Shown: one piece after another, positions 1 through 64,000 of the stretch | Numbering within the stretch: position 1 is the stretch's first letter | How the letters are laid out: every line of letters begins with the position of its first letter | NCBI RefSeq assembly: GCF_001509405.1 | Contig: NZ_CP011502.1 | Coordinates: forward strand, 2,790,001 to 2,854,000 | DNA: 64,000 nt | Source of the DNA: Aeromicrobium erythreum | GTDB taxonomy: Bacteria > Actinomycetota > Actinomycetes > Propionibacteriales > Nocardioidaceae | Direction: 5' to 3' | Translations under genes and position numbers: made by a program | The notes under the pieces: model-generated | Told to the model about the DNA's origin: nothing | The model's database searches: none | What the model saw: only the letters and a program-made list of their open reading frames with translations

Positions 1-511
1 CCACCGGGTAGCGGGTCGAGCGCGCGGCGTGCGTGCCCGGACCAGGCTCGTCGATGGCGTAGATCGCGGTGTCGCGACGCTGGGCGGAGTTGTCGCCGAC
101 GTCGCCGATCCAGAGCTTCCCGTCGTGCAGGGTCATGGCCTCGGTGTCGACCCACGGCGTCCCGCTGACGGTGGTCGTGCCGACGACCTCGCCCGTGGAG
201 ATGCGCACCGCGTAGACGACGTCGGCGTTGCCCGAGTCGTTGATGGTGTAGGCGAGGTCGTCGTGCACGGCGCTGACGGCGAGACCGCTCGACTCGGAGA
301 TGCGAGGGTCGCGCACGGTGCTGACCACCCGGGCCGCCACGGCGGTCTCGTCGTCGGCGCGCGACAGCGTCGCGGGCGCCGGCAGGGCGCCCAGGCTGGA
401 GGGATCCAGCGGGCGGGCGTCGGCGTCGCGCGCGAGCGAGACGACGGCGGCCACGACCAGCAGGACCACGAGGAGGGCCGGGAACAGCAGCCGGCGACGA
501 CGGGGGTTCAT
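1..511 (-). CDS. Secreted or membrane-anchored protein, 3' part outside window (partial)
   Basis: The reading frame starts on the minus strand and runs off the left edge, leaving about 170 visible residues. The ATG at 511 is preferred over the in-frame ATG at 520 because a GGGAGG ribosome-binding site ends 9 nt before 511 but abuts 520. The protein opens with an Arg-rich stretch and a long hydrophobic Leu/Val/Ala segment, which is a signal peptide or membrane anchor. The rest contains NDSGN, DTEAMT and WIGDVGDN segments that look like blades of a secreted beta-propeller (esterase-like/phytase-like) protein. That family placement is tentative and no catalytic residue can be judged because the C-terminus is missing. 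It is divergent from the DUF2530 gene, 92 bp away. Confidence 0.7.
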   Translation of the reverse strand, partial: MNPRRRRLLFPALLVVLLVVAAVVSLARDADARPLDPSSLGALPAPATLSRADDETAVAARVVSTVRDPRISESSGLAVSAVHDDLAYTINDSGNADVVYAVRISTGEVVGTTTVSGTPWVDTEAMTLHDGKLWIGDVGDNSAQRRDTAIYAIDEPGPGTHAARSTRYPV

Positions 512-603
512 CGGCTCCATCCTCCCAGCGGCCCGCAGGGGACGCACGGGTGCGGTCCGTCACGGGCCGGCGGGCGCCCGGACGGGAACGCTACCCTGGT
601 CCG

Positions 604-1008
604 GTGAGCGACGAGTCGGAGTGGACGCTGCGCGACGGCGACGGCCCGGAGACGGTCGAGCGCAAGCTCGGGCACCGCGAGCGCGAACGTCTGGAGCGCG
701 CGGCACGCCGCCACGAGCTGGGCCGGCCGGAGGTCACCGAGCTCGAGATCGGCCGCACGACGCACAAGGTCGCCCAGGTCGAGCCGATGGACCTCGACGG
801 CGTCCGCACGATGACGGTCGGCACGATCCTCTGGGGCGTGGTGGCCGTGGCGCTGGTCCCGTTCCTGGGCACGCTCGAGGAGCAGGGCCGCACGTGGTGG
901 CTCTGGACCGCGATCGCCGGCTTCGGCCTCGGCCTGCTCGGCATCGAGTACTGCCGACTGCGTCGCAACGCCCTGCGGCACCAGCCCGGCCGACGCCGCG
1001 ACGGCTGA
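604..1008 (+). CDS. DUF2530-family small membrane protein
   Basis: A 134-residue protein starting at the GTG at 604. An in-frame upstream ATG exists at 550, but the hydrophilic N-terminus of the family begins with the VSDESEW segment. The first ~75 residues are charged and probably cytosolic. Two hydrophobic helices follow (about residues 76-96 and 100-120) separated by a short EEQGRTWW loop, and the protein ends in a basic Arg-rich tail. This matches the two-helix DUF2530 family of actinobacteria, whose function is unknown. It converges with the DUF3027 gene with 18 bp between the stop codons. Confidence 0.7.
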   Translation: MSDESEWTLRDGDGPETVERKLGHRERERLERAARRHELGRPEVTELEIGRTTHKVAQVEPMDLDGVRTMTVGTILWGVVAVALVPFLGTLEEQGRTWWLWTAIAGFGLGLLGIEYCRLRRNALRHQPGRRRDG

Positions 1009-1026
1009 CGAGAGCCCGACGGGCGG

Positions 1027-1761
1027 CTAGAGCTCGTCGACGTCGACGGTGTCCCACACCGGCGGCGGCAGCTTCTGCGGACCGGCGGACCGGCTGAGCC
1101 GCGCGCCGGAGTGCGCGCCGCAGCCGTGGTCGAGGGCGACGACGCGACCGTCGTCGTTCGCCGAGCCGTTGGCGCACACGCCGAACCGGTCGGAGAGCGG
1201 TCCGGCGAGGCTGACGAGGAAGCCGCAGGAGTCGCACGTGCCCGGGGCCTGCTTGGTCATGGGGTTGTCGGGGCCCTGCTCACCGTCGTTCCAGCGCTGC
1301 GCGGCGAGGTCGCGCCCCTCGAGGGAGAGCACCCAGGCACGACCCAGGCCGACCTCGCGTGCGAAGGCGCGGTCGACGGTGTCGAGGTGGTCGCCGGCCG
1401 ACCAGGCGGGCACGAGGCGCGCGTCGTCCTCCTCGGGCGGCAGGACGTCGCCGGGGCTGAGGTCGCCGGGCTTGATGCGGTCGCGGTAGGGCGTCCAGGC
1501 GGGCGCGACTACGGCGTCGTCGCCGGGCAGCAGGACGACGTCGTTGACCGTGACCGCGTCGTCCTCGACACCCGCGGACAGGCTGACCGCCCAGGTCCAG
1601 CCGCGGTAGCCGGGGCCGGTGCAGGCGAACAGGTGCGTGGCGAGCCGCTCGCCGTCGTCGACGACCCTCAGGTGCTCGCCCACGGCCGACTCGTCGGTGG
1701 CCTCGAGCAGGGCGGCGCGGGCCACGTCGTGGGCGGCGCCCAGGGCGGGGTGGGTCCTCAT
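1027..1761 (-). CDS. DUF3027-family protein
   Basis: A 244-residue soluble protein recognised as the actinobacterial DUF3027 family by its N-terminal segment (GEHL..V.DGER..THLFAC, GYRGWTWAVS) and the sequence VLLPGDDAVVAPAW near residues 70-85. A CxxC pair (CDSCGF) around residue 185 and a second Cys/His group (CANG, DHGCGAHS) could bind a metal, which is an inference. Function is unknown. The ATG at 1761 is preferred over an in-frame start at 1779 because it opens directly into the conserved N-terminus. The gene is divergent from the MFS transporter gene and convergent with the DUF2530 gene. Confidence 0.8.
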   Translation of the reverse strand: MRTHPALGAAHDVARAALLEATDESAVGEHLRVVDDGERLATHLFACTGPGYRGWTWAVSLSAGVEDDAVTVNDVVLLPGDDAVVAPAWTPYRDRIKPGDLSPGDVLPPEEDDARLVPAWSAGDHLDTVDRAFAREVGLGRAWVLSLEGRDLAAQRWNDGEQGPDNPMTKQAPGTCDSCGFLVSLAGPLSDRFGVCANGSANDDGRVVALDHGCGAHSGARLSRSAGPQKLPPPVWDTVDVDEL

Positions 1762-1864
1762 GGCTCGATTGTCCCTCATGGGTCCAGCCGGCCGCCAACC
1801 CCCGTGCCCGACACGGGACGAGGCTCACCCGGTCGGGCGGGACAGGGTGGGGCAGGATGTGGTC

Positions 1865-3388
1865 ATGGCCCCGACGAGCGACGGAGACGATCGCACGCCC
1901 GGCCCCGACTGGCCGGGTCCTTCCGGCAGTCGTGCCGCTGGCACGGCCGGCGACCGGGACACGCTCGACGACCTCGGCCCCGACCAGGAGGCACCGACCG
2001 GGGCCGACACCGGCACGCCTCCGCCTCGTCGCGGCGCCAAGGTCGCGTCGGGCCTGCGACGCACCGGGCGCACGGTGGCCCGTGGTGGCGCCGGAGCCGT
2101 CGCGGGTGCGCGCCGCTTCACCCACGCCGGTGGCGCGGGCGAGTCGGGCCTGTCGCGTCTGCTCGAGCTGCACGCCTTCAACACCGCCGGCGACGCGGCC
2201 GTCGCGGTCTCGCTCGCGGGCACCCTGTTCTTCACCGTGCCGACGGAGCAGGCCAGCGGCCAGGTGGCGCTCTTCCTTGTGCTGACGATGCTGCCGTTCG
2301 CGTTCGTGGCCCCGCTGATCGGCCCGTTCCTCGACCGGTTCCGTCGCGGCCGGCGGTGGGCCATCGGTGGCACGCTCGCGATCCGCGCGTTCTGCTGCTG
2401 GGTGCTCGCCGGGGCCGTGGCCGAGGAGTCGCCCGCGTTCTACCTCGCTGCCCTCGGCTGCCTGGTGGCCTCGAAGGCCTACGGCGTGACCCGCGCGTCG
2501 GCCGTCCCCCGGCTGCTCCCCGAGGAGTTCACGCTGGTCAAGGCCAACTCCCGGATCTCGCTCACCGGCACGGCTGCCGCGGCTGTCTCGGCACCGCTCG
2601 CCGTGGGTGCCGCCGCGATCGGCGCCGAGTGGTCGCTGCGGTACGCGTTCGTCCTGTTCGTCGTGGGCACCGTGCTCGCGATTCTGCTGCCCGCGCGCGT
2701 CGACTCCAGCGAGGGCGAGGAGCAGGTCGACCTGTCCGACCTCAGCGGCCGGCCCGCCAAGCGTGGCATCACGGTCTCGCGCCACGTCGTCGACGCGCTG
2801 CGCAGCAACGCCGGGCTCCGGCTCATCACGGGCTTCCTCACCATCTTCATGGCGTTCACGCTGCGCGAGCCGCCCGCCTCGCTGGGGTGGACGGGCAACG
2901 CGACGATCCTCATGGGCCTCGTGATCGGGGCCGCCGGCGCCGGCAACACGCTCGGCGTGGTCATCGGCTCGTGGACCCGCTCCCGCAGCCCTCACCGCGT
3001 GGTGCTGGTCGTGCTGCTCGTCGACATCGTCGCCTTGGTCGTGGCGGCGGCGTTCTTCCGCTGGCCGGTGGCCGCGCTGCTGGGCCTGACCGTCGGACTC
3101 TGCCAGTCGCTCGGCAAGCTCAGCCTCGACGCGCTCATCCAGCGTGACATCGGCGAGGAGGTGCGCACGAGCATGTTCGCGCGCTCCGAGACGCTGCTGC
3201 AGCTGTCGTGGGTGATCGGCGGACTCATCGGCATCGGCCTGTTCACGCTCGACGCCGACGTGGCCCTCGCCATGTTCGTGACGGCCGGCGTCGTGGTGGC
3301 GTGGGGCGTGTTCGTGCTGCGCCAGGCGCACCTGGCGCGACGTCTCCCGACCGAGCCCGTCGGTCCGGTGCCGCCGCCTGCGCCCTGA
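1865..3388 (+). CDS. MFS transporter
   Basis: A 507-residue major facilitator superfamily protein. It has an unusually long hydrophilic N-terminus (~95 residues rich in Asp, Pro, Gly and Arg), followed by about 11-12 hydrophobic helices from the LHAFNTAGDAAVAVSL segment onward. The loop FLDRFRRGRRW between helices 2 and 3 resembles the MFS motif A. The start at the ATG at 1865 lies about 104 bp from the divergent DUF3027 start, so that interval probably holds both promoters. The substrate cannot be told from the sequence; relatives are annotated as drug or small-molecule exporters. The stop is 2 bp from the stop of the convergent dioxygenase gene. Confidence 0.8.
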   Translation: MAPTSDGDDRTPGPDWPGPSGSRAAGTAGDRDTLDDLGPDQEAPTGADTGTPPPRRGAKVASGLRRTGRTVARGGAGAVAGARRFTHAGGAGESGLSRLLELHAFNTAGDAAVAVSLAGTLFFTVPTEQASGQVALFLVLTMLPFAFVAPLIGPFLDRFRRGRRWAIGGTLAIRAFCCWVLAGAVAEESPAFYLAALGCLVASKAYGVTRASAVPRLLPEEFTLVKANSRISLTGTAAAAVSAPLAVGAAAIGAEWSLRYAFVLFVVGTVLAILLPARVDSSEGEEQVDLSDLSGRPAKRGITVSRHVVDALRSNAGLRLITGFLTIFMAFTLREPPASLGWTGNATILMGLVIGAAGAGNTLGVVIGSWTRSRSPHRVVLVVLLVDIVALVVAAAFFRWPVAALLGLTVGLCQSLGKLSLDALIQRDIGEEVRTSMFARSETLLQLSWVIGGLIGIGLFTLDADVALAMFVTAGVVVAWGVFVLRQAHLARRLPTEPVGPVPPPAP

Positions 3389-3390
3389 CG

Positions 3391-4236
3391 TCAGACGGTG
3401 ACGAAGCTGCGCATCCCGATCGAGCCCATGTCGATGGAGGCGTTGAAGAAGCGGACCTCCTCCTCGGGGTGCAGCAGGCTGAGCGCCGCGACCATCGGCC
3501 GGTAGTGCTCGTCGGTGGGCACGGCGATCCGCGCCTCCCGCCAGGTCCCGTACGGGTCGAGCAGCTGGTCGAGACGACGGTCGGTCAGGGCGGCGGCCGT
3601 GTCGGCGTCGAACTGCTCCGCCCAGTCCCACGCCGGCGCTTCCGGCTCCCAGCGGGCGCGGCCGAGCGCGTGCACGATGTTGCCGCTGCCGATGAACAGC
3701 ACGCCCTGGTCGCGCAGGCGGCGCAGGCGGCCGTACAGCTCGTGCAGCCGCGGCAGCGGCAGGGTGTCGTCGATGCTGATCTGCAGGACGGGGACCTGGG
3801 GTGCGGGAGCGAGGTACTTCAGCACCGACCAGGTGCCGTGGTCCAGGCCCCACTGGCTGTCGAGGGCGGCCTCGTACTCCGCGAGGCGATGGGCGAGCAC
3901 GCGGGCGACCTCGTGGTCGCCGACCGTGTCGTACTGGACGCGCGAGAGCTCCTCCGGGAAGCCGCCGAAGTCGTAGATGACGCGGTTGCGCGGTGCGTCG
4001 GTCACGTGCGTGCGCCCCGGCGTCAGCCAGTGCGCGCTCACGACGACGATCGCCTGGGGCTCCGGGAGCCGCTGCCCCTCCACCGTCCACGTGTGGGTGT
4101 AGTGGTTCTCGCGGATGGCGTGCATCGGGTTGCCGTGGCCCACGAAGAGCACGGGCATGCGCTCGCTGGGCCGCAGCCGCTGCTCGAGGTCGCTCAGGCG
4201 GTGCTCGACCCGTGGGCCCGAGGGAATGGTGGTCAC
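3391..4236 (-). CDS. ygiD: Extradiol dioxygenase, YgiD/4,5-DOPA dioxygenase type
   Basis: A 281-residue class III extradiol dioxygenase. Expected metal ligands are visible: H34 in the VGHGNPMH segment, H69 in VVSAHW and H133 in LDHGTW. Later family segments GSGNIVHALG and the C-terminal FFNASIDMGSIGMRS are also present. Relatives open catechol rings (4,5-DOPA to a betalamic-acid precursor in vitro), while the physiological substrate in bacteria is usually unclear. The length fits the family. A palindromic site 19-40 bp upstream of the start suggests repression by a MarR-type regulator, although no marR gene is nearby. Confidence 0.88.
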   Translation of the reverse strand: MTTIPSGPRVEHRLSDLEQRLRPSERMPVLFVGHGNPMHAIRENHYTHTWTVEGQRLPEPQAIVVVSAHWLTPGRTHVTDAPRNRVIYDFGGFPEELSRVQYDTVGDHEVARVLAHRLAEYEAALDSQWGLDHGTWSVLKYLAPAPQVPVLQISIDDTLPLPRLHELYGRLRRLRDQGVLFIGSGNIVHALGRARWEPEAPAWDWAEQFDADTAAALTDRRLDQLLDPYGTWREARIAVPTDEHYRPMVAALSLLHPEEEVRFFNASIDMGSIGMRSFVTV

Positions 4237-4254
4237 GCGGTGCTCCCGTGCTCA

Positions 4255-4276
4255 GGTAGTAGATGCTTCAACTACC
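4255..4276. promoter_or_regulatory. Putative MarR-type operator upstream of ygiD
   Basis: A 22-bp imperfect palindrome with GGTAGT and ACTACC ends and an AGTTGAAGC half on the minus strand. It starts 19 bp upstream of the ygiD start codon. Spacing and sequence resemble MarR-family operators of the AGTTGA-N-TCAACT kind. The match is by eye and the cognate regulator is not in the window. Confidence 0.45.
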
Positions 4277-4315
4277 AGGGTACGCGGCGCGAGCCCCGCG
4301 CACCAGGGCCCGGGA

Positions 4316-4711
4316 CTACCCGTCGAGCTCGGTGGCCAGCGCGCGCAGCAGCTGGGCGACCGGCTTGGCGGAGCGGGCGTCGGGGTGACGGCCGTGCCGG
4401 TACCCCTCCCCCAGCCCGTCGAGCAGACGGATGAGGTCCTCGACGATCGTCACCATCTCCTCCGGCTTCTTGCGCCGGGCGCGGGCCTGCGTGCGCGAGA
4501 CGGGAGCCGAGCCCTCGATCACGCGCACCTGGAGCGCCTGGTCGCCGCGCCGGCCCTGCGCCACCCCGAACTCCACGCGCGTGCCCGACTTCAGGGCGGT
4601 GACGTCGGCGGGCAGCGCGTCGGAGCGGACGTAGACGTCGCCGCCCTCGTCGCTGCTGATGAAGCCGAAGCCCTTCTCGGTGTCGTACCACTTGACCTTG
4701 CCCGTGGGCAT
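4316..4711 (-). CDS. Cold-shock-domain protein with C-terminal extension
   Basis: A 131-residue protein. Residues 1-67 form a cold shock domain with the nucleic-acid-binding RNP1 motif (GKVKWYDTEKGFGFI) and an RNP2 variant (DVYVRSDAL instead of the usual VFVHYS). A basic stretch (RTQARARRKK) and a ~60-residue mostly helical tail follow. Classical Csp proteins are about 67-70 residues, so the tail nearly doubles the length; a tail of this type occurs in actinobacterial relatives. Likely role: binding single-stranded nucleic acid. It lies between ygiD and the YihY-type gene on the same strand. Confidence 0.88.
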   Translation of the reverse strand: MPTGKVKWYDTEKGFGFISSDEGGDVYVRSDALPADVTALKSGTRVEFGVAQGRRGDQALQVRVIEGSAPVSRTQARARRKKPEEMVTIVEDLIRLLDGLGEGYRHGRHPDARSAKPVAQLLRALATELDG

Positions 4712-4756
4712 GCGCGTGTCCTTCTGTCGGGGGGATCGGAGGGGTGCGGGACCAGC

Positions 4757-5758
4757 CTAGGGCGTGGTGCCCGGCGGTTCGTCCTCGTCCTTCTCGAAAC
4801 GAGCCTCGATCACCTGGAAGCCCTTGTGCCGCTGCGCCTTCGCGTAGGCCGTGTAGGCGCGCTCGTCGGCCTCGGTGAGCTCGACGTTGTCGGTGAACGG
4901 CGTCAGCAGCGCGCGGGGGTACAGGTGTCGGCGCAGCACCACGTTGAGCTCCAGCGCCATGACGACGAGCACGGCCGCGACGAAGATGAACGCGAGCAGC
5001 CCGAGGACCAGCGCGAACGTCTGGTTGACCGTCTGGCTCGCGCGGTTGATCACGCGCGTCACGTAGGAGTTGCCGGCCAGCTGCAGCAGCTGCCAGCCGA
5101 CGGCGGCGAAGATCGCGCCGGGCAGCACCGAGCGGGTGTGCGCCCGTCCCGCGCTCACCAGGCGGAAGAGACCGACGAAGATCGCGGCGGTGAGCACGAA
5201 GCCGGTACCGCGCACGATCCACCCGGTGGCGGGCCCGACGAGTCCCCCGAACGCGTCGGGGTTGGCCAGCACCGACGTCGCGACGGCGAGCACGAGGATG
5301 CCGATGCCGGCGATGGCGAGGAAGATCAGGCTCCGCAGCCGCATGAGGAACGGGTTGGCGCGACTGTTGCGCGGGACCGACCACGCGATGTTCGCGGCGT
5401 TCTGCGCGGCCTGGCCGAGCCCCATCGCACCGTAGAGGGCCGCGATCGAACCCACGACGATCGCCGTCGTGCTGCCCTGCAGGCCCTGCTCGCTGCCGAG
5501 CTGGTCGCCGACGATCGGGAACTGGCTCAGCGCCGTGTTCAGCAGGCTCTCGCGCAGCTGCGGGTCGCCCTGCAGCACGAAGCCCAGGATCGACGTCGAG
5601 ATGAGCAGCAGGGGGAACACCGCGACGAACGCGTAGTAGGTGACGATCGCCGCCAGGTAGGGGCCCTGGTCGTCGAAGTACTTGTAGATCACCGCGAGCG
5701 GCAGCCCGACGAACCGGTGCCGACGCTGGAAGCGGTCGACCTTGTCGACGGCGCTCAT
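4757..5758 (-). CDS. YihY/BrkB-family inner-membrane protein
   Basis: A 333-residue protein with about six hydrophobic helices between residues 30 and 275 and a charged C-terminal tail. It carries YihY/UPF0761 hallmarks: YLAAIVTYYAFVAVFPLLL near residue 35, ALYGAMGLGQAAQNAAN near 110 and the final helix leading to LELNVVLRR. The family was once called ribonuclease BN, but membrane topology argues for a transport or envelope role. Start chosen at the ATG at 5758, whose codon overlaps the stop of the upstream PemK-like gene (ATGA), implying translational coupling. Confidence 0.88.
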   Translation of the reverse strand: MSAVDKVDRFQRRHRFVGLPLAVIYKYFDDQGPYLAAIVTYYAFVAVFPLLLISTSILGFVLQGDPQLRESLLNTALSQFPIVGDQLGSEQGLQGSTTAIVVGSIAALYGAMGLGQAAQNAANIAWSVPRNSRANPFLMRLRSLIFLAIAGIGILVLAVATSVLANPDAFGGLVGPATGWIVRGTGFVLTAAIFVGLFRLVSAGRAHTRSVLPGAIFAAVGWQLLQLAGNSYVTRVINRASQTVNQTFALVLGLLAFIFVAAVLVVMALELNVVLRRHLYPRALLTPFTDNVELTEADERAYTAYAKAQRHKGFQVIEARFEKDEDEPPGTTP

Positions 5759-6138
5759 GCCAGCTCGAGGTGCTCTGCCGCGGCCGCGAGCACCGCCGCG
5801 AACCGGGGCTCGTCGAGCACGGCACCCTCGCGACGCACCGCGTCGGGGTCGACGTCGATGAGCCGGTTCACCCGCACCTCGCTGGGTCGGCCCTGCGCGT
5901 CCCACGGCCCGGACCCGATGTCGAGCCAGAAGCGACCGTCACGCGCCTCCTGGGCTGCGTCGCGGTCGTGGTCCTTCGACGTGAGCATCAGCCCGACGAG
6001 CCGCGCGCCGTCGCGTCCGACGACCAGGACCGGGCGGTCCTTGCCCTGCGCGGGGTCGTCCTCGTACGGCACCCAGGTCCACACGATCTCCCCCGGATCG
6101 GGCCGTCCGTCGGGCTTCGGCGCATACGTCAGGTCCAC
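5755..6138 (-). CDS. PemK/MazF-like protein without visible antitoxin
   Basis: A 127-residue protein. The GTG at 6138 is preferred because GGGAGG ends 8 nt before it; an in-frame GTG at 6156 would add six residues. The N-terminal GEIVWTWVPYEDDPAQGKDRP segment and the following VLVVGRDG strand match the PemK-like beta-barrel (MazF/PemK ribonucleases and relatives). No antitoxin gene precedes it; the upstream DNA is repeat array 1. Its stop overlaps the YihY-type start, so it may be a housekeeping relative of the family rather than an addiction toxin. Toxin activity is not shown. Confidence 0.7.
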   Translation of the reverse strand: MDLTYAPKPDGRPDPGEIVWTWVPYEDDPAQGKDRPVLVVGRDGARLVGLMLTSKDHDRDAAQEARDGRFWLDIGSGPWDAQGRPSEVRVNRLIDVDPDAVRREGAVLDEPRFAAVLAAAAEHLELA

Positions 6139-6198
6139 GGCGACAGCCTCCCACACGCCTGCGGCACGGGCCTGACGACGGGATCCGCGGACGGTTCC

Positions 6199-7690
6199 GC
6201 TCGTCGAGTAGTCAGGACGAGCTTGCGAAGCCCTGACGTCGAGACCCCCGGCAACAGATCGGCGCGAGCCAACCCCCGGCGACTGCCTGGAGTGGTCTCG
6301 ATACGCCTCCGCCAGCTCCTACGTCGCGGCGTCGACTACTCGACCAGCGAAGTCCTCCGCTGGTCGAGTAGCGGCACGCGCGACGAAGGAGCGCCGTGGC
6401 CGCGTATCGAGACCACCCGGCAACAGATCAGCGCAAACCAGCCCCCAGCGACACCCCAGAGTGGTCTCGATACGCCCGGAGCACGCTCGTCCCTCGCGGC
6501 TCCGCGCTACTCGACCAGCGAAGTCCTCCGCTGGTCGAGGAGCGGCCACGCGCGACGAAGGAGCGCCGTGGCCGCGTATCGAGACCACCCGGCAACAGAT
6601 CAGCGCAAACCAGCCCCCAGCGACACCCCAGAGTGGTCTCGATACGCCCGGAGCACGCTCGTCCCTCGCGGCTCCGCGCTACTCGACCAGCGAAGCGTTC
6701 CGCTGGTCGAGTAGCGCCCACGCGCGACGAAGGAGCGCCGTGGCTGCGTATCGAGACCACCCGGCAACAGCCCAGCGCGGGCCAACCCACAGCGAACGCT
6801 TGGAGTGGTCTCGATACGTCCCCGCCAGCTCCTCCGTCGCGGCGTCGACTACTCGACCAACGAAACCCACCGCTGGTCGAGTAGTCAGGACGAGCTTGCG
6901 AAGTCCTGACGTATCGAGACCACCCGGCAACAGCCCAGCGCGGGCCAACCCCCAGCGACCGCCTGGAGTGGTCTCGATACGCCCGGAGCACGCTCGTCCC
7001 TCGCGGCTCCGCGCTACTCGACCAGCGCGATCGCTGGTCGAGTAGCGGCGACGGCGAGCGCCAGCGAGCACGTCGGTGCGTATCGAGAGCACCCGGCAAT
7101 GGCTCAGCGCGGACCAGCCCCCAGCGACCGCTTGGAGTGGTCTCGATACGCCCGGAGCACGCTCGTCCCTCGCGGCTCCGCGCTACTCGACCAGCGAAGC
7201 GTTCCGCTGGTCGAGTAGCGACCACGCGCGGCGAAGGAGCGCCGTGGCCGCATATCGAGACCACCCGGCAACAGCCCAGCGCGGGCCAGCCCCCAGCGAC
7301 AGCGTGGAGTGGTCTCGACCTCCGCCAGCTCCTTCGTCGCGGCGTCGACTACTCGACCAACGAAACCCACCGCTGGTCGAGTAGTCAGGACGAGCTTGCG
7401 AAGTCCTGACGTATCGAGACCACCCGGCAACCGATCAGCGCGATCCCACCCCCAGCGACAGCCCAGAGTGGTCTCGATACGCCCGGAGCACGCTCGTCCC
7501 TCGCGGCTCCGCGCTACTCGACCAGCGAAACGTTCCGCTGGTCGAGTAGCAGGGACGAGCTTGCGAGGTCCCTGCGTATCGAGACCACTCGGCAACGGCT
7601 CGGCGCGGGGCAGGTGGAGGCACCGGGGCCTGGACGCTTGCCAGGTCTCGATACAGCGGGACGCCTTCGGCGTGCACCACTCGACCCGAC
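6199..7690. repeat. Repeat array 1: ~8 full nested-palindrome units plus terminal halves
   Basis: A gene-free 1.5-kb region made of head-to-tail units with a period of 159-173 bp. Palindromic cores begin at 6294, 6463, 6635, 6807, 6970, 7139, 7311 and 7470, with a final left half at 7643 and an initial right half at 6199-6246. Each core has outer arms GGTCTCGATACG / CGTATCGAGACC and inner arms CTACTCGACCAGCG / CGCTGGTCGAGTAG separated by a mostly 8-bp spacer. A conserved ~48-bp linker (starting ACCCGGCAAC, ending GGAGT) joins successive cores. Apparent open frames here are by-products of the repeat. Confidence 0.93.
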
Positions 7691-7727
7691 TGACCCGCTC
7701 GGGCGCGGAGCGCCCTCGGGGTCAGTC
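7688..7727. terminator. Hairpin overlapping the acyl-CoA synthetase stop codon
   Basis: Arms GACTGACCC (7688-7696) and GGGTCAGTC (7719-7727) with an inner GGGCGC/GCGCCC pairing. It lies at the 3' end of the minus-strand synthetase gene, overlapping its stop codon. There is no T tract on the minus strand, so it may be a factor-dependent terminator or an RNA-stabilising hairpin. Confidence 0.55.
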
Positions 7728-9314
7728 GAACTCGGGGAGCTCGCGCTTCATGACCTTGCCCGTGGGGTTGCGGGGCAGCTCGTCGAGGAACTTGGTCCGA
7801 CGCGGCACGGCGAAGCGGGCGACCCGCTCCTTGGCGTAGGAGACGACCTCGTCCTCGTCGAGCGACGCGCCGTCCTTGACCACCACGTAGGCGGCAAGGC
7901 AGTGGCCCCAGTCGGGGTCGGGCACGCCGACGACCACGACGTCGGTGATGGACGGGTGGCCGATGAGCGCGTCCTCCAGCTCGCGGGGGAACACGTTCTC
8001 GCCGCCGGAGATGATCATGTCGTCGTCGCGGCCCGCCACGAACAGGCGGCCGTCCTCGTCGAAGTAGCCGAGGTCGCCCGTGTGCATGAGTCCGTCGCGG
8101 AAGTCCTTGGTGTTGCCGTCGGTGTAGCCGCCGAACTGCATCTCGTTGCCGACGTAGATGACACCCGTCTCGCCCGGCGGCAGCTCGTTGCCGTCGGTGT
8201 CGAGGATCTTCGCGACCGTGCGCCACGGCACGCGACCCGCGGTGCCGGGTGCCGCGCGCAGGTCCTCCGGCGAGGCGATGGACACCCAGCCGGTCTCGGT
8301 GGCGCCGTAGAAGTTGTAGACCGAGTCGGTGAAGCGGTCCATGAAGTCGATCGCCAGGTCACCGGCGAGCGCCGAGCCGCTCGAGGCGGTGATGCGCAGG
8401 CTGGAGACGTCGTAGCGGTCGGCCACCTCGCGGTCGAGGTTCACCAGACGCTGCATCATCAGCGGCACGACGACGAGCACCTCGGCCTTGTACCGGTCGA
8501 TGTCCTCGAGGACCTGCGCGGGATCGAACTTGCGGCGCAGGACGTAGGTCGGGACGGTCGAGAGGCCGAACCCGAAGTTGATGAGGCCCCACGAGTGGAA
8601 CAGCGGCGCGGCCAGCACGACCGTGGAGTTGCCGTGGTACGGGATGGACCCGAAGAAGGTGAGGAGCGGGTCGAGGTTCTCCGGCTCCTTGCGGTTCGCG
8701 CCCTTCGGCAGCCCGGTGGTGCCGGAGGTGAAGATGACGATGCCGCCCGGCTTGGACGGCTTCTTGTGGTCGTCGGTCGGCTGCCCCTCGGCGAGGCCCG
8801 ACAGGGTCGGCAGGCCGTGGGAGTCGTCGTCGGCCCACGCCACGACGACGAGGTCGCGGTCGATCTCGGACGTGACCTTGAGGAACTCCTGGTCGACGAT
8901 GGCGAACTTGGCGCCCTCGCGTCGCGTGAGCTCGCCGAGCTGGGAGGCGCTGGCCATCGTGTTGAGCAGCAGCACCTTCGCGCCGATCTGCATGATCGAG
9001 ACCATCGAGACCACCATCCAGCGGTGGTTGCGTCCCATGAGCGCGACCGCGTCACCGACCTGCACGCCGCGGGCCTTGAGCGCGGCCGTCGTCTGGTTGA
9101 TCTCGTCGCGCAGCTCGGCCCACGTGATCTCGCCGGCGTCGTCGATGATCGCGGTCTGGTTCGGGAAGCGGGCGGCCGCCGCGGCCACAGCCGACGGGAA
9201 GCCGGGGCCCCAGGTGGCGAGCTTGATGCCCGCCTTGAGGAGCCGGTGGGGCGGCTGGACCTTGAGGAGGCCGATCTGTCGCAGGACCTTCAGCTTGTAG
9301 GCGATGTCACTCAT
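7722..9314 (-). CDS. Acyl-CoA synthetase (AMP-dependent ligase, FadD-like)
   Basis: A 530-residue ANL-superfamily enzyme. The AMP-binding P-loop TSGTTGLPKG is at about residues 196-205. The later motifs YGATETGW, TGDLGYFDEDG, GRDDDMIISGGENVFP and the C-terminal catalytic-lysine segment NPTGKVMKREL are all present. It should activate a carboxylic acid to an acyl-AMP and then an acyl-CoA; a long-chain fatty acid is likely by resemblance but chain length is not readable. The start ATG has a GAGGAG ribosome-binding site. It is separated from the surface-polysaccharide locus upstream by only 74 bp, which hold an inverted repeat, so it may be a separate transcription unit. Confidence 0.88.
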   Translation of the reverse strand: MSDIAYKLKVLRQIGLLKVQPPHRLLKAGIKLATWGPGFPSAVAAAAARFPNQTAIIDDAGEITWAELRDEINQTTAALKARGVQVGDAVALMGRNHRWMVVSMVSIMQIGAKVLLLNTMASASQLGELTRREGAKFAIVDQEFLKVTSEIDRDLVVVAWADDDSHGLPTLSGLAEGQPTDDHKKPSKPGGIVIFTSGTTGLPKGANRKEPENLDPLLTFFGSIPYHGNSTVVLAAPLFHSWGLINFGFGLSTVPTYVLRRKFDPAQVLEDIDRYKAEVLVVVPLMMQRLVNLDREVADRYDVSSLRITASSGSALAGDLAIDFMDRFTDSVYNFYGATETGWVSIASPEDLRAAPGTAGRVPWRTVAKILDTDGNELPPGETGVIYVGNEMQFGGYTDGNTKDFRDGLMHTGDLGYFDEDGRLFVAGRDDDMIISGGENVFPRELEDALIGHPSITDVVVVGVPDPDWGHCLAAYVVVKDGASLDEDEVVSYAKERVARFAVPRRTKFLDELPRNPTGKVMKRELPEFD

Positions 9315-9353
9315 GCGGTCCGGCGGCTCCTCGGTCTCGTCACGTCAGGAAAC

Positions 9354-9374
9354 GTCACAGTAACAGTGGGTGAC
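9354..9374. promoter_or_regulatory. Inverted repeat upstream of acyl-CoA synthetase
   Basis: GTCAC (9354-9358) and GTGAC (9370-9374) flank an AT-richer core containing AGTAACAGT, 40-60 bp upstream of the synthetase start. The layout is suitable for a TetR/FadR-type operator. This is inference from symmetry only. Confidence 0.3.
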
Positions 9375-9388
9375 ACCGCGTGGCGGGT

Positions 9389-11329
9389 TCAGAGAGCGCC
9401 GTCACGTACGAGCACGGCGCGCACGGTGCGCAGCAGGATCCGGGCGTCGAGGCGCAGGCTCCAGGTGTTGACGTACTGCAGGTCGAGCCGGATCGACTCC
9501 TCCCAGCTCAGCTGCGAACGACCGCTGACCTGCCACAGGCCGGTGAGTCCGGGGCGCACGTGCAGCCGTCGCCAGACCCACTGGCTGTACTGCGCCGTCT
9601 CGCGCGGCAGGGCGGGCCGAGGGCCGACGAGCGACATGTGGCCGAGCAGCACGTTGACCAGCTGCGGGAGCTCGTCGAGCGACGTGCGACGCAGGACGCG
9701 TCCGACGGGCGTGACCCGGGGGTCGTCGTCGAGCTTGAACAGGGGGCCGGCGCCCTCGTTGCGGACGACGAGCTCGTCGAGCCGCTCCTCGGCGTCGACG
9801 ACCATGGTGCGGAACTTCAGCATCGTGAACGGTGTCCCGTCGCGTCCGGTGCGCTCCTGGCGGAAGATCACCGGTCCGGCCGACGTGAGCCGCACTGCGA
9901 GGGCGACGGCGAGCATCACCGGCGACAGGACCACCAGGCCGACGAGCGCGGCCGTGCGGTCGACGACTGACTTGACCGCGACCGACACCAGGTGCTCGTT
10001 GGGAGGCCGCATGGTCAGCGCCAGCTGGTCGGCCACCATGCGCGGACGCATGTACTCGACGTGGTCCTCCATGTCGGCGAGCACCAGGCACTCGACGTCG
10101 GCGCGCTGCAGCGCCCAGGCCAGGTGGCGCAGCGCGGGCGTGGTGAGCGCGTGGTCGGAGGCGATGACGACGGACCGGGCGCGCTGGCGGTAGACGGTCG
10201 CCATGACGTCGGGCACGATCCGCGACAGCGACCCCGGCGAGCCGAGGGGCACGGACTCCGCATCGCCGCGCCAGACGCACGAGGCCACGACGTCGACGTC
10301 GCGCCGGCCGGCCCAGTGGTCCGTCAGACGGCGGACCCGACGCTCCTCGCCCACCAGGACCGTGGGCGTGCGACGCCGGACGACACGGTGCGCGACGCCG
10401 TAGCCGACGAACACGAGGGCGGCGGCCAGCACCGCGAGCAGGCCGCGACGCAGGTCGGGCGTGCTCTGGACGCCGAGCAGCAGACCGGCCACGACCGCCG
10501 CGCCGACGACGCCGAGCAGGCGGACGACCGGGGTGAGCGAGCTGGCGCGCTCGGCCGCGGGCTGCGCGAGCCAGCTGTAGACGAGCCACGCCCCGACGCC
10601 GGCCACGACGGCGCGGCCGACGTCGCCGTCCAGCCCGAAGTGGACGGCGAGCGCGAGGGCCGTCGTGAAGGTCAGGAGGTAGCCGACCAGTCCCTGCCGC
10701 ACGGCGTCGGCGACGGCCCGGACCATGCCGCTGCGACGACGTTGGGCGCGGGCGGCGAGGAACTCCTCACCTGCGGGGGCCCGGGTGCTGCGCGGGACGC
10801 CCAGGCGCGTGCGCCCCTCGGCGTCACGGCGCGCCTCGGGCAGGTCGCCGAGCAGCCGGGTGGCCTCGAGGACGCCGGCAGTCGGCTGCAGCTCCTCCGA
10901 CCGGGTGCGCAGCGTGCCGGCGGCCACCTCGTCGAGCAGCCGGTGCAGCTGCTCGCGCGACTCCGCGACGTGCACGAGCCCCATCTCGGCCAGCCGTCGG
11001 CTGAGCACGACCTGGTGGTCGTCGACGACCTCGTCGTCGACCGGCACGCGGGGCACGACGATCGGGATGCGACCGGCGCGGCGTGCGTCCATGACGCCGC
11101 CGGCACCGCCCTGGAGCACCACGACGTCGGCGCGCCGGTAGTGCTCGAGCAGCTCGTCGGGCGCCATCATGGTGCGGTTGTCGGCCCTGCCCAGCGGTCG
11201 GGTCGAGCCGTGCTGGAAGACCACGGCGGCCTCCTGCGCGTCGGCCCACGGCTCCAGCCAGTCGACGAAGCGGTCGAACGGGTGGTGGTAGGTGCCGACG
11301 CTCGCGACGACGCTGAGCGGCTCGGTCAC
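9389..11329 (-). CDS. Fusion of PssE/Alg13-like glycosyltransferase domain with polyprenyl-P sugar phosphotransferase
   Basis: One uninterrupted 646-residue frame with two domains. Residues 1-165 resemble PssE/Alg13-type transferase halves: N-terminal VVASVGTYHHPFDRF, GGAGGVMDA near 74-82 and RVPVDDEVVDDHQ. After a ~40-residue Arg/Ala linker come about four membrane helices (from ~residue 213), a central domain, and a C-terminal ExoY/WcaJ-type domain (~445-646) with KFRTM, RRTSLDELPQL and SLVGPRP. The C-terminal part should load a sugar-1-phosphate on undecaprenyl phosphate, and the N-terminal part should pair with PssD to add the next sugar. The GTG start overlaps the pssD stop (GTGA). The internal Met202 has no ribosome-binding site and no stop precedes it, so a real fusion is favoured. 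Confidence 0.85.
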   Translation of the reverse strand: MTEPLSVVASVGTYHHPFDRFVDWLEPWADAQEAAVVFQHGSTRPLGRADNRTMMAPDELLEHYRRADVVVLQGGAGGVMDARRAGRIPIVVPRVPVDDEVVDDHQVVLSRRLAEMGLVHVAESREQLHRLLDEVAAGTLRTRSEELQPTAGVLEATRLLGDLPEARRDAEGRTRLGVPRSTRAPAGEEFLAARAQRRRSGMVRAVADAVRQGLVGYLLTFTTALALAVHFGLDGDVGRAVVAGVGAWLVYSWLAQPAAERASSLTPVVRLLGVVGAAVVAGLLLGVQSTPDLRRGLLAVLAAALVFVGYGVAHRVVRRRTPTVLVGEERRVRRLTDHWAGRRDVDVVASCVWRGDAESVPLGSPGSLSRIVPDVMATVYRQRARSVVIASDHALTTPALRHLAWALQRADVECLVLADMEDHVEYMRPRMVADQLALTMRPPNEHLVSVAVKSVVDRTAALVGLVVLSPVMLAVALAVRLTSAGPVIFRQERTGRDGTPFTMLKFRTMVVDAEERLDELVVRNEGAGPLFKLDDDPRVTPVGRVLRRTSLDELPQLVNVLLGHMSLVGPRPALPRETAQYSQWVWRRLHVRPGLTGLWQVSGRSQLSWEESIRLDLQYVNTWSLRLDARILLRTVRAVLVRDGAL

Positions 11330-11775
11330 AGCACCAGGCCGACGGTCTGCGCGCGCGGCAGCTTCTCGGTGAGCTGGTCCCACTGCGTCAGGTACTCGTC
11401 GACGAACGGGTACACCAGCCGTCCGGTCAGCGACGGCTTGTCGATGCGGTCGATCGTCTCCAGGAAGATCGACCGGGCGCCGACCCGGCGCGCCTGGCGC
11501 AGGAACGGCACGGCGACGGCGGCGCCGGTGCTGAAGACCACGTCGGGACGCCACTCGTCGATGACCCGGCGGGCCAGCACCATGTTGCGGGCGAGGTTCG
11601 GCAGGTTGCGCTGCGTCGGCCACGCGCACTCGATGACGCGCTCGTCGCGCAACTTCAGCCGGGCGTCCTCGGTGGGCCCGGTGACCCAGAGCCGCTCGTG
11701 CTCGCCCCACCAGGGCTCGAGGGCGAGGGCCTGGGCGAGGTGTCCGCCGGAGGAGCAGGCGATGAGGATGCGCAT
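11326..11775 (-). CDS. pssD: PssD/Alg14-like glycosyltransferase subunit
   Basis: A 149-residue protein beginning with the Alg14/PssD signature ILIACSSGGHLAQ at residues 3-15. The membrane-associated VVFSTGAAVAVPFL segment near 80 and FLETIDRIDKPSLTGRLVYPFVDEYLTQW near 105-130 are also typical. In this family the subunit anchors the Alg13/PssE catalytic partner at the membrane, and the pair adds a sugar to the lipid-linked primer. The partner is encoded immediately downstream, fused to the priming transferase, and translation is coupled by a 4-nt overlap. Upstream, the stop of the GT2 gene is 1 bp from this start codon. Confidence 0.88.
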   Translation of the reverse strand: MRILIACSSGGHLAQALALEPWWGEHERLWVTGPTEDARLKLRDERVIECAWPTQRNLPNLARNMVLARRVIDEWRPDVVFSTGAAVAVPFLRQARRVGARSIFLETIDRIDKPSLTGRLVYPFVDEYLTQWDQLTEKLPRAQTVGLVL

Positions 11776-11776
11776 G

Positions 11777-12736
11777 TCAGATGCCCTTTCCGAAGCGTCG
11801 CGCGACGGTGACGACGGCGCCGGGCGTCAGCAGACGCAGACCGACGGCGAGCGCCAGCCAGGCGCGCAGGGTGGTGGGTCGCAGCGCCAGGGCCTGCCGG
11901 GCGTGCCGGCGGCCGGCCCGACGCTGACCGGAGGAGACCTCGCCGAACGCGATCTGCGAGAGCATCCGCGCGTGCGCCGCGTCGTCGTCGGCGAACTGCG
12001 GGTGCTTGTGGAGGAGGTAGGTGAGCGCGGCGGCGTAGTCGGCCCAGCGCCCGAAGAAGTAGGACTGGCCCTGCCAGCGCACCCGTACGAGGGGCTCGTT
12101 CACGAGTCGCACGGGCGCGAGCCGCGACGCCGCCAGGAGCACGTCGGTGTCCTCGGCGTAGCCACGCGGGAGGTCCTCGTCGATCATGCCGATCTCGTCG
12201 ACGAGCGCGTCGCGCCGGAACACGAAGCTGCTGGAGTGCAGGCCCCCGAACCGCTCGCGCACGAGCTCGGCGTGCGAGACGACGTCGGCGGGGACGAGCC
12301 GGTCGGTGAGGCGCTCGCCGTCGTCGACCTGCATCGCGGTGGCCACCAGCCGGGCGTCCGGGTGGTCGCGGAAGAGCGGCATCTGGGCGGCCAGCTTGCC
12401 CGGTAGCCAGGTGTCGTCGTCGTCCAGGAAGGCGACGAACGGGTGGCTGGCGGCCAGGATGCCGGTGTTGCGGGCGCCGGCGAGGCCGCGGACGCGGTCG
12501 TTGACCACGGCGCGCAGGCTCTGGCCCGGCAGCAGCGCGACGTCGGGCAGCACCGGCTCGCAGGCGTCGAAGACCACGACGACCTCGACCGGTCCGGCGT
12601 ACTCCTGCAGCAGGACGCTGCGCACGGCCTCGGCCATCAGCGTCGGGCGGTCGTGGGTGGGCACGACGACGGTGACGGGCGGTGCGTACGGGGTCGTCGC
12701 GGCGTCGAGCGCCTCGACCGCGCTGTCGACGCTCAC
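11777..12736 (-). CDS. Family 2 glycosyltransferase
   Basis: A 319-residue inverting GT-A enzyme. The nucleotide-sugar-binding fold is visible in VTVVVPTHDRPTLMAEAV (residues ~20-38), GARNTGI and the metal-binding DDDDTW (DXD-type) motif near residue 115. The later family segment RGYAEDTDVLL is also present. A hydrophobic C-terminal stretch may contact the membrane. It should add one sugar to the lipid-linked repeat unit of the surface glycan; donor and linkage are unknown. The GTG start at 12736 overlaps the stop of the TagD-like gene by 4 nt. Confidence 0.87.
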   Translation of the reverse strand: MSVDSAVEALDAATTPYAPPVTVVVPTHDRPTLMAEAVRSVLLQEYAGPVEVVVVFDACEPVLPDVALLPGQSLRAVVNDRVRGLAGARNTGILAASHPFVAFLDDDDTWLPGKLAAQMPLFRDHPDARLVATAMQVDDGERLTDRLVPADVVSHAELVRERFGGLHSSSFVFRRDALVDEIGMIDEDLPRGYAEDTDVLLAASRLAPVRLVNEPLVRVRWQGQSYFFGRWADYAAALTYLLHKHPQFADDDAAHARMLSQIAFGEVSSGQRRAGRRHARQALALRPTTLRAWLALAVGLRLLTPGAVVTVARRFGKGI

Positions 12737-13182
12737 GCGAGCCCCTCCAGCTCGGCACCGGTGAGATGGGCGCGGAGCATGGTGCTCGACGTCTGCCGCG
12801 TGTACGGGTAGTAGACGACGTCGACGCCGATCTCGCCCATCGTGCGCTCGAGCCGGTAGCCCTTGGGCGTGCCCTGCCAGTCGTCGCCCTTGAAGATCAC
12901 GTCGAAGGGCCGCTGCTCCCACACCATGCGCTTGTCCTCGGAGCGGTCGATGACCACCTCGTCGACGATGCCGAGGGCGGAGATGATGTCGATGCGCTCG
13001 TCGCACGGCACGACGGGCTGGCGACCCTTGAGGATCTCGACGTACTCGTCGCTCGCGACGCCGACCACGAGGTGGCGGCAGCGGTGCCGTGCCCGGCGCA
13101 GCAGGTTGAGGTGGCCGACGTGGAACATGTCGAACACGCCGCTGGCGTATCCCACCCCGTAGGTCGTGCGCGTGATGCTCAC
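12733..13182 (-). CDS. TagD-like cytidylyltransferase
   Basis: A 149-residue nucleotidyltransferase. The CTP-binding HxGH signature appears as GVFDMFHVGHLNLLRRA (residues ~14-30), followed by KGDDWQG, and the C-terminal RQTSSTML near residue 130 corresponds to the RTxGISTT motif. Relatives are glycerol-3-phosphate cytidylyltransferases and related polyol- or sugar-phosphate activators. In this locus it probably makes a CDP-alcohol that the CDP-alcohol phosphatidyltransferase downstream in the locus could use. Substrate assignment is inference. It begins a run of four overlapping or abutting genes down to the priming transferase. Confidence 0.85.
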   Translation of the reverse strand: MSITRTTYGVGYASGVFDMFHVGHLNLLRRARHRCRHLVVGVASDEYVEILKGRQPVVPCDERIDIISALGIVDEVVIDRSEDKRMVWEQRPFDVIFKGDDWQGTPKGYRLERTMGEIGVDVVYYPYTRQTSSTMLRAHLTGAELEGLA

Positions 13183-13299
13183 CGGTTCTCCGATCCCCTG
13201 GACGTTCGTGCATGCCTGGAGAGCGGAGGAGCGTGGGCGCGTGACGCAGGACGAGGCCGATTCGGGCGTGTCTCAGGTCACGAACGCGAAGTCAGGACT

Positions 13300-14223
13300 T
13301 CAGTCCCGGGCGGGACGAGGACGGAAGACCCGGACGTGGTCGATCTCGAAGGTGGCCGGGAGCCCGGTGGTGCCCGGGCGCTCGGGATCGAGGCGGCCCC
13401 AGTAGCTGCTGCCGACCTGCAGGTTGAGCCGGATGTCGACCGGACCGTCGAGCGCTCGGCGCAGGCGCGGCTCGCGGTCGAGGTCGACGAAGCCCGTCGT
13501 GCGGCCGTCGAGCGAGAACCGCAGGCAGCCGGGCGTCCAGTCGACCGCGTAGGTGTGGAAGCCGTCGGCGAGCGGCTCCGCGGCCCGCCCCCAGCCGCCG
13601 ACCCGCCGGTACCCGGGAGGGGCGGTGGTGTCCTCGTGGACGGTCCAGGCGTACTGCTCGGACATCGCGCTCCGCTGCCGGGAGGTGGGGGTGCCCCACG
13701 CCTCGACGACGTCGATCTCGCCGGGCAGGTCGGAGGCCCGCAGCCAGAAGGCCGGCCAGAGCGCCCGCGAGCGGCCGGGCTCGACGGGGAGCCGAGCCCG
13801 CACCTCCCACCGTCCGTGCTGCTGGGCGAAGTGGCCGATCGTGTCGAGGTAGCCCGTGCTGACGGGACGCTCGCCGGAGGTGTCGCCGGCCGGGTCGGAC
13901 CGGGCGGTGATGCGCAGGCGCCCGCCGCGCACCTCGACGGCGTCGGCCCGGATGCGGGCCTGGTCGAAGGACAGCGTCGTGTCGTCGCGGACCGTCCAGC
14001 GGTCGGGGTCGACGCGGGTGCCGGAGAACTCGTCGTGCCACGCGAGCCGACCCTGCGCAGGGTCGGAGAGGTCGAGCCGGTCGACGTCGCCGGTCCGGCA
14101 GGGCACCGCGTCGGCGGTCGGTGCGTCGGAAAGGCCGCCTCCCGGCCCGACCAGCCGCACCGTCACGAGCAGACCCGCCGCGAGGGCGAGCAGCACCACG
14201 ACGAGCAGGACCCTGCGACGCAC
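13300..14223 (-). CDS. Membrane-anchored or secreted GH16 glycoside hydrolase
   Basis: A 307-residue protein. Residues 4-22 form a hydrophobic signal or anchor. The GH16 core follows, with the catalytic motif GEIDVVEAWG (nucleophile E169, D171, acid/base E174), the upstream LWPAFWLRA segment and the downstream FHTYAVDWTP. Family members hydrolyse or transglycosylate beta-1,3/1,4-linked glucans or galactans, so this is a plausible trimming or release enzyme for the surface glycan. The start is the GTG at 14223, 17 bp after the sigma-factor gene; no stronger start is seen. Substrate cannot be deduced. Confidence 0.87.
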   Translation of the reverse strand: MRRRVLLVVVLLALAAGLLVTVRLVGPGGGLSDAPTADAVPCRTGDVDRLDLSDPAQGRLAWHDEFSGTRVDPDRWTVRDDTTLSFDQARIRADAVEVRGGRLRITARSDPAGDTSGERPVSTGYLDTIGHFAQQHGRWEVRARLPVEPGRSRALWPAFWLRASDLPGEIDVVEAWGTPTSRQRSAMSEQYAWTVHEDTTAPPGYRRVGGWGRAAEPLADGFHTYAVDWTPGCLRFSLDGRTTGFVDLDREPRLRRALDGPVDIRLNLQVGSSYWGRLDPERPGTTGLPATFEIDHVRVFRPRPARD

Positions 14224-14240
14224 CCGGTGGCCTGCGGACG

Positions 14241-15029
14241 TCAGGCGCGGACGCCGGCGACGGCCTGCTGCGGGGCCACGACGCGGGCGTTGACGTCCTC
14301 GAGCTCGAGGTAGCTGGCCATGCAGGACGGGCAAGCCTCGAGGTGGACGTGGATGCGCTTCTGCTCGCGCATGCCGACGGTGCGCCGCACGAGCGACGCG
14401 AGCCGGGGACGCAGCTGACGGCACTCGTCGCTGGCCTCGACGCCGTCGGCGGCGACGTGCTGCGCGAGGTAGGCCTCGCGGAGCCCGGCGCGGGCGCGGT
14501 ACACGAGCGCGGAGACGCCGTTGGCCGTGAGACCGAGCCGGTCGCTGACCTCGTGCGGCTTGAGTCCTTCGACGTCGAGGTACCAGAGCACCGTGCGCCA
14601 GCGCTCGGGCAGCGACGCGAAGGCGGACCGGACGAGGTCGCGCTCGAACGTGTCGAGCTGTCCGTGCCCGAACGGCACCGCGGTGTCGATCGTCGCGAGG
14701 TCGTCCGTCGGCTGGACGCGCTGGCGCAGCCGTCCCCGTCGGGCGGCCTCGTGGCGGACCGAGGTCAGCACGTACGCGCGGAAGGCACGCTCGGGACCGA
14801 GACCGCGGCGGAGCTGGCCGAGCACCTGGGCGAACGCCTCGGACACGGTGTCTTCGGCCTCGGTCGGTGCGCCGAGGCGCCGGGCGAGGCGCAGGGCCAC
14901 GGGCCGGTACCGGCGGAACAGCTCGGCATAGGCGTCGTCGTCGCCGTCCCGCGCGAGGGACAGCAGGTGCGCGTCGTCCAGCTCTACGCCGGACGCGCGC
15001 GCAGACATGCGCGATTCATCGATGGACAT
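14241..15029 (-). CDS. ECF-like sigma factor with C-terminal zinc-binding (ZAS-like) motif
   Basis: A 262-residue protein. Sigma region 2 spans ~20-105 (DAYAELFRRY, SEAFAQVL, RAYVLTSVRHEAAR). Region 4 spans ~130-190 with the helix-turn-helix GLKPHEVSDRLGLTANGVSALVYRAR. The C-terminal 70 residues carry C203 and an H229-x3-C233-x2-C236 pattern, the zinc-binding arrangement of ZAS-type anti-sigma factors, here in the same polypeptide. The start is the ATG at 15029 with an AGGGGAAAG ribosome-binding site. It lies between the GH16 gene and the divergent Wzz-like gene and has a good -35/-10 promoter, so it probably controls the surface locus (inference). Confidence 0.87.
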   Translation of the reverse strand: MSIDESRMSARASGVELDDAHLLSLARDGDDDAYAELFRRYRPVALRLARRLGAPTEAEDTVSEAFAQVLGQLRRGLGPERAFRAYVLTSVRHEAARRGRLRQRVQPTDDLATIDTAVPFGHGQLDTFERDLVRSAFASLPERWRTVLWYLDVEGLKPHEVSDRLGLTANGVSALVYRARAGLREAYLAQHVAADGVEASDECRQLRPRLASLVRRTVGMREQKRIHVHLEACPSCMASYLELEDVNARVVAPQQAVAGVRA

Positions 15030-15126
15030 CTGAACTTTCCCCTGGATCGTTCCCCGCCCTCCACCGTGGTGACGGTCTCCGGCCGGGACTGCCCGCGTTC
15101 GTGACACAGGCAGTTGCAACTCGGCC

Positions 15127-15154
15127 ATAGTAACCGGGTGAGACAGCGGGTCAA
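15127..15154 (-). promoter_or_regulatory. Sigma-70-type promoter for the ECF-like sigma gene
   Basis: On the minus strand, TTGACC (15149-15154) and TACTAT (15127-15132) are separated by 16 nt. The -10 box lies ~98 nt upstream of the sigma-factor start codon. It resembles the rplM promoter (TTGACC and a GGTTACTnT -10), so basal transcription probably uses the housekeeping sigma factor. Confidence 0.55.
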
Positions 15155-15188
15155 TGGCTCAACTCACAGGCACGGACGCCCGCCCGCG

Positions 15189-15197
15189 GCGTCATGA
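15189..15197 (+). promoter_or_regulatory. GCGTCATGA motif upstream of Wzz-like gene
   Basis: The 9-mer GCGTCATGA ends 55 nt upstream of the Wzz-like start. The same core in sense orientation ends 81-82 nt upstream of both fibrinogen-like genes. A GCACGGACG-CCGC stretch precedes it here and at 25396-25406. CGTC is typical of ECF -10 elements, but no -35 consensus is obvious. Confidence 0.35.
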
Positions 15198-15251
15198 ACG
15201 AGGCCGTCGTCGCTCCCAGTGCATGACGTCCCGCACCCGAGGAGCTCCTGC

Positions 15252-16496
15252 ATGCAGTCCGCACCACCTCAGCCCGCCCAGCTCAGTGAGCTCGCCGGCA
15301 CCCTGCGCCGACGCTGGCGCGTGCTCGCGCTGGGTGCGGTGGTCGGCGTCCTGCTCGGCGTCCTCGCCTGGGTGCTGCTGCCCGTGACGTACACCGCCAC
15401 CACGTCGGTGCGGGTCGTGCCGGTCGACGTCAGCCCCTCCAGCGGATCGAGCCCGACGCTCGACGTCGCGACCGACGCCCAGCTGGTGACGTCCGGCGAC
15501 GTGCTGACGGCCGCCGCCGACGACCTCGACACGTCGGCGGGCGCCCTGAGGAGCGGGGTGTCGGTGACGAACCCGCCCGACACGGCCGTCCTCGACATCG
15601 CCTACACGGCGTCGACGCCGCGGGCGGCGGCGGCCGGGTCGCGTGCGGTGGCCGAGGCGTTCCTCACCGTGCGCGGCGAGGCCGCGGCCACGACGGTGCA
15701 GGAGCTGCAGGAGGCCACCTGGGACCGCATCGACATGCTCGAGGACTCGGCCGACCGCTACCCGAAGGACTCCCCCGCCCGTGAGTCGATCCTCACCGAG
15801 GCGAAGACGCTGGGCACCCGCGCCGCGGAGCTGGCGACGGTCGACACGTCGCCCGGCCGGGTGCTCGGCGCACCGGCCACCCCGTCCGCTCCGTCGTCGC
15901 TCGGCGTGCTGCCGCTCGGCGTGGCCGGCCTCGCGCTCGGTCTCCTCGTGGCCGTCCCGGTCGCGCTGACCCGTCGGGACCGCGCGCCGGATCCCGGCGT
16001 CATCGCCAGCCCGCAGGACCTCGGGACGGGGCAGGGCTCGGCGGTGCTCGACGGCACGGCCGACGCCAGCCCGGAGGACACCTGGGACGTCGCCGCGCTC
16101 ATGCTCGACCTCCCAGCGACCGCGCCGGCCGACGGTCCCGTGACGCTCCTCGTCGACGGGTCCGTCGGCACCCAGTCGGGAGAGGGCCTGGCCGAGGCGC
16201 TGCGCCGCCGCGGCCTGCCCGTGCGGCACGTCGACGCGTCGGCCCTGCTCGAGAGCAAGATCGCGCGCGGCTGGCCCACGGACCGCAAGAAGGCGACCTG
16301 GGCGGGCGAGCTCGTGGTCGTCGACTCCTCCGCGCTGGCCTCCGACGCCCTCGTCGCGACCCTTGGCACCCGTGTCGACCACGTGGTGCTGGCGCGGTCG
16401 GTCGACGACGACGCGGTCGCGGCACGTCGCGTGCGCAGCCTGCTGGCCGTGCAGGGCGTCGACGTCGCCCTGACGGTCCTGCTCCCGCGCCGCTGA
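15252..16496 (+). CDS. Wzz-like polysaccharide chain-length/co-polymerase protein
   Basis: A 414-residue protein. Two membrane helices (about residues 28-48 and 215-237) bracket a ~165-residue extracellular region, the Wzz/YveK topology. A ~165-residue cytosolic domain resembling a BY-kinase fold follows, but it has no Walker A P-loop, so any kinase activity is probably lost. It likely sets chain length during Wzy-type polymerisation. The start is the ATG at 15252 with a GAGGAG site. It is the only surface-locus gene on the plus strand, convergent with the flippase gene and divergent from the sigma-factor gene. Confidence 0.8.
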   Translation: MQSAPPQPAQLSELAGTLRRRWRVLALGAVVGVLLGVLAWVLLPVTYTATTSVRVVPVDVSPSSGSSPTLDVATDAQLVTSGDVLTAAADDLDTSAGALRSGVSVTNPPDTAVLDIAYTASTPRAAAAGSRAVAEAFLTVRGEAAATTVQELQEATWDRIDMLEDSADRYPKDSPARESILTEAKTLGTRAAELATVDTSPGRVLGAPATPSAPSSLGVLPLGVAGLALGLLVAVPVALTRRDRAPDPGVIASPQDLGTGQGSAVLDGTADASPEDTWDVAALMLDLPATAPADGPVTLLVDGSVGTQSGEGLAEALRRRGLPVRHVDASALLESKIARGWPTDRKKATWAGELVVVDSSALASDALVATLGTRVDHVVLARSVDDDAVAARRVRSLLAVQGVDVALTVLLPRR

Positions 16497-16528
16497 GCAG
16501 CACCCGGGAGCGGCCCGGGCCCGGTGGG

Positions 16529-18010
16529 TCAGACGGCCCGGAGCCTGGCCAAAGCGACGAGGCCGAGCCGCTCGCGCGCCACGACGCCCACGACGACGTG
16601 GACGATGGCGACCACGGCGGTCGTGGTGACGGCCACCGTCCACGACGTGCCCCACAGCAGCAGCGCGAGCGCGCTCGGGACGAGGACGAGCACGACGGGC
16701 AGGGCGGCCGCCCAGAGGATCGGTCGCCACGGCGGGCGCACGCCCATCAACACCTGCACCTGGTAGCCCACGACGAGGGTGTCGACGACGATGGTCGCCG
16801 CCCAGGCGACGGCCGCGCCCTCGATGCCCCAGTGCGGGACGAGCAGCGCCAGCAGGAGGAGGTCGAGCACGAGCGCCCCGGTCTTGTCGGCGAGCTGCCA
16901 GCTGCTGCGCCCGGCCATGAGCAGCACGCTCTGGACGGCGCCCGCGGCGGTGGCCACCGCCATCGCAACCGCGAGGACGCGCAGCGACGTCGCGCCCGAG
17001 GTGAAGTCGGGGCCGAAGATCGAGAGCACGGGCTCGGCGAACACCGCCAGCACGGCGTAGAACGGCCAGGCCGCCCACACCATGGCGGCGGTGACGACGC
17101 CGTACAGACGTCCCACGAGCGCCGTGTCGCCGCGGGCCGACGCGCTGCTGATCGCCGGCCCGACGGCGATGCGCGCCGCCTGCTGCACGACCTCGCCCGC
17201 ACGGGCGCAGCGCGTGACCACGGCGTACACGCCGGCCTCGGCCGGCGACGCGAGCACGCCGACGACCACGACGTCGGCCCACTCGAGGACGACCTCGACG
17301 CACGCTGTGGCCCCCCGTGCCGCGCTGAATCCCCAGAAGCCCGGGTAGGCGCGACGCGGGGTCCGCGTGCGTGGGACGTGCCGCAGGGCGAGCGCGATGG
17401 CGACCACGAGCACGAGCGGCACCGGCAGCAACCACGCCGCCACAACCTCGCTGACTCCCCACCCGGCCAGGACGGCGACCCCGACCGCGACCACGCGACC
17501 GGCGGGCAGCAGGACGTTCTGCAGCAGCGGGTAGGTCAGCGTGTCGCCGGCACCGCGGGAGACCCCGAGGGCGAGGGCGGTCAGCGAGGCCAGGACGGCG
17601 AGCGGGACAGCGGCGACGACCACCGCGGGGGCCAGGCCGTCGGGCGCGGTCGCGAGCGCGAGGGGGACCCCCACGAGCACGACGAGCGCACCGCCGACCA
17701 GCACGGGTCCGACGGCGGTGCGTACCACCCAGCCGGTGTCCTCGGCCCGACCCCGGGCCCGGGTCGCCGCGACGAACCGGACGAGTCCGGTGTCGGCGCC
17801 GAGCTCGGCCGTGTTGGCCACCACGACGAACACCGCGACCACCAGGAAGTACACGCCCGAGCCCTCGACGCCGAGGTGGCGACCGACGAGGGCGGCGAGC
17901 ACGAGGTTGACGACGGCGCCGAGCGCGCCACCCACCAGGTTGGCGACGGCGGCCGCGCCGAGGCCCGAGCGCGCTCCCGCCGTCGTCGGCCCTGCCACCG
18001 CCTCAGTCAT
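16529..18010 (-). CDS. Wzx-like oligosaccharide flippase
   Basis: A 493-residue integral membrane protein with about 14 hydrophobic helices. The first segment (NLVGGALGAVVNLVLAALVGRHLG) and the ELGADTGLVRF loop match the MOP/Wzx flippase superfamily. A second conserved region, VVLEWADVVVVGVLASPAEAG near residue 250, follows. It should translocate lipid-linked repeat units across the membrane. Start chosen at the ATG at 18010, 8 bp inside the upstream polymerase gene. Together with the polymerase and Wzz-like proteins it gives a Wzx/Wzy-type system. Confidence 0.87.
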   Translation of the reverse strand: MTEAVAGPTTAGARSGLGAAAVANLVGGALGAVVNLVLAALVGRHLGVEGSGVYFLVVAVFVVVANTAELGADTGLVRFVAATRARGRAEDTGWVVRTAVGPVLVGGALVVLVGVPLALATAPDGLAPAVVVAAVPLAVLASLTALALGVSRGAGDTLTYPLLQNVLLPAGRVVAVGVAVLAGWGVSEVVAAWLLPVPLVLVVAIALALRHVPRTRTPRRAYPGFWGFSAARGATACVEVVLEWADVVVVGVLASPAEAGVYAVVTRCARAGEVVQQAARIAVGPAISSASARGDTALVGRLYGVVTAAMVWAAWPFYAVLAVFAEPVLSIFGPDFTSGATSLRVLAVAMAVATAAGAVQSVLLMAGRSSWQLADKTGALVLDLLLLALLVPHWGIEGAAVAWAATIVVDTLVVGYQVQVLMGVRPPWRPILWAAALPVVLVLVPSALALLLWGTSWTVAVTTTAVVAIVHVVVGVVARERLGLVALARLRAV

Positions 18011-19322
18011 CGGCGTCGAGACCGTAGCGCCGACGCAGCAGGACGGCGGCGACGAGGGCGATGGCGAGCAGCTGCACGATGTCGAGGCCGTAGACGACGA
18101 TGGCCAGGCTCGAGACGACGAGAGTCGCGTGCAGGGCCACGTCGACGTCGTCGCGGCAGGCGCGGGTGCGCCACGTCGAGCCCCAGAGGAACAGCAGGAA
18201 CAGGCCGAGCCCGACGAAGCCGAAGCTGAACATGAGGGTCCACACGTATCCCTGGGTGCCGACCGAGAGCGCCTGCTCGGCCGACGGGCGAGGGGCCCCG
18301 AAGCCGAGCAGCGGAGACTGCAGCGTCCGCTGGATGGTCTCGGCGTACAGGGTGAACCGGGCACCGTTGGACTGGCCGTACTCCTGCCGGACCTCGAACT
18401 GCGTGAGGAGGCCCTGCCACATCAGCACCGCGCCGGTGAGCAGCCCGAGCACGGCCAGGGCGACCACGGGAGCCGCGCGGTCGCGCAGGGCGTACCGGAC
18501 GAGCACGTAGACCCCGGCGAGCGCGAGGGCCGCGAACATGCCGCGGTTCGACGTCGCCATGGCCGGCACGACCATGACGCCCGCGCCCACGAGGATCGCG
18601 GCGCGCAGCAGCAACGACCGGGTGGAGAGGAAGCAGGCCAGCGCGACCGGGGTGAGGACGAGGATCGCGACGCCCCAGCTGTTCGCGTACGGGAACGGCG
18701 CGGACGGGCGGACGAAGGCCTCGGGGGCGCCCCACGGGTGCTGCACCTCGGCGAACGGCGGGAAGAAGAGGTCGCGGACGTAGGAGTTCTCGGCGATCGA
18801 CCCGGGCAGCAGCATCCCCACCGGCGTCGTGAGGCGGGTCTCGGGCAGCAGCATGCCGAGCAGCCCGCCGACGATGACGAAGAACCACAGGAACGTCAGT
18901 CCGTGGACGATCCTGGCCCGGGTGAGCCGCGTGCGCGCCGCGACGGCGTAGACGAAGGCGATCGCGACGAAGGCCATGATCGCGAGGCGGAACGCGAAGC
19001 CGAGCAGGCGCGGTCCGGTGTCGATCATGACCGACGACGCGAGCATCCAGAGGCAGAGCCCGACGATCGCGCCGACGCCGGGGACCCAGATCGCGCACCG
19101 GCGCGCCAGCAGGAACCCGAGCATGACGAGCGCCAGGGTGACGGCTCCGGGCACGACGGTGACGCCGAGCAGCCACATGACGGGGAACCCCCAGAGCATG
19201 GTCAGCAGCGGCCAGGCAGGGAGCGGGTCGGGCGGCAGCCGCGGCGCGGGGACGGCGTCGGGAAGGCTGCTCGGTGCGGCGCCGGCCGCTCCGTCGACGG
19301 GCGGGGCCGCCGCGCTGGTCAC
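18003..19322 (-). CDS. O-antigen ligase/Wzy-type polymerase
   Basis: A 439-residue membrane protein with 10-12 helices and one large external loop between about residues 190 and 240, containing HPWGAPEAFVRP and PYANSWG. The Wzy_C-like region includes TSNRGMF and the QEYGQSNGARFTLYAETIQRTLQSPLLGFG stretch. This pattern identifies O-antigen ligase/polymerase-family enzymes. Here it is probably the glycan polymerase. The N-terminal ~35 residues are Ala/Pro-rich and non-conserved. The GTG start at 19322 overlaps the stop of the CDP-alcohol transferase gene by 4 nt. Confidence 0.85.
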   Translation of the reverse strand: MTSAAAPPVDGAAGAAPSSLPDAVPAPRLPPDPLPAWPLLTMLWGFPVMWLLGVTVVPGAVTLALVMLGFLLARRCAIWVPGVGAIVGLCLWMLASSVMIDTGPRLLGFAFRLAIMAFVAIAFVYAVAARTRLTRARIVHGLTFLWFFVIVGGLLGMLLPETRLTTPVGMLLPGSIAENSYVRDLFFPPFAEVQHPWGAPEAFVRPSAPFPYANSWGVAILVLTPVALACFLSTRSLLLRAAILVGAGVMVVPAMATSNRGMFAALALAGVYVLVRYALRDRAAPVVALAVLGLLTGAVLMWQGLLTQFEVRQEYGQSNGARFTLYAETIQRTLQSPLLGFGAPRPSAEQALSVGTQGYVWTLMFSFGFVGLGLFLLFLWGSTWRTRACRDDVDVALHATLVVSSLAIVVYGLDIVQLLAIALVAAVLLRRRYGLDADD

Positions 19323-20023
19323 AGCGCCCGCAGCGCCCGCAGGCGCCGCTGCAACGTCATGACCATCAGCAGGAGGTTGGCCGCGGCCAGGAGGCCGTAG
19401 CCGAGCAGGAAGAGGGGGGTGACCGGCCACAGCAGGAACACGAGGTTCTGCACGCCGACGTCGGCGGGGAGCTGCACCACCGACGACCAGCGTCCAGCGG
19501 CCGCGGCGCGTGCCCCGCGGTCGGGCACGAGCTGCTCGGCCAGGATCTGCGCGAAGAACCGCACCGACGCGACGAACGCGTAGCCGAGCGGCAGCAGGGC
19601 CCACGCGGGGTCGAGGTCGGTGTGCCGCAGGAGCGCCACGGCCACCACGAGGTGGACGGCGAGGGTGCGGGCGGCGTCGACGGTGTGGTCGAGCCACTCC
19701 CCCGCCCGCGACCCGCCGCCACGCAGCCGCGCCAGCTGGCCGTCGGCGGCGTCGAAGGCGAACGCGGCCTGCAGCAGCAGCACGACGACCACGGCCGCCA
19801 GGAGCATCGGCGGGACGACGACCAGCAGCACGAGGGCCGCCACCACGAGAGCCGCGCTGACGGCGGTGACCTGGTCGGGCGAGGCGCCGACGCGGTGCGC
19901 GAGGGCCGCGACCCCGCGGCCGAGCCTGCGGTTGACCACCCGCATGTAGAAGGGCACGCCGGCACCGTCCTTCTGCGCCGCGGCAAGGCGGTCCCAGGAG
20001 GTGCGGACGTCGAGGGCGGTCAC
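19319..20023 (-). CDS. CDP-alcohol phosphatidyltransferase family protein
   Basis: A 234-residue membrane protein containing the full CDP-alcohol phosphotransferase signature D-x2-D-G-x2-A-R-x8-G-x3-D-x3-D at residues 91-116 (D91, D94, D112, D116 bind metal and nucleotide). About six helices surround it. The enzyme class moves a phospho-alcohol from CDP to an alcohol acceptor. Being in one operon with flippase and polymerase genes suggests it makes a phospholipid for, or decorates, the surface glycan, with the TagD-like protein as a possible CDP-donor source. Acceptor and donor are not readable from the sequence. Confidence 0.88.
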   Translation of the reverse strand: MTALDVRTSWDRLAAAQKDGAGVPFYMRVVNRRLGRGVAALAHRVGASPDQVTAVSAALVVAALVLLVVVPPMLLAAVVVVLLLQAAFAFDAADGQLARLRGGGSRAGEWLDHTVDAARTLAVHLVVAVALLRHTDLDPAWALLPLGYAFVASVRFFAQILAEQLVPDRGARAAAAGRWSSVVQLPADVGVQNLVFLLWPVTPLFLLGYGLLAAANLLLMVMTLQRRLRALRAL

Positions 20024-20033
20024 GGCGCGGACC

Positions 20034-22859
20034 TCAGCGCGACGCCACGACGGACGCGTCGAGGCTCGCGTTCGGCGTGGACCGGTAGTTGGAGTGAACC
20101 TCGGCGGTGACGACGTTGGTCCCGTCGCGCAGCGCCGACGACGGCAGGTCGACGCGCACGGGCGAGGCCGTCGCCGCCGTGGTGCTGGGCGCCGACGTGG
20201 CGTAGGTGGTCGACGTGAGTGACCCGCTGGGCAGGTTGACGCGCGCCACCTCGACCCCGTTCACGCGCACGAGCACGCCGTCGTCGGCGCGGGTGGTGAG
20301 CACGTAGCGGGTGAACGCGTCGACGTCGGTGAGGTCGAAGCCGGTCCGGTAGTAGGCGGTGACCGCCCGCCGGGTGCCCGCGGGCACGTCGACGTCGGTC
20401 GCGATCGAGCTCCCGCCCCAGCCGAGCGGCGCGGCTCCGCGCCGCCAGCCGGAGCTGTCGAAGCCGTCGCTCGTCCAGGCCGGGTCGACGGCGTTCGCGT
20501 CGTCGAACCAGTAGGCCCACGTGGCCCCGGTGGGGAGCACGGTGCTGCTCACCGTCGGACGCACGACCGACGTCGAGGCGGACCAGTTGCCCTGACCGTC
20601 GCTTGCGCGGACGAAGAACCGGTCGTCGACGTCGGAGCCGGGCACCTGGACGGACGTCGACGACGTCACGGCGACCACGCGGTCGTCGCGCAGGACCTCG
20701 TAGCGCACCCCGGCGGTGGAGGACGGCGACCACGAGACCGTGGCCGTCGAGCCCTCCAACGAGACCGCCGGGCCCGACGGTGCTGCAGGCGCCGTCGACG
20801 GTCGCTGCGCGAACCGCGCGAACCCGCCGGAGAACTGGTTGGAGCCGTTCTCGCGGACGCTCGTCTGGATCGACCCGCCGGCCCAGAGGGTGCCGTCGCT
20901 GGCCACCTCGACGGCCCAGACGCCGTAGCCGCCGCGCGACTTCCACTGCGGGGCGAACGTGCTCACGAACGCACCCGACGCGGCGTCCCAGGCCCCGAGC
21001 AGGGAGATCTTGCCGGCCTGGCGCCAGGGGACGGGGTTCTGCCCCACGCCCCAGGTGTCCCAGCTCGTCGTGCCCTCGAACACCCAGTCGCCGCAGTGGC
21101 ACCCGCCGTAGACCACCCGGCCGCTGCTCCCGATCGCCTGCAGGTCGCCGCCGGACTTCGTGATGCTCGTGTCCTGCAGCGCCAGGGTGGAGCGGTCGTA
21201 GGAGAACATGCTGTGCTGCGATCCACCCAGCCACACCTTCGAGCCGACCTGCTCGACGGCCTGCTGGTACGTGGCTCCGGACGTGCTGAAGGTGGGGTTC
21301 CACGCCGGGTCGGTGACGGGCGCCCCGGCCGCGGTGCTGATCGCGACACCGTTCTTGACGGCCGTGGAGCCCGAGGCGGTCATGTACCCGGCGAGGTAGA
21401 CGCGGCTGCCGTCGTCGTCGACGTCGAGCGACGCGACCGCGCCGTTGAGGTTGGGGTTCCACTGCCCGTCGCCGTTCCCGGTCGACAGGGTGATGCGTCC
21501 GGCGTTGCGCGCGAACCACGACGACGTGCCCTTGACGAGGTGCGTGAAGCTGCCGCCGACGTAGAGCCGCCCGTCGGACACGTCGAGGCTGCGCACGCTG
21601 ACCTTGCCCGAGCTGCCACGGTTCTCGACGACGGTGCTCCAGGACGGGGAGAGCGTGCCGGCGGTGTCGAGCACGGCGAGGCCGGTGCGTCTCTGGCCGT
21701 TGACGCTGGTGAAGTCGCCGCCGACGGCGAGCCGGCCGTCCGGGAGCGCCTTCAGCGCGCGCACCTGGTTGTCGAACGTCGGCCGGAAGGAGGAGATCCA
21801 TGCGCCCGTCGAGACGTCGAACGCGGCGAGGTAGGACTGCGCCGCGCTCTGGGACCCGTCCTGGTTGCGGACGGTGGTGAAGTTGCCGCCCACGTACATG
21901 ACGTTGCCGATCTGGGCGAAGGCCTGCACCTCGGTGGCGAGCTCGCCGGTGCCGGCCGCGCCGGTCCCGGTGACGCCCCACGGCTGGGCCAGGGAGCCGC
22001 TGCGAGCGACGGGGAGCGCGGTGACGGCTGCCGTCCCGCTGTCGGGCACCGCGGCGAACGACAGGTCGGCCTGACGCAGCCGGGGCCGCAGGTAGACCTG
22101 CGTGAACGGCGTGGCGTCGCCCGTGCCCTTGGAGTACAGGTAGCTCGAGGCGTCGGTAGTGCCCTGGACCGCGGAGTTGTAGTTGAAGCCGCGGACCCAG
22201 CCGTTCCCGCTGTACTCGTTCGTCCAGACCCGGCGGAAGTTCTGGCGACCGCCGTCGTTCGTGCCGAAGTCGAGCGTGGTCTGGCCCGAGAACCGGACCC
22301 CGTCGAAGGAGGAGCCGGTGAGCGGGTGGCCGGCGCCGAACGCCCACGACCACGAGGCGAGCGAGCGGAGGGAGAAGCGGACCTCCTGCCACGCGCTTCC
22401 CTGCGCGTCCTTGGCGCGTCGCAGGCGGACGCCGTCGGGCAGCGCGTCGACCGCGCCACCGTCCAGGAGCGCGTCGATGGTCGCCGACGAGAGCCGGCGC
22501 GGCCGGAAGGCGGCCTGGCCGGTGACCGGTGAGGCGACCTGCGCGGTCGTGCCCTGCGCGTCACCGTCCCACGTCCACCCGTCGCGACCACGCCCCACCA
22601 GGACCCAGCCACCACCATCGGTCGTCATGTCGCAGTAGAACTGCGTCGGCGTCCGCAGCTGCGGCGTCAGCAACCAGTAGAGCCCGTCGGGAGACGACGG
22701 AGCCACCTGCTTGACCTCCCAGCACGACGCCGCCGCCGACGCTGCGCTCGACCCGTCCGGCACCCCCTGCGCCGCGCTTGCCGCCGACGGCACCCCCGCC
22801 AGGCTCGCGACGGTGGTGGCGGAGACGACCAGGGCCGTCAGGGAGGTCTTGAGGTGCAC
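20034..22859 (-). CDS. Secreted fibrinogen-like/beta-propeller protein with FN3 and C-terminal beta domain
   Basis: A 941-residue exported protein. Residues 1-30 are a signal peptide. Residues ~46-270 form a fibrinogen-like domain with the diagnostic YCDMTTDGGGW segment at 75-85. Residues ~300-650 contain repeated YVGGNFT, LPDGRLAVGGDFT and LYVGGSFT motifs typical of beta-propeller/delta-60-like blades, including a CHCGDW segment. An FN3 domain and a jelly-roll-like C-terminal domain (TWAYWFDDANA) follow. A glycan-binding surface or matrix role is inferred. The GTG at 22859 has GAGGA upstream. The stop is 11 bp before the CDP-alcohol transferase start, so it may lead that operon. A paralogue lies directly upstream. 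Confidence 0.85.
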   Translation of the reverse strand: MHLKTSLTALVVSATTVASLAGVPSAASAAQGVPDGSSAASAAASCWEVKQVAPSSPDGLYWLLTPQLRTPTQFYCDMTTDGGGWVLVGRGRDGWTWDGDAQGTTAQVASPVTGQAAFRPRRLSSATIDALLDGGAVDALPDGVRLRRAKDAQGSAWQEVRFSLRSLASWSWAFGAGHPLTGSSFDGVRFSGQTTLDFGTNDGGRQNFRRVWTNEYSGNGWVRGFNYNSAVQGTTDASSYLYSKGTGDATPFTQVYLRPRLRQADLSFAAVPDSGTAAVTALPVARSGSLAQPWGVTGTGAAGTGELATEVQAFAQIGNVMYVGGNFTTVRNQDGSQSAAQSYLAAFDVSTGAWISSFRPTFDNQVRALKALPDGRLAVGGDFTSVNGQRRTGLAVLDTAGTLSPSWSTVVENRGSSGKVSVRSLDVSDGRLYVGGSFTHLVKGTSSWFARNAGRITLSTGNGDGQWNPNLNGAVASLDVDDDGSRVYLAGYMTASGSTAVKNGVAISTAAGAPVTDPAWNPTFSTSGATYQQAVEQVGSKVWLGGSQHSMFSYDRSTLALQDTSITKSGGDLQAIGSSGRVVYGGCHCGDWVFEGTTSWDTWGVGQNPVPWRQAGKISLLGAWDAASGAFVSTFAPQWKSRGGYGVWAVEVASDGTLWAGGSIQTSVRENGSNQFSGGFARFAQRPSTAPAAPSGPAVSLEGSTATVSWSPSSTAGVRYEVLRDDRVVAVTSSTSVQVPGSDVDDRFFVRASDGQGNWSASTSVVRPTVSSTVLPTGATWAYWFDDANAVDPAWTSDGFDSSGWRRGAAPLGWGGSSIATDVDVPAGTRRAVTAYYRTGFDLTDVDAFTRYVLTTRADDGVLVRVNGVEVARVNLPSGSLTSTTYATSAPSTTAATASPVRVDLPSSALRDGTNVVTAEVHSNYRSTPNASLDASVVASR

Positions 22860-22939
22860 GACTGTCCTCGCGGGATCGAAGGGGACGAGAGGGGCGTGGG
22901 CCAGGGGCTCACGGGGAGGGAGAGTGGGCGGAGCCGGCC

Positions 22940-22950
22940 TCATGACGCGG
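22940..22950 (-). promoter_or_regulatory. CCGCGTCATGA motif upstream of first fibrinogen-like gene
   Basis: The identical 11-mer lies at 25396-25406 upstream of the paralogue, with its 3' end 81 and 82 nt from the respective start codons, although the rest of the two leaders differs. Conservation of sequence and distance suggests a shared promoter or operator. Confidence 0.4.
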
Positions 22951-22995
22951 CAGTGCCCACCGGCGGCGGTGGGTCGCCTCACACGACGGGGCGGT

Positions 22996-25314
22996 TCAGG
23001 ACCCGATGGCGCGTACCACGCGGGTGGAGGCCGACCAGTTGCCCTGGCCGTCGCTCGCACGCACGAAGAACCGGTCGTCGGGGCCCGAGTCGGGCACGCG
23101 CACCGACGTCGCCCAGGAGACGGCCACGACCCGGTCGCCCCGCAGGACCTCGTACCGGACGCCGTCGCCCGCCGAGGCCGACCACGAGACCGTGGCCGTC
23201 GAGCCCTGCAGCGACACCGCCGGCGCCGTGGGGGCTGCCGGGGCCCGGGAGGGCCGGGCCGCGAACCGCGCGAAGCCGCCGGAGAACTGGTTGGAGCCGC
23301 CCTCGCGGATGCTCGTCTGGATGGAGCCACCGGCCCAGAGGGTGCCGTCCTTGGCCACCTCGACGGCCCAGACGCCGTAGCCGCCGCGCGACTTCCACCG
23401 CGGGGCGAACGTGCTCACGAACGCACCCGACGCCGCGTCCCACGCCCCGAGCAGCGAGATCTTGCCCGCCTGGCGCCAGGGCACCGGGTTCTGGCCGGTG
23501 GACCACGAGTCCCAGCTCGACGTGCCCTCGAACACCCAGTCGCCGCAGTGGCACCCGCCGTAGACCACCCGGCCGTCGCTGCCGATCGCCTGCAGGTCGC
23601 CACCGGCCTTGGTGATGCTGGGGCTGCGCAGTGCGAGCGTGCGGGCGTCGTAGGCGAACATGCTGTGCTGCGAGCCGCCGAGCCACACGAGCGACCCGAC
23701 CTGCTGGACCGCCTGCTGGTAGGTCGCGGAGCGCTTGGTGCTGAACGTCGGGCTCCACGCCGGTGAGACGAGCCGCGCCGCCGAGGTCGTGACCGCCACC
23801 GCGTTGCGCACGGTCGCGCCGCCCTTGCGCGTCATGTAGCCGGCCAGGTAGACGCGCTGACTATCGGTGGACACGTCGAGGTCGGCCACGGTGCCGTTCA
23901 GGTGCGGCTGCCACTGGCTGTCGCCGCGTCCGCTCGGCAGCACGACCCGTGCGGCGTACGGCAGCGCCGCGGCACCCGTGCCACGCACGACGTGCGAGAA
24001 GCGTCCGCCCAGGTAGAGCCGGCCGCCGGCGACGTCGAGCGTGCGCACCGAGGCCCGACGGTCGCCGCCGCGTCGCTCGACGCCCGTGGTCCACGTGCGG
24101 TCGAGGGTCCGCTTCGCGGTGAGGACGGCCAGGCTGGAGCGACGCTGGCCGTCGACGCGCGTGAAGTCGCCACCGAGCGCGAGCCGGCCGTCGGGCAGCG
24201 CCTTCAACGCGCGCACCTGGCCGTCCAGCTTCGGCCTGAACGAGGAGATCCACTCCCCCGTCGAGGCCCGGAACGCGGCGAGGTACGCCTGGGCGACCTT
24301 GCGCGACCCGTCCTGGTTGCGCACGGTCGTGAAGTTGCCGCCCACGTACATGACGTCGCCGACCTGGGCGAAGGCCTGCACCTCCGTGGCCAGCTCGCCC
24401 GTGCCGCCCGCACCCGTGCCCGTCACGCCCCACGACTGCGGCAGCGACCTGCTGCGGGCCACGGGCAGCGCCGTGACCGCCGCCGTCCCGCTGTCAGGCA
24501 CCGCCGCGAACGACAGGTCCGCCTGGCGCAGTCGCGGACGCACGAAGACCTGCGTGAACGGCGTCGCGTAGCCCGAGCGGGTCGCGTAGAGCGCGCTGCT
24601 GGACGAGGTCGAGCCCGTCACCGCGCTCCCGTAGCCGAAGCCGCGCACCCAGCCGTTGTCGGCGGACTCGAAGGTCCACACGCGGCGCAGCCGCTCGGCC
24701 GCGGCCGTCGACGTCGTGCCGGCGTCGCGGGTGGTCTGCCCCGAGAACTGGACCCCGTCGAAGGAGGAGCCGGTCAGCGGGTGGCCGGCGCCGAACGCCC
24801 ACGACCACGACCCCATGGACCGCAGCCGCCACCGCACCTCCTGCCACGCCGTGCCGCCGGCGTCCTTCGCGCGACGCAGACGCACCCCGTCCGTGAGCTG
24901 GTCGACCCGATGACCGCCGAGCAGCGCGTCGATGGTCGCCGCGGACAGCTTGCGCGGCGAGAACGCGGCCTGGCCGTTGATCGGTGAGGCGACCTGCGCG
25001 GTCGTGCCTTGCGCGTCACCGTCCCACGTCCACCCGTCGCGACCACGCCCCACCAGGACCCAGCCACCACCGTCGGTCGTCATGTCGCAGTAGAACTGCG
25101 TCGGCGTCCGCAGCTGCGGCGTCAGCAACCAGTAGAGCCCGTCGGGAGACGACGGAGCCACCTGCTTGACCTCCCAGCACGACGCCGCCGCCGACGCTGC
25201 GCTCGACCCGTCCGGCACCCCCTGAGCCGCGCTCGCCACCGACGGCGCAGCCACCAGGCTGGCGACGACGAGGGTGCAGGTGAGCAGGGCTGAGCACGTG
25301 CGGGGGCGACGCAT
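22996..25314 (-). CDS. Secreted fibrinogen-like/beta-propeller protein, paralogue lacking the C-terminal beta domain
   Basis: A 772-residue exported protein with the same order as its downstream neighbour: signal peptide (1-32), fibrinogen-like domain with the YCDMTTDGGGW segment, beta-propeller-type repeats (YVGGNFT, LALGGDFT, LYLGGRFS) and a final FN3 domain. It stops where the other protein continues into the jelly-roll-like domain. Start at the ATG at 25314; an upstream in-frame start at 25335 would add seven residues. Identity to the neighbour is uneven along the gene, with one 243-bp stretch almost identical. Probably a cell-surface or matrix lectin-like protein (inference). Confidence 0.85.
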   Translation of the reverse strand: MRRPRTCSALLTCTLVVASLVAAPSVASAAQGVPDGSSAASAAASCWEVKQVAPSSPDGLYWLLTPQLRTPTQFYCDMTTDGGGWVLVGRGRDGWTWDGDAQGTTAQVASPINGQAAFSPRKLSAATIDALLGGHRVDQLTDGVRLRRAKDAGGTAWQEVRWRLRSMGSWSWAFGAGHPLTGSSFDGVQFSGQTTRDAGTTSTAAAERLRRVWTFESADNGWVRGFGYGSAVTGSTSSSSALYATRSGYATPFTQVFVRPRLRQADLSFAAVPDSGTAAVTALPVARSRSLPQSWGVTGTGAGGTGELATEVQAFAQVGDVMYVGGNFTTVRNQDGSRKVAQAYLAAFRASTGEWISSFRPKLDGQVRALKALPDGRLALGGDFTRVDGQRRSSLAVLTAKRTLDRTWTTGVERRGGDRRASVRTLDVAGGRLYLGGRFSHVVRGTGAAALPYAARVVLPSGRGDSQWQPHLNGTVADLDVSTDSQRVYLAGYMTRKGGATVRNAVAVTTSAARLVSPAWSPTFSTKRSATYQQAVQQVGSLVWLGGSQHSMFAYDARTLALRSPSITKAGGDLQAIGSDGRVVYGGCHCGDWVFEGTSSWDSWSTGQNPVPWRQAGKISLLGAWDAASGAFVSTFAPRWKSRGGYGVWAVEVAKDGTLWAGGSIQTSIREGGSNQFSGGFARFAARPSRAPAAPTAPAVSLQGSTATVSWSASAGDGVRYEVLRGDRVVAVSWATSVRVPDSGPDDRFFVRASDGQGNWSASTRVVRAIGS

Positions 25315-25395
25315 GGGGGTCCTCTCCGGCGGCACGGTCGTCGGGGGGATGGGGGGAGACCGCGCTCCACGGGGTAGGAACCATCAGCGCCCCGA

Positions 25396-25406
25396 TCATG
25401 ACGCGG
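25396..25406 (-). promoter_or_regulatory. CCGCGTCATGA motif upstream of second fibrinogen-like gene
   Basis: Same 11-mer as at 22940-22950, 82 nt from the start codon. A GCACGGACGTCCGC stretch immediately upstream matches the one preceding the motif at the Wzz-like gene with one difference. Confidence 0.4.
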
Positions 25407-25429
25407 GTGCGGACGTCCGTGCGTCGCGC

Positions 25430-25843
25430 TCAGTCGACGGGCGCGAGCGCGGCGGTCTCCTCCTCCGTGAACACCCGCGACCGGATGATGAAGCGATGCC
25501 CCGTGGGGCCCTCCAGCGAGAAGCCGGCACCGCGTCCCGGGACGACGTCGATGGTGATGTGCGTGTGCGACCAGTACCGGAACTGCTCGCGCGAGATCCA
25601 CACCGGCACCAGACCGTCGGGGTCGACGTCGCTCGCGCCGATGTCGAGGTCGCCGAGGTGCACGTCGGACGGTCCCGTCAGGAAGAACCCCTGGGTGTAG
25701 CACATGGGGGCCGACCCGTCGCAGCACCCACCGGACTGGTGGAACATGAGTGGCTTCGCCTGCTCGGCGCGCAGGGTGCGCAGCAGCGCGGCGGCGTCGG
25801 GGCTGACGTCGACGCGGGTGGCCGCGGTCGGCTGCTCGGACAT
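25430..25843 (-). CDS. DUF779-family protein
   Basis: A 137-residue protein. The signature HQSGGCCDGSAPMC (around residues 35-48) with three clustered cysteines and the C-terminal GHRFIIRSRVFTEEE identify DUF779. The family is commonly encoded next to acetaldehyde-type aldehyde dehydrogenases, as here (97 bp downstream of the dehydrogenase gene, same strand). A role in metal binding or in supporting the dehydrogenase has been guessed but is not established. Start at the ATG at 25843, shortly after a GAGGTGACCACC ribosome-binding region. Confidence 0.85.
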   Translation of the reverse strand: MSEQPTAATRVDVSPDAAALLRTLRAEQAKPLMFHQSGGCCDGSAPMCYTQGFFLTGPSDVHLGDLDIGASDVDPDGLVPVWISREQFRYWSHTHITIDVVPGRGAGFSLEGPTGHRFIIRSRVFTEEETAALAPVD

Positions 25844-25940
25844 GGTGGTCACCTCTCGGGCGGGACGGACGAGGTCGGGTGCGGGAACGCCGGGGGCCCG
25901 ACCCCTCGTGGAGGGGCCGGGCCGCGACGTCACCGTGGGC

Positions 25941-27464
<1,524 letters not shown>

Positions 27465-27499
27465 GGAAGTGACTCCTCGCGGGGTGGGATCTGGTGCGA

Positions 27500-27513
27500 G
27501 TGACGCTAGTCAC
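27500..27513. promoter_or_regulatory. Palindrome GTGAC-GCTA-GTCAC upstream of aldehyde dehydrogenase
   Basis: A 14-bp symmetric site 36-49 bp upstream of the dehydrogenase start codon, between the start and the larger palindrome cluster. A candidate operator or core-promoter-overlapping site. Confidence 0.35.
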
Positions 27514-27518
27514 AGCTT

Positions 27519-27564
27519 CGTTGCAACGACGTTGTCCCGACGTTGCACCCGCTGCAACGTCGGG
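27519..27564. promoter_or_regulatory. Palindrome cluster, probable operator of the aldehyde dehydrogenase operon
   Basis: Three symmetric sites built on the TGCAACG core: CGTTGCAACG (27519-27528), CAACGACGTTG (27525-27535), and 12-bp perfect arms CCCGACGTTGCA / TGCAACGTCGGG (27536-27547 and 27553-27564). They lie 55-100 bp upstream of the dehydrogenase start, immediately before repeat array 2. The likely ligand is the GAF regulator encoded at 28607-29920 (inference). Confidence 0.55.
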
Positions 27565-27566
27565 AG

Positions 27567-28592
27567 TACCGCTGGTCGAGTCGTCCGACCAGTGACACGC
27601 TCCGCTGGTCGAGCAGCGGCCACGCGCTGGGGGCACCTCCCGCTTGCGGGGGCGGAACGAGCGCCTTGAATGCGTATCGAGACCACCCGGCAACCGCCCA
27701 GCGCGAACCAATCCCCAGCGACAGCCCAGAGTGGTCTCGATACGTCTCCGCCAGCTCCTCCGTCGCAGCGTCGACTACTCGACCAGCAAAGGATTCCGCT
27801 GGTCGAGTAGCAGGGACGAGCTTGCGAGGTCCCTGCGTATCGAGACCACCCGGCAACAGCCCAGCGCGAGCCAACCCCCAGCGACAGCCCAGAGTGGTCT
27901 CGATACGTCTCCGCCAGCTCCTCCGTCGCAGCGTCGACTACTCGACCAGCAAAGGATTCCGCTGGTCGAGTAGCAGGGACGAGCTTGCGAGGTCCCTGCG
28001 TATCGAGACCACCCGGCAACAGCCCAGCGCGAGCCAACCCCCAGCGACCACCCAGAGTGGTCTCGATACACCTCCCCTCGCTGGCGCTCGTGGAGGCACT
28101 CGACCAGCGGTGGATTCCGCTGGTCGAGTAGCGGCACGCGCGACGAAGGAGCGCCGTGGCCGCGTATCGAGACCACCCCGCAACGGACCAGCGCGGGCCA
28201 ACCCCCAGCGACGGCCTGGAGTGGTCTCGATACACCTCCCCTCGCTGGCGCTCGTGGAGGCACTCGACAAGCGGTGGATTCCGCTGGTCGAGCAGCAGGG
28301 ACGAGCTTGCGAGGTCCCTGCGTATCGAGACCACCCCGCAACGGCCCAGCGCAGGCCAACCCCCAGCGACCGCTGGGTGTGGTCTCGATACACCTCCCCT
28401 CGCTGGCGCTCGTGGAGGCACTCGACCAGCGGTGAATTCCGCTGGTCGAGTAGCAGGGACGAGCTTGCGAGGTCCCTGCGTATCGAGACCACCCGGCAAC
28501 AGCCCAGCGCGAGCCAACCCCCAGCGACGGCTGGGAGTGGTCTCGATACACCTCCCCTCGCTGGCGCTCGTGGAGGCACTCGACCAGCGGGA
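27567..28592. repeat. Repeat array 2: five full nested-palindrome units plus terminal halves
   Basis: Same family as the array at 6199-7690. Cores begin at 27733, 27896, 28059, 28223 and 28381, a final left half begins at 28539, and right-half remnants lie at 27567-27684. Outer arms, inner arms and the conserved ACCC(G/C)GCAAC linker are shared with array 1. The left arms of cores C-F carry a different hairpin cassette (CACCTCC...GGAGG) that array 1 lacks. The array fills the interval between the dehydrogenase operator and the GAF regulator stop, so no gene is expected here. Confidence 0.93.
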
Positions 28593-28606
28593 CGCGGTGC
28601 CCGGGG

Positions 28607-29920
28607 TCAGCCGAAGGCGCGGTCGAGCTTGTCGACGTGGGCCGCGACCTGGGCGTGGCGTGGGGAGGAGACGGGGAGGATCTCGAGCGCCCGCGACCAC
28701 ACGCCGAGGTCCTCGCGACCGTGGGGCGTGTCCGCGAACGACAGCAGCGCGTCGGCGTCGTCGCAGGCCAGGAGAGCGGAGACCAGCTCGAGGTGCAGGT
28801 CGTCGCGCAGCTCCTCCACGGCGGGAGCGGTCGACGACGGCAGCACCGGGCCGCGGTAGGCGGCGACGGCGCTGCGCAGACGTCCGTCGCGCAGCAGGTC
28901 GCGGACCTCGTCGACGTCGGTGCGCACCGCGCTGCGCAGGCGGTAGGGCCGCGACGCGAGCTCGAGCGGTCCGAGGACCCCGCGCAGCCTCGACAGCTCC
29001 GCGCGGATCGTCACCGGCGCTTGGTCGTCGTCGCTGAGCGCCACGCCCAGCTCCGCGGCCGTCATGCCGTCGGGGGCCCGCGACAGGAGCAGGAGGAGCT
29101 CGCTGTGCCGGCGACTCAGCCGCGAGGTGAGCGGACCGACCTGCAACGTCGCGCCGTGCACGCCGAGGACGTCGAGGCGTGGTGCCGACCATCCGCTCGT
29201 CACGTGCAGCGGTGCGGTAGCCGGCTGCAGGCGTGCGATGCGCAGCTCGGCCTCGACCGCGGCGGCGGTCGCCCGCACGAACCCGAGTCCCTGGGCCGTC
29301 GCGACCTCGGGACCTCCGGTCACGTCGAGGACGCCGAGCACCGCGCCGGTGTCGGGGTCGTGGATGGGCGCCGCCGAGCAGCTCCACGGCGTCACCTGGC
29401 GCCCGAGGTGCTCGGGGCCGAAGATCTGCACGGGCCGTTCGATCGCCAGGGCCGTGCCGGGCGCGTTCGTCCCGGCGCTCGTCTCGCTCCAGTCGGCGCC
29501 CGGCACGAAGTGCATCGACTCCGCCCGCGAGCGCAGCGACGCCGCGCCCTCCACCCACAGCAGCTGGCCGGCGGCGTCGCTCACGGCGACGAGCAGGCCC
29601 GCCTCCCCCGCCGACTCGACCAGGAGCCGCCGGATGACCGGGAGCCCGGCCGCGAGGGGGTGGTGCTCGCGGATCTCGCGCAGCGCGTCGTCGTCGAGCG
29701 TGATGCGCGGAAGGTCGGTCTCGGGGTCGAGGCCCTCGGCGAGACTGCGCTGCCACGACTCCCGCACGACGTCGCGGAGCGGTGCGTCGGTGGCGCCGGA
29801 GGCCAGGAACTCCTCGTGGGCCCGCCGCAGCCGGCGCGAGAGTGCGTCGGGGTCCGAGCCCGGTGGCATCGCGAGGTCACGTCCGTGGTGCCTCGCGCGC
29901 GGCTCGGAGGTGCGTGCCAT
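28607..29920 (-). CDS. GAF-domain transcriptional regulator (AcoR-like without AAA domain)
   Basis: A 437-residue regulator. The N-terminal region has an RESWQRSLAEGLDP segment followed by a GAF domain (~residues 80-215), with SETSAGTNAPGTALA and HLGRQVTPWSCSAAPIHDP as in AcoR-type sensors. The C-terminal half has no sigma-54 AAA+ domain and no Walker motif. It contains a winged-helix-like segment (~270-340, including AELGVALSDDDQAPVTIRAELSRLRG) and a helical tail. Such proteins in actinobacteria neighbour ALDH genes, so control of the aldehyde dehydrogenase operon across array 2 is likely. Start at the ATG at 29920. Confidence 0.8.
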   Translation of the reverse strand: MARTSEPRARHHGRDLAMPPGSDPDALSRRLRRAHEEFLASGATDAPLRDVVRESWQRSLAEGLDPETDLPRITLDDDALREIREHHPLAAGLPVIRRLLVESAGEAGLLVAVSDAAGQLLWVEGAASLRSRAESMHFVPGADWSETSAGTNAPGTALAIERPVQIFGPEHLGRQVTPWSCSAAPIHDPDTGAVLGVLDVTGGPEVATAQGLGFVRATAAAVEAELRIARLQPATAPLHVTSGWSAPRLDVLGVHGATLQVGPLTSRLSRRHSELLLLLSRAPDGMTAAELGVALSDDDQAPVTIRAELSRLRGVLGPLELASRPYRLRSAVRTDVDEVRDLLRDGRLRSAVAAYRGPVLPSSTAPAVEELRDDLHLELVSALLACDDADALLSFADTPHGREDLGVWSRALEILPVSSPRHAQVAAHVDKLDRAFG

Positions 29921-29986
29921 GCCGCGAGTGTACGTGACGCGGCTCACGCCCAGAAGGGACGACGACGGACTCCGTCCGCCAGGTGC

Positions 29987-30805
29987 TCAGGCGTCGCGGC
30001 GCTGGAACGCGAGGGTGGCCAGCACGAGGAGCACGACGACGAACACCGTCATCGTGATGCCGCCGCCGACCGCGCCGAACGGCTTGTAGCCGAACACCTG
30101 GAACGCGTCGTTGAGCGAGACCCGCGTGTACATCTGTCCGCCCGCGTCGTACGGCAGGAACTTGAGGATGTCGACGATGCCGCCGCGGCTCGTCGGGTCG
30201 CCCGAGGACGCCTTGATGGCCAGCACGACCGCCTTGACCAGGCCCTCGACAAGCGAGGGGACGAGCAGGAGCAGCGCGACGGCACCTGTCTGGTTGCGGG
30301 TGAGGGTCGCGAACGCCAGGCCGGAGAGCGAGAACAGGGTCGTGTAGAGGACGGTGCCGACGGTGATGTCGCGCAGCCCGCCGACGCTCGGCAGTCCGAC
30401 GCCGAACAGCACGGCGCTGAGCAGCGCGATGCCGACGCAGACCAGGGCCGCCACGAGGGAGAGGACGGCCGTCGTGACCACCTTGGCGAGCATGACGTGC
30501 AGACGGCTGGGCAGGGCGGTGAGCGTCGCGCGGATCATGCCGTGGCGGTACTCGTGCCCCATGGAGAAGACCCCGAGCAGGCCGATCACGTAGGCGATGA
30601 ACAGCGGCGCCACGCCGAGGGTGGCGCCGACGGTCACGAGGATCGCGAAGGTCTGGTCGCCGCCCGACAGCGGCCCCGTCTCGGGCAGGTTCCAGGCGAT
30701 GAGCACGGTCAGCAGGAGCTGGAACCCGAAGGCGACGCCGAGGATCCAGTAGGTGGACCGGATGGTGCGCAGGCGGGTGATCTCGTAGCGGAGCGCGTCG
30801 GTCAT
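29987..30805 (-). CDS. ABC-2-type transporter permease
   Basis: A 272-residue integral membrane protein with six predicted helices. The N-terminal EITRLRTIRSTYWI segment and the GHEYRHGMIRATLTALPSR loop are typical of ABC-2 export permeases. The start overlaps the stop of the ATP-binding subunit by 4 nt (ATGA), which confirms a two-gene unit. Substrate unknown; relatives export lipids, peptides or drugs. Confidence 0.85.
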   Translation of the reverse strand: MTDALRYEITRLRTIRSTYWILGVAFGFQLLLTVLIAWNLPETGPLSGGDQTFAILVTVGATLGVAPLFIAYVIGLLGVFSMGHEYRHGMIRATLTALPSRLHVMLAKVVTTAVLSLVAALVCVGIALLSAVLFGVGLPSVGGLRDITVGTVLYTTLFSLSGLAFATLTRNQTGAVALLLLVPSLVEGLVKAVVLAIKASSGDPTSRGGIVDILKFLPYDAGGQMYTRVSLNDAFQVFGYKPFGAVGGGITMTVFVVVLLVLATLAFQRRDA

Positions 30806-31749
30806 CGGGCACCCCCCGCCTCGCCGGCCGGACGGTCGGCGGTGATCGCCCCGCGGTACTCCTCGTCGAGGCCGGTGGCGTTGAGGAACGCCTCCTCGAG
30901 GGTGGCGCGCCGGACCGTCAGCTCGTGCACGCGGGCGCCGTGCTGGTGCGCGAGGTCGCCCACCCGGGCGGCGTCGAGGCCGGTGACGCGCTGCAGACCG
31001 TCGTCGTCGGGGGTGAGGGTCCCGCCGGCGGCGACGATGGCCGGCGCGAGGACGCCGAGGTCGGGAGTGCGCAGCAGCACCTCGGCGGTCCCCCCGTGCT
31101 CGACGAAGTCCTTGACGGGACCGCTCGTGAGGAGGCGCCCGCGGCCCACGACGACGACCTCGTCGGCGAGCTGCGCCATCTCCTGGAGCAGGTGGCTCGA
31201 GACGAACACCGAGCGCCCCTCCCCCGCGAGGTGGCGCAACAGCTGGCGCAGCCAGGTGATGCCCTGCGGGTCGAGCCCGTTGCTGGGCTCGTCGAGGATC
31301 AGGGTGTGCGGGTCGCCCAGGAGGGCGGCGGCGATGCCGAGCCGCTGGCCCATGCCGAGGCTGAACTTGCGGGGCCGGCCCTTCGCCTGTGCCGAGAGAC
31401 CGACGAGCTCGAGCACCTCGTCGACGCGGCGCCGCTCGATCCGGTTGGCCACCGCGAGCATCTGCAGGTGATGGCGTGCCTGGCGGGTCGGGTGGAAGGG
31501 CTTGGCCTCCAGCAGGGCCCCGACGTGGCGCATCGGCTGCTCGAGCTCGGCGAACGTGCGTCCGTCGAACGTCGTGCGACCCTCGCCGCGGTCGAGACCG
31601 AGCATGAGCCGCATGGTCGTGGACTTGCCCGACCCGTTCGGGCCGAGGAAGCCCGTGACGCTCCCCGGGTGCACGGTGAAGCTCAGGTCGTCGACCGCTC
31701 GCCGGGTGCCGTAGCTCTTGCCGAGCCCTCGTGCCTCGATGACTGCCAC
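30802..31749 (-). CDS. ABC transporter ATP-binding protein
   Basis: A 315-residue ATPase. Walker A GPNGSGKST is at residues 36-44, the Q-loop region near 85, the signature SLGMGQRLG near 140 and Walker B LILDEPSNGLDP near 160, followed by the H-loop SSHLL. The C-terminal ~100 residues form the extra domain of drug/lantibiotic-type (DrrA-like) exporters, ending in TLEEAFLNATG. Start at the GTG at 31749. It works with the downstream ABC-2 permease. The unit sits 53 bp after tsaD but is functionally unrelated. Confidence 0.88.
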   Translation of the reverse strand: MAVIEARGLGKSYGTRRAVDDLSFTVHPGSVTGFLGPNGSGKSTTMRLMLGLDRGEGRTTFDGRTFAELEQPMRHVGALLEAKPFHPTRQARHHLQMLAVANRIERRRVDEVLELVGLSAQAKGRPRKFSLGMGQRLGIAAALLGDPHTLILDEPSNGLDPQGITWLRQLLRHLAGEGRSVFVSSHLLQEMAQLADEVVVVGRGRLLTSGPVKDFVEHGGTAEVLLRTPDLGVLAPAIVAAGGTLTPDDDGLQRVTGLDAARVGDLAHQHGARVHELTVRRATLEEAFLNATGLDEEYRGAITADRPAGEAGGAR

Positions 31750-31802
31750 GGGGTCAGCCTGCCAGACGGACGGGCCGGGGGTGGCGTCCCGCGCGCGGCG
31801 GG

Positions 31803-32846
31803 TCAGGCGACGATGCGGGTGACGGGCAGGCTGGAGTCGACGGGTAGGTCGAGCGACGACGGAGCGACGCCGCGCGCGACGACCTCGGCGCCCAGCGCCG
31901 CGACCATGGCGCCGTTGTCGGTACAGAGCCCGGGCCGAGGGATGCGGACCTCGATGCCCGCCGCCTCGGCCCGGGCGAGCACCATCTCGCGAAGTCGTCC
32001 GTTGGCGGCCACGCCACCGCCGACGACGAGCGTGTCGACGTCGTGGTCGCGGCAGGCCTGGACGGTCTTGCGGGTCAGGACGTCGACGACGGCGTCCTGG
32101 AAGGAGGCGGCGACGTCGGCGGCGTCGATCTGGCGTCCCATGCGCTGCTCGTGCTGCACGTGCCGCGAGACGGCACTCTTGAGGCCGGAGAAGGAGAAGT
32201 CGTAGCGGTAGCGCTCGGCGTCCTTGGCCGCGGTGAGACCGCGCGGGAAGGCGATCGCGGTGCCGTCGCCCTCGCGCGCCACCCGGTCGATGTGCGGACC
32301 GCCCGGGTACGGCAGGCCCAGCAGGCGGGCGACCTTGTCGAAGGCCTCGCCGGCGGCGTCGTCGATCGTGGTGCCCAGCATCGTGATGTCGGAGGCGATG
32401 TCGTCGACGAGGAGGATCTCGGTGTGGCCGCCGCTGACCAGCAGGGCGGCGACGCGACGGTCGAAGCGGCCGTGCTCGAGCTGGTCGACCGCCACGTGGG
32501 CGGCCAGGTGGTTGAGGCCGTAGAGCGGCTTGTCGTGCGCGACGGCGAGCGCCTTGGCCGCGGCGACGCCGACCAGGAGCGCACCGCTGAGACCTGGTCC
32601 GCAGGTGACCGCGATCGCGTCGACGTCGCTCACGTCGAGTCCGGCCTGCGCGTACGCCTGCTCGAGCGTGGGCACCATCGCCTCGAGGTGGGCCCGGCTC
32701 GCGACCTCGGGCACGACACCGCCGAAACGCACGTGCTCCTCGACGCTGGAGGCGACCGCGTGGGCGAGGAGCTCGGTGCCGCGGACGATGCCGACACCGG
32801 TCTCGTCGCAGGACGACTCGATGCCGAGGACGAGGGGTTCGCTCAC
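31803..32846 (-). CDS. tsaD: tRNA N6-threonylcarbamoyladenosine synthase catalytic subunit
   Basis: A 347-residue ASKHA-fold protein. The N-terminal ESSCDETG motif (residues 10-17) and the metal-binding NHLAAH motif (H113, H117) are characteristic, followed by SGGHT and [11 protein letters not shown]. TsaD transfers the threonylcarbamoyl group to A37 of ANN-decoding tRNAs, in complex with TsaB and TsaE, whose genes are also in this window; TsaC is not seen. Starts with GTG at 32846. Three unrelated genes separate it from rimI-tsaB. Confidence 0.96.
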
Positions 32847-32888
32847 CGGCCCAGTGTCCCAGATCGGCCACCGCGGGCGGCCCGCGGC

Positions 32889-33671
32889 TCAGGTCTGCGG
32901 GTCGGTCCCACGCTCGGCTGCACGGGCCGCACGGCGGGCTGCCTTGGCGGCCTTCTCCTCGGCGTCGAGGCGGGCGGCCTCCTCGGGCGTGGGCGCGAGT
33001 CCGCCGTACCGGGCCGGTGCCCACCACTGGCCCTCGGGCGGGGTCGGGTACTCGCGGATCGCCTTGTCGAGCAGGGCGGTCATGGCCTCGCGCAGCTGCT
33101 GGGTCTCGGCGACCGGGTCCTCGCCGGTCACCGGGATCGGCTCGCCGACGTGCAGCGCGATCGTCTTGCCGCGACCCCAGATGTCGGAGTCGTGGTCCTT
33201 CGTCTTCAGCAGCTGGGTGCCCCAGGTGACCATGGGGATGAGCGGCACGCCCGCCTCGGCGGCCATGCGCACGGCACCGGTCTTGAGCTCCTTGATCTCC
33301 ATCGAGCGGCTGATCGTGGCCTCGGGGAAGATGCCGACGATCTCGCCGGAGCGGGCGTACTCGACGGCCTTGTCGTAGGACGCCTGGCCCGCGTCGCGGT
33401 CGACCTCGATGTGGTGGAACGAGCGCATGAGCGGCCCGCCGACGGCGTGGTCGAAGGCCTCCTTCTTCGCCATGAAGCGGACGAGCCGGCCCGATGGCTG
33501 CGCGGCGAGCCCGTCGAAGACGAAGTCGACGTAGCCGATGTGGTTGGCGGCCAGGATGGCACCGCCCTCGCGCGGGATGTGCTCCGTCCCCGACGTCTGG
33601 AACTTCATGCCGAGGACCTTGAAGAGGGTCTTGGCGGTGACGATCACCGTCGGGTACGTGTAGTCGCGCAT
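32889..33671 (-). CDS. 1-acylglycerol-3-phosphate acyltransferase family protein
   Basis: A 260-residue PlsC-like enzyme. The four acyltransferase blocks are visible: NHIGYVD (the NHxxxxD catalytic motif, ~residue 45), FMAKKEAF, FPEATISRS (FPEGT equivalent) and VPLIPMVTWG. It should acylate a lysophospholipid or a related acceptor at the membrane. The C-terminal ~45 residues are a basic, Ala/Glu-rich tail ending in a hydrophilic stretch. Start at the ATG at 33671; an in-frame upstream start would add six residues. Confidence 0.87.
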   Translation of the reverse strand: MRDYTYPTVIVTAKTLFKVLGMKFQTSGTEHIPREGGAILAANHIGYVDFVFDGLAAQPSGRLVRFMAKKEAFDHAVGGPLMRSFHHIEVDRDAGQASYDKAVEYARSGEIVGIFPEATISRSMEIKELKTGAVRMAAEAGVPLIPMVTWGTQLLKTKDHDSDIWGRGKTIALHVGEPIPVTGEDPVAETQQLREAMTALLDKAIREYPTPPEGQWWAPARYGGLAPTPEEAARLDAEEKAAKAARRAARAAERGTDPQT

Positions 33672-33725
33672 CGGCTCAGGATAGTGCACAGATGTGCACC
33701 CAGGAGTGCGAGGACGGGCCGTCGC

Positions 33726-34202
33726 TCAGACGTCGGGCGTGCCCGCGCTGATGTCGTCGGGGTCGTCCTCGACGACGTGCACGGCAGCCTCCTCGGCGCT
33801 CGCGGCCGCACCGTCGATGCCGACCTCGTCGCCCACGAGAGCCTTCTCGGTGTCCTCGGCCAGACCCTCGTCGGGCGCGACGAGACGACCGGAGCGGTCG
33901 TCGCCGATCTCGGGCTCGCCCAGCTCGTTGGCGTTGCCCTCGAGATCGACGTCGGCGTACGGGTCGACGTCGGGCTCCTCCTGGGCGACGCGCTGGTCGA
34001 GCGTCTCGCCCTCCAGGGCCTCCTCCGCGGTGGTGCCGAAGCCCTCGCCGGGGCTCCACTTCTCGGCCGGCGAGTAGCCCTCGTCGAGCACGTCGTCGAC
34101 GCCGCGGTCGACGAGCGTGTCGTCGGGCTGGAGCTGGTCGAGCACCTCCGAGTCGTCGCGGTTCTCCTGGGTGTCGTCAAACTCGAGGGGTCCGTCAGTC
34201 AT
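33726..34202 (-). CDS. DUF5709-family acidic protein
   Basis: A 158-residue, strongly acidic, probably disordered soluble protein. The segments DDVLDEGYSPAEKW, TLDQRVAQEEPDVDP and SGRLVAPDEG identify the actinobacterial DUF5709 family, of unknown function. The start codon overlaps the stop of the upstream membrane protein gene by 4 nt, so it is probably co-transcribed with tsaB-rimI. Confidence 0.82.
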   Translation of the reverse strand: MTDGPLEFDDTQENRDDSEVLDQLQPDDTLVDRGVDDVLDEGYSPAEKWSPGEGFGTTAEEALEGETLDQRVAQEEPDVDPYADVDLEGNANELGEPEIGDDRSGRLVAPDEGLAEDTEKALVGDEVGIDGAAASAEEAAVHVVEDDPDDISAGTPDV

Positions 34203-34666
34203 GCGTCCAGCCTTCCACGGCGTCGACGCGACGCAACCGCTGCGACGACCGCCACGAGCACGACGGCCGCGACGGCGACGGCGACGGCCTGGCCGCGGTC
34301 GGTGCCGGTGCGCAGCGCCGCGAGGAAGACACCTGCCCCGACGGTGCTCCAGACGGTCGCCCAGAGCGCGGCGCCGGGCACGAGGCCGACGAGGTAGCGG
34401 GGCACGGACATGCGCGCCAGACCCGCGCCGGCGTTGACGACCGTCTGCGCGCCGACGGTGAGGAAGCTCGCCGTGACGACCGGCGGCCCCCACCGCTCGA
34501 CGCGGTCGACGGCGGCCTGGAGGCGCGGTCCGGGCGGTCGGCGCCGCACGACGCCGGCGGCCACCAGGCGACCGATCCCGTAGGTGGCGCCCGCGCGCAG
34601 CAGCACGATGGCGAAGAGCGTCAGCCAGGCCCACGCCCACGGCCAGGAACGGATCTGCTCGGTCAC
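34199..34666 (-). CDS. DedA-like (VTT-domain) small membrane protein
   Basis: A 155-residue membrane protein with four hydrophobic segments. The central RWGPPVVTASFLTVGAQTVV and GLARMSVPRYLVGLVPGAALW stretches resemble the DedA/VTT fold core, though the protein is shorter than canonical DedA (~200 residues). The GTG start at 34666 overlaps the rimI stop (GTGA), and its stop overlaps the DUF5709 start, so translation is coupled on both sides. Function unknown; DedA proteins are linked to undecaprenyl-phosphate or lipid translocation. Confidence 0.68.
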   Translation of the reverse strand: MTEQIRSWPWAWAWLTLFAIVLLRAGATYGIGRLVAAGVVRRRPPGPRLQAAVDRVERWGPPVVTASFLTVGAQTVVNAGAGLARMSVPRYLVGLVPGAALWATVWSTVGAGVFLAALRTGTDRGQAVAVAVAAVVLVAVVAAVASRRRRGRLDA

Positions 34667-35109
34667 GTGAGCTCCCCCGTCAGCCCGACCTGGAGGACGA
34701 GGGCGTCGCGACCACCGGCGTAGTACCTGCGACGTCGGGCGAGGTGCTCGAACCCGTGCGCCGCGTAGAGCGCCAGGGCGGCGTCGTTGTCGGCGGCCAC
34801 CTCGAGCAGCATGCGGTCGGCGCCGCGCTCGCGGGCCGCGTCGCGGCCGGCCTCGACGAGCTGCGACGCGAGGCCACGTCGGCGGTGCGTCGGCGCGACG
34901 GCCACGCGGTGCAGGTCGGCGACGTCGGCCACCACGCCGACGTCGACGTACCCGACCACGGTGGCGTCGCTCTCGGCGACGAGCACGGCACGATCGGGGT
35001 GGGCGATCTCCGCGCGCAGGGTCGGCTCGGACCATGCGTCGGCCGCGAAGGCCTGCCCCTCCAGCTCGAGCAGGACGGGCAGGTCGGTCTCCAGCGCCGG
35101 CCGGATCAC
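34663..35109 (-). CDS. rimI: Ribosomal protein alanine acetyltransferase-like GNAT
   Basis: A 148-residue GNAT. The acetyl-CoA-binding motif A appears as VAVAPTHRRRGLASQLV (residues ~70-86), and motif B as LLEVAADNDAALALYAAHGF. Its location between tsaB and tsaD is the usual position of rimI in bacteria. RimI acetylates the N-terminal alanine of S18 in E. coli; in actinobacteria the substrate is less certain. The gene starts with GTG and overlaps tsaB by 4 nt. Confidence 0.88.
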   Translation of the reverse strand: MIRPALETDLPVLLELEGQAFAADAWSEPTLRAEIAHPDRAVLVAESDATVVGYVDVGVVADVADLHRVAVAPTHRRRGLASQLVEAGRDAARERGADRMLLEVAADNDAALALYAAHGFEHLARRRRYYAGGRDALVLQVGLTGELT

Positions 35110-35747
35110 CGCACCGGGGCGGCGGGCTGCGCGTCGGGGCGGCGCAGGTAGAGCGGCTCGAGCCCCAGCACCTCGACGTGGCCTCGCACGACGCCCTCGG
35201 CGAGCGCGGCGGCGGACGGGTCGAGGGGACCGTCGGTGGCGTCGAGCACGTCGGCGTAGAGGGTGGCGCCACGTCCGACGACGGGCAGGTCGGGGTGGAG
35301 CCGCGCGAGCTCGACGGGCTTGTCGACGTGCGGTCCGTCGACCCGGCGCGGGACGCCGTCGGCGTCGGGCACGTAGCGCGCCCAGTAGACCTCCTTGCGC
35401 CGCGCGTCGATGGCGACGAGGTGCTCGGCGCCGAGGCCCGCGTCGAGGGCGAGCGCGTCGAGCGAGCAGACGCCGTGGCTCGTGAGGCCGAGGGTCGCGG
35501 CGAGGGTGCGCGCGGTGACGATCCCGACCCGCAGCCCGGTGAACGGTCCGGGACCCACCCCGACGGCGACGTCGGTGAGGTCGGCGGCGCTACGTCCGGC
35601 GTCGGCGAGCGCGTCGCGTACCGCCGGGGCGAGCAGCTCGCCGTGCGCCATCGTCCCCTCGCCCTGCGCCGACCCGACGACCTGGTCACCGTCGTGCACG
35701 GCGACGCTCACCGCGGGTCCGGACGTGTCGATCGCGAGCAGCAGCAC
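35106..35747 (-). CDS. tsaB: tRNA threonylcarbamoyladenosine complex dimerisation subunit
   Basis: A 213-residue inactive ASKHA paralogue of TsaD. The N-terminal LAIDTSGPAVSVAV segment, VGVGPGPFTGLRVG near residue 64 and the absence of the TsaD HxxxH motif identify TsaB. It scaffolds TsaD and TsaE for t6A37 synthesis. GTG start at 35747. tsaE would normally lie directly upstream in this type of operon; here a 1.8-kb interval with a palindromic element and an IS30-family insertion separates them, so tsaB must have its own promoter or depend on one inside that interval. Confidence 0.93.
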   Translation of the reverse strand: MLLLAIDTSGPAVSVAVHDGDQVVGSAQGEGTMAHGELLAPAVRDALADAGRSAADLTDVAVGVGPGPFTGLRVGIVTARTLAATLGLTSHGVCSLDALALDAGLGAEHLVAIDARRKEVYWARYVPDADGVPRRVDGPHVDKPVELARLHPDLPVVGRGATLYADVLDATDGPLDPSAAALAEGVVRGHVEVLGLEPLYLRRPDAQPAAPVR

Positions 35748-35799
35748 ACGAGTGAGCCTACCCTCACCTCCTGACGCGTCACGTGGGGTCGGTGCGGCG

Positions 35800-36150
35800 A
35801 CTCGCCGCTGCGTGGGTGTCGTCCGACTCGTCCTGCGGCTGCGTGGGTGCACCGTCGTGTGGACCTTGCCGCTGCGCTGCCTCGGCCTTCGCTGTGGGTG
35901 GTCTCCGAAAGGGCCTCGACCGGGAAGCTGGCGACCGTGCTGGTCCGGGGTCTCGGGCTGTGGCTCGCGTGGGACGCAAGGATCTGCGTTCGTGCGTCGG
36001 AGGGCCGAGGCTTCTGCGTTTGGTACGGGATCCCGCCGTGAACGCAGAGGCGTTCGGCCTCGCACGCGCGAATGAAGAATCGTGGGTGCTCTTTGGGTTG
36101 GGGTGACGAACGATTCTTCCTTTGCGTGGACCGTTCCACGCGAAGGAAGG
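35800..36150. repeat. Left half of long palindromic element, copy A (interrupted by IS30)
   Basis: No gene is seen between tsaB and the insertion sequence. The sequence contains an arm at 35900-35923 (starting GGTCTCCGAAAGGG) whose exact reverse complement lies at 37419-37442 beyond the IS. A conserved core at 36011-36050 has CTTCTGCGTT / AACGCAGAG ends around GGGATCCCG, and a 9-bp inverted pair AAGAATCGT / ACGATTCTT lies at 36075-36083 and 36110-36118. The same landmarks, except the last pair, occur in copy B at 45298-45611. Confidence 0.8.
36116..36149. repeat. Strong 15-bp hairpin next to the IS30 left end
   Basis: Arms 36116-36130 and 36135-36149 pair at 14 of 15 positions around a CCGT loop (core GCGTGGA / TCCACGC). 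It ends 3 bp before the IS inverted repeat. It could be the apex of the palindromic element or a terminator blocking read-through into the IS; I cannot tell which. Confidence 0.65.
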
Positions 36151-36152
36151 GT

Positions 36153-37225
36153 GGTCTCAACCGGTAGTTGCAAGACGATGTGACTACTGGAGGTGGGTAT
36201 GCCTGGTTCTCGTCTGGTCGAGGGTGAGCGGTGGGTGATCGAGCGTGGTTTGGAGGCTGGTCTGACGCAGGGCCAGATCGCTGCGGTGCTGGGTCGTTCG
36301 CCGGCGACGATCTCGCGTGAGGTGCGTCGTGGTGGTGGTCCGCGTTCGTCGCGTGCCGGTGTGGTGCTGATCGGTCGGCCTGCCCGTTATCGGGCGTCCA
36401 AGGCGCAGCGGTTGGCGCGGCGGCGGGCTTGTCGACCCAAGCCGTGCAAGGTGGTGGGCGAGCTTGCTGCGGTGGTCGCTGGCTTGTTGGAGGCTGACTG
36501 GTCACCACAGCAGATCGCCGCCATGTTGCCGAGCCTGTATCCGGACGATGAGGCTATGCGCGTGAGTCACGAGACGATCTACCAGTCGCTGTTCGTGCAG
36601 ACCCGTGGCGAGCTGCGCAGGGAGCTGACGGCGCATCTACGCACCGGTCGGGTCGCGCGCGGCACGAAGACCCGTAGCGAGAAGATCGGCAAGCTCAAGG
36701 GCATGGTCTCGATCTCCGCGCGGCCGGCTGAGGCAGATGATCGGGCCGTGCCCGGCCATTGGGAGGGCGACCTGCTGCTGGGCGGGATCGGCAAGGGCCA
36801 GATCATCACGCTGGTCGAACGCCGATCCCGGTTCGTGCTCCTGGCGCCGTTGAACACCTCGCGCACCGCGGCCGATACCCGCGAGCAGCTGACCGCGATC
36901 ATCGCCCGGCTCCCGTTGGAGCTGCGCAAGTCCCTGACCTGGGACCAGGGCCGCGAGATGGCCCAACACGCCCAGTTCACCATCGCCACCGGCATGCCCG
37001 TCTACTTCTGCGACCCCCACTCGCCCTGGCAGCGCGGCAGCAACGAGAACACCAACGGACTCCTGCGCCAGTACTGGCCCAAGGGTGCGGACCTGCGCCA
37101 CGTCACCCAGGACGAATGCGACGCCATCGCCCTACGCCTGAACACCCGCCCACGCCAGACCCTCGGATGGAAGACTCCAGCCCAGACCCTCAACGAAGGG
37201 CTACTTGCAACAACCGGTTGAGCCC
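36153..37225 (+). mobile_element. IS30-family insertion sequence
   Basis: A 1,073-bp element bounded by 22-bp inverted repeats at 36153-36174 (GGTCTCAACCGG...) and 37204-37225 (reverse complement GGGCTCAACCGG...), identical at 20 of 22 positions. It contains a single intact transposase gene. No clear 2-3-bp target duplication is visible, so the exact outer ends are uncertain by a few bases. It is inserted inside the palindromic element that separates tsaB from tsaE. Confidence 0.9.
36199..37221 (+). CDS. IS30-family transposase
   Basis: A 340-residue protein. The N-terminal helix-turn-helix is GLTQGQIAAVLGRSPATISREVRR (about residues 20-43). The DDE catalytic triad is recognisable in HWEGDLLLG (first Asp), LTWDQGREM (second Asp) and GSNENTNGLLRQYWPKG (Glu), all typical of IS30. 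The ATG at 36199 has GGAGG 5 nt upstream. The gene appears complete and potentially active. The 5' half has noticeably more codons ending in T and slightly lower GC than its neighbours, consistent with a different origin. Confidence 0.95.
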   Translation: MPGSRLVEGERWVIERGLEAGLTQGQIAAVLGRSPATISREVRRGGGPRSSRAGVVLIGRPARYRASKAQRLARRRACRPKPCKVVGELAAVVAGLLEADWSPQQIAAMLPSLYPDDEAMRVSHETIYQSLFVQTRGELRRELTAHLRTGRVARGTKTRSEKIGKLKGMVSISARPAEADDRAVPGHWEGDLLLGGIGKGQIITLVERRSRFVLLAPLNTSRTAADTREQLTAIIARLPLELRKSLTWDQGREMAQHAQFTIATGMPVYFCDPHSPWQRGSNENTNGLLRQYWPKGADLRHVTQDECDAIALRLNTRPRQTLGWKTPAQTLNEGLLATTG

Positions 37226-37239
37226 AACAAGAATCCTTC

Positions 37240-37560
37240 CGCCGCTCAGCCCTCTATCGGTGGATCCGCAACCGTAGAAGCGCTCCTGCGGTTGCAGATC
37301 CACCGCCCGGACGCGCAAACGCAGAACCTTGGCCCCTGAACGCAGAAACGAAGAATCGTGGATCCAAGGGTGGGCCCAGACCAGACCCCGATACCCCAAG
37401 CCGCCCCCAGACCCGCTGCCGGTCGAGGCCCTTTCGGAGACCAGACACAGCGCCAGTCGAGGCAGCGCACCAGCAAGACGAGACCCACGCAGGCAGCGCA
37501 CCAGCAAGGTCACGACGACCGCAGCGCACCCCAAGGTCACGCCGCCACACCCCGCAGCGC
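37240..37560. repeat. Right half of long palindromic element, copy A
   Basis: The gene-free stretch between the IS and the tsaE stop. It holds a hairpin at 37259-37302 (arms GTGGATCCGCAACCG and CGGTTGCAGATCCAC, one mismatch), the CGCAAACGCAGA segment shared with copy B, and the arm at 37419-37442 complementary to 35900-35923. Two or three degenerate GGCAGCGCACCAGCAAG repeats follow (about 37460-37545), the reverse complement of the tandem repeat found in copy B. Confidence 0.78.
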
Positions 37561-37573
37561 CGCGGCCAGCACC

Positions 37574-38542
37574 TCAGCCGAGAAGCGTGGAGCGCAGCGG
37601 CACGTCGACCCAGCGGGGACCGTGTGGCTTGATGGTCACGACGCGCGGCTCGGCCTCGTCGGGGTGGTCGCCGTCGTGCTCGGTGCCGAGGGGGTCGATG
37701 GGGCGGGCACCGCGAACCTCGATGCTCACCGAGAGCCAGCTGTCGTTGAGCTGCTCGGCCATCCCCTCGCCCCACTCGACGACGGTGACGGCCTCGTCGG
37801 AGGCGGTGTCGAGGTCGAGGTCGTCGACCTCGGCGGCGCTGCCGAGGCGGTAGGCGTCGACGTGGACGAGGGCGGGACCGTCGACGAGCGACGGGTGCGT
37901 GCGGGCGAGCACGAACGTCGGCGACGTGACGGGTCCGCGCACGTGCAGCGCGTCGCCGAGCCCCTGGGTGAACGTCGTCTTGCCGGCGCCGAGGTCGCCC
38001 GAGAGGACGAGCAGGTCGCCGGGGCGCACCAGCTCGGCCACGCGCGCGGCGAGGTGCTGCATCGCGTCGGGCGTCGGCACCTCGCGGGCGAGCCACAACG
38101 TCTTGCCGAGCACCAGCAGCGGACCCTCCTGGCCCACCGGGTGGTACTTGCGGCGGGTCCAGAACCGCACCGTGTCGGGCAGCTCCTCGCGCACGTGCAG
38201 CCAGATGCCGTCCTTGCCGCGCTCCTCGGCCGTGTCCTCCGCGACGCCGACCATGGCCGACGCGACGCCGCGAGCCTGGATCTCCGGGTCGACCGACACG
38301 CGACGCAGGCCGAGCTTGCCCGGCCGCGACTCGTCGAACAGCAGCGCGCCCATGGGCACGCCGCGACGTTCCACGAGCAGCCCACCGGCCGTGGCGAGCA
38401 CCTCCGACACCGACTCGACGGTCTCGTCGAGGGCGGTCGAGGGCGGGTCGAGGTCGGGTCGGACGCTGAACGAGCGGTGGATGATGTCGACGATCGCCTC
38501 GGCGTGCTCGGGGCCGGCGTCGAGGACGTCGAGCGCCCGCAT
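37574..38542 (-). CDS. tsaE: GNAT acetyltransferase fused to TsaE ATPase
   Basis: A 322-residue protein. Residues 1-145 form a GNAT domain (RRVSVDPEIQARGVASAMVG acetyl-CoA motif at ~80-99). Residues ~155-320 form TsaE with Walker A GDLGAGKTT at 182-190, SPTFVLARTH, HVDAYRLG and the VVEWGEG motif. Stand-alone TsaE is about 150-160 residues. TsaE is the ATPase that drives TsaB-TsaD turnover in t6A synthesis; what the GNAT part does is unknown. The frame is continuous with no alternative start in the linker that I would prefer. The ATG shares one base with the stop of the alpha/beta hydrolase gene (TGATG). Confidence 0.9.
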   Translation of the reverse strand: MRALDVLDAGPEHAEAIVDIIHRSFSVRPDLDPPSTALDETVESVSEVLATAGGLLVERRGVPMGALLFDESRPGKLGLRRVSVDPEIQARGVASAMVGVAEDTAEERGKDGIWLHVREELPDTVRFWTRRKYHPVGQEGPLLVLGKTLWLAREVPTPDAMQHLAARVAELVRPGDLLVLSGDLGAGKTTFTQGLGDALHVRGPVTSPTFVLARTHPSLVDGPALVHVDAYRLGSAAEVDDLDLDTASDEAVTVVEWGEGMAEQLNDSWLSVSIEVRGARPIDPLGTEHDGDHPDEAEPRVVTIKPHGPRWVDVPLRSTLLG

Positions 38543-39573
38543 CACCGGTCGCCCTCGCGCACGGGGTGCCCGATCCGGTCGAGCAGGTCCTCGATGATCC
38601 GGGTGACGGCCACGTTCTCTTCGAACGGCACCATGTGCCCGGCACCGCCGAGCGTCACCAGACGCGCGTCCTCGATGGTGCGCGCGAGGCGTCGGGCGTG
38701 CTTGATGGGCGTGAGCAGGTCGTGGTCGCCGCAGGCGACGACGACGGGCACCCGCCCCAGCCCTTCGGCGCCGCTGCGGACGTCGAGGTCCACGAACGCG
38801 GGGTAGAAGTCGAGCAGCACGTGCGTCTGGGCGCGCAGGATCATCTCGTCGGACATGTCGGCGTACTTGCGGGGCGCGTCGGGCCCGACCGCCCAGCGAC
38901 GGATGACGCTGTAGCTGTTGAAGGTCCGGCCCCAGTCGAGCAGGGGCGCGCCGGCCCGCAGGAACGGCAGGACGCGGCGCAGCGCCGGGCTCTGCCGCAC
39001 GAGCCGGTTGTCGCTGGTCGAGAGCAGCACGGCACCCACGACCCTGTCGCCGAACAGCTCGGGCGACTCCGCCGCGAGCTGCTGCACCGTGATGCCGCCC
39101 ATCGAGTGCCCGACGAGCACGACGGGGCCCTCGGGCACGACCTCGTCGAGGACGGTCCGCAGGTCGTCGGCGAGCTGGCCGAAGCTCGACCCCTGGCGCG
39201 TCGAGCGGCCGGAGCCACCGTGGGAGCGCTGGTCGTAGAACACCATCCGCACGAGGCCGCGCAGCGCGAGACGCTGGTAGTGCCAGGTGTCGAGGGTGCA
39301 CACCCACCCGTGCACGAACACGACGGTGGGAGCTGCGCTGTCCGCGTGCGCCGCGTCGGCCTCGTCGACCTCGACGTTGAGCGCGACGCCGTCGGAGGCG
39401 ACGACGGTGCGGACGGGGCTGTGCACGCTGCCGAACGGCACCTCCTCGCCGCGCTGCTCGCGGCGGTGCTCGCGACGTCGGGTGTCGACGACCTTGGCGG
39501 TCACCCCGGCAGCCACGAAGGCTCCGGCGGTCGCGGCGAGTGCTGCCAGACGGGAGGGGGCGGGGCTCATCAC
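38542..39573 (-). CDS. Alpha/beta hydrolase
   Basis: A 343-residue protein. An N-terminal hydrophobic segment (~residues 5-25) suggests a membrane anchor or signal. The hydrolase core has the oxyanion HGWVCTLDTW (~105-114), the nucleophile elbow GHSMGG and the late His in GGAGHMVPFE. Asp in ACGDHDLLTP completes a likely Ser-Asp-His triad. Substrate unknown. It sits between alr and tsaE on the same strand, with a 1-nt overlap to tsaE. Start is 39573 or the adjacent ATG at 39570. Confidence 0.85.
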   Translation of the reverse strand: MMSPAPSRLAALAATAGAFVAAGVTAKVVDTRRREHRREQRGEEVPFGSVHSPVRTVVASDGVALNVEVDEADAAHADSAAPTVVFVHGWVCTLDTWHYQRLALRGLVRMVFYDQRSHGGSGRSTRQGSSFGQLADDLRTVLDEVVPEGPVVLVGHSMGGITVQQLAAESPELFGDRVVGAVLLSTSDNRLVRQSPALRRVLPFLRAGAPLLDWGRTFNSYSVIRRWAVGPDAPRKYADMSDEMILRAQTHVLLDFYPAFVDLDVRSGAEGLGRVPVVVACGDHDLLTPIKHARRLARTIEDARLVTLGGAGHMVPFEENVAVTRIIEDLLDRIGHPVREGDR

Positions 39574-39602
39574 TGTCCTCGGTGGCGGGGCTCGGACGGC
39601 CC

Positions 39603-40715
39603 TCAGCCTCGGTGGGTACGCACGACGCGGTCGCCGAGTCGGGTGACGACCTCGTAGGCGATCGTACCGGCGGCGGTCGCCCAGTCCTGGGCGGTGGGGG
39701 CACCGGGGGCGGCGCCGAACAGGGTGACGACGTCACCGCGCCGCGCCGCGCGGTCCCCCAGGTCGACGACCAGCTGGTCCATGCAGATGCGGCCGACGAC
39801 CGGCACGCGCTCGCCGTCGTGGGCGGCCTCGGCGCGACCCGACGCGGAGCGCAGGACACCGTCGCCGTACCCGAGGGGCACGAGGCCGAGGGTGGTCTCG
39901 CGGTCGGTGGTCCACGTGTGGCCGTAGGACACGGCGGTGCCGGCGGGGACCCGCTTGACCTGTGCGAGCCGGCCGCGCAGCGTCATGACCGGGCGCAGGT
40001 CGACGATGCCGGCGACCGCGGGGTCGGGGTCGATGCCGTACGTGGCGATGCCCGGACGGACCAGGTCGAAGTGCGCGCTGGGGCGGGTCAGGAGGGCGGC
40101 GGAGTTGGCGAGGTGGCGCCACTGCGGCTCGAGCCCGGCCTCGCCGACGACGTCGAGCGCGTCCCGGAACACGGTCTCCTGCTGGTCGTTGGCGGGATGG
40201 CCGGGCTCGTCGGCGCACGCCAGGTGCGACCACACGCCGGTGACCTCGACCTTGCCCGCGGCCTGCGCGCGGGAGGCGGCGACGACGAGGTCGTCCCACG
40301 CCGGACCGCGGGCACCGTTGCGCGAGAGCCCGGTGTCGACCTTGAGCTGCACGCGGGGTCGTCGACCCGTCGGCGCGTCGTTGAGGATCTCGTCGAGCTG
40401 CTCGACGGACGACGCCGTCAGCTCCACGTCGTGCTCGACCGCTGCACCGTAGGCGGCGCCAGGTGCCGCGAGCCAGCACAGGACGGGCCCGGTGTCGCCG
40501 GCCTCGCGCAGCGCGAGGGCCTCCTCGACGGTGACGACGCCGAGCCACGACGCTCCCGCGTCGCGCGCGGCCCGCGCGACCGGTCGCAGCCCGTGGCCGT
40601 AGGCGTCGGCCTTGACGACGGACATCAGCGCGGCACCGGGCGCGTGCGCCGCGAGCGTGGCGACGTTGTGCCGGTACGCCTCGAGGTCGACGACGGCCTC
40701 GGCCTGCGGGCTCAC
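39603..40715 (-). CDS. alr: Alanine racemase
   Basis: A 370-residue fold-III PLP enzyme. The PLP-lysine motif VVKADAYGHG (K35), the substrate-binding KVDTGLSRNG segment, and SYGHTW, GYGDG and GRICMDQ in the C-terminal domain are all present. It interconverts L- and D-alanine for peptidoglycan. The GTG start at 40715 overlaps the nnr stop by 4 nt. An extended in-frame upstream region was rejected because the family normally begins just before the PLP-lysine segment. Confidence 0.94.
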   Translation of the reverse strand: MSPQAEAVVDLEAYRHNVATLAAHAPGAALMSVVKADAYGHGLRPVARAARDAGASWLGVVTVEEALALREAGDTGPVLCWLAAPGAAYGAAVEHDVELTASSVEQLDEILNDAPTGRRPRVQLKVDTGLSRNGARGPAWDDLVVAASRAQAAGKVEVTGVWSHLACADEPGHPANDQQETVFRDALDVVGEAGLEPQWRHLANSAALLTRPSAHFDLVRPGIATYGIDPDPAVAGIVDLRPVMTLRGRLAQVKRVPAGTAVSYGHTWTTDRETTLGLVPLGYGDGVLRSASGRAEAAHDGERVPVVGRICMDQLVVDLGDRAARRGDVVTLFGAAPGAPTAQDWATAAGTIAYEVVTRLGDRVVRTHRG

Positions 40716-42130
40716 CACGCGCGCACCTGCTCCAGCGAGCCGGCGAGGAACGCAGCCAGGGTCTGCGGGAGGGCGGCAGCGACGTCGGAGGCCACGAACG
40801 GTCCGCCCGGGTTCGCGCGGACGCCGGCGGCGCCGTGCAGGAGGGCTGCGTGGCGCGCGGCGTCGAACGGGTCGAGCCCGCCGGCGAGCAGTGACGCCGC
40901 GAACCCGGCGAGGACGTCGCCCGAGCCCGCCGTGCCGAGCCACGGGGTGCCGGACAGGTTGACAGCCGCGCGTCCGTCGGGAGCCACGACGACCGTGCGG
41001 GCTCCCTTGAGCAGCACGGTCGCGTCCCAGTGCGCGGCGGCCTGCCGCGCGTGCTCCAGCGGGTCGGCCTCCACGGTCTCGCGCTCGACGTCGAGCAGCC
41101 GGGCGAGCTCACCGGCGTGCGGCGTCAGGAGCGCGGGCACGCCGACGGGACGCGGCAGGTGCTCGAGCGCGCCGGCGTCGACGACGAGCGGCACGTCGTC
41201 GTCGAGGCAGGCGGCCAGCTGGTCGGCCACGTCGTCGCCCGCCCCGGGTCCGACGACCCAGGCCTGCACCCGTCCGCGGCCGTGCACGACCTCCGGGGCG
41301 CGGTCGACCACCCGCGCCGCGAGGGTGTCGCTGCCGACGAAGCGCACCATGCCGGCGAGGCCCGACTGCGCGCCTGCGACGCACAGGTGGGCGGCGCCGG
41401 CGTAGGCGTCGGATCCGGCGTCGACCCCGACCACGCCGCGCGCGTACTTGTGCGACGCGGCGCCGGGCACGTGCCGGCGGAGGAGCTCGGCGTCGGTGGC
41501 CTCGAGCGACGTCACGGTCGGCGCGTCGAGGTGGGGGCCGAGGCCGATGTCGACGAGCGTCGGCGGCTCGCCGCCACCGGCGTCGGCGGCGTGCCCGACG
41601 ATCGAGCAGACCTTCAGGGTGCCGAACGTGACGGTGCGGTCGGCGCGGACGTGCCGGCCGGGCGTCGCGCCCGTGTCGACGGCCACGCCCGACGGGACGT
41701 CGACCGCGACCACGTGGGCGTCGGTGTCGTGGGTCCAGTCGGCCCACTCCCCCGCACGACCCTCGAGGCCAGGACGTGCGCCGATGCCGAACAGCGCGTC
41801 GAGGCACCACCGCTGGTCGCCCGGCGACGACACGCGCCCGGCTCCGGCCGCCTCGGCCGCGGCCAGTCCCTCGGCGTGGACGGCATCGGGGTCGAGCAGC
41901 GCGAGGTCGACGCGGACGCCACGGGCGAGCAGGTGCGTGGCGGCGAAGAGCGCGTCGCCTCCGTTGTTGCCGGGGCCGACGAGGACGAGGACCGTCGCGC
42001 CGGCCGGCACGTCGGCGAGGGCGTCGGCGAGACCGCGGGCGGCGCGCTGCATCAGCGCGTCCCAGCCGGTCTCGGCGGCCAGCCGCTCCTCGGCGGCACG
42101 GACCTGGGCGACGGTGTGGGCGTTCAGCAC
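40712..42130 (-). CDS. nnr: Bifunctional NAD(P)H-hydrate epimerase/dehydratase
   Basis: A 472-residue protein. The N-terminal YjeF_N-type epimerase domain (~1-205) has GPGNNGGDALFAA and VAVDVPSGVAVDTG. The C-terminal ADP-dependent dehydratase domain (~215-472) has VVGPGAGDD, LTPHAGELARL and the catalytic GTAGSGDVLAGF. Together they repair hydrated NAD(P)H. The GTG start at 42130 gives the expected family length. In many relatives acpS lies between glmS and this gene; here the 101-bp interval contains only a hairpin. Confidence 0.92.
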   Translation of the reverse strand: MLNAHTVAQVRAAEERLAAETGWDALMQRAARGLADALADVPAGATVLVLVGPGNNGGDALFAATHLLARGVRVDLALLDPDAVHAEGLAAAEAAGAGRVSSPGDQRWCLDALFGIGARPGLEGRAGEWADWTHDTDAHVVAVDVPSGVAVDTGATPGRHVRADRTVTFGTLKVCSIVGHAADAGGGEPPTLVDIGLGPHLDAPTVTSLEATDAELLRRHVPGAASHKYARGVVGVDAGSDAYAGAAHLCVAGAQSGLAGMVRFVGSDTLAARVVDRAPEVVHGRGRVQAWVVGPGAGDDVADQLAACLDDDVPLVVDAGALEHLPRPVGVPALLTPHAGELARLLDVERETVEADPLEHARQAAAHWDATVLLKGARTVVVAPDGRAAVNLSGTPWLGTAGSGDVLAGFAASLLAGGLDPFDAARHAALLHGAAGVRANPGGPFVASDVAAALPQTLAAFLAGSLEQVRAW

Positions 42131-42171
42131 GGGCTCAAGCCTCCGCCACGGCGGACGCTCTCGCCACCGGC

Positions 42172-42209
42172 GTGCCGCGCCACCCCCAGCGAGCGCAGGT
42201 GCGCGGCAC
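42172..42209. terminator. Hairpin downstream of glmS
   Basis: Perfect 9-bp arms GTGCCGCGC (42172-42180) and GCGCGGCAC (42201-42209) with a 20-nt loop, 22 bp past the glmS stop. No U tract is present, so termination is plausible but unproven. Confidence 0.4.
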
Positions 42210-42231
42210 CCCTCATGCCGGACACGGCGGT

Positions 42232-44082
42232 CTACTCGACCGTGACGGACTTGGCGAGGTTCCGCGGCTGGTCGACGTCGTGCCCGAGCAGACCGGCCAG
42301 CTCGCACGCGAAGATCTGCAGCGGCACCGTGGCGACGAGCGGCTGCAGCAGCGTCGGCACCTTCGGCAGCCGGATCAGGTGGTCGGCGTACGGCACGACG
42401 TCGTCGTCGCCGTCCTCGGCGAGCACGATGGTGAGGGCACCGCGCGCGCGGATCTCCTGGATGTTGCTGACGATCTTCTCCTGCAGCTGGTCGCGGGCCT
42501 TCGGCGGCACGACGACGAACACGGGGATGCCGTCCTCGATGAGCGCGATCGGACCGTGCTTCAGCTCACCGGCCGCGAACCCCTCGGCGTGCAGGTACGC
42601 GAGCTCCTTGAGCTTCAGCGCACCCTCGAGCGCCACGGGGTAGCCGACGTGGCGGCCGAGGAACAGCACGGAACGGGTGTCGACGAGCTCGGCCGCGAGC
42701 TTGCGGACCTGCTCGCCCTCGTCGAGCATCCGCTGGATGCCGGCCGGCAGCTTCTCGAGCGCGGCCATGATGGCGTCGATCTCGTCGCCGTACTTCACGC
42801 CCCGCACCTGCGCCAGGTACAGACCGAGCAGGTAGCAGGCGACGATCTGCGACAGGAAGCCCTTGGTCGACGCGACCGCCACCTCGGGGCCGGCGTGCGT
42901 GTAGATGACCGCGTCGGACTCGCGCGGGATGGTCGAGCCGTTGGTGTTGCAGATGCTCAGCACCCGAGCCCGCTGCTGCCGGGCGTAGCGGATCGCCATG
43001 AGCGTGTCCATCGTCTCGCCCGACTGGCTGATCGCCACCACGAGCGTCGACCGGTCGATGATCGGGTCGCGGTAGCGGAACTCCGACGCCAGCTCGACCT
43101 CGCACGGGATGCGCGTCCAGTGCTCGATCGCGTACTTCGCGACCAGACCGGCGTACGACGCGGTGCCGCAGGCGATGATGATGATCTTGTCGACGTCGCG
43201 CAGCTCGTCGTCGCTGAGGCGCATCTCGTCGAGCTGCAGGCGGCCTGACCGGCCGTAGCGTCCCAGCAGCGTCTCGGCGACGGCCTGCGGCTGCTCGTCG
43301 ATCTCCTTGAGCATGAACCAGTCGTAGCCGCCCTTCTCGGCGGCGGACACGTCCCAGTCGACGTGGTAGCTGGTGGTCTCGGCGGGCGCGCCGTCGAAGT
43401 CGGTGACCGTCATGGAGTCGCGCGTGATGGCGACGACCTGGTCCTGGCCGAGCTCGACGGCCTCGCGCGTGAACTCGATGAAGGCCGACACGTCGGAGCC
43501 GAGGAAGTTCTCGCCGTCGCCGCGACCCACCACGAGCGGGGAGTTGCGTCGGGCGCCGACCACGACCTCGGGCTGCTGCGCGTCGGTGAAGACGAGCGTG
43601 AACGCGCCCTCCAGCCGCTGGCAGACGGCGCGGACGGCGTCGTCGAGGGCGGGGGTGCGCTGCAGCTCGTCGGAGAGCAGGTGCACGACCACCTCGGTGT
43701 CGGTCTCGGACTGCAGCTCGTGCCCGGCAGCCTCCAGCTCGGCCCGCAGCACCGCGAAGTTCTCGATGATGCCGTTGTGCACGACCGCCAGGCGGCCGTC
43801 CTCGCTCAGGTGCGGGTGGGCGTTCCGGTCGTTCGGCGCACCGTGCGTCGCCCAGCGGGTGTGGCCGATGCCGGTGGCCGTCTCCGGCATCGTCGTCTCG
43901 GCCAGGACGCCGTCGAGGTTGGCCAGCTTTCCGGCCTTCTTCGCCCAGGCGATCCGTCCGGTCGTGGGATCGGGCAGGGCGACACCGCCGGAGTCGTACC
44001 CGCGGTACTCGAGCCGTCGCAACCCGCCCATGACGACGTCGAGGGCGTTGCGGTGCCCGACGTATCCCACGATTCCGCACAT
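42232..44082 (-). CDS. glmS: Glucosamine-fructose-6-phosphate aminotransferase
   Basis: A 616-residue enzyme. The N-terminal class II glutaminase begins MCGIVGY with the nucleophile Cys2, [12 protein letters not shown] and GHTRWATHG. Two SIS domains follow ([48 protein letters not shown]), and the C-terminus is NLAKSVTVE as in the family. It makes glucosamine-6-phosphate, which GlmM (also in this window) converts for UDP-GlcNAc and cell-wall synthesis. The start ATG at 44082 is fixed by the need for Cys2. Confidence 0.97.
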
Positions 44083-44137
44083 GCGCTCCAGGGTACCCAG
44101 GAGCGCCCGTGGGCCCCGGTACCGGCAGGATGGCGTC

Positions 44138-45079
44138 ATGGCCCGTGAGCTCTCGCCGTACGTCGAGATCGAGCGGTCGGCGTGGGCCGACCTCGCCGAC
44201 GACGTCCCCCAGCCCCTCACCGAGGACGACGTCCAACGTCTCAAGGGCCTCGGCGAGGAGCTCGACATCGACGAGGTGCGGCAGGTGTACCTGCCGCTGA
44301 CCGAGCTCATCAGCCTGCGCGTGCGCGCCGCGACCCGCCTCTGGGAGGCCACCGAGTCGTTCCTGCGCGAGCCGCAGCCGCAGCGCACGCCGTTCGTCAT
44401 CGGCGTCGCCGGGTCGGTCGCCGTCGGCAAGTCGACCACCGCCCGCCTCCTCCGCGAGCTGCTGTCGACGTCGCCCGAGCACCCGCACGTGAAGCTGGTG
44501 ACCACCGACGGGTTCCTGTGGCCGAACGCCGAGCTGGAGCGTCGCGGCATCCTGCAGCGCAAGGGCTTCCCGGAGTCCTACGACCGCAAGGCGCTGCTGC
44601 GGTTCGTCATCGACGTGAAGTCGGGCGTCGAGCAGGTGACCGCCCCCGTCTACTCCCACCTGACCTACGACCGCACCGAGGAGACGGTGGTCGTGGAACG
44701 GCCCGACATCGTCATCGTCGAGGGCCTCAACGTGCTCGCTCCCGCAAAGGACCGTGGCGACGGCTCCCCGGGCCTGTCGGTCAGCGACTACTTCGACTTC
44801 TCGATCTACGTCGACGCGTCGAGCAAGGACATCCGCCGCTGGTACGTCGACCGGTTCCTCGCCCTGCGCCGCACCGCCTTCGCCGACCCGGCCTCCTACT
44901 TCCACCGCTACAGCAGCCTCACCGACGACGAGGCCGTCGCCCGCGCCGAGGAGCTGTGGGACACGATCAACTGGCCCAACCTGCGCGAGAACATCCAGTC
45001 CACCCGCGGCCGCGCCGACCTCGTGCTCCGCAAGGGCAGCGACCACTCCGTCAAGTGGGTGCGGTTCCGCAAGATGTGA
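44138..45079 (+). CDS. coaA: Type I pantothenate kinase
   Basis: A 313-residue P-loop kinase. It starts [16 protein letters not shown] as in the family, with Walker [10 protein letters not shown] at residues 92-100, the [17 protein letters not shown] segment, the KGFPESYD motif and C-terminal RADLVLRKG. CoaA phosphorylates pantothenate as the first step of coenzyme A synthesis. It is divergent from glmS with 55 bp between starts. Downstream lies 640 bp of repeat DNA before the convergent GNAT gene. Confidence 0.96.
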
Positions 45080-45092
45080 CGTCGCGGGGGTC

Positions 45093-45282
45093 CTGCTGGG
45101 CGTCGTCCTGCGGGTGCGCTGCCGCGGGGGTCTGGGCGTGCTGGTGCGCTGCCGCGGGAGGGTCTGGGCTTGCTGGTGCGCTGCCCCCGGGGGGTCTCGT
45201 CGTGCTGGTGCGATGCCTCGGGGGGTCCGGGCTTGCTGGTGCGCTGGCGCAGGTGGTCTGGGCTTGCTGGTGCGCTGCCTCG
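45093..45282. repeat. Six tandem ~31-bp repeats
   Basis: Degenerate units with a consensus around GGGCTTGCTGGTGCGCTGCC repeat every 30-32 bp; the TGCGCT anchors end near 45120, 45150, 45182, 45213, 45245 and 45276. The period is not a multiple of three and units vary freely, so it is not coding. Reverse-complement versions occur near 37460-37545 in copy A. Confidence 0.85.
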
Positions 45283-45297
45283 GCTCTCGCTGGGGGT

Positions 45298-45722
45298 GGT
45301 CTCCGAAAGGCCTCGACCGGGCAGCTGGCGGGCGCGGTGGCCCGGGTTCTCGGGCTGTGGCTCGCGGGGGACGCAAGATTCTGCGTTCGTGCATTAAAGG
45401 GCGAACACTTCTGCGTTTCCTACGGGATCCCGTCGCGAACGCAGAAGCGTTCGGGATACAACGCACGTCCGACCCCGCCGGCGTTTCTGTGGCAGATCCA
45501 CCGCTGAGGGGGCGCAAACGCAGATTCTTGCGTCCACCCCCAGCACCAAGCCGCAGCCCGAGACCCCAGACCAGCGCGGTCGCCAGCCGCCCGGTCGAGG
45601 CCCTTTCGGAGCGCAGGACGAGTCGAAGCCGCACCAACGCAGCCCCACCCGAACGAGGAGCTGCGCCAGCGCACCCCCACCCGAACAACAAGCCGCAGCA
45701 GCGCAGCCGCAGGTCGAAGCTC
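45298..45722. repeat. Long palindromic element, copy B (uninterrupted)
   Basis: An imperfect inverted repeat centred near 45440. The outer left arm at 45298-45320 (starting GGTCTCCGAAAGG) mirrors 45591-45611 (starting CCGGTCGAGGCCC). Inner arms include ACGCAAGATTCTGCG against CGCAGATTCTTGCGT, then CTTCTGCGTT (45408-45417) against AACGCAGAAG (45438-45447), around the perfect palindrome ACGGGATCCCGT (45422-45433). It lies between the convergent coaA and GNAT genes. No gene is visible. Confidence 0.82.
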
Positions 45723-46688
45723 TCAGCTCCCCAACGGCTTGACCAGCTCCGCCGCCCACGCCACCTGCCGGTATCCGAGGGCCTCGTTGACCGCGATCAT
45801 CGGCGTGTTCGAGGCGGCGTTCCAGGTGGTCACGCGGGCGCGGCCGGAGAGGAGGTCGGCGGCCTCGTCGAGGGCGGCGGTCTTCATCGCGAGGCCGAGG
45901 CCGTGGCCTCGGTGGGCGGGGAGGACGAGCGTGTCCCACTGGTAGGCGGTGTCGCCGTGGTCGGGCACCACGAGCTGGGTGTGGCCGGCGAGGGTGCCGT
46001 CGGGTGCGACGGCGGCGACCGTCTGCCCGACCCGGCCCTGCTCGGCCCAGCGGGCCTCCTCGTGACGCACCCGCTGCGCGTCGAAGTGCTCGGGCTCCAG
46101 CCCCACCTCCCCCGACGGCGCCTCCGCGAGGATCAGCGCCCGCAGGACCGCGTACTGGTCGAGCCACTCGTCGGGGCAGCGTCGCCAGGCCACCGACGTG
46201 TACCCGTCGCGCCACACCGGCGGTGCGACCTCGGCGGGCAGCGGGAGTGCGCGGATCGCATCGAGCAGGTCGACGGCGTACCCGTGCGACAGCGCGAACG
46301 CCGACCCCGCGCCCTCGGTCTCCTCCACCGGCCACGACGCCTCCGCGAACGCGTTCACCCGACCGCGCTCCGCCGCGAGCCGCTCGACCTCGCGCAGCAG
46401 CAAGCTGCCGTACCCACGACGACGTTCCTCGGGGACGACGAAGACGTGCAGGTACGCGAGCGTCCGGTTGTCCTGCTGCGGGAACGACACCCACGCTCCC
46501 CCGACGACCTCGCCGTCGACCTCACCCGCCACGACCACGTGCTCGGCGTACGCGTCGCTGGTCAGGTTGGTGCGCTTCTCGGCGAACCCCCACGGCTCGT
46601 CGAAACGCTCCGTGTGGGCGCGTGCGTAGACCGCGTGGAAGGCCGTGTAGGCAGCGTCGTCCCTCAGGTCGATCTCGGCGAGGCGCAT
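45723..46688 (-). CDS. Tandem-GNAT acetyltransferase
   Basis: A 321-residue protein with two GNAT domains. The N-terminal domain has VFVVPEERRRGYGSLLL (~residues 83-99) and the C-terminal domain has LVLPAHRGHGLGLAMK (~248-263). The second domain contains NAASNTPMIAVNEALGYR, which is common to two-domain actinobacterial GNATs resembling mycothiol synthase-type enzymes. Substrate unknown. It is convergent with coaA across the palindromic element. Confidence 0.82.
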   Translation of the reverse strand: MRLAEIDLRDDAAYTAFHAVYARAHTERFDEPWGFAEKRTNLTSDAYAEHVVVAGEVDGEVVGGAWVSFPQQDNRTLAYLHVFVVPEERRRGYGSLLLREVERLAAERGRVNAFAEASWPVEETEGAGSAFALSHGYAVDLLDAIRALPLPAEVAPPVWRDGYTSVAWRRCPDEWLDQYAVLRALILAEAPSGEVGLEPEHFDAQRVRHEEARWAEQGRVGQTVAAVAPDGTLAGHTQLVVPDHGDTAYQWDTLVLPAHRGHGLGLAMKTAALDEAADLLSGRARVTTWNAASNTPMIAVNEALGYRQVAWAAELVKPLGS

Positions 46689-46721
46689 GGCGACACCGTA
46701 ACGAGGTCACCGCGGACGCCC

Positions 46722-48065
46722 TCAGCCCAGCGTGCGGCGCACGACGCCGGCGAGGTGCTCGGCCACCGACGTGGCCTCCTCGAGCGTCGGCGCCTCGACC
46801 ATGACGCGGACGAGCGGCTCGGTGCCGGACGGGCGGAGCAGGATGCGGCCGCGGCCCTCGAGGCCACCGTTCGCGGCCACCAGCTCGCCCTGCAGCACGG
46901 GGTCGGCGTCGACCCGGCTCTTGTCGACGTCGGGGACGTTCACGAGCACCTGCGGGAGCCGTCGCATGACGCCGGCGAGGTCGGCGAGCGTACGGCCGGT
47001 CTCGCTCATCCGGGCCGCGAGGTGCAGGGCGGTCAGCACCCCGTCGCCGGTGGTGGCGTGGTCGGCCATGATCACGTGCCCCGACTGCTCGCCGCCGAGC
47101 GTGAAGCCCCCGGCACGCATGGCCTCGAGCACGTAGCGGTCGCCCACCGCGGTCTGCAGCACCGTGATCCCGGCGGCCTCCATGGCCTGCACGAACCCGA
47201 GGTTGCTCATGACGGTCGCGACGACCGTGTCGGCGTGCAGCAGGCCGCGCTCGAGCCGGGCGAGGGCGAGCACGGCGAGGATCTGGTCGCCGTCGACCAC
47301 CTGACCCGACGCGTCGACCGCGAGGCACCGGTCGGCGTCGCCGTCGAACGCGAATCCGGCGTCGGCACCGTGACGCACGACGGCCGCCTGCAGGTCGTCC
47401 AGGTGGGTCGAGCCGCACGCCTCGTTGATGTTCAGGCCGTCGGGCTCGTCGTGGATCGCGACGACCTCGGCGCCGAGGCGCCGGAACGCCGCCGGCCCCA
47501 CGTGGTACGCCGCGCCGTTCGCGCAGTCGAGCACGACCTTCAGGCCGGTGAGCGGTCCCGGCACGGTGCCGACGAGGTGCTTCACGTAGGCGTCGACGCC
47601 CACGTGGCTGTCGCCGACGCGACCGACGCCGATGCCGGTCGGCCGGTCCCACGGCTCACGCAGTCGCTGCTCGATGGCCACCTCGACGGCGTCGTCGAGC
47701 TTGTGGCCGCCGCGGGCGAGGAACTTGATGCCGTTGTCGGGCATCGCGTTGTGGCTGGCGGAGATCATCACGCCCATGTCGGCGTCGAGCTCGGCCGTCA
47801 GGTACGCCGCACCGGGCGTCGGGACGACGCCGAGCAGGTGGACGTCGACCCCGGCCGACGCCAGGCCGGCGACGATCGCGGCCTCGAGGAACTCCCCCGA
47901 GGCACGCGGGTCGCGGGCGACGACGGCCGTGGGCCGGCTGTCGGCGAACGCACCGGCCTCGCCCAGCACGTGGGCAGCAGCGACCGACAGGTCGAGCGCA
48001 AGCTCGGCCGTGAGGTCGCGGTTGGCGAGGCCGCGTACGCCGTCGGTGCCGAAGATCCGGCCCAA
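46722..48065 (-). CDS. glmM: Phosphoglucosamine mutase
   Basis: A 447-residue alpha-D-phosphohexomutase. Its N-terminal FGTDGVRG segment, phosphoserine loop ISASHN (S104), metal-binding DGDADRC and C-terminal [14 protein letters not shown] are all present. It converts glucosamine-6-P to glucosamine-1-P for UDP-GlcNAc. The best-fitting start is a TTG at 48065, only 5 nt after the rpsI stop, which suggests translational coupling to rpsI. The gene thus joins ribosomal protein and cell-wall precursor expression in one transcript with rplM-rpsI. Confidence 0.95.
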
Positions 48066-48070
48066 CGGAG

Positions 48071-48589
48071 TCAGCGCTTGCTGTACTGAGGAGCCTTACG
48101 GGCCTTCTTGAGGCCGGCCTTCTTGCGCTCCTTGATGCGGGCGTCGCGGGTCAGCAGTCCGGCCTTCTTGAGGATCGGACGGTTGACCTCCTCGTCGACG
48201 CCGTTCAGAGCACGGGCGACGCCGAGGCGCAGCGCACCGGCCTGGCCGGTCATGCCGCCGCCGGTGACCCGGGCGACGACGTCGAAGCTGCCCTCGAGGC
48301 CGGTGGCCGCCAGGGCCTCCTTGGCGATCTGCTGGTGCAGCTTGTTCGGGAGGAACTCCTCGAGCGGCTTGCCGTTGACGGTCCACACGCCGGTGCCGGG
48401 CACGATGCGCACGCGGGCGACGGCCTCCTTGCGACGGCCGGTGGCCGCGCCGGGGGCGATGACCGAGTTGCTGGTCGCGATCTCCGAGGAGGGCGAGGTC
48501 TCGGTCGTGTAGACGCCGTCGGTGCTGGTGGGGACGTCGGTCTCGGTGGTGTCGGCCACGGTGCTCGTCTCTTCTGCTCGGGTGCTCAC
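48071..48589 (-). CDS. rpsI: 30S ribosomal protein S9 with N-terminal extension
   Basis: A 172-residue S9. The conserved body ([34 protein letters not shown], and the invariant C-terminal QYSKR that reaches the P-site tRNA) begins near residue 50. The first ~48 residues are a Ser/Thr/Glu-rich, low-complexity extension, as seen in some actinobacteria. The GTG at 48589 overlaps the rplM stop; a GTG at 48556 would shorten the extension by 11 residues. Transcribed with rplM and probably glmM. Confidence 0.96.
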
Positions 48590-49029
48590 TGGGAGATCTG
48601 CTTGATCTCGTACGGCTGGGGCTGCTGCGCGGCGTGCGGGTGCTCCGGGCCGGCGTAGACCTTCAGCTTCTTGATGATCTGACGTCCGAGGCGGTTCTTC
48701 GGCAGCATGCCGGCCACGGACTTCTCGACGGCCTTGCGGGCGTCCTTGTCGAGGAGGTCGCCGTAGGCGATCGTCTTCAGGCCGCCCGGGTAGCCGCTGT
48801 GGCGGTAGACGTCCTTGTCGGAGCGCTTGTTGCCCGTCAGCGCGACCTTCTCGGCGTTGATGATGACGACGAAGTCACCACCGTCGACGTGCGGGGCGAA
48901 CGTCGCCTTGTGCTTGCCGCGCAGCAGGTGCGCGGCCGAGACGGCGAGACGCCCGAGGACGACGTCCTGGGCATCGATGACGTGCCACTGACGGCTGATG
49001 TCAGCAGGCTTCGGGCTGTACGTGGGCAC
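48586..49029 (-). CDS. rplM: 50S ribosomal protein L13
   Basis: A 147-residue L13 beginning [20 protein letters not shown], with [29 protein letters not shown] and the [21 protein letters not shown]-terminal region typical of the family. The GTG start at 49029 is preferred because the L13 N-terminus begins there. A good promoter lies ~145 bp upstream. It is the first gene of rplM-rpsI-glmM. Confidence 0.97.
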
Positions 49030-49348
49030 GGCGTGACCTTCTCGTTGTCGTTCTTGGCGTCGGTGTCGTTGCGCGGTCCCGTGCCGCGAGGTGGCGGCGG
49101 AAGGGACGTGGTTTCCCGCGTCGGCGCCGGACCGCCGGAGGGCGATCGCGCACGCAGGGCACAACGACGTCCAAGAGTAACCGGCCCGCCCCAGCCGGGT
49201 CAAAACGGGGTGCCGGGCACGACGCGAGCCCCGGTCGCGGGTCCGGTCCCCGAGACCCAGCCTCGCGCACCGAGGGGGGCCGCACTAGGTTGGAAGTGAG
49301 TCCGGGACCACATCAACGACCCGTACAGCACGTCACAGGAGACCCATC
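49030..49348. other. Divergent intergenic region between rplM and gltA
   Basis: A 319-bp gene-free region holding the rplM promoter on the minus strand (49174-49203) and the start region of gltA. A TAGGTT -10-like box for gltA lies at 49286-49291, 58 bp before its start, without an obvious -35. The ~145-nt rplM leader could host ribosomal-protein autoregulation, but I see no recognisable L13-site structure. Confidence 0.6.
49174..49203 (-). promoter_or_regulatory. Promoter of rplM-rpsI
   Basis: On the minus strand, TTGACC (49198-49203) and TACTCT (49174-49179) are 18 nt apart, followed by a ~145-nt leader to the rplM start. This is a typical vegetative-sigma arrangement. Confidence 0.6.
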
Positions 49349-50641
<1,293 letters not shown>

Positions 50642-50657
50642 CCCCCGCACCGCTCGA

Positions 50658-50697
50658 CGGCCCTCTGTCCTGGTTCCACGGACAGGGGGCCGTTTTC
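50658..50697 (+). terminator. Intrinsic terminator of gltA
   Basis: Arms 50658-50670 (CGGCCCTCTGTCC) and 50680-50692 (GGACAGGGGGCCG) form a 13-bp stem with one G-T pair, followed by TTTTC. This is the clearest Rho-independent terminator in the window. Confidence 0.85.
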
Positions 50698-50812
50698 GCG
50701 CTATGTTGCGGGACGAAAGACCTTTCCGGTGTGGGAGCGCCGGAGGGGAGGGAGCTTTCACGCCGGCTCTGCACACGGCAGAACCGACGGTCACGACTGA
50801 GGGAGCATCGTG

Positions 50813-51310
50813 ATGGTCGGACGACGACACCGACGCGTCCAGGGACGCACCACGCACCAGCGCCGCCGTGAGGACGGTGCGGCAGCCGTCGAGTTCGCGC
50901 TCGTGCTGCCCATCTTCGTGGCGCTGCTGTTCGGCATCATCAGCTACGGCTGGATGCTGAGCTACCGCCAGGGGATCAGCCAGGCCGCGGCCGAGGGGGC
51001 GCGGGTCCTCGCGGTGGCGCCGAGCGGCTCGACGACGTCGCTGTCCGACGCCCGCGCGGCCGTCAACCGATCACTCGGCTCCTACGGCGTCACGTGCACG
51101 TCCGCGGGCACGCTCACCCGCGGCAGCGAGGTCGTCGGCACGTGCGTGATCACGCCGTCGATGACCTGCACCGGCTCGACGTCGAAGTGCGCGAAGGTCG
51201 CGATCTCCCACCTCTACCGCGACCACCCCCTGCTGCCGTCGTTCCCGGGGCTCGGGGTGGTCCTGCCGTCCAAGGTCTCCTACGAGACGACGGCGGAGAT
51301 CAACTCGTGA
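50813..51310 (+). CDS. TadE-like pilus-assembly/pseudopilin-type protein
   Basis: A 165-residue protein with the TadE signature REDGAAAVEFALVLPIFVALLFGIISYGW (residues ~20-48): a Glu at position 5 of a hydrophobic helix after a Gly-Ala-Ala cleavage-like site. An extracellular domain with two Cys pairs follows. TadE/TadF proteins are processed by prepilin peptidase and support Flp-type pili. No Tad ATPase or secretin-like gene is nearby, so a pilus role is uncertain. Its stop overlaps the TadG-like start by 4 nt (GTGA). Confidence 0.82.
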   Translation: MVGRRHRRVQGRTTHQRRREDGAAAVEFALVLPIFVALLFGIISYGWMLSYRQGISQAAAEGARVLAVAPSGSTTSLSDARAAVNRSLGSYGVTCTSAGTLTRGSEVVGTCVITPSMTCTGSTSKCAKVAISHLYRDHPLLPSFPGLGVVLPSKVSYETTAEINS

Positions 51311-52884
51311 CCGGGCGGTGGGCGCGTCTCGCGCTGCGGGGCGACGACCGCCGGCCCTCGCGTCGGCGCGACGAGCGCGGCTCGATCCTGCCGCTGACCA
51401 TCCTCACGATGACGATCCTGCTGGGCTTCACGGCGTTCGCGGCCGACCTCGGCCTCCAGCGGGTGGCGGTCCGCGACATGCAGTCGGTCGCCGATGTCGT
51501 CGCGCTCGACGCCGCCCGCAAGCTGCCCACCTGTGACGCCACGACGCTGACGACCGCCGCGAACGCGAGCCTGGCCCGCCAGAACCGTCGCATCGGCCGG
51601 ACCTCGCCGCTCGTGGTGACGCCGGGCCACCTCGACACGACGACGAAGACGTTCGTGGCGGGTGCGGCGAACGGCGTCTGCGACGCGGTGAAGGTCGAGT
51701 CCAGCACCACGGTCGACTTCGCCTTCGCACCGGTCATCGGTCGCAGCTCGGGCAGCGCGGCACGCAGTGCTGTCGGCGCCCGCGCCCAGCCCGCCGTCTG
51801 CTTCTCCGCGGGCACCAAGTCGCTCGTGCTCAACTCCTCGCAGAGCGCCCTGAGTCCACTGCTCGACCGCATCCTGCGGGTGAACCTGGGTCTCGTCGGC
51901 TACTCCGGTCTCGTCGACCTCAAGACCCTCTCCGTCCGGCTGGGCGACGTGGCCGCCGAGCTGGGCATCGGCACGACGCAGCAGCTCGCGACCGCGACCG
52001 TGACGCTGCGCCAGCTGATGGTCGCGACCGCGACCGTCCTGCAGCGCCAGGGCAGCACGGCACAGGCGACCCTGCTGAACACCCTCAGCGGCCAGGTGGG
52101 CGCACTGAACGTCAATCTCGGGCGCTTCCTGTCGGTGGGCACCGGTGGGGAGTCCGGCCTGGACGCCCAGCTGAACGCCCTCGACCTCATCGGCACCGCC
52201 GCCGTCTCCGCCGCGGTCGCGAACGGCAAGAACGCGGTCGCGATCGGCACCGACCTCGGCGTGCCGCTCGACCTGGTCACCGCCAACACGCAGCTGACGA
52301 TCATCGAGCCGCCGGTCATCGCCTGCGGCGGGGTCGGGGCGCAGGCACGCACCGCCCAGGTCCGGCTCGACGTCAGGACCGGGGTGAGCGTCCTCGGGAT
52401 CGCCGGCATCGGCAACATCTCGCTGGGCGTGCAGGTCGGCAAGGGAACCGCCACGCTGACCAGCGTCACGTGCGCGTCCAGTGGCGTGCAGGCCTCCACG
52501 ACCGTGCGCGGCGACACCTCGCTCGCGACGCTCAGCGGGCCGGGCGGCACGGGCAGCGCCACGGTCACCCCGCTGTCGCTGCTGGGCATCCCCCTCGCGG
52601 GCGTCGTGCGGATCACCGGGACCGTGGGCGCGAAGTCCACCACGCAGCAGTTCCCCTATCCCCCGGCCCCGGACCTCACCCAGATCTACGGCGGCGGCGA
52701 GCGGATCATCCTGAGCAGCGTCGACAGCACCACGAACTCCGTGCTCGACGGCATCAACAAGCTCACCGGCACGCTGGACCTGCTCGTCCAACCCCTGCTG
52801 AAGATGCTCGGCATCCAGCTCGGGATCATGGAGGTCCGGATGCTGGGCACGCCGTCGTGCTCGGCCACCCGCCTGGCCGGCTGA
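51307..52884 (+). CDS. TadG-like secreted/membrane-anchored protein
   Basis: A 525-residue protein. The N-terminus has the TadG-like segment DERGSILPLTILTMTILLGFTAFAADLG (~22-49), then VRDMQSVADVVALDAARKL as in RsaA/TadG-type proteins. The remaining ~450 residues are a large, Thr/Ala/Val/Leu-rich extracellular region without a domain I can name; no VWA MIDAS motif was seen. The GTG start overlaps the upstream TadE-like stop. It is convergent with the phosphoesterase gene (7 bp). Confidence 0.75.
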   Translation: MTGRWARLALRGDDRRPSRRRDERGSILPLTILTMTILLGFTAFAADLGLQRVAVRDMQSVADVVALDAARKLPTCDATTLTTAANASLARQNRRIGRTSPLVVTPGHLDTTTKTFVAGAANGVCDAVKVESSTTVDFAFAPVIGRSSGSAARSAVGARAQPAVCFSAGTKSLVLNSSQSALSPLLDRILRVNLGLVGYSGLVDLKTLSVRLGDVAAELGIGTTQQLATATVTLRQLMVATATVLQRQGSTAQATLLNTLSGQVGALNVNLGRFLSVGTGGESGLDAQLNALDLIGTAAVSAAVANGKNAVAIGTDLGVPLDLVTANTQLTIIEPPVIACGGVGAQARTAQVRLDVRTGVSVLGIAGIGNISLGVQVGKGTATLTSVTCASSGVQASTTVRGDTSLATLSGPGGTGSATVTPLSLLGIPLAGVVRITGTVGAKSTTQQFPYPPAPDLTQIYGGGERIILSSVDSTTNSVLDGINKLTGTLDLLVQPLLKMLGIQLGIMEVRMLGTPSCSATRLAG

Positions 52885-52891
52885 GCACGGC

Positions 52892-54175
52892 TCAGCGGCG
52901 GGTGACGGTCTTCGTCCCCTCGGCGTCCTTGCGGACGGTGACGTCGTCGAGCACCGTCCCGGGTCGCAGCCGCGGCTGGGGCGCGTACCCGTGGGCGGCG
53001 ACGACCGCGCGGTAGTGCAGCGCGTCGGGCCCGACGTCGACGACCTGGTAGGTGCTCACCTGCTTGGCCCAGCGCGTGCGCGTGGCTCCTCGGCGCGTCC
53101 AGTCCTCGCCCGAGATCTGGTAGTACTTCGGCCCGGAGTCCGAGACCGCGAAGACGGTGCCGTCCGGGTCGCCGTGGTAGCCGCTGGTGTAGACGTGGTC
53201 GTGCCCGTTGAGGAAGAGGTCGACGTCGTGCTTCTCGACCACCGGCAGGATCGTCGAGTACACCTCGGTGTTCGTGCGGTAGACCCGCGACGCGAACGGC
53301 CCCGCGTGCATGAGCACGACGCTCCACCGGTTCGGGTTGTCGGCGAGCCGCTCGTCGAGGAAGCGGGCCTGGGCCTCGAGGTCCGTGCCGAAGGAGTCGA
53401 GCACCACGAAGCGCACGCCCTGCTGGTCGAAGCTGTACCAGGTCGGCTGCTGGCCCTCGACGTCGTTCGACGGGTCGGTGAAGTAGGTGCGGAAGCCCTC
53501 GGCGCCGCCCGAGCGGCAGCCGCGCACGAGGATGCACCGCTCGTGGTTGCCGATCGAGACCGCGAGGTTGCGGCTGGTGCGCACGGGGGCGAGGGCCTTC
53601 ATCAGGTCGACCCACTCACCGTGGCGCCACGGCTCGTTGACGACGTCGCCGGCGTGCAGGACGAGGTTGGCCTCCGGGTGCTCGTCGACGGCCTCGCGCA
53701 CGATCCGCGCGGGGACGTCGGCGTTGTCGACCTGGGTGTCGCCGAGGGCGAGGAACGTCCACGGGGCGTCGTCGTCGCGGGGCGTGCGGAACGTGTACGG
53801 ACCGGCCGTGCCCCCGGCGTTCTCGACGCGGTAGCGGTAGCGCGTGCCGGGCTGCAGCCCGCGCAGGGTGGCCGTGTAGGCCGGCAGCGCCGAGCCGCTG
53901 TCGCGCACGCTCGTCGCCGCCTTGCGGGTCGCGGCGGCGCGGACCTCGGGGCCGCCCCCGACGGGACGGGCGACCACCCGTTGGTCGTCGAACGCCTCGC
54001 GCGAGCGCCAGGTGACGGTCTGCGACGTCGCGGGGTCGGGGGTCGGGTTGAGGACGACGAACGTCGGCGTCGTCCCCGTGCCCCTCTCCGCAGGAGCGGT
54101 CTCCTGCGGGGTGCTCGGGGAGCATCCCGCGAGGACGAGGGCTGCACAGGTGGAGGCCACGAGTCCGCGCTTCAC
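52892..54175 (-). CDS. Lipoprotein metallophosphoesterase with N-terminal FN3-like domain
   Basis: A 427-residue lipoprotein: signal peptide with lipobox VLAGC, lipidated C18. Residues ~40-140 resemble the purple acid phosphatase N-terminal fibronectin-like domain ([23 protein letters not shown]). Residues ~145-370 form the calcineurin-like phosphoesterase: LALGDTQ (GDx), HAGDVVNEP (GDxxN), GNHE, MHAGPF and GHDHVY. It probably hydrolyses phosphomonoesters or diesters outside the cell. GTG start at 54175, 29 bp from the divergent truA start. Confidence 0.88.
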
Positions 54176-54204
54176 GGGACCAGCGTAGGGACTACCGTGT
54201 CGGG

Positions 54205-55026
54205 GTGCGCCTGCGACTCGACCTCTCCTACGAGGGGGCCGGCTTCCGGGGCTGGGCGACGCAGCCCGGGCTGCGCAGCGTGCAGGAGACCGTCGAGCAG
54301 GCCGTCGCCACCGTGCTGCGCCTGGAGGAGCGGCCCGGCCTGACCTGCGCCGGCCGCACCGACGCGGGCGTGCACGCCCGCGGCCAGGTGGCGCACGTCG
54401 ACCTCGACGTCGACGTCGACCCCGAGGTGCTGGCCCGGCGGCTGCGCCGGCTGCTGCCCGACGACGTCGTCGTCCACCGGGTCCGCCGCGCGCCCGAGGG
54501 GTTCGACGCACGCTTCGCCGCGCTGGAGCGACGCTACGCGTACCGGATCCAGGACGACCCGGCCCGTGTCGACCCGCTGCACCGCGGCATGGTGGTCGCC
54601 TGGCCGCGGGCGCTCGACGTGGGGGCGATGTCCGCAGCAGGTGGTCTGCTCGTGGGCGAGCACGACTTCGCGGCGTTCTGCCGGCGACGCGAGGGCGCGA
54701 CGACCATCCGCACGCTGCTCGAGCTGAGCACGGTCCGCTCCCCCGACGACGGGCTGCTCGTGACCACGGTGCGGGCCGACGCCTTCTGCCACTCCATGGT
54801 GCGGGCGCTCATGGGCGCGCTCGTCGCGGTCGGCGAGGGACGGCACCCCGCGTCGTGGGCGCGGGAGGTCCTGCTGGCCGGTGCCCGCGACCCCCGCGTC
54901 AAGGTGATGCCGGCGCACGGGCTGGTGCTGGAGGAGGTCGTGTACCCCGACGACGCCGGGCTCGCCGCCAGGGTCGGCGAGGCGCGACGACGCCGTGACG
55001 AGGGGCCCGGCACACCCACGCCGTAG
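54205..55026 (+). CDS. truA: tRNA pseudouridine(38-40) synthase
   Basis: A 273-residue TruA. Its N-terminal [17 protein letters not shown], catalytic [16 protein letters not shown] (D53) and ERRYAYRI are conserved, and the late [23 protein letters not shown] motif is present. It isomerises uridines in the anticodon stem-loop. GTG start. In many actinobacteria truA directly follows rplQ; here it lies about 3.8 kb from rplQ on the opposite strand, with secreted enzymes between. Confidence 0.95.
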
Positions 55027-55035
55027 CCTGGGACG

Positions 55036-55857
55036 GTGACGTCCCGTGCGCGCGCCCTGCGGCTCTGCCTGTTGCTCGTCGCTGCCGTCCTGGTCGCGTC
55101 GGCGTGCTCCGCGGCCGCCGACCAGGCGCCGCCCGAGGTGCGGCCGTTCCCGGCCGATGCCGTCGCCGACTACCAGCTGGGCGGTGCCTACCGACCGGCC
55201 GACGACGTCACCGTGGTCGTCCGCGACCGGACGGCTCCGGTCGACCCGGACCGGTACTCGGTCTGCTACGTCAACGCCTTCCAGACGCAGCCGGGCGACC
55301 TGGGCTGGTGGAAGAAGCACCACCCCACGCTGCTGCTGCGCGAGGGCGGACGGCTGGTGCGCGATCCCGGCTGGCCCGACGAGGTGCTGCTGGACCAGCG
55401 CACCGCGGCACGTCGGGCAGCCATCGTCGCGGTGGTCGCCCGCTGGTTCCGAGCCTGTGCCCGCGACGGCTACGCAGCGGTCGAGCCCGACAATCTCGAC
55501 GCGTGGACGCGGTCGAAGGGCCTGCTGACACGCCGCCAGACGGAGGCGACGGCACGCGCCCTCGTGCGCGCTGCGCACGACGCCGGGCTGGCGATCGCCC
55601 AGAAGAACACCCCCGACCTGGACGGCCGGGCGCTCGGCTTCGACTTCGCCGTGGCCGAGGAGTGCGAGGTGTACCGCGAGTGCGCCGCCTACACCGACGT
55701 GTACGGCTCGGCCGTCGTGGAGGTCGAGTACACCGACAACGGCCGCCGGGCCTACGCCCGTGCCTGCAGCGAGCGCGCGGGCGAGCACCCCATCCAGCTG
55801 CGCGACCGCGACGTGCTGCCGCGTGGTGCCCGTGGGCACGTCTCGCGACACTGCTGA
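55036..55857 (+). CDS. Lipoprotein endo-alpha-1,4-polygalactosaminidase-like (GH114-type) protein
   Basis: A 273-residue lipoprotein: signal peptide ending in LVASAC with lipid Cys24. The TIM-barrel-like core carries VCYVNAFQTQPGD, DPGWPDEVLLD, AVEPDNLDAW and AIAQKNTPDL, as in the endo-alpha-1,4-polygalactosaminidase/GH114 family. The conserved acidic residues in VEPDNLDAW are the likely catalytic centre. It probably degrades a galactosamine- or other hexosamine-containing exopolysaccharide. GTG start 9 bp after the truA stop, so probably co-transcribed. Confidence 0.8.
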   Translation: MTSRARALRLCLLLVAAVLVASACSAAADQAPPEVRPFPADAVADYQLGGAYRPADDVTVVVRDRTAPVDPDRYSVCYVNAFQTQPGDLGWWKKHHPTLLLREGGRLVRDPGWPDEVLLDQRTAARRAAIVAVVARWFRACARDGYAAVEPDNLDAWTRSKGLLTRRQTEATARALVRAAHDAGLAIAQKNTPDLDGRALGFDFAVAEECEVYRECAAYTDVYGSAVVEVEYTDNGRRAYARACSERAGEHPIQLRDRDVLPRGARGHVSRHC

Positions 55858-55891
55858 GCCGATCCCCGGGGCCGCTGGGAGGATGGTGCGC

Positions 55892-56491
55892 GTGAGCGGC
55901 CACTACTTCGACGACCGTCCCGACGGACCCGACCAGCGCCGCACCGTCGCGGTCGAGGCCTGGGGGCATCGGCTCACTTGCACCACGAGCACGGGCGTGT
56001 TCTCCGGCGACCACCTCGACCACGCCACGCGGATCCTGCTGGAGTCCGCCGACCCGCCGACGGGCACGGTCCTCGACCTCGGGTCCGGCTGGGGCCCGAT
56101 CGCGTGCGCCGTCGCGGCGGCGTCGCCTTCGGCGCGGGTGTGGGCGGTCGACGTGAACGAGCGGGCCCGCGAGCTCACCCGGCTCAACGCCGACGCGCTG
56201 GCGGCGGACGACGGGGCGCGCGTCCACGTCGCCGCACCGGACGACGTGCCCGGCGACCTGAGGTTCGACGCGATCTGGTCGAACCCGCCGATCCGCATCG
56301 GCAAGGACGCCCTGCACGCGCTGCTGCTGCACTGGCTCGACCGGCTCGCCGACGACGGCCACGCCCGGCTGGTCGTGGGCAGGAACCTGGGTGCCGACAG
56401 CCTGCAGCGCTGGCTGGTCGGCCAGGGCTGGCCGACCGAGCGCACGGCCAGCAGCAAGGGGTTCCGCGTGCTGACCGTGCGCCGGGGCTGA
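55892..56491 (+). CDS. Class I SAM-dependent methyltransferase (RsmC-like)
   Basis: A 199-residue methyltransferase. The AdoMet motif I is VLDLGSGWGPIACAVA (~residues 61-76), AVDVNERARELTRLNA follows, and the NPPI motif that marks N-methylation of RNA bases is at ~130. This resembles the C-terminal half of RsmC (16S rRNA m2G1207) and related small proteins, but the exact target is uncertain. GTG at 55892 chosen because GGAGG lies 9 nt upstream; GTG 55886 and ATG 55883 are too close to it. Confidence 0.82.
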   Translation: MSGHYFDDRPDGPDQRRTVAVEAWGHRLTCTTSTGVFSGDHLDHATRILLESADPPTGTVLDLGSGWGPIACAVAAASPSARVWAVDVNERARELTRLNADALAADDGARVHVAAPDDVPGDLRFDAIWSNPPIRIGKDALHALLLHWLDRLADDGHARLVVGRNLGADSLQRWLVGQGWPTERTASSKGFRVLTVRRG

Positions 56492-56500
56492 GGACCCGAC

Positions 56501-58645
56501 CTACTTCGAGGTGATCGTCCGGGCGCGCGACGAGCCCTTGAGCAGCGAGCTGCCCGCGTAGACGGCCTTGATGGTGTGCCGGCCCTTCGAGAGCCGCGGC
56601 AGCAGCACCGTCGCCCGGCCGCGCGAGAGGGTCACGGTGGTCACGCGGCGGCGGCCGTCGTAGACCTGCACGGTGCCCGTCGCGCCCACGGGGCCGGAGA
56701 CCCGCACCTTCAGCGTCGCGCGCTTGGTCCGCGAGACCGACGTCCCGAGCGCCGTGGAGGTGGTGCTGGTCGACTTGCCCACGGTGGGCGTGCCGACGAT
56801 CGTGTCGCCCTGGCCGGGCACCGTGACCCTGACGGCCAGCGAACGGCCCAGCGCCGAGTTCGGCACGGTGAAGGTCCGGCCCCGGCCCAGGACCTGCGTG
56901 GGATCGCCCATGAACCACTCGTAGGCGACGTCGCTGCGGCTGGTCTGCCAGCCCTCGAAGGAGACCGTCCGCCCGACGGTGGCGGTGCCACCGGTCCGGG
57001 GCGCGAACCGCTCGAGGTTCAGCATCCCGGTGCCGCAGCGCGACGTCGTGCAGTTCAGGTCGAACAGCCGGTAGTTCTTCCGCCCGTCGCTGACCACGAC
57101 CGACGCGAACCGCTTGTCGCGGGCCGGGAAGGGGCTGACGGACCGCTTGAGCGTCTCCTCGACCTTGGCGGGCGACGTCGCGCCCTGGGAGTACAGCAGC
57201 GCCGCAGCCGCAGCGACGTGGGGAGCCGCCATGCTGGTGCCCTCGTACTGGCGGGAGACGTACCCGGTGTTCGGGCGGGTCGTGGCGGTGATCAGGCTGG
57301 ACCAGATGCCGCCGTGGCCCCGGCCGTCGCTCTCGTCGCTCCGCGCGTCCATGATCGTGTCGCCACCCGGTGCCGAGAGGTCGACGGTGGAGCCGGCCTG
57401 GGAGTAGTACGACCGGTGCCCGGTGCGGCTGGTCGCGCCGACCGAGACCACGCCGGGGCACGCCGCCGGGACCGAGAGGTTGGCGCTGACGTTCTTGGTG
57501 AAGCTGTCGTTGCCCGCCGCCGCAACCACGGTGGCGCCCCGCGACCGCGCGAACGCCAGCGGCTTCGCGTAGGCCTTGCAGGCCTGCCGCCGCTGCGCGT
57601 CCGTGCGCATCGTGCTGCCGAGCGACATGTTCAGCACCTTCGCCGGCGTCGGGTTCACGGGCGTGCCCGCGAACTCCTTGTCCTCCACCGTGCCGAGGTC
57701 GGCCCCGGCCGCCCAGTAGATGCCGTGCATGATGCCCCAGGTGTCGCCCCCGCAGTGGCCGAGGACGCGCACGGGCTGCACCCGGACGCCAGGCGCGACG
57801 CCGGCGGTGCCGCGTCCGTTGTCCGCTCTGGCCGCGACGATCCCGGCCACGTGGGTGCCGTGCCACGAGCTGGCGTAGCTCGTGCCCTTCGGCGCGCCGC
57901 ACTTCCTCGCCCAGGACGCGTCCATCCAGTCACCCGGGTCGGACGGGTCGGGGTCGAGCGCGTCGCCGTCGTCGGCGTTGGTGAAGGTCCCGCGCGTGTG
58001 GCACGTCTGCGCTCCCGTCGGGCAGACGTACTCGTCGGTCACCAGGTCGTAGCCGGGGACCAGCTGCCCCGCGAGGTCGGCATGGTTCGCCACGATGCCG
58101 GTGTCGAGCACGGCGACGACGGTGTCGCTGCTGCCGCGCGTGGTCTGCCAGAACGACGGGGCGCGCACGCTGTAACCACCCCTGGACCGGGAGCGGTCCC
58201 AGAGGTTGTGCTGGTCGACGAAGTACGGGTCGTCGGTCGAGACGGGCGGTGTGGAGAAGGCCTGCACCCGGTAGTTCGGTGTCGCGAACGCGACGTCGCC
58301 GCGCTGCTCGATCGCGTCGGCGACCGCGCTGGCCGTGCCACCCTCGAGCGCTCCGTCGAGCTCCACGAGCGACAGGCCTGCGGCGCCGTCGACCGTGTCG
58401 CGCACCTCGACGTCGGACGGGAGCGCGTCGGCGACCGCAGCCTCGACCTTCTCCTGCGACGCCGTGCTCTGCACGATGATGCCCACGGCCTCGGGCTCGG
58501 CCGACGGCTCCTGAGCCTCGGCCAGCGCGGCTGCGGCCACCGGCGCCGGGCTGGTCGGCGTGGTCGAGGCGGCCACCGCCGTGGCGGGGAGCAGTGCTGC
58601 GAGCACCGCTCCGGTGGCGAGCATGACGACTCCGGACCTGACCAC
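56501..58645 (-). CDS. Secreted subtilisin-family (S8) serine protease with C-terminal Ig-like domain
   Basis: A 714-residue exported protease. Signal peptide ~1-25, then an inhibitor-like propeptide. The catalytic triad is D181 (VAVLDTGI), H262 (HGTHVAG) and S471 (GTSMAAPH), with oxyanion N379 in AAAGND. The catalytic domain has a long Cys-containing insertion (CPTGAQTC, CGAPKGTS). The last ~80 residues form a bacterial Ig-like (Big3_5-type) beta domain. GTG start with GAGGAG upstream. It is convergent with the methyltransferase gene. Confidence 0.92.
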   Translation of the reverse strand: MVRSGVVMLATGAVLAALLPATAVAASTTPTSPAPVAAAALAEAQEPSAEPEAVGIIVQSTASQEKVEAAVADALPSDVEVRDTVDGAAGLSLVELDGALEGGTASAVADAIEQRGDVAFATPNYRVQAFSTPPVSTDDPYFVDQHNLWDRSRSRGGYSVRAPSFWQTTRGSSDTVVAVLDTGIVANHADLAGQLVPGYDLVTDEYVCPTGAQTCHTRGTFTNADDGDALDPDPSDPGDWMDASWARKCGAPKGTSYASSWHGTHVAGIVAARADNGRGTAGVAPGVRVQPVRVLGHCGGDTWGIMHGIYWAAGADLGTVEDKEFAGTPVNPTPAKVLNMSLGSTMRTDAQRRQACKAYAKPLAFARSRGATVVAAAGNDSFTKNVSANLSVPAACPGVVSVGATSRTGHRSYYSQAGSTVDLSAPGGDTIMDARSDESDGRGHGGIWSSLITATTRPNTGYVSRQYEGTSMAAPHVAAAAALLYSQGATSPAKVEETLKRSVSPFPARDKRFASVVVSDGRKNYRLFDLNCTTSRCGTGMLNLERFAPRTGGTATVGRTVSFEGWQTSRSDVAYEWFMGDPTQVLGRGRTFTVPNSALGRSLAVRVTVPGQGDTIVGTPTVGKSTSTTSTALGTSVSRTKRATLKVRVSGPVGATGTVQVYDGRRRVTTVTLSRGRATVLLPRLSKGRHTIKAVYAGSSLLKGSSRARTITSK

Positions 58646-58764
58646 GACGACTCCTCGGTGCAGACGACGAGCGCCCCCGAGTGACACGCCCGGCCCGACC
58701 CTATCGGCAGCCGAGCGCTCACCCGACCAGTATCGGGAATCTCGTCCCGTTCCCCGTACGTACG

Positions 58765-58804
58765 CACGAGGGCCCCCACCGCAGGTGCGGTGGGGGCCCT
58801 CGTG
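58765..58804. terminator. Very strong hairpin downstream of rplQ
   Basis: Perfect 19-bp arms (CACGAGGGCCCCCACCGCA and its complement) around a GG loop, 14 bp past the rplQ stop, without a T tract. It marks the end of the ribosomal protein/rpoA operon and lies upstream of the S8 protease start. Confidence 0.75.
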
Positions 58805-58817
58805 ACGGGACCTGGGG

Positions 58818-59411
58818 TCAGGCCTTCGTGTTGTCCTCGTCGGTCGCACCCTCGACGGCCTCGGCAGCTGCCTCGACCTCGGTCTCGGTAGCCGGCTCGG
58901 TCTCGGCCTCCGTGGCGGGCGCACCCGCGACGACGTCGGTCTCGACCTCGGCGGAGTCGTCGGCCGCGTTCACCGCGGGCGTCTCCTCGGCCGTCGGCTC
59001 CTCGACCGGAGCAGCGCTGCTCGTCGCCGGAGCGGTCGCCTGCGCCGTGAAGGACTTCTCCTCGACGATCTCGATGACGGCCATGGGGGCGTTGTCACCC
59101 TTGCGCGGACCGATCTTCGTGATGCGCGTGTATCCGCCGGGACGGCTCGCCATGGCGGGACCGATCTCGGTGAACAGCGTGTGCAGGACGCTCTTGTCAC
59201 GCACGACCTTGACGACCTGGCGGCGGTTCGCCACCGTGTCGGTCTTGGCCTTCGTGATGAGCTGCTCGGCGTAGGGCCGCAGACGGCGGGCCTTGGCCTC
59301 GGTGGTGGTGATGCGGCCGTGCTCGAACAGCGCCGTCGCGAGGTTCGCCAGGATCAGGCGCTGGTGCGACGGGCTGCCGCCGAGGCGGGCTCCCTTGGTG
59401 GGCGTGGGCAT
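58818..59411 (-). CDS. rplQ: 50S ribosomal protein L17 with long acidic C-terminal tail
   Basis: A 197-residue L17. Residues 1-117 are the conserved core ([64 protein letters not shown]). The remaining ~80 residues are an Ala/Glu/Thr/Val tail with no predicted fold. Bacterial L17 is normally ~115-130 residues. Such tails occur in some actinobacteria. Last gene of the infA-to-rplQ cluster, followed by a strong hairpin. Confidence 0.97.
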
Positions 59412-59454
59412 GTGTCTGTCTCCAGGTCAGTAATACGGTCGATGAGCGAGCAGC

Positions 59455-60465
59455 TCAGTACTGCTCGTCCTCGGCGAAGCTGGCGTCGTCGTCGTAGGAG
59501 TCGAGGACGGCCGACGGGTCGAAACCGGCCGGGCTGTCCTTGAGGGCCAGGCCCATCTCGGCCAGCTTGGCCTTGACCTCGTCGATCGACTTCGAGCCGA
59601 AGTTGCGGATGTCGAGCAGGTCCTGCTCCGAGCGCGTGATGAGCTCACCCACGGAGTGGATGCCCTCGCGCTTGAGGCAGTTGTACGAGCGGACCGTGAA
59701 GTTGAGCTCCTCGATCGGCAGGGCGAGGTCGGCGGCGAGCTGCTCGTCGACCGGCGACGGGCCGATGTCGATGCCCTCGGCCTCGACGTTGAGCTCACGG
59801 GCCAGGCCGAAGAGCTCGACAAGGGTCGAACCGGCCGACGCGATCGCGTCGCGCGGCAGGATCGAGGACTTCGTCTCGACGTCGATGATCAGCTTGTCGA
59901 AGTCGGTGCGCTGCTCGACTCGGGTGGCCTCGACCTTGTACGTGACCTTGAGGACCGGGCTGTAGATCGAATCGACCGGCATGCGCCCGATCTCCTCGTC
60001 GCCGGTCTTGTTCTGCACCGCCGAGACGTAGCCGCGGCCGCGCTCGACGACGAGCTCGATCTCCAGGCTGCCCTTCTCGTTCAGCGTGGCGATGTGCAGG
60101 TCCTTGTTGTAGACCTCGACGCCCGCGGGGGCCTCGATGTCGCCGGCCGTGGCGACGCCGGGGCCCTGCGCGCGCAGGTACATGACGAACGGCTCGTCGT
60201 GCTCGGAGGAGACGACGAGGTTCTTCAGGTTGAGGATGATCTCGGTGACGTCCTCGGTCACGCCGGGGACGGTCGAGAACTCGTGCTGGATGCCGTCGAT
60301 CTTGATCGACGTGACCGACGCGCCCGGGATGGAGCTGAGGAGCGTGCGGCGCAGCGAGTTGCCGAGGGTGTACCCGAAGCCGGGCTCGAGGGGCTCGATG
60401 ACGAACCGCGAACGGTTGTCGGCGACGACCTCTTCGGTCAGGACGGGGCGCTGTGCGATGAGCAT
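59455..60465 (-). CDS. rpoA: RNA polymerase alpha subunit
   Basis: A 336-residue alpha subunit. The N-terminal assembly domain has [31 protein letters not shown]. The C-terminal domain carries the DNA- and factor-binding segment [18 protein letters not shown] and [19 protein letters not shown]. It lies between rpsD and rplQ in the usual order. Confidence 0.98.
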
Positions 60466-60523
60466 GGAACTTCCTTTCCGGCTCTCCCGCTATTTGAAGA
60501 GCCGGCTCGGTGGAACAGGTCGA

Positions 60524-61132
60524 TCAGATCTTGGAGTAGTACTCCACGATCAGCTGCTCCTGGATGGGGACGGTGATCTGCTCGCGGACCGGGCGCTGGT
60601 GCACCAGGATGCGGCCGCGGTCGGCGTCGACGTCGATCCAGCCGGGAACGGTGTCCCGGTCGTGGGTCTCGCGCGCGACGATGAACGGCGTCGACTCCAG
60701 GCTCTTCTGCTTGACATCGATGATGTCGTGCTTGCTGATCTGGAAGGACGGGATGTTCGTCTTCACGCCGTTGACGACGAAGTGACCGTGCGTCACGAGC
60801 TGACGCGCGTGGCGGCGCGTGCGGGCGAGGCCGGCACGGTAGACCACGTTGTCGAGACGGCTCTCGAGCAGGATGAGCAGGTTGTCACCCGTCTTGCCCG
60901 GCTTGCGGTGAGCGGTCTCGTAGTACTTGCGGAACTGCTTCTCGAGGACGCCGTAGGTGTAGCGCGCCTTCTGCTTCTCCTGCAGCTGGGTGCGGTACTC
61001 CGACTCCTTGATGCGGGCACGACCGTGCATGCCCGGGGGGTACGGACGACGCTCGAACGCGGCGTCGCCACCGACGAGGTCGACGCCGAGGCGGCGCGAC
61101 TTCTTGGTGAGAGGTCCGGTGTAACGGGCCAT
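60524..61132 (-). CDS. rpsD: 30S ribosomal protein S4
   Basis: A 202-residue S4, starting MARYTGPLTKKSRRLGVDL. The S4 RNA-binding motif LDNVVYRAGLARTRRHARQLVTHGHFVVNG lies near residues 92-121. It is the zinc-free type, without a four-Cys N-terminal motif. S4 nucleates 30S assembly and typically represses its own operon. Confidence 0.98.
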   Translation of the reverse strand: MARYTGPLTKKSRRLGVDLVGGDAAFERRPYPPGMHGRARIKESEYRTQLQEKQKARYTYGVLEKQFRKYYETAHRKPGKTGDNLLILLESRLDNVVYRAGLARTRRHARQLVTHGHFVVNGVKTNIPSFQISKHDIIDVKQKSLESTPFIVARETHDRDTVPGWIDVDADRGRILVHQRPVREQITVPIQEQLIVEYYSKI

Positions 61133-61161
61133 GATTCAGACTCCTGAGTTCTTCGCGTCCG

Positions 61162-61560
61162 TCACAGACGACGGTGCTTGGGCGGGCGGCAGCCGTTGTG
61201 CGGGCTGGGGGTGACGTCGGAGATGGTGCCGACCTCGATGCCGACGCCGCTCAGCGACCGGATCGCCGTCTCGCGACCCGAGCCCGGGCCCTTCACGAAG
61301 ACGTCGACCTTCTTCATCCCGTGCTCCATCGCCTGGCGACCGGCGGCCTCGGCCGCCATGCCCGCCGCGAAGGGCGTGGACTTGCGCGAGCCCTTGAAGC
61401 CGACGGTTCCGCCGGAGGCCCACGCGATCACGGCGCCCGAGGGGTCCGTGATCGTCACGTGCGTGTTGTTGAACGTGCTCTTGATGTGGGCCTGGCCCTG
61501 AACGACGTTCTTCTTCTCCTTGCGGCGCACCTTCTTGGCGCCGGTGTTCTTCGGAGGCAT
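61162..61560 (-). CDS. rpsK: 30S ribosomal protein S11
   Basis: A 132-residue S11 starting [19 protein letters not shown]. The conserved body contains [18 protein letters not shown] and [20 protein letters not shown], and ends in the C-terminal [14 protein letters not shown]. It is 5 nt downstream of rpsM and belongs to the same operon. Confidence 0.98.
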
Positions 61561-61565
61561 CTAGA

Positions 61566-61934
61566 TCACTTCTTCTTTCCGGCGACGGTGCGCTTCGGAC
61601 CCTTGCGGGTGCGCGCGTTGGTCTTCGTGCGCTGGCCGCGGACGGGCAGGTGCGCACGGTGGCGACGGCCCTGGTACGAACCGATCTCCATCTTGCGACG
61701 GATGTCGGCCGTGACCTCACGGCGCAGGTCGCCCTCGACCTGGTAGTTGGCCTCGATGTGGTCACGCAGCGCGACGAGGTGGTCGTCGGTCAGCTCGTGG
61801 ACCCGCAGGTCGGGGCTGATGCCGGTGGCGGCGAGGGTGTCGGTGGCGCGGGTGCGCCCGACGCCGAAGATGTAGGTGAGTGCGATCTCGATGCGCTTGT
61901 CGCGCGGGAGATCGACTCCGACGAGGCGTGCCAT
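61566..61934 (-). CDS. rpsM: 30S ribosomal protein S13
   Basis: A 122-residue S13 starting [30 protein letters not shown]. The C-terminal [23 protein letters not shown] contacts tRNA in the P site. It is separated from rpmJ by 189 bp that contain two adjacent hairpins. Confidence 0.98.
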
Positions 61935-61993
61935 GGTGGCAGTTCCTTCCGGTACGGCAGAGGTGTCGTCACCTGAGGCGCCCCAGCTGCCTC

Positions 61994-62045
61994 CAGGACC
62001 CGTTCCTTGGGGGTCCTGAGCCGGGCCCCGGCCTCTGCGCCGGGG
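61994..62045. other. Two adjacent hairpins between rpmJ and rpsM
   Basis: Stem CAGGACCC / GGGTCCTG (61994-62001, 62011-62018) and stem CCCCGGC / GCCGGGG (62026-62032, 62039-62045) follow one another in the unusually long rpmJ-rpsM gap. A partial terminator, processing site or ribosomal-protein regulatory leader is possible. Confidence 0.5.
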
Positions 62046-62123
62046 GTGACCCGCCGCCGGTCCTGTCTCCAGGGGGCGTCGGGAGCCGTCAGATGTTCAG
62101 TGGGTCGCGGTGAAGAAGTGCGA

Positions 62124-62237
62124 TCAGCCCTGGCGCTGCTTGTGCCGGGGGTTCTCGCAGATCACCATGACGCGGCCGTGGCGACGGATCACCTTGCACT
62201 TGTCACAGATCTTCTTCACGCTCGGGTTGACCTTCAT
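62124..62237 (-). CDS. rpmJ: 50S ribosomal protein L36
   Basis: A 37-residue protein (ATG at 62237, TGA at 62124-62126). It begins [20 protein letters not shown] and ends [10 protein letters not shown], matching L36 of the zinc-binding C-x2-C...C-x4-H type (Cys11, Cys14, Cys27, His32). It lies between infA and rpsM as expected. Confidence 0.97.
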
Positions 62238-62319
62238 CGAGAAGCTCTCTCTTCTTCAGTCTGAACGTGTTCGGTGTGCAGTTGTGGCGTGCTCGACGGT
62301 GTCGTTCCCGACGTGTCGA

Positions 62320-62541
62320 TCACTTGTAGCGGTAGACGATCCGTCCACGGCTGAGGTCGTACGGCGACAGCTCCACCACGACCCGGTCCTCGGGGAGGAT
62401 GCGGATGTAGTGCTGGCGCATCTTGCCGCTGATGTGCGCCAGGACCTTGTGACCGTTGGCCAGCTCGACCCGGAACATCGCGTTCGGGAGTGCCTCGACG
62501 ACAGCACCCTCCATCTCGATGACGCCTTCTTTTTTCGCCAT
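62320..62541 (-). CDS. infA: Translation initiation factor IF-1
   Basis: A 73-residue OB-fold protein. [41 protein letters not shown] and the C-terminal [13 protein letters not shown] are nearly invariant in the family. It binds the 30S A site during initiation. It is the first gene of the infA-rplQ unit in this window; map and adk, often upstream, are not here. Confidence 0.98.
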
Positions 62542-62675
62542 GGACCTCAGCTTCTCGGTTGATCGTCAGGGACGGCCCGGGCACGCGCGAGGACCCGCGA
62601 CTCCGAGGAGCCGCTTCCGACGAGGGGTGAACCACGAGGGCAGGGGTCGATGCGCCCGACATAGGCCGACAGGGA

Positions 62676-62705
62676 AGTCTACGTCGGTCGGGGCACTCGT
62701 TTCAA
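62676..62705 (-). promoter_or_regulatory. Promoter upstream of infA
   Basis: On the minus strand, TTGAAA (62700-62705) and TAGACT (62676-62681) are 18 nt apart, with a ~135-nt leader to infA. A good vegetative-sigma match that explains expression of the cluster independently of the Lrp gene. Confidence 0.6.
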
Positions 62706-62818
62706 ATCGAGGGTCGGCGGGCGCTGGCACCGCACCGCCGACGCGCGTGAGGATGGGCCGATGAGGCTGGAGAACAACGTCGGCGCGCTCGGCGTCCGGC
62801 CGCCGACGTGAGCGGCGA

Positions 62819-63259
62819 TCAGCCGGTGTAGCGGTCGATGAGGCGCGACAGCACGATCGCGGTATCGGTGTGGTCGACGTTGTCGACCTCGGTGCGCACC
62901 CGCTCGAGCGCCCGCTCCAGGTCGCGCACGTCGCGCGCGACGATCCGCAGGATCGCGTCGGCCTGGCCCGACACGGTGGCGGCCGCGTGGATCTCGGGGA
63001 TCCTCGCGAACGCGGACCCGAGGGCCTCGGGCGTGATCGTGCCGCGACAGTGGACCTCCACGTAGGCCTCGACGGCCCAGCCCATGAGGTCGGGGTCGAC
63101 GACCGCGGTGAAGCCCTTCACGACACCGTCGGCGACGAGCCGGTCGACCCGACGCTTGACCGCCGGGGCCGACAGGCCGACGTCGGCGGCGATCCGGGCG
63201 TAGCCGGCCCGGCCGTCGCGCACGAGGTGGTCGATGATCCGGCGGTCGACGTCGTCCAT
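62819..63259 (-). CDS. Lrp/AsnC-family transcriptional regulator
   Basis: A 146-residue regulator. The N-terminal winged helix-turn-helix has DDVDRRIIDHLVRDGRAGYARIAADVGLSAPAVKRRVDRL (~2-42). The C-terminal RAM/AsnC effector domain has VEVHCRG, IHAAATVSGQADAILRIVARDV and LERALERVRTE. It probably senses an amino acid or a related nitrogen compound. Divergent from the dimethylargininase gene, which it likely controls. The ATG at 63259 is preferred over an in-frame start at 63274. Confidence 0.9.
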   Translation of the reverse strand: MDDVDRRIIDHLVRDGRAGYARIAADVGLSAPAVKRRVDRLVADGVVKGFTAVVDPDLMGWAVEAYVEVHCRGTITPEALGSAFARIPEIHAAATVSGQADAILRIVARDVRDLERALERVRTEVDNVDHTDTAIVLSRLIDRYTG

Positions 63260-63270
63260 GGACCCATGGT

Positions 63271-63376
63271 GCAACGAATCGCCGCCCCTGGCCCCAGAAC
63301 GTCAGGTTCCTGCGCAAGGACGCGCAGTTTCGAACTCTCGGATCACCAGAGCGGCGAACTACGATGGATTCGTTGC
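63271..63376. promoter_or_regulatory. Lrp-ddaH intergenic region with inverted half-sites
   Basis: Perfect 10-bp inverted arms GCAACGAATC (63271-63280) and GATTCGTTGC (63367-63376) bracket the divergent promoter region, 12 bp from the Lrp start and 37 bp from the ddaH start. Paired distant half-sites suit an Lrp-type octamer that bends DNA. Confidence 0.5.
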
Positions 63377-63412
63377 GTCGCAGGGGTGACGCCACTGATC
63401 CAGGAGGTCACC

Positions 63413-64000
63413 GTGACCGTGCTCGAGACCCGTCCCGCCACCCACGTCCCGGCGAGTCCCTCACCCGCGCGCCAGGTCACCCGGACCGCCCGGACCCGCA
63501 CGTACCTCATGTGCGCACCGACCCACTTCGAGGTCACCTACGCGATCAACGCGTGGATGCGGCCGGGGGTCGCCGTCGACCGCCGGCGCGCGCTCGTCCA
63601 GTGGGAGGTGCTGCGCCAGACATACAGCGCGCTGGGCCACCGGGTGCACGTGCTCGACGGGGTGCCCGGCCTGCCCGACATGGTGTTCGCCGCCAACGGC
63701 GCGACGGTCGTCGGTGGGCGCGCGTACGGCGCTCGGTTCCGTCACCCCGAGCGGGCCGCCGAGGCCGTCGAGCACGCCGCCTGGCTCCGGGGGCAGGGCG
63801 TCGCCGTCGCCGACCCCACGCAGACCAACGAGGGCGAGGGCGACTTCCTCGTGCTCGGCTCGATGATCCTGGCGGGCACGGGCTTCCGGACGAGCCTGCA
63901 CGCGCACGTCGAGGCGGCCCGCGTGCTCGACCGTCCGGTCGTCAGCCTGCAGCTCGTCGACCCTCGCTTCTACCACCTCGACACCGCCCTGGCCGTGCTC
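63413..64000 (+). CDS. ddaH: Dimethylargininase/amidinotransferase-family hydrolase (3' end outside window)
   Basis: A reading frame that starts with GTG at 63413 (AGGAGG 5 nt upstream) and runs to the window edge, about 196 residues. MCAPTHFEVTYAINAWM, DMVFAANG, EGEGDFLV and YHLDTAL match dimethylarginine dimethylaminohydrolase-type members of the amidinotransferase superfamily, with the catalytic His in YHLD. The C-terminal nucleophilic Cys is beyond the edge. It would convert N-methylarginines to citrulline and methylamines, or act on a related guanidino compound. It is divergent from an Lrp regulator. Confidence 0.83.
   Translation, partial: MTVLETRPATHVPASPSPARQVTRTARTRTYLMCAPTHFEVTYAINAWMRPGVAVDRRRALVQWEVLRQTYSALGHRVHVLDGVPGLPDMVFAANGATVVGGRAYGARFRHPERAAEAVEHAAWLRGQGVAVADPTQTNEGEGDFLVLGSMILAGTGFRTSLHAHVEAARVLDRPVVSLQLVDPRFYHLDTALAVL

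Follow-up and report, generated by a model that had tools for sequence, protein, structure and literature searches.

Replication-oriented BIME-like arrays in Aeromicrobium erythreum and their linkage to a DUF222-HNH gene

The intergenic DNA between a PemK/MazF-like gene and an acyl-CoA synthetase gene of Aeromicrobium erythreum holds one member of a dispersed, BIME-like family of composite repeats. Arrays of this family that stand free of any associated gene keep almost without exception to one orientation relative to replication, and at five loci, in this organism or in near relatives, an array is located directly before a gene, here called D1, that encodes a DUF222 protein with HNH-type residues. 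We tentatively favour a reading, which we hold to be somewhat short of probable, in which D1 is the likely driver of the family and the free arrays are planted via a single-stranded step coupled to the replication fork.

The genome is a single contig of 3,629,239 bp, and the window, that is the whole stretch of 64,000 nucleotides that was analysed, covers its positions 2790001-2854000. The array occupies positions 6202..7686 (+) of the window. It is built of 18 REP-like palindromes, in which 9 REP+ alternate with 9 REP-, and of 9 linkers in + orientation. To its left lies the PemK/MazF-like gene (5758..6156, minus strand; PF02452, E 6.8e-11) and to its right the AMP-binding acyl-CoA synthetase gene (7725..9314, minus strand; PF00501, E 3.8e-62). 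Motif mapping of 6202-7686 showed 9 GTAG-first REPs that alternate strictly with 9 in reverse, and TRF reported a repeat at 6239-7550 (period 172, 7.8 copies, 80% matches), which bears out the periodic, nested palindromes of the preliminary description. A REP in the GTAG-first orientation is composed of GGTCGAGTAG, a self-complementary inner part and CGTATCGAGACC; its outer ends are conserved over 10-12 nt, and the GTAG adjoins an imperfect hairpin, as in RAYT-associated REPs and REPINs. Neighbouring REPs are separated head to head by a spacer of 8 bp and tail to tail by a linker of about 48 nt; since this linker is asymmetric, every array has an orientation. The spacer had been described as nearly constant, which is true of most units but fails in one, where it measures 4 bp (within 7024-7035).

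The palindrome pair at 6294..6414 (+) may serve as an example, with REP- at 6294-6345, the 8-bp spacer region and REP+ at 6362-6414, and is followed by a typical linker of about 48 nt (ACCCGGCAACAG...AGCGAC...GAGT) at 6415..6462 (+). Further linkers are present at 6587-6634, 6759-6806, 6922-6969, 7091-7138, 7263-7310 and 7422-7469, and variant ones at 6247-6293 and 7587-7643; eight linkers are matched at up to three mismatches, the one at 6247-6293 being the remaining variant. As had been noted, the first element of the array is a right half and the last a left half, the latter being a diverged terminal REP half-unit (7644..7686, minus strand) that has similar DNA elsewhere in the genome, for example at 379730-379792 and 2290404-2290465. 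The linker-centred unit that had been proposed could likewise be recognized, linker-centred and palindrome-centred units being two registers of one tandem repeat. A second array of the same family lies in the window at 27574..28585 (+; 2817679-2818485 of the genome) in the same orientation, with 6 linkers and a period of 158 bp. TRF also found unrelated short tandem repeats with units of 31-32 bp in GC-rich DNA at 45103-45283 and 45626-45705. Rfam contained no family for the array and returned only two sub-threshold microRNA matches.

The 128-nt palindrome pair at 6633..6760 (+) is predicted to adopt a cloverleaf on either single strand, with a 15-bp outer stem, two side hairpins and a 16-bp central hairpin. 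As single-stranded DNA it folds at -54.5 kcal/mol (z = -8.5), which none of 200 shuffles equalled, and the two strands give -54.5 and -55.6 kcal/mol, both with z about -8.5. The genome contains 184 matches to a 16-mer of the linker (up to 2 mismatches) compared with 2 to a reversed-pattern control, and these counts together with the fold exclude chance. The 184 linkers also establish that the repeat is a dispersed element, as had been supposed, rather than an expansion at a single locus.

Arrays were charted in 611 kb of the genome, which hold 175 of these 184 linkers. This yielded 27 single-orientation arrays of at least two linkers each, one mixed array and 7 single copies with REPs. The mixed array, at 669875, consists of two matches, one of them at 3 mismatches, and the array at 3062334 was scored as single-orientation with a nineteenth match (3 mismatches) on the opposite strand. 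The arrays are intergenic according to a home-made gene caller, which also drew some antisense shadow ORFs. REPs on the 5' side of the linker belong to one class (170 copies, 74 inner types) and those on its 3' side to another (116 copies, 66 types), and no type is found in both. When the 160 distinct inner types were examined for pairing of their arms, 73% formed at least 6 of 7 pairs, compared with 23% after arms had been exchanged between types, with G-U pairs and small offsets permitted in real and swapped sets alike. Two palindrome classes thus alternate inverted in tandem, in many dispersed, intergenic copies, which is the organization of BIME-2. The number of linkers differs at orthologous loci: the array at 3062334 has 18 in A. 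erythreum and 2 in the close relative G039, and the array of the window has 8 and 2. At up to one mismatch, linkers are found in number in three of 49 genomes of the genus, namely A. erythreum (G000; 170), G026 (79) and G039 (55), while the others contain 0-2.

D1 is a gene of 1.3 kb which is present in four copies in A. erythreum, the other three being 91-95% identical in protein sequence to the first. Its DUF222 domain is matched by PF02720 (E 2.1e-17). HNH-type residues are visible in a comparison of 50 homologues, where C320, C325 and H370 are invariant and D335, H336, N361, C366 and H369 nearly so. The C-terminal part of a D1 model is matched by the HNH enzymes TagI and McrA, with no Pfam HNH match at E <= 1. 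As modelled, D1 appears to pair a candidate ParB/Noc-like DNA-binding domain, of the helix-turn-helix type seen in ParB, Noc and KorB, with a putative C-terminal HNH nuclease. Sequence comparison with solved structures gave nothing convincing, a viral fold library no match at E <= 0.001, and NCBIfam has no family for this protein.

In A. erythreum each of the four D1 copies is immediately preceded by an array of its own orientation. The close relatives G026 and G039 carry D1 at the same loci, and every copy with upstream DNA covered (14 of 14: 4 in A. erythreum, 5 each in G026 and G039) has REPs directly 5'; the last linker runs into the D1 leader in 12 of these, and the array ends in a REP in the other 2 (loci I and III of G039). 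The fifth locus, V, which a reading of the flanks places between hisH and hisA, has D1 in G026 and G039, while in A. erythreum all that is left of D1 behind the array is a 3' fragment of about 39 nt, stop codon included (about 2218384-2218422 of the genome); it is a deletion of D1. Among the matches listed for the 49 genomes, those that reach 86% identity to D1 are confined to A. erythreum, G026 and G039, which are the three linker-rich genomes and form one clade. G018 has one D1-like copy of 67% identity with no REPs upstream, and the remaining listed matches in the genus are at most 44% identical. A partial D1 of 90% identity (P0014) is recorded under Microbacterium sp. CnD16-F, by contamination or transfer.

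The D1 copies evolve in concert. In a set of 12 full-length D1 genes, mean identity is 92.4% between paralogues of one genome, whereas between genomes it is 87.1% for the same locus and 86.9% for different loci. A tree groups the genes by genome, with support of 96/99 for G026 and 96/100 for G039 but only 72/90 for A. erythreum. The DNA flanking D1 is nevertheless mostly about 88-96% identical between genomes, and the identity of the paralogues and the grouping by genome indicate that each genome rewrites its own D1 copies. This copying among loci matches a report, in the accessible part of a preprint (PMC13061034), of REP13E12 repeats as a gene-conversion hotspot in M. tuberculosis; in excerpts of the DIVE paper REP13E12 is grouped with HNH endonuclease/DUF222 (PMC10589994).

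Orientation relative to replication was scored from the origin side with dnaA at 1.4 kb. GC skew was too weak to locate the terminus and TA skew was noisy, suggesting a sign change nearer 2.28 Mb; a dif-like consensus was therefore used, and its unique match at 1,862,367 is provisionally taken as the terminus. One D1 locus (1857703-1862383) lies about 3 kb from this site and has one flank in common with the D1-like gene of G018. In 24 of 27 cases the array is minus if on the right replichore and plus if on the left (Fisher 6.9e-5, assuming, like the next test, that arrays are independent). Among the free arrays, defined post hoc with the data already seen by leaving aside the five attached to a D1 gene or remnant, 21 of 22 follow this polarity (Fisher 2.8e-5). 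The orientation of the free arrays switches between 1.67 and 2.42 Mb, an interval compatible with both the dif-like site and 2.28 Mb, and the choice of terminus does not affect their counts since no free array lies in it. The polarity is followed by 3 of the 5 D1-attached arrays and by 3 of the 7 single copies. Relative to a uniform distribution the 22 free arrays are shifted toward the origin (KS p = 0.009), and they are sparse toward the terminus.

The direction of the neighbouring genes was considered as a cause of this polarity. All 14 free arrays between convergent or divergent genes follow it, and since such contexts cannot dictate the orientation of an array, the polarity is independent of gene direction there. 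Of the 8 free arrays in tandem-gene contexts, 7 follow the polarity and 7 run antisense to the genes, so that the two effects are inseparable and gene direction is not fully eliminated as a cause; these contexts come from the home-made gene caller, a few of whose flanking calls overlap array edges. Orthologous array pairs between A. erythreum and G026 or G039 have the same orientation in 35 of 35 cases, and therefore these relatives provide no independent test of the polarity.

Beyond the clade, the arms recur in other high-GC actinobacteria, as the preliminary description stated, but REPs with exactly these ends occur in only 4 of 396 sampled genomes of the phylum, A. erythreum included. G411, G246 and G278, which belong to other genera, contain REPs with the same ends and other hairpins. 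Eleven stretches (162 kb) of these three genomes contain no linker at up to 3 mismatches, and no DUF222 gene was found near the REPs there with 120 DUF222 homologues as queries. In G014, same-ended REPs, again with other hairpins and without the linker, lie upstream of a DUF222 gene at one locus. PF02720 is present in 47 of the 49 genomes of the genus in 1-20 copies each. Different REPs stand upstream of DUF222 genes at 3 of 8 loci in G011 (one 26-mer; a fourth, overlapping locus is reached via a related motif) and at one locus in G025. These other REP arrays of G011 and G025 (L253, L255, L213) have a hairpin around TGAGCTTGTCGAA and a linker of about 75 nt. At least two strong hairpins upstream were seen only for the four D1 genes of A. 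erythreum among 81 DUF222 locus rows scanned, some of which overlap. In G047 and G011 (L244-L259) multi-copy DUF222 families are present whose homology extends from roughly 110-440 nt before the domain to about 1.2 kb past its start. A general link of REPs with DUF222 genes is no more than a possibility, with REPs beside them in G011, G025 and G014 and not in the stretches of G411, G246 and G278.

In the reading that we favour, D1 would bind the REP palindromes and nick or cut them. Recombination repair would keep copying D1 and its arrays among loci, and the same breaks would let arrays grow and shrink. Free arrays would be planted by a single-stranded, fork-coupled step and so acquire one orientation relative to replication. 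Insertion of single-stranded DNA at the lagging strand is expected to yield such a polarity, as in IS200/IS605, and by this analogy both the step and the strand may be envisaged. In a wider form, DUF222-HNH proteins might be the actinobacterial counterpart of RAYTs, that is, nucleases that bind palindromes and preserve, multiply and disperse REP/BIME arrays, the free ones entering on one particular strand at replication forks; this is possible, though we consider it doubtful.

It is rather unlikely, in our estimation, that another enzyme moves the arrays and that D1 is a mere neighbour, joined to them by one landing upstream of D1 and subsequent co-copying. The REPs of other genera with no DUF222 gene nearby and the D1-like gene of G018 with no REPs agree with such hitchhiking, and the overlap of linker and leader could be explained by one insertion; it is opposed by the different REPs that precede remote DUF222 genes in G011, G025 and G014 and by the modelled layout of D1 as a DNA binder with a nuclease. 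A classical RAYT-driven system, whose transposase has been lost or has diverged too far for detection, would account for the GTAG-first hairpins, for REPs in inverted doublets and alternating classes, and for the sorting of tandem arrays between the halves of the chromosome. We nevertheless find it improbable, given the genome-wide searches, made for two enzyme families, Y1_Tnp and DUF222. Y1_Tnp gave no match at E <= 0.001 in the 49 genomes of the genus, A. erythreum included, and none over the cut-off in six REP-bearing genomes (best E = 0.46), so that a REP-flanked cognate Y1 HUH transposase gene was found in 0 of 49 and 0 of 6; moreover, in the accessible part of Quentin 2018 the sampled high-GC Actinobacteridae have only the IS200-type subclass 1.1 and no TnpA_REP. 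The lack of a detectable Y1 transposase in the 49 genomes keeps us from assigning the arrays to RAYT-REP systems: they are BIMEs by anatomy but not RAYT-REP by membership.

Selection could also preserve the polarity if the arrays served to mark direction for segregation, for the progress of forks or for supercoiling. The strength of the polarity in convergent and divergent contexts irrespective of gene direction and the common orientation of all 35 orthologous pairs would suit such a role, which we judge quite improbable since arrays are numerous in no more than 3 of 49 congeners, are sparse near the terminus, the expected site of action of segregation signals, and disregard the rule as single and D1-linked copies. 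The MITE with CGCTGGTCGAG terminal inverted repeats proposed in the preliminary description, presumably moved by a DDE-type transposase, fits dispersed, intergenic copies with inverted repeats and yet is very improbable. Its ends and interior do not move together, the arms being found with no linker in the stretches covered of G411, G246 and G278 and upstream of one DUF222 gene in G014, an outcome that the preliminary description had itself named as refuting; the search of relatives for empty sites gave neither a clean empty site nor a target duplication, locus V being the D1 deletion and A. erythreum having other DNA at the 138.6-kb site of G039; and double-stranded cut-and-paste is not expected to produce replichore polarity.

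A description of these arrays was not found in the openly licensed PubMed Central literature, where no paper contains GGTCTCGATACG or TTCGACAAGCTCA and none combines REP sequences, RAYT and Actinobacteria, or repetitive extragenic palindromic, Actinobacteria and HNH endonuclease. RAYT transposases account for REP/BIME repeats, and here BIME-grade arrays have no detectable RAYT, a sharp replication polarity and a physically linked candidate enzyme from a large family, which makes a RAYT-less driver of REPs and the role of DUF222-HNH proteins testable questions. The location of arrays before D1 is suggestive of an unrecognised route by which such repeats spread. If the favoured reading is right, the polarity would be a genomic readout of strand-specific, fork-coupled insertion, and DUF222-HNH proteins as a counterpart of RAYTs would provide a function for the DUF222 family, widespread in this genus, and for the mycobacterial REP13E12.

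Among known systems the closest in anatomy is the E. coli BIME-2 with its Y and Z units, described in the accessible text of PMC2817692 as tandem, intergenic arrays of alternating inverted REPs; shared are two REP classes in inverted alternation, two kinds of spacer and the GTAG beside an imperfect hairpin. BIME-2 comes with TnpA_REP (RAYT), whereas the genus studied here has no detectable Y1 HUH transposase, and its arrays differ in their conserved REP ends of 10-12 nt and in the DUF222-HNH gene alongside. The REP13E12/13E12-repeat elements of mycobacteria resemble D1 in DUF222 family, multiple copies and gene conversion (PMC10589994, PMC13061034); this likeness follows their published description, the accessible parts of which do not mention REP arrays. 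IS200/IS605 elements insert into the lagging-strand template according to the excerpted text of PMC6006769, which would give replication-oriented copies as seen here, but their TnpA (Y1_Tnp) was not detected and no coding element is bounded by the array ends, except possibly D1. The REPINs of P. fluorescens SBW25 come with RAYTs, unlike the arrays described here, and are similar in being REP doublets whose tandem arrays are sorted by chromosome half: the accessible part of Bertels and Rainey 2011 (PMC3116915) places five forward GI-GIII arrays at about 2 Mb and six reverse ones at about 4 Mb, so that replication polarity as such has a partial precedent in that genome.
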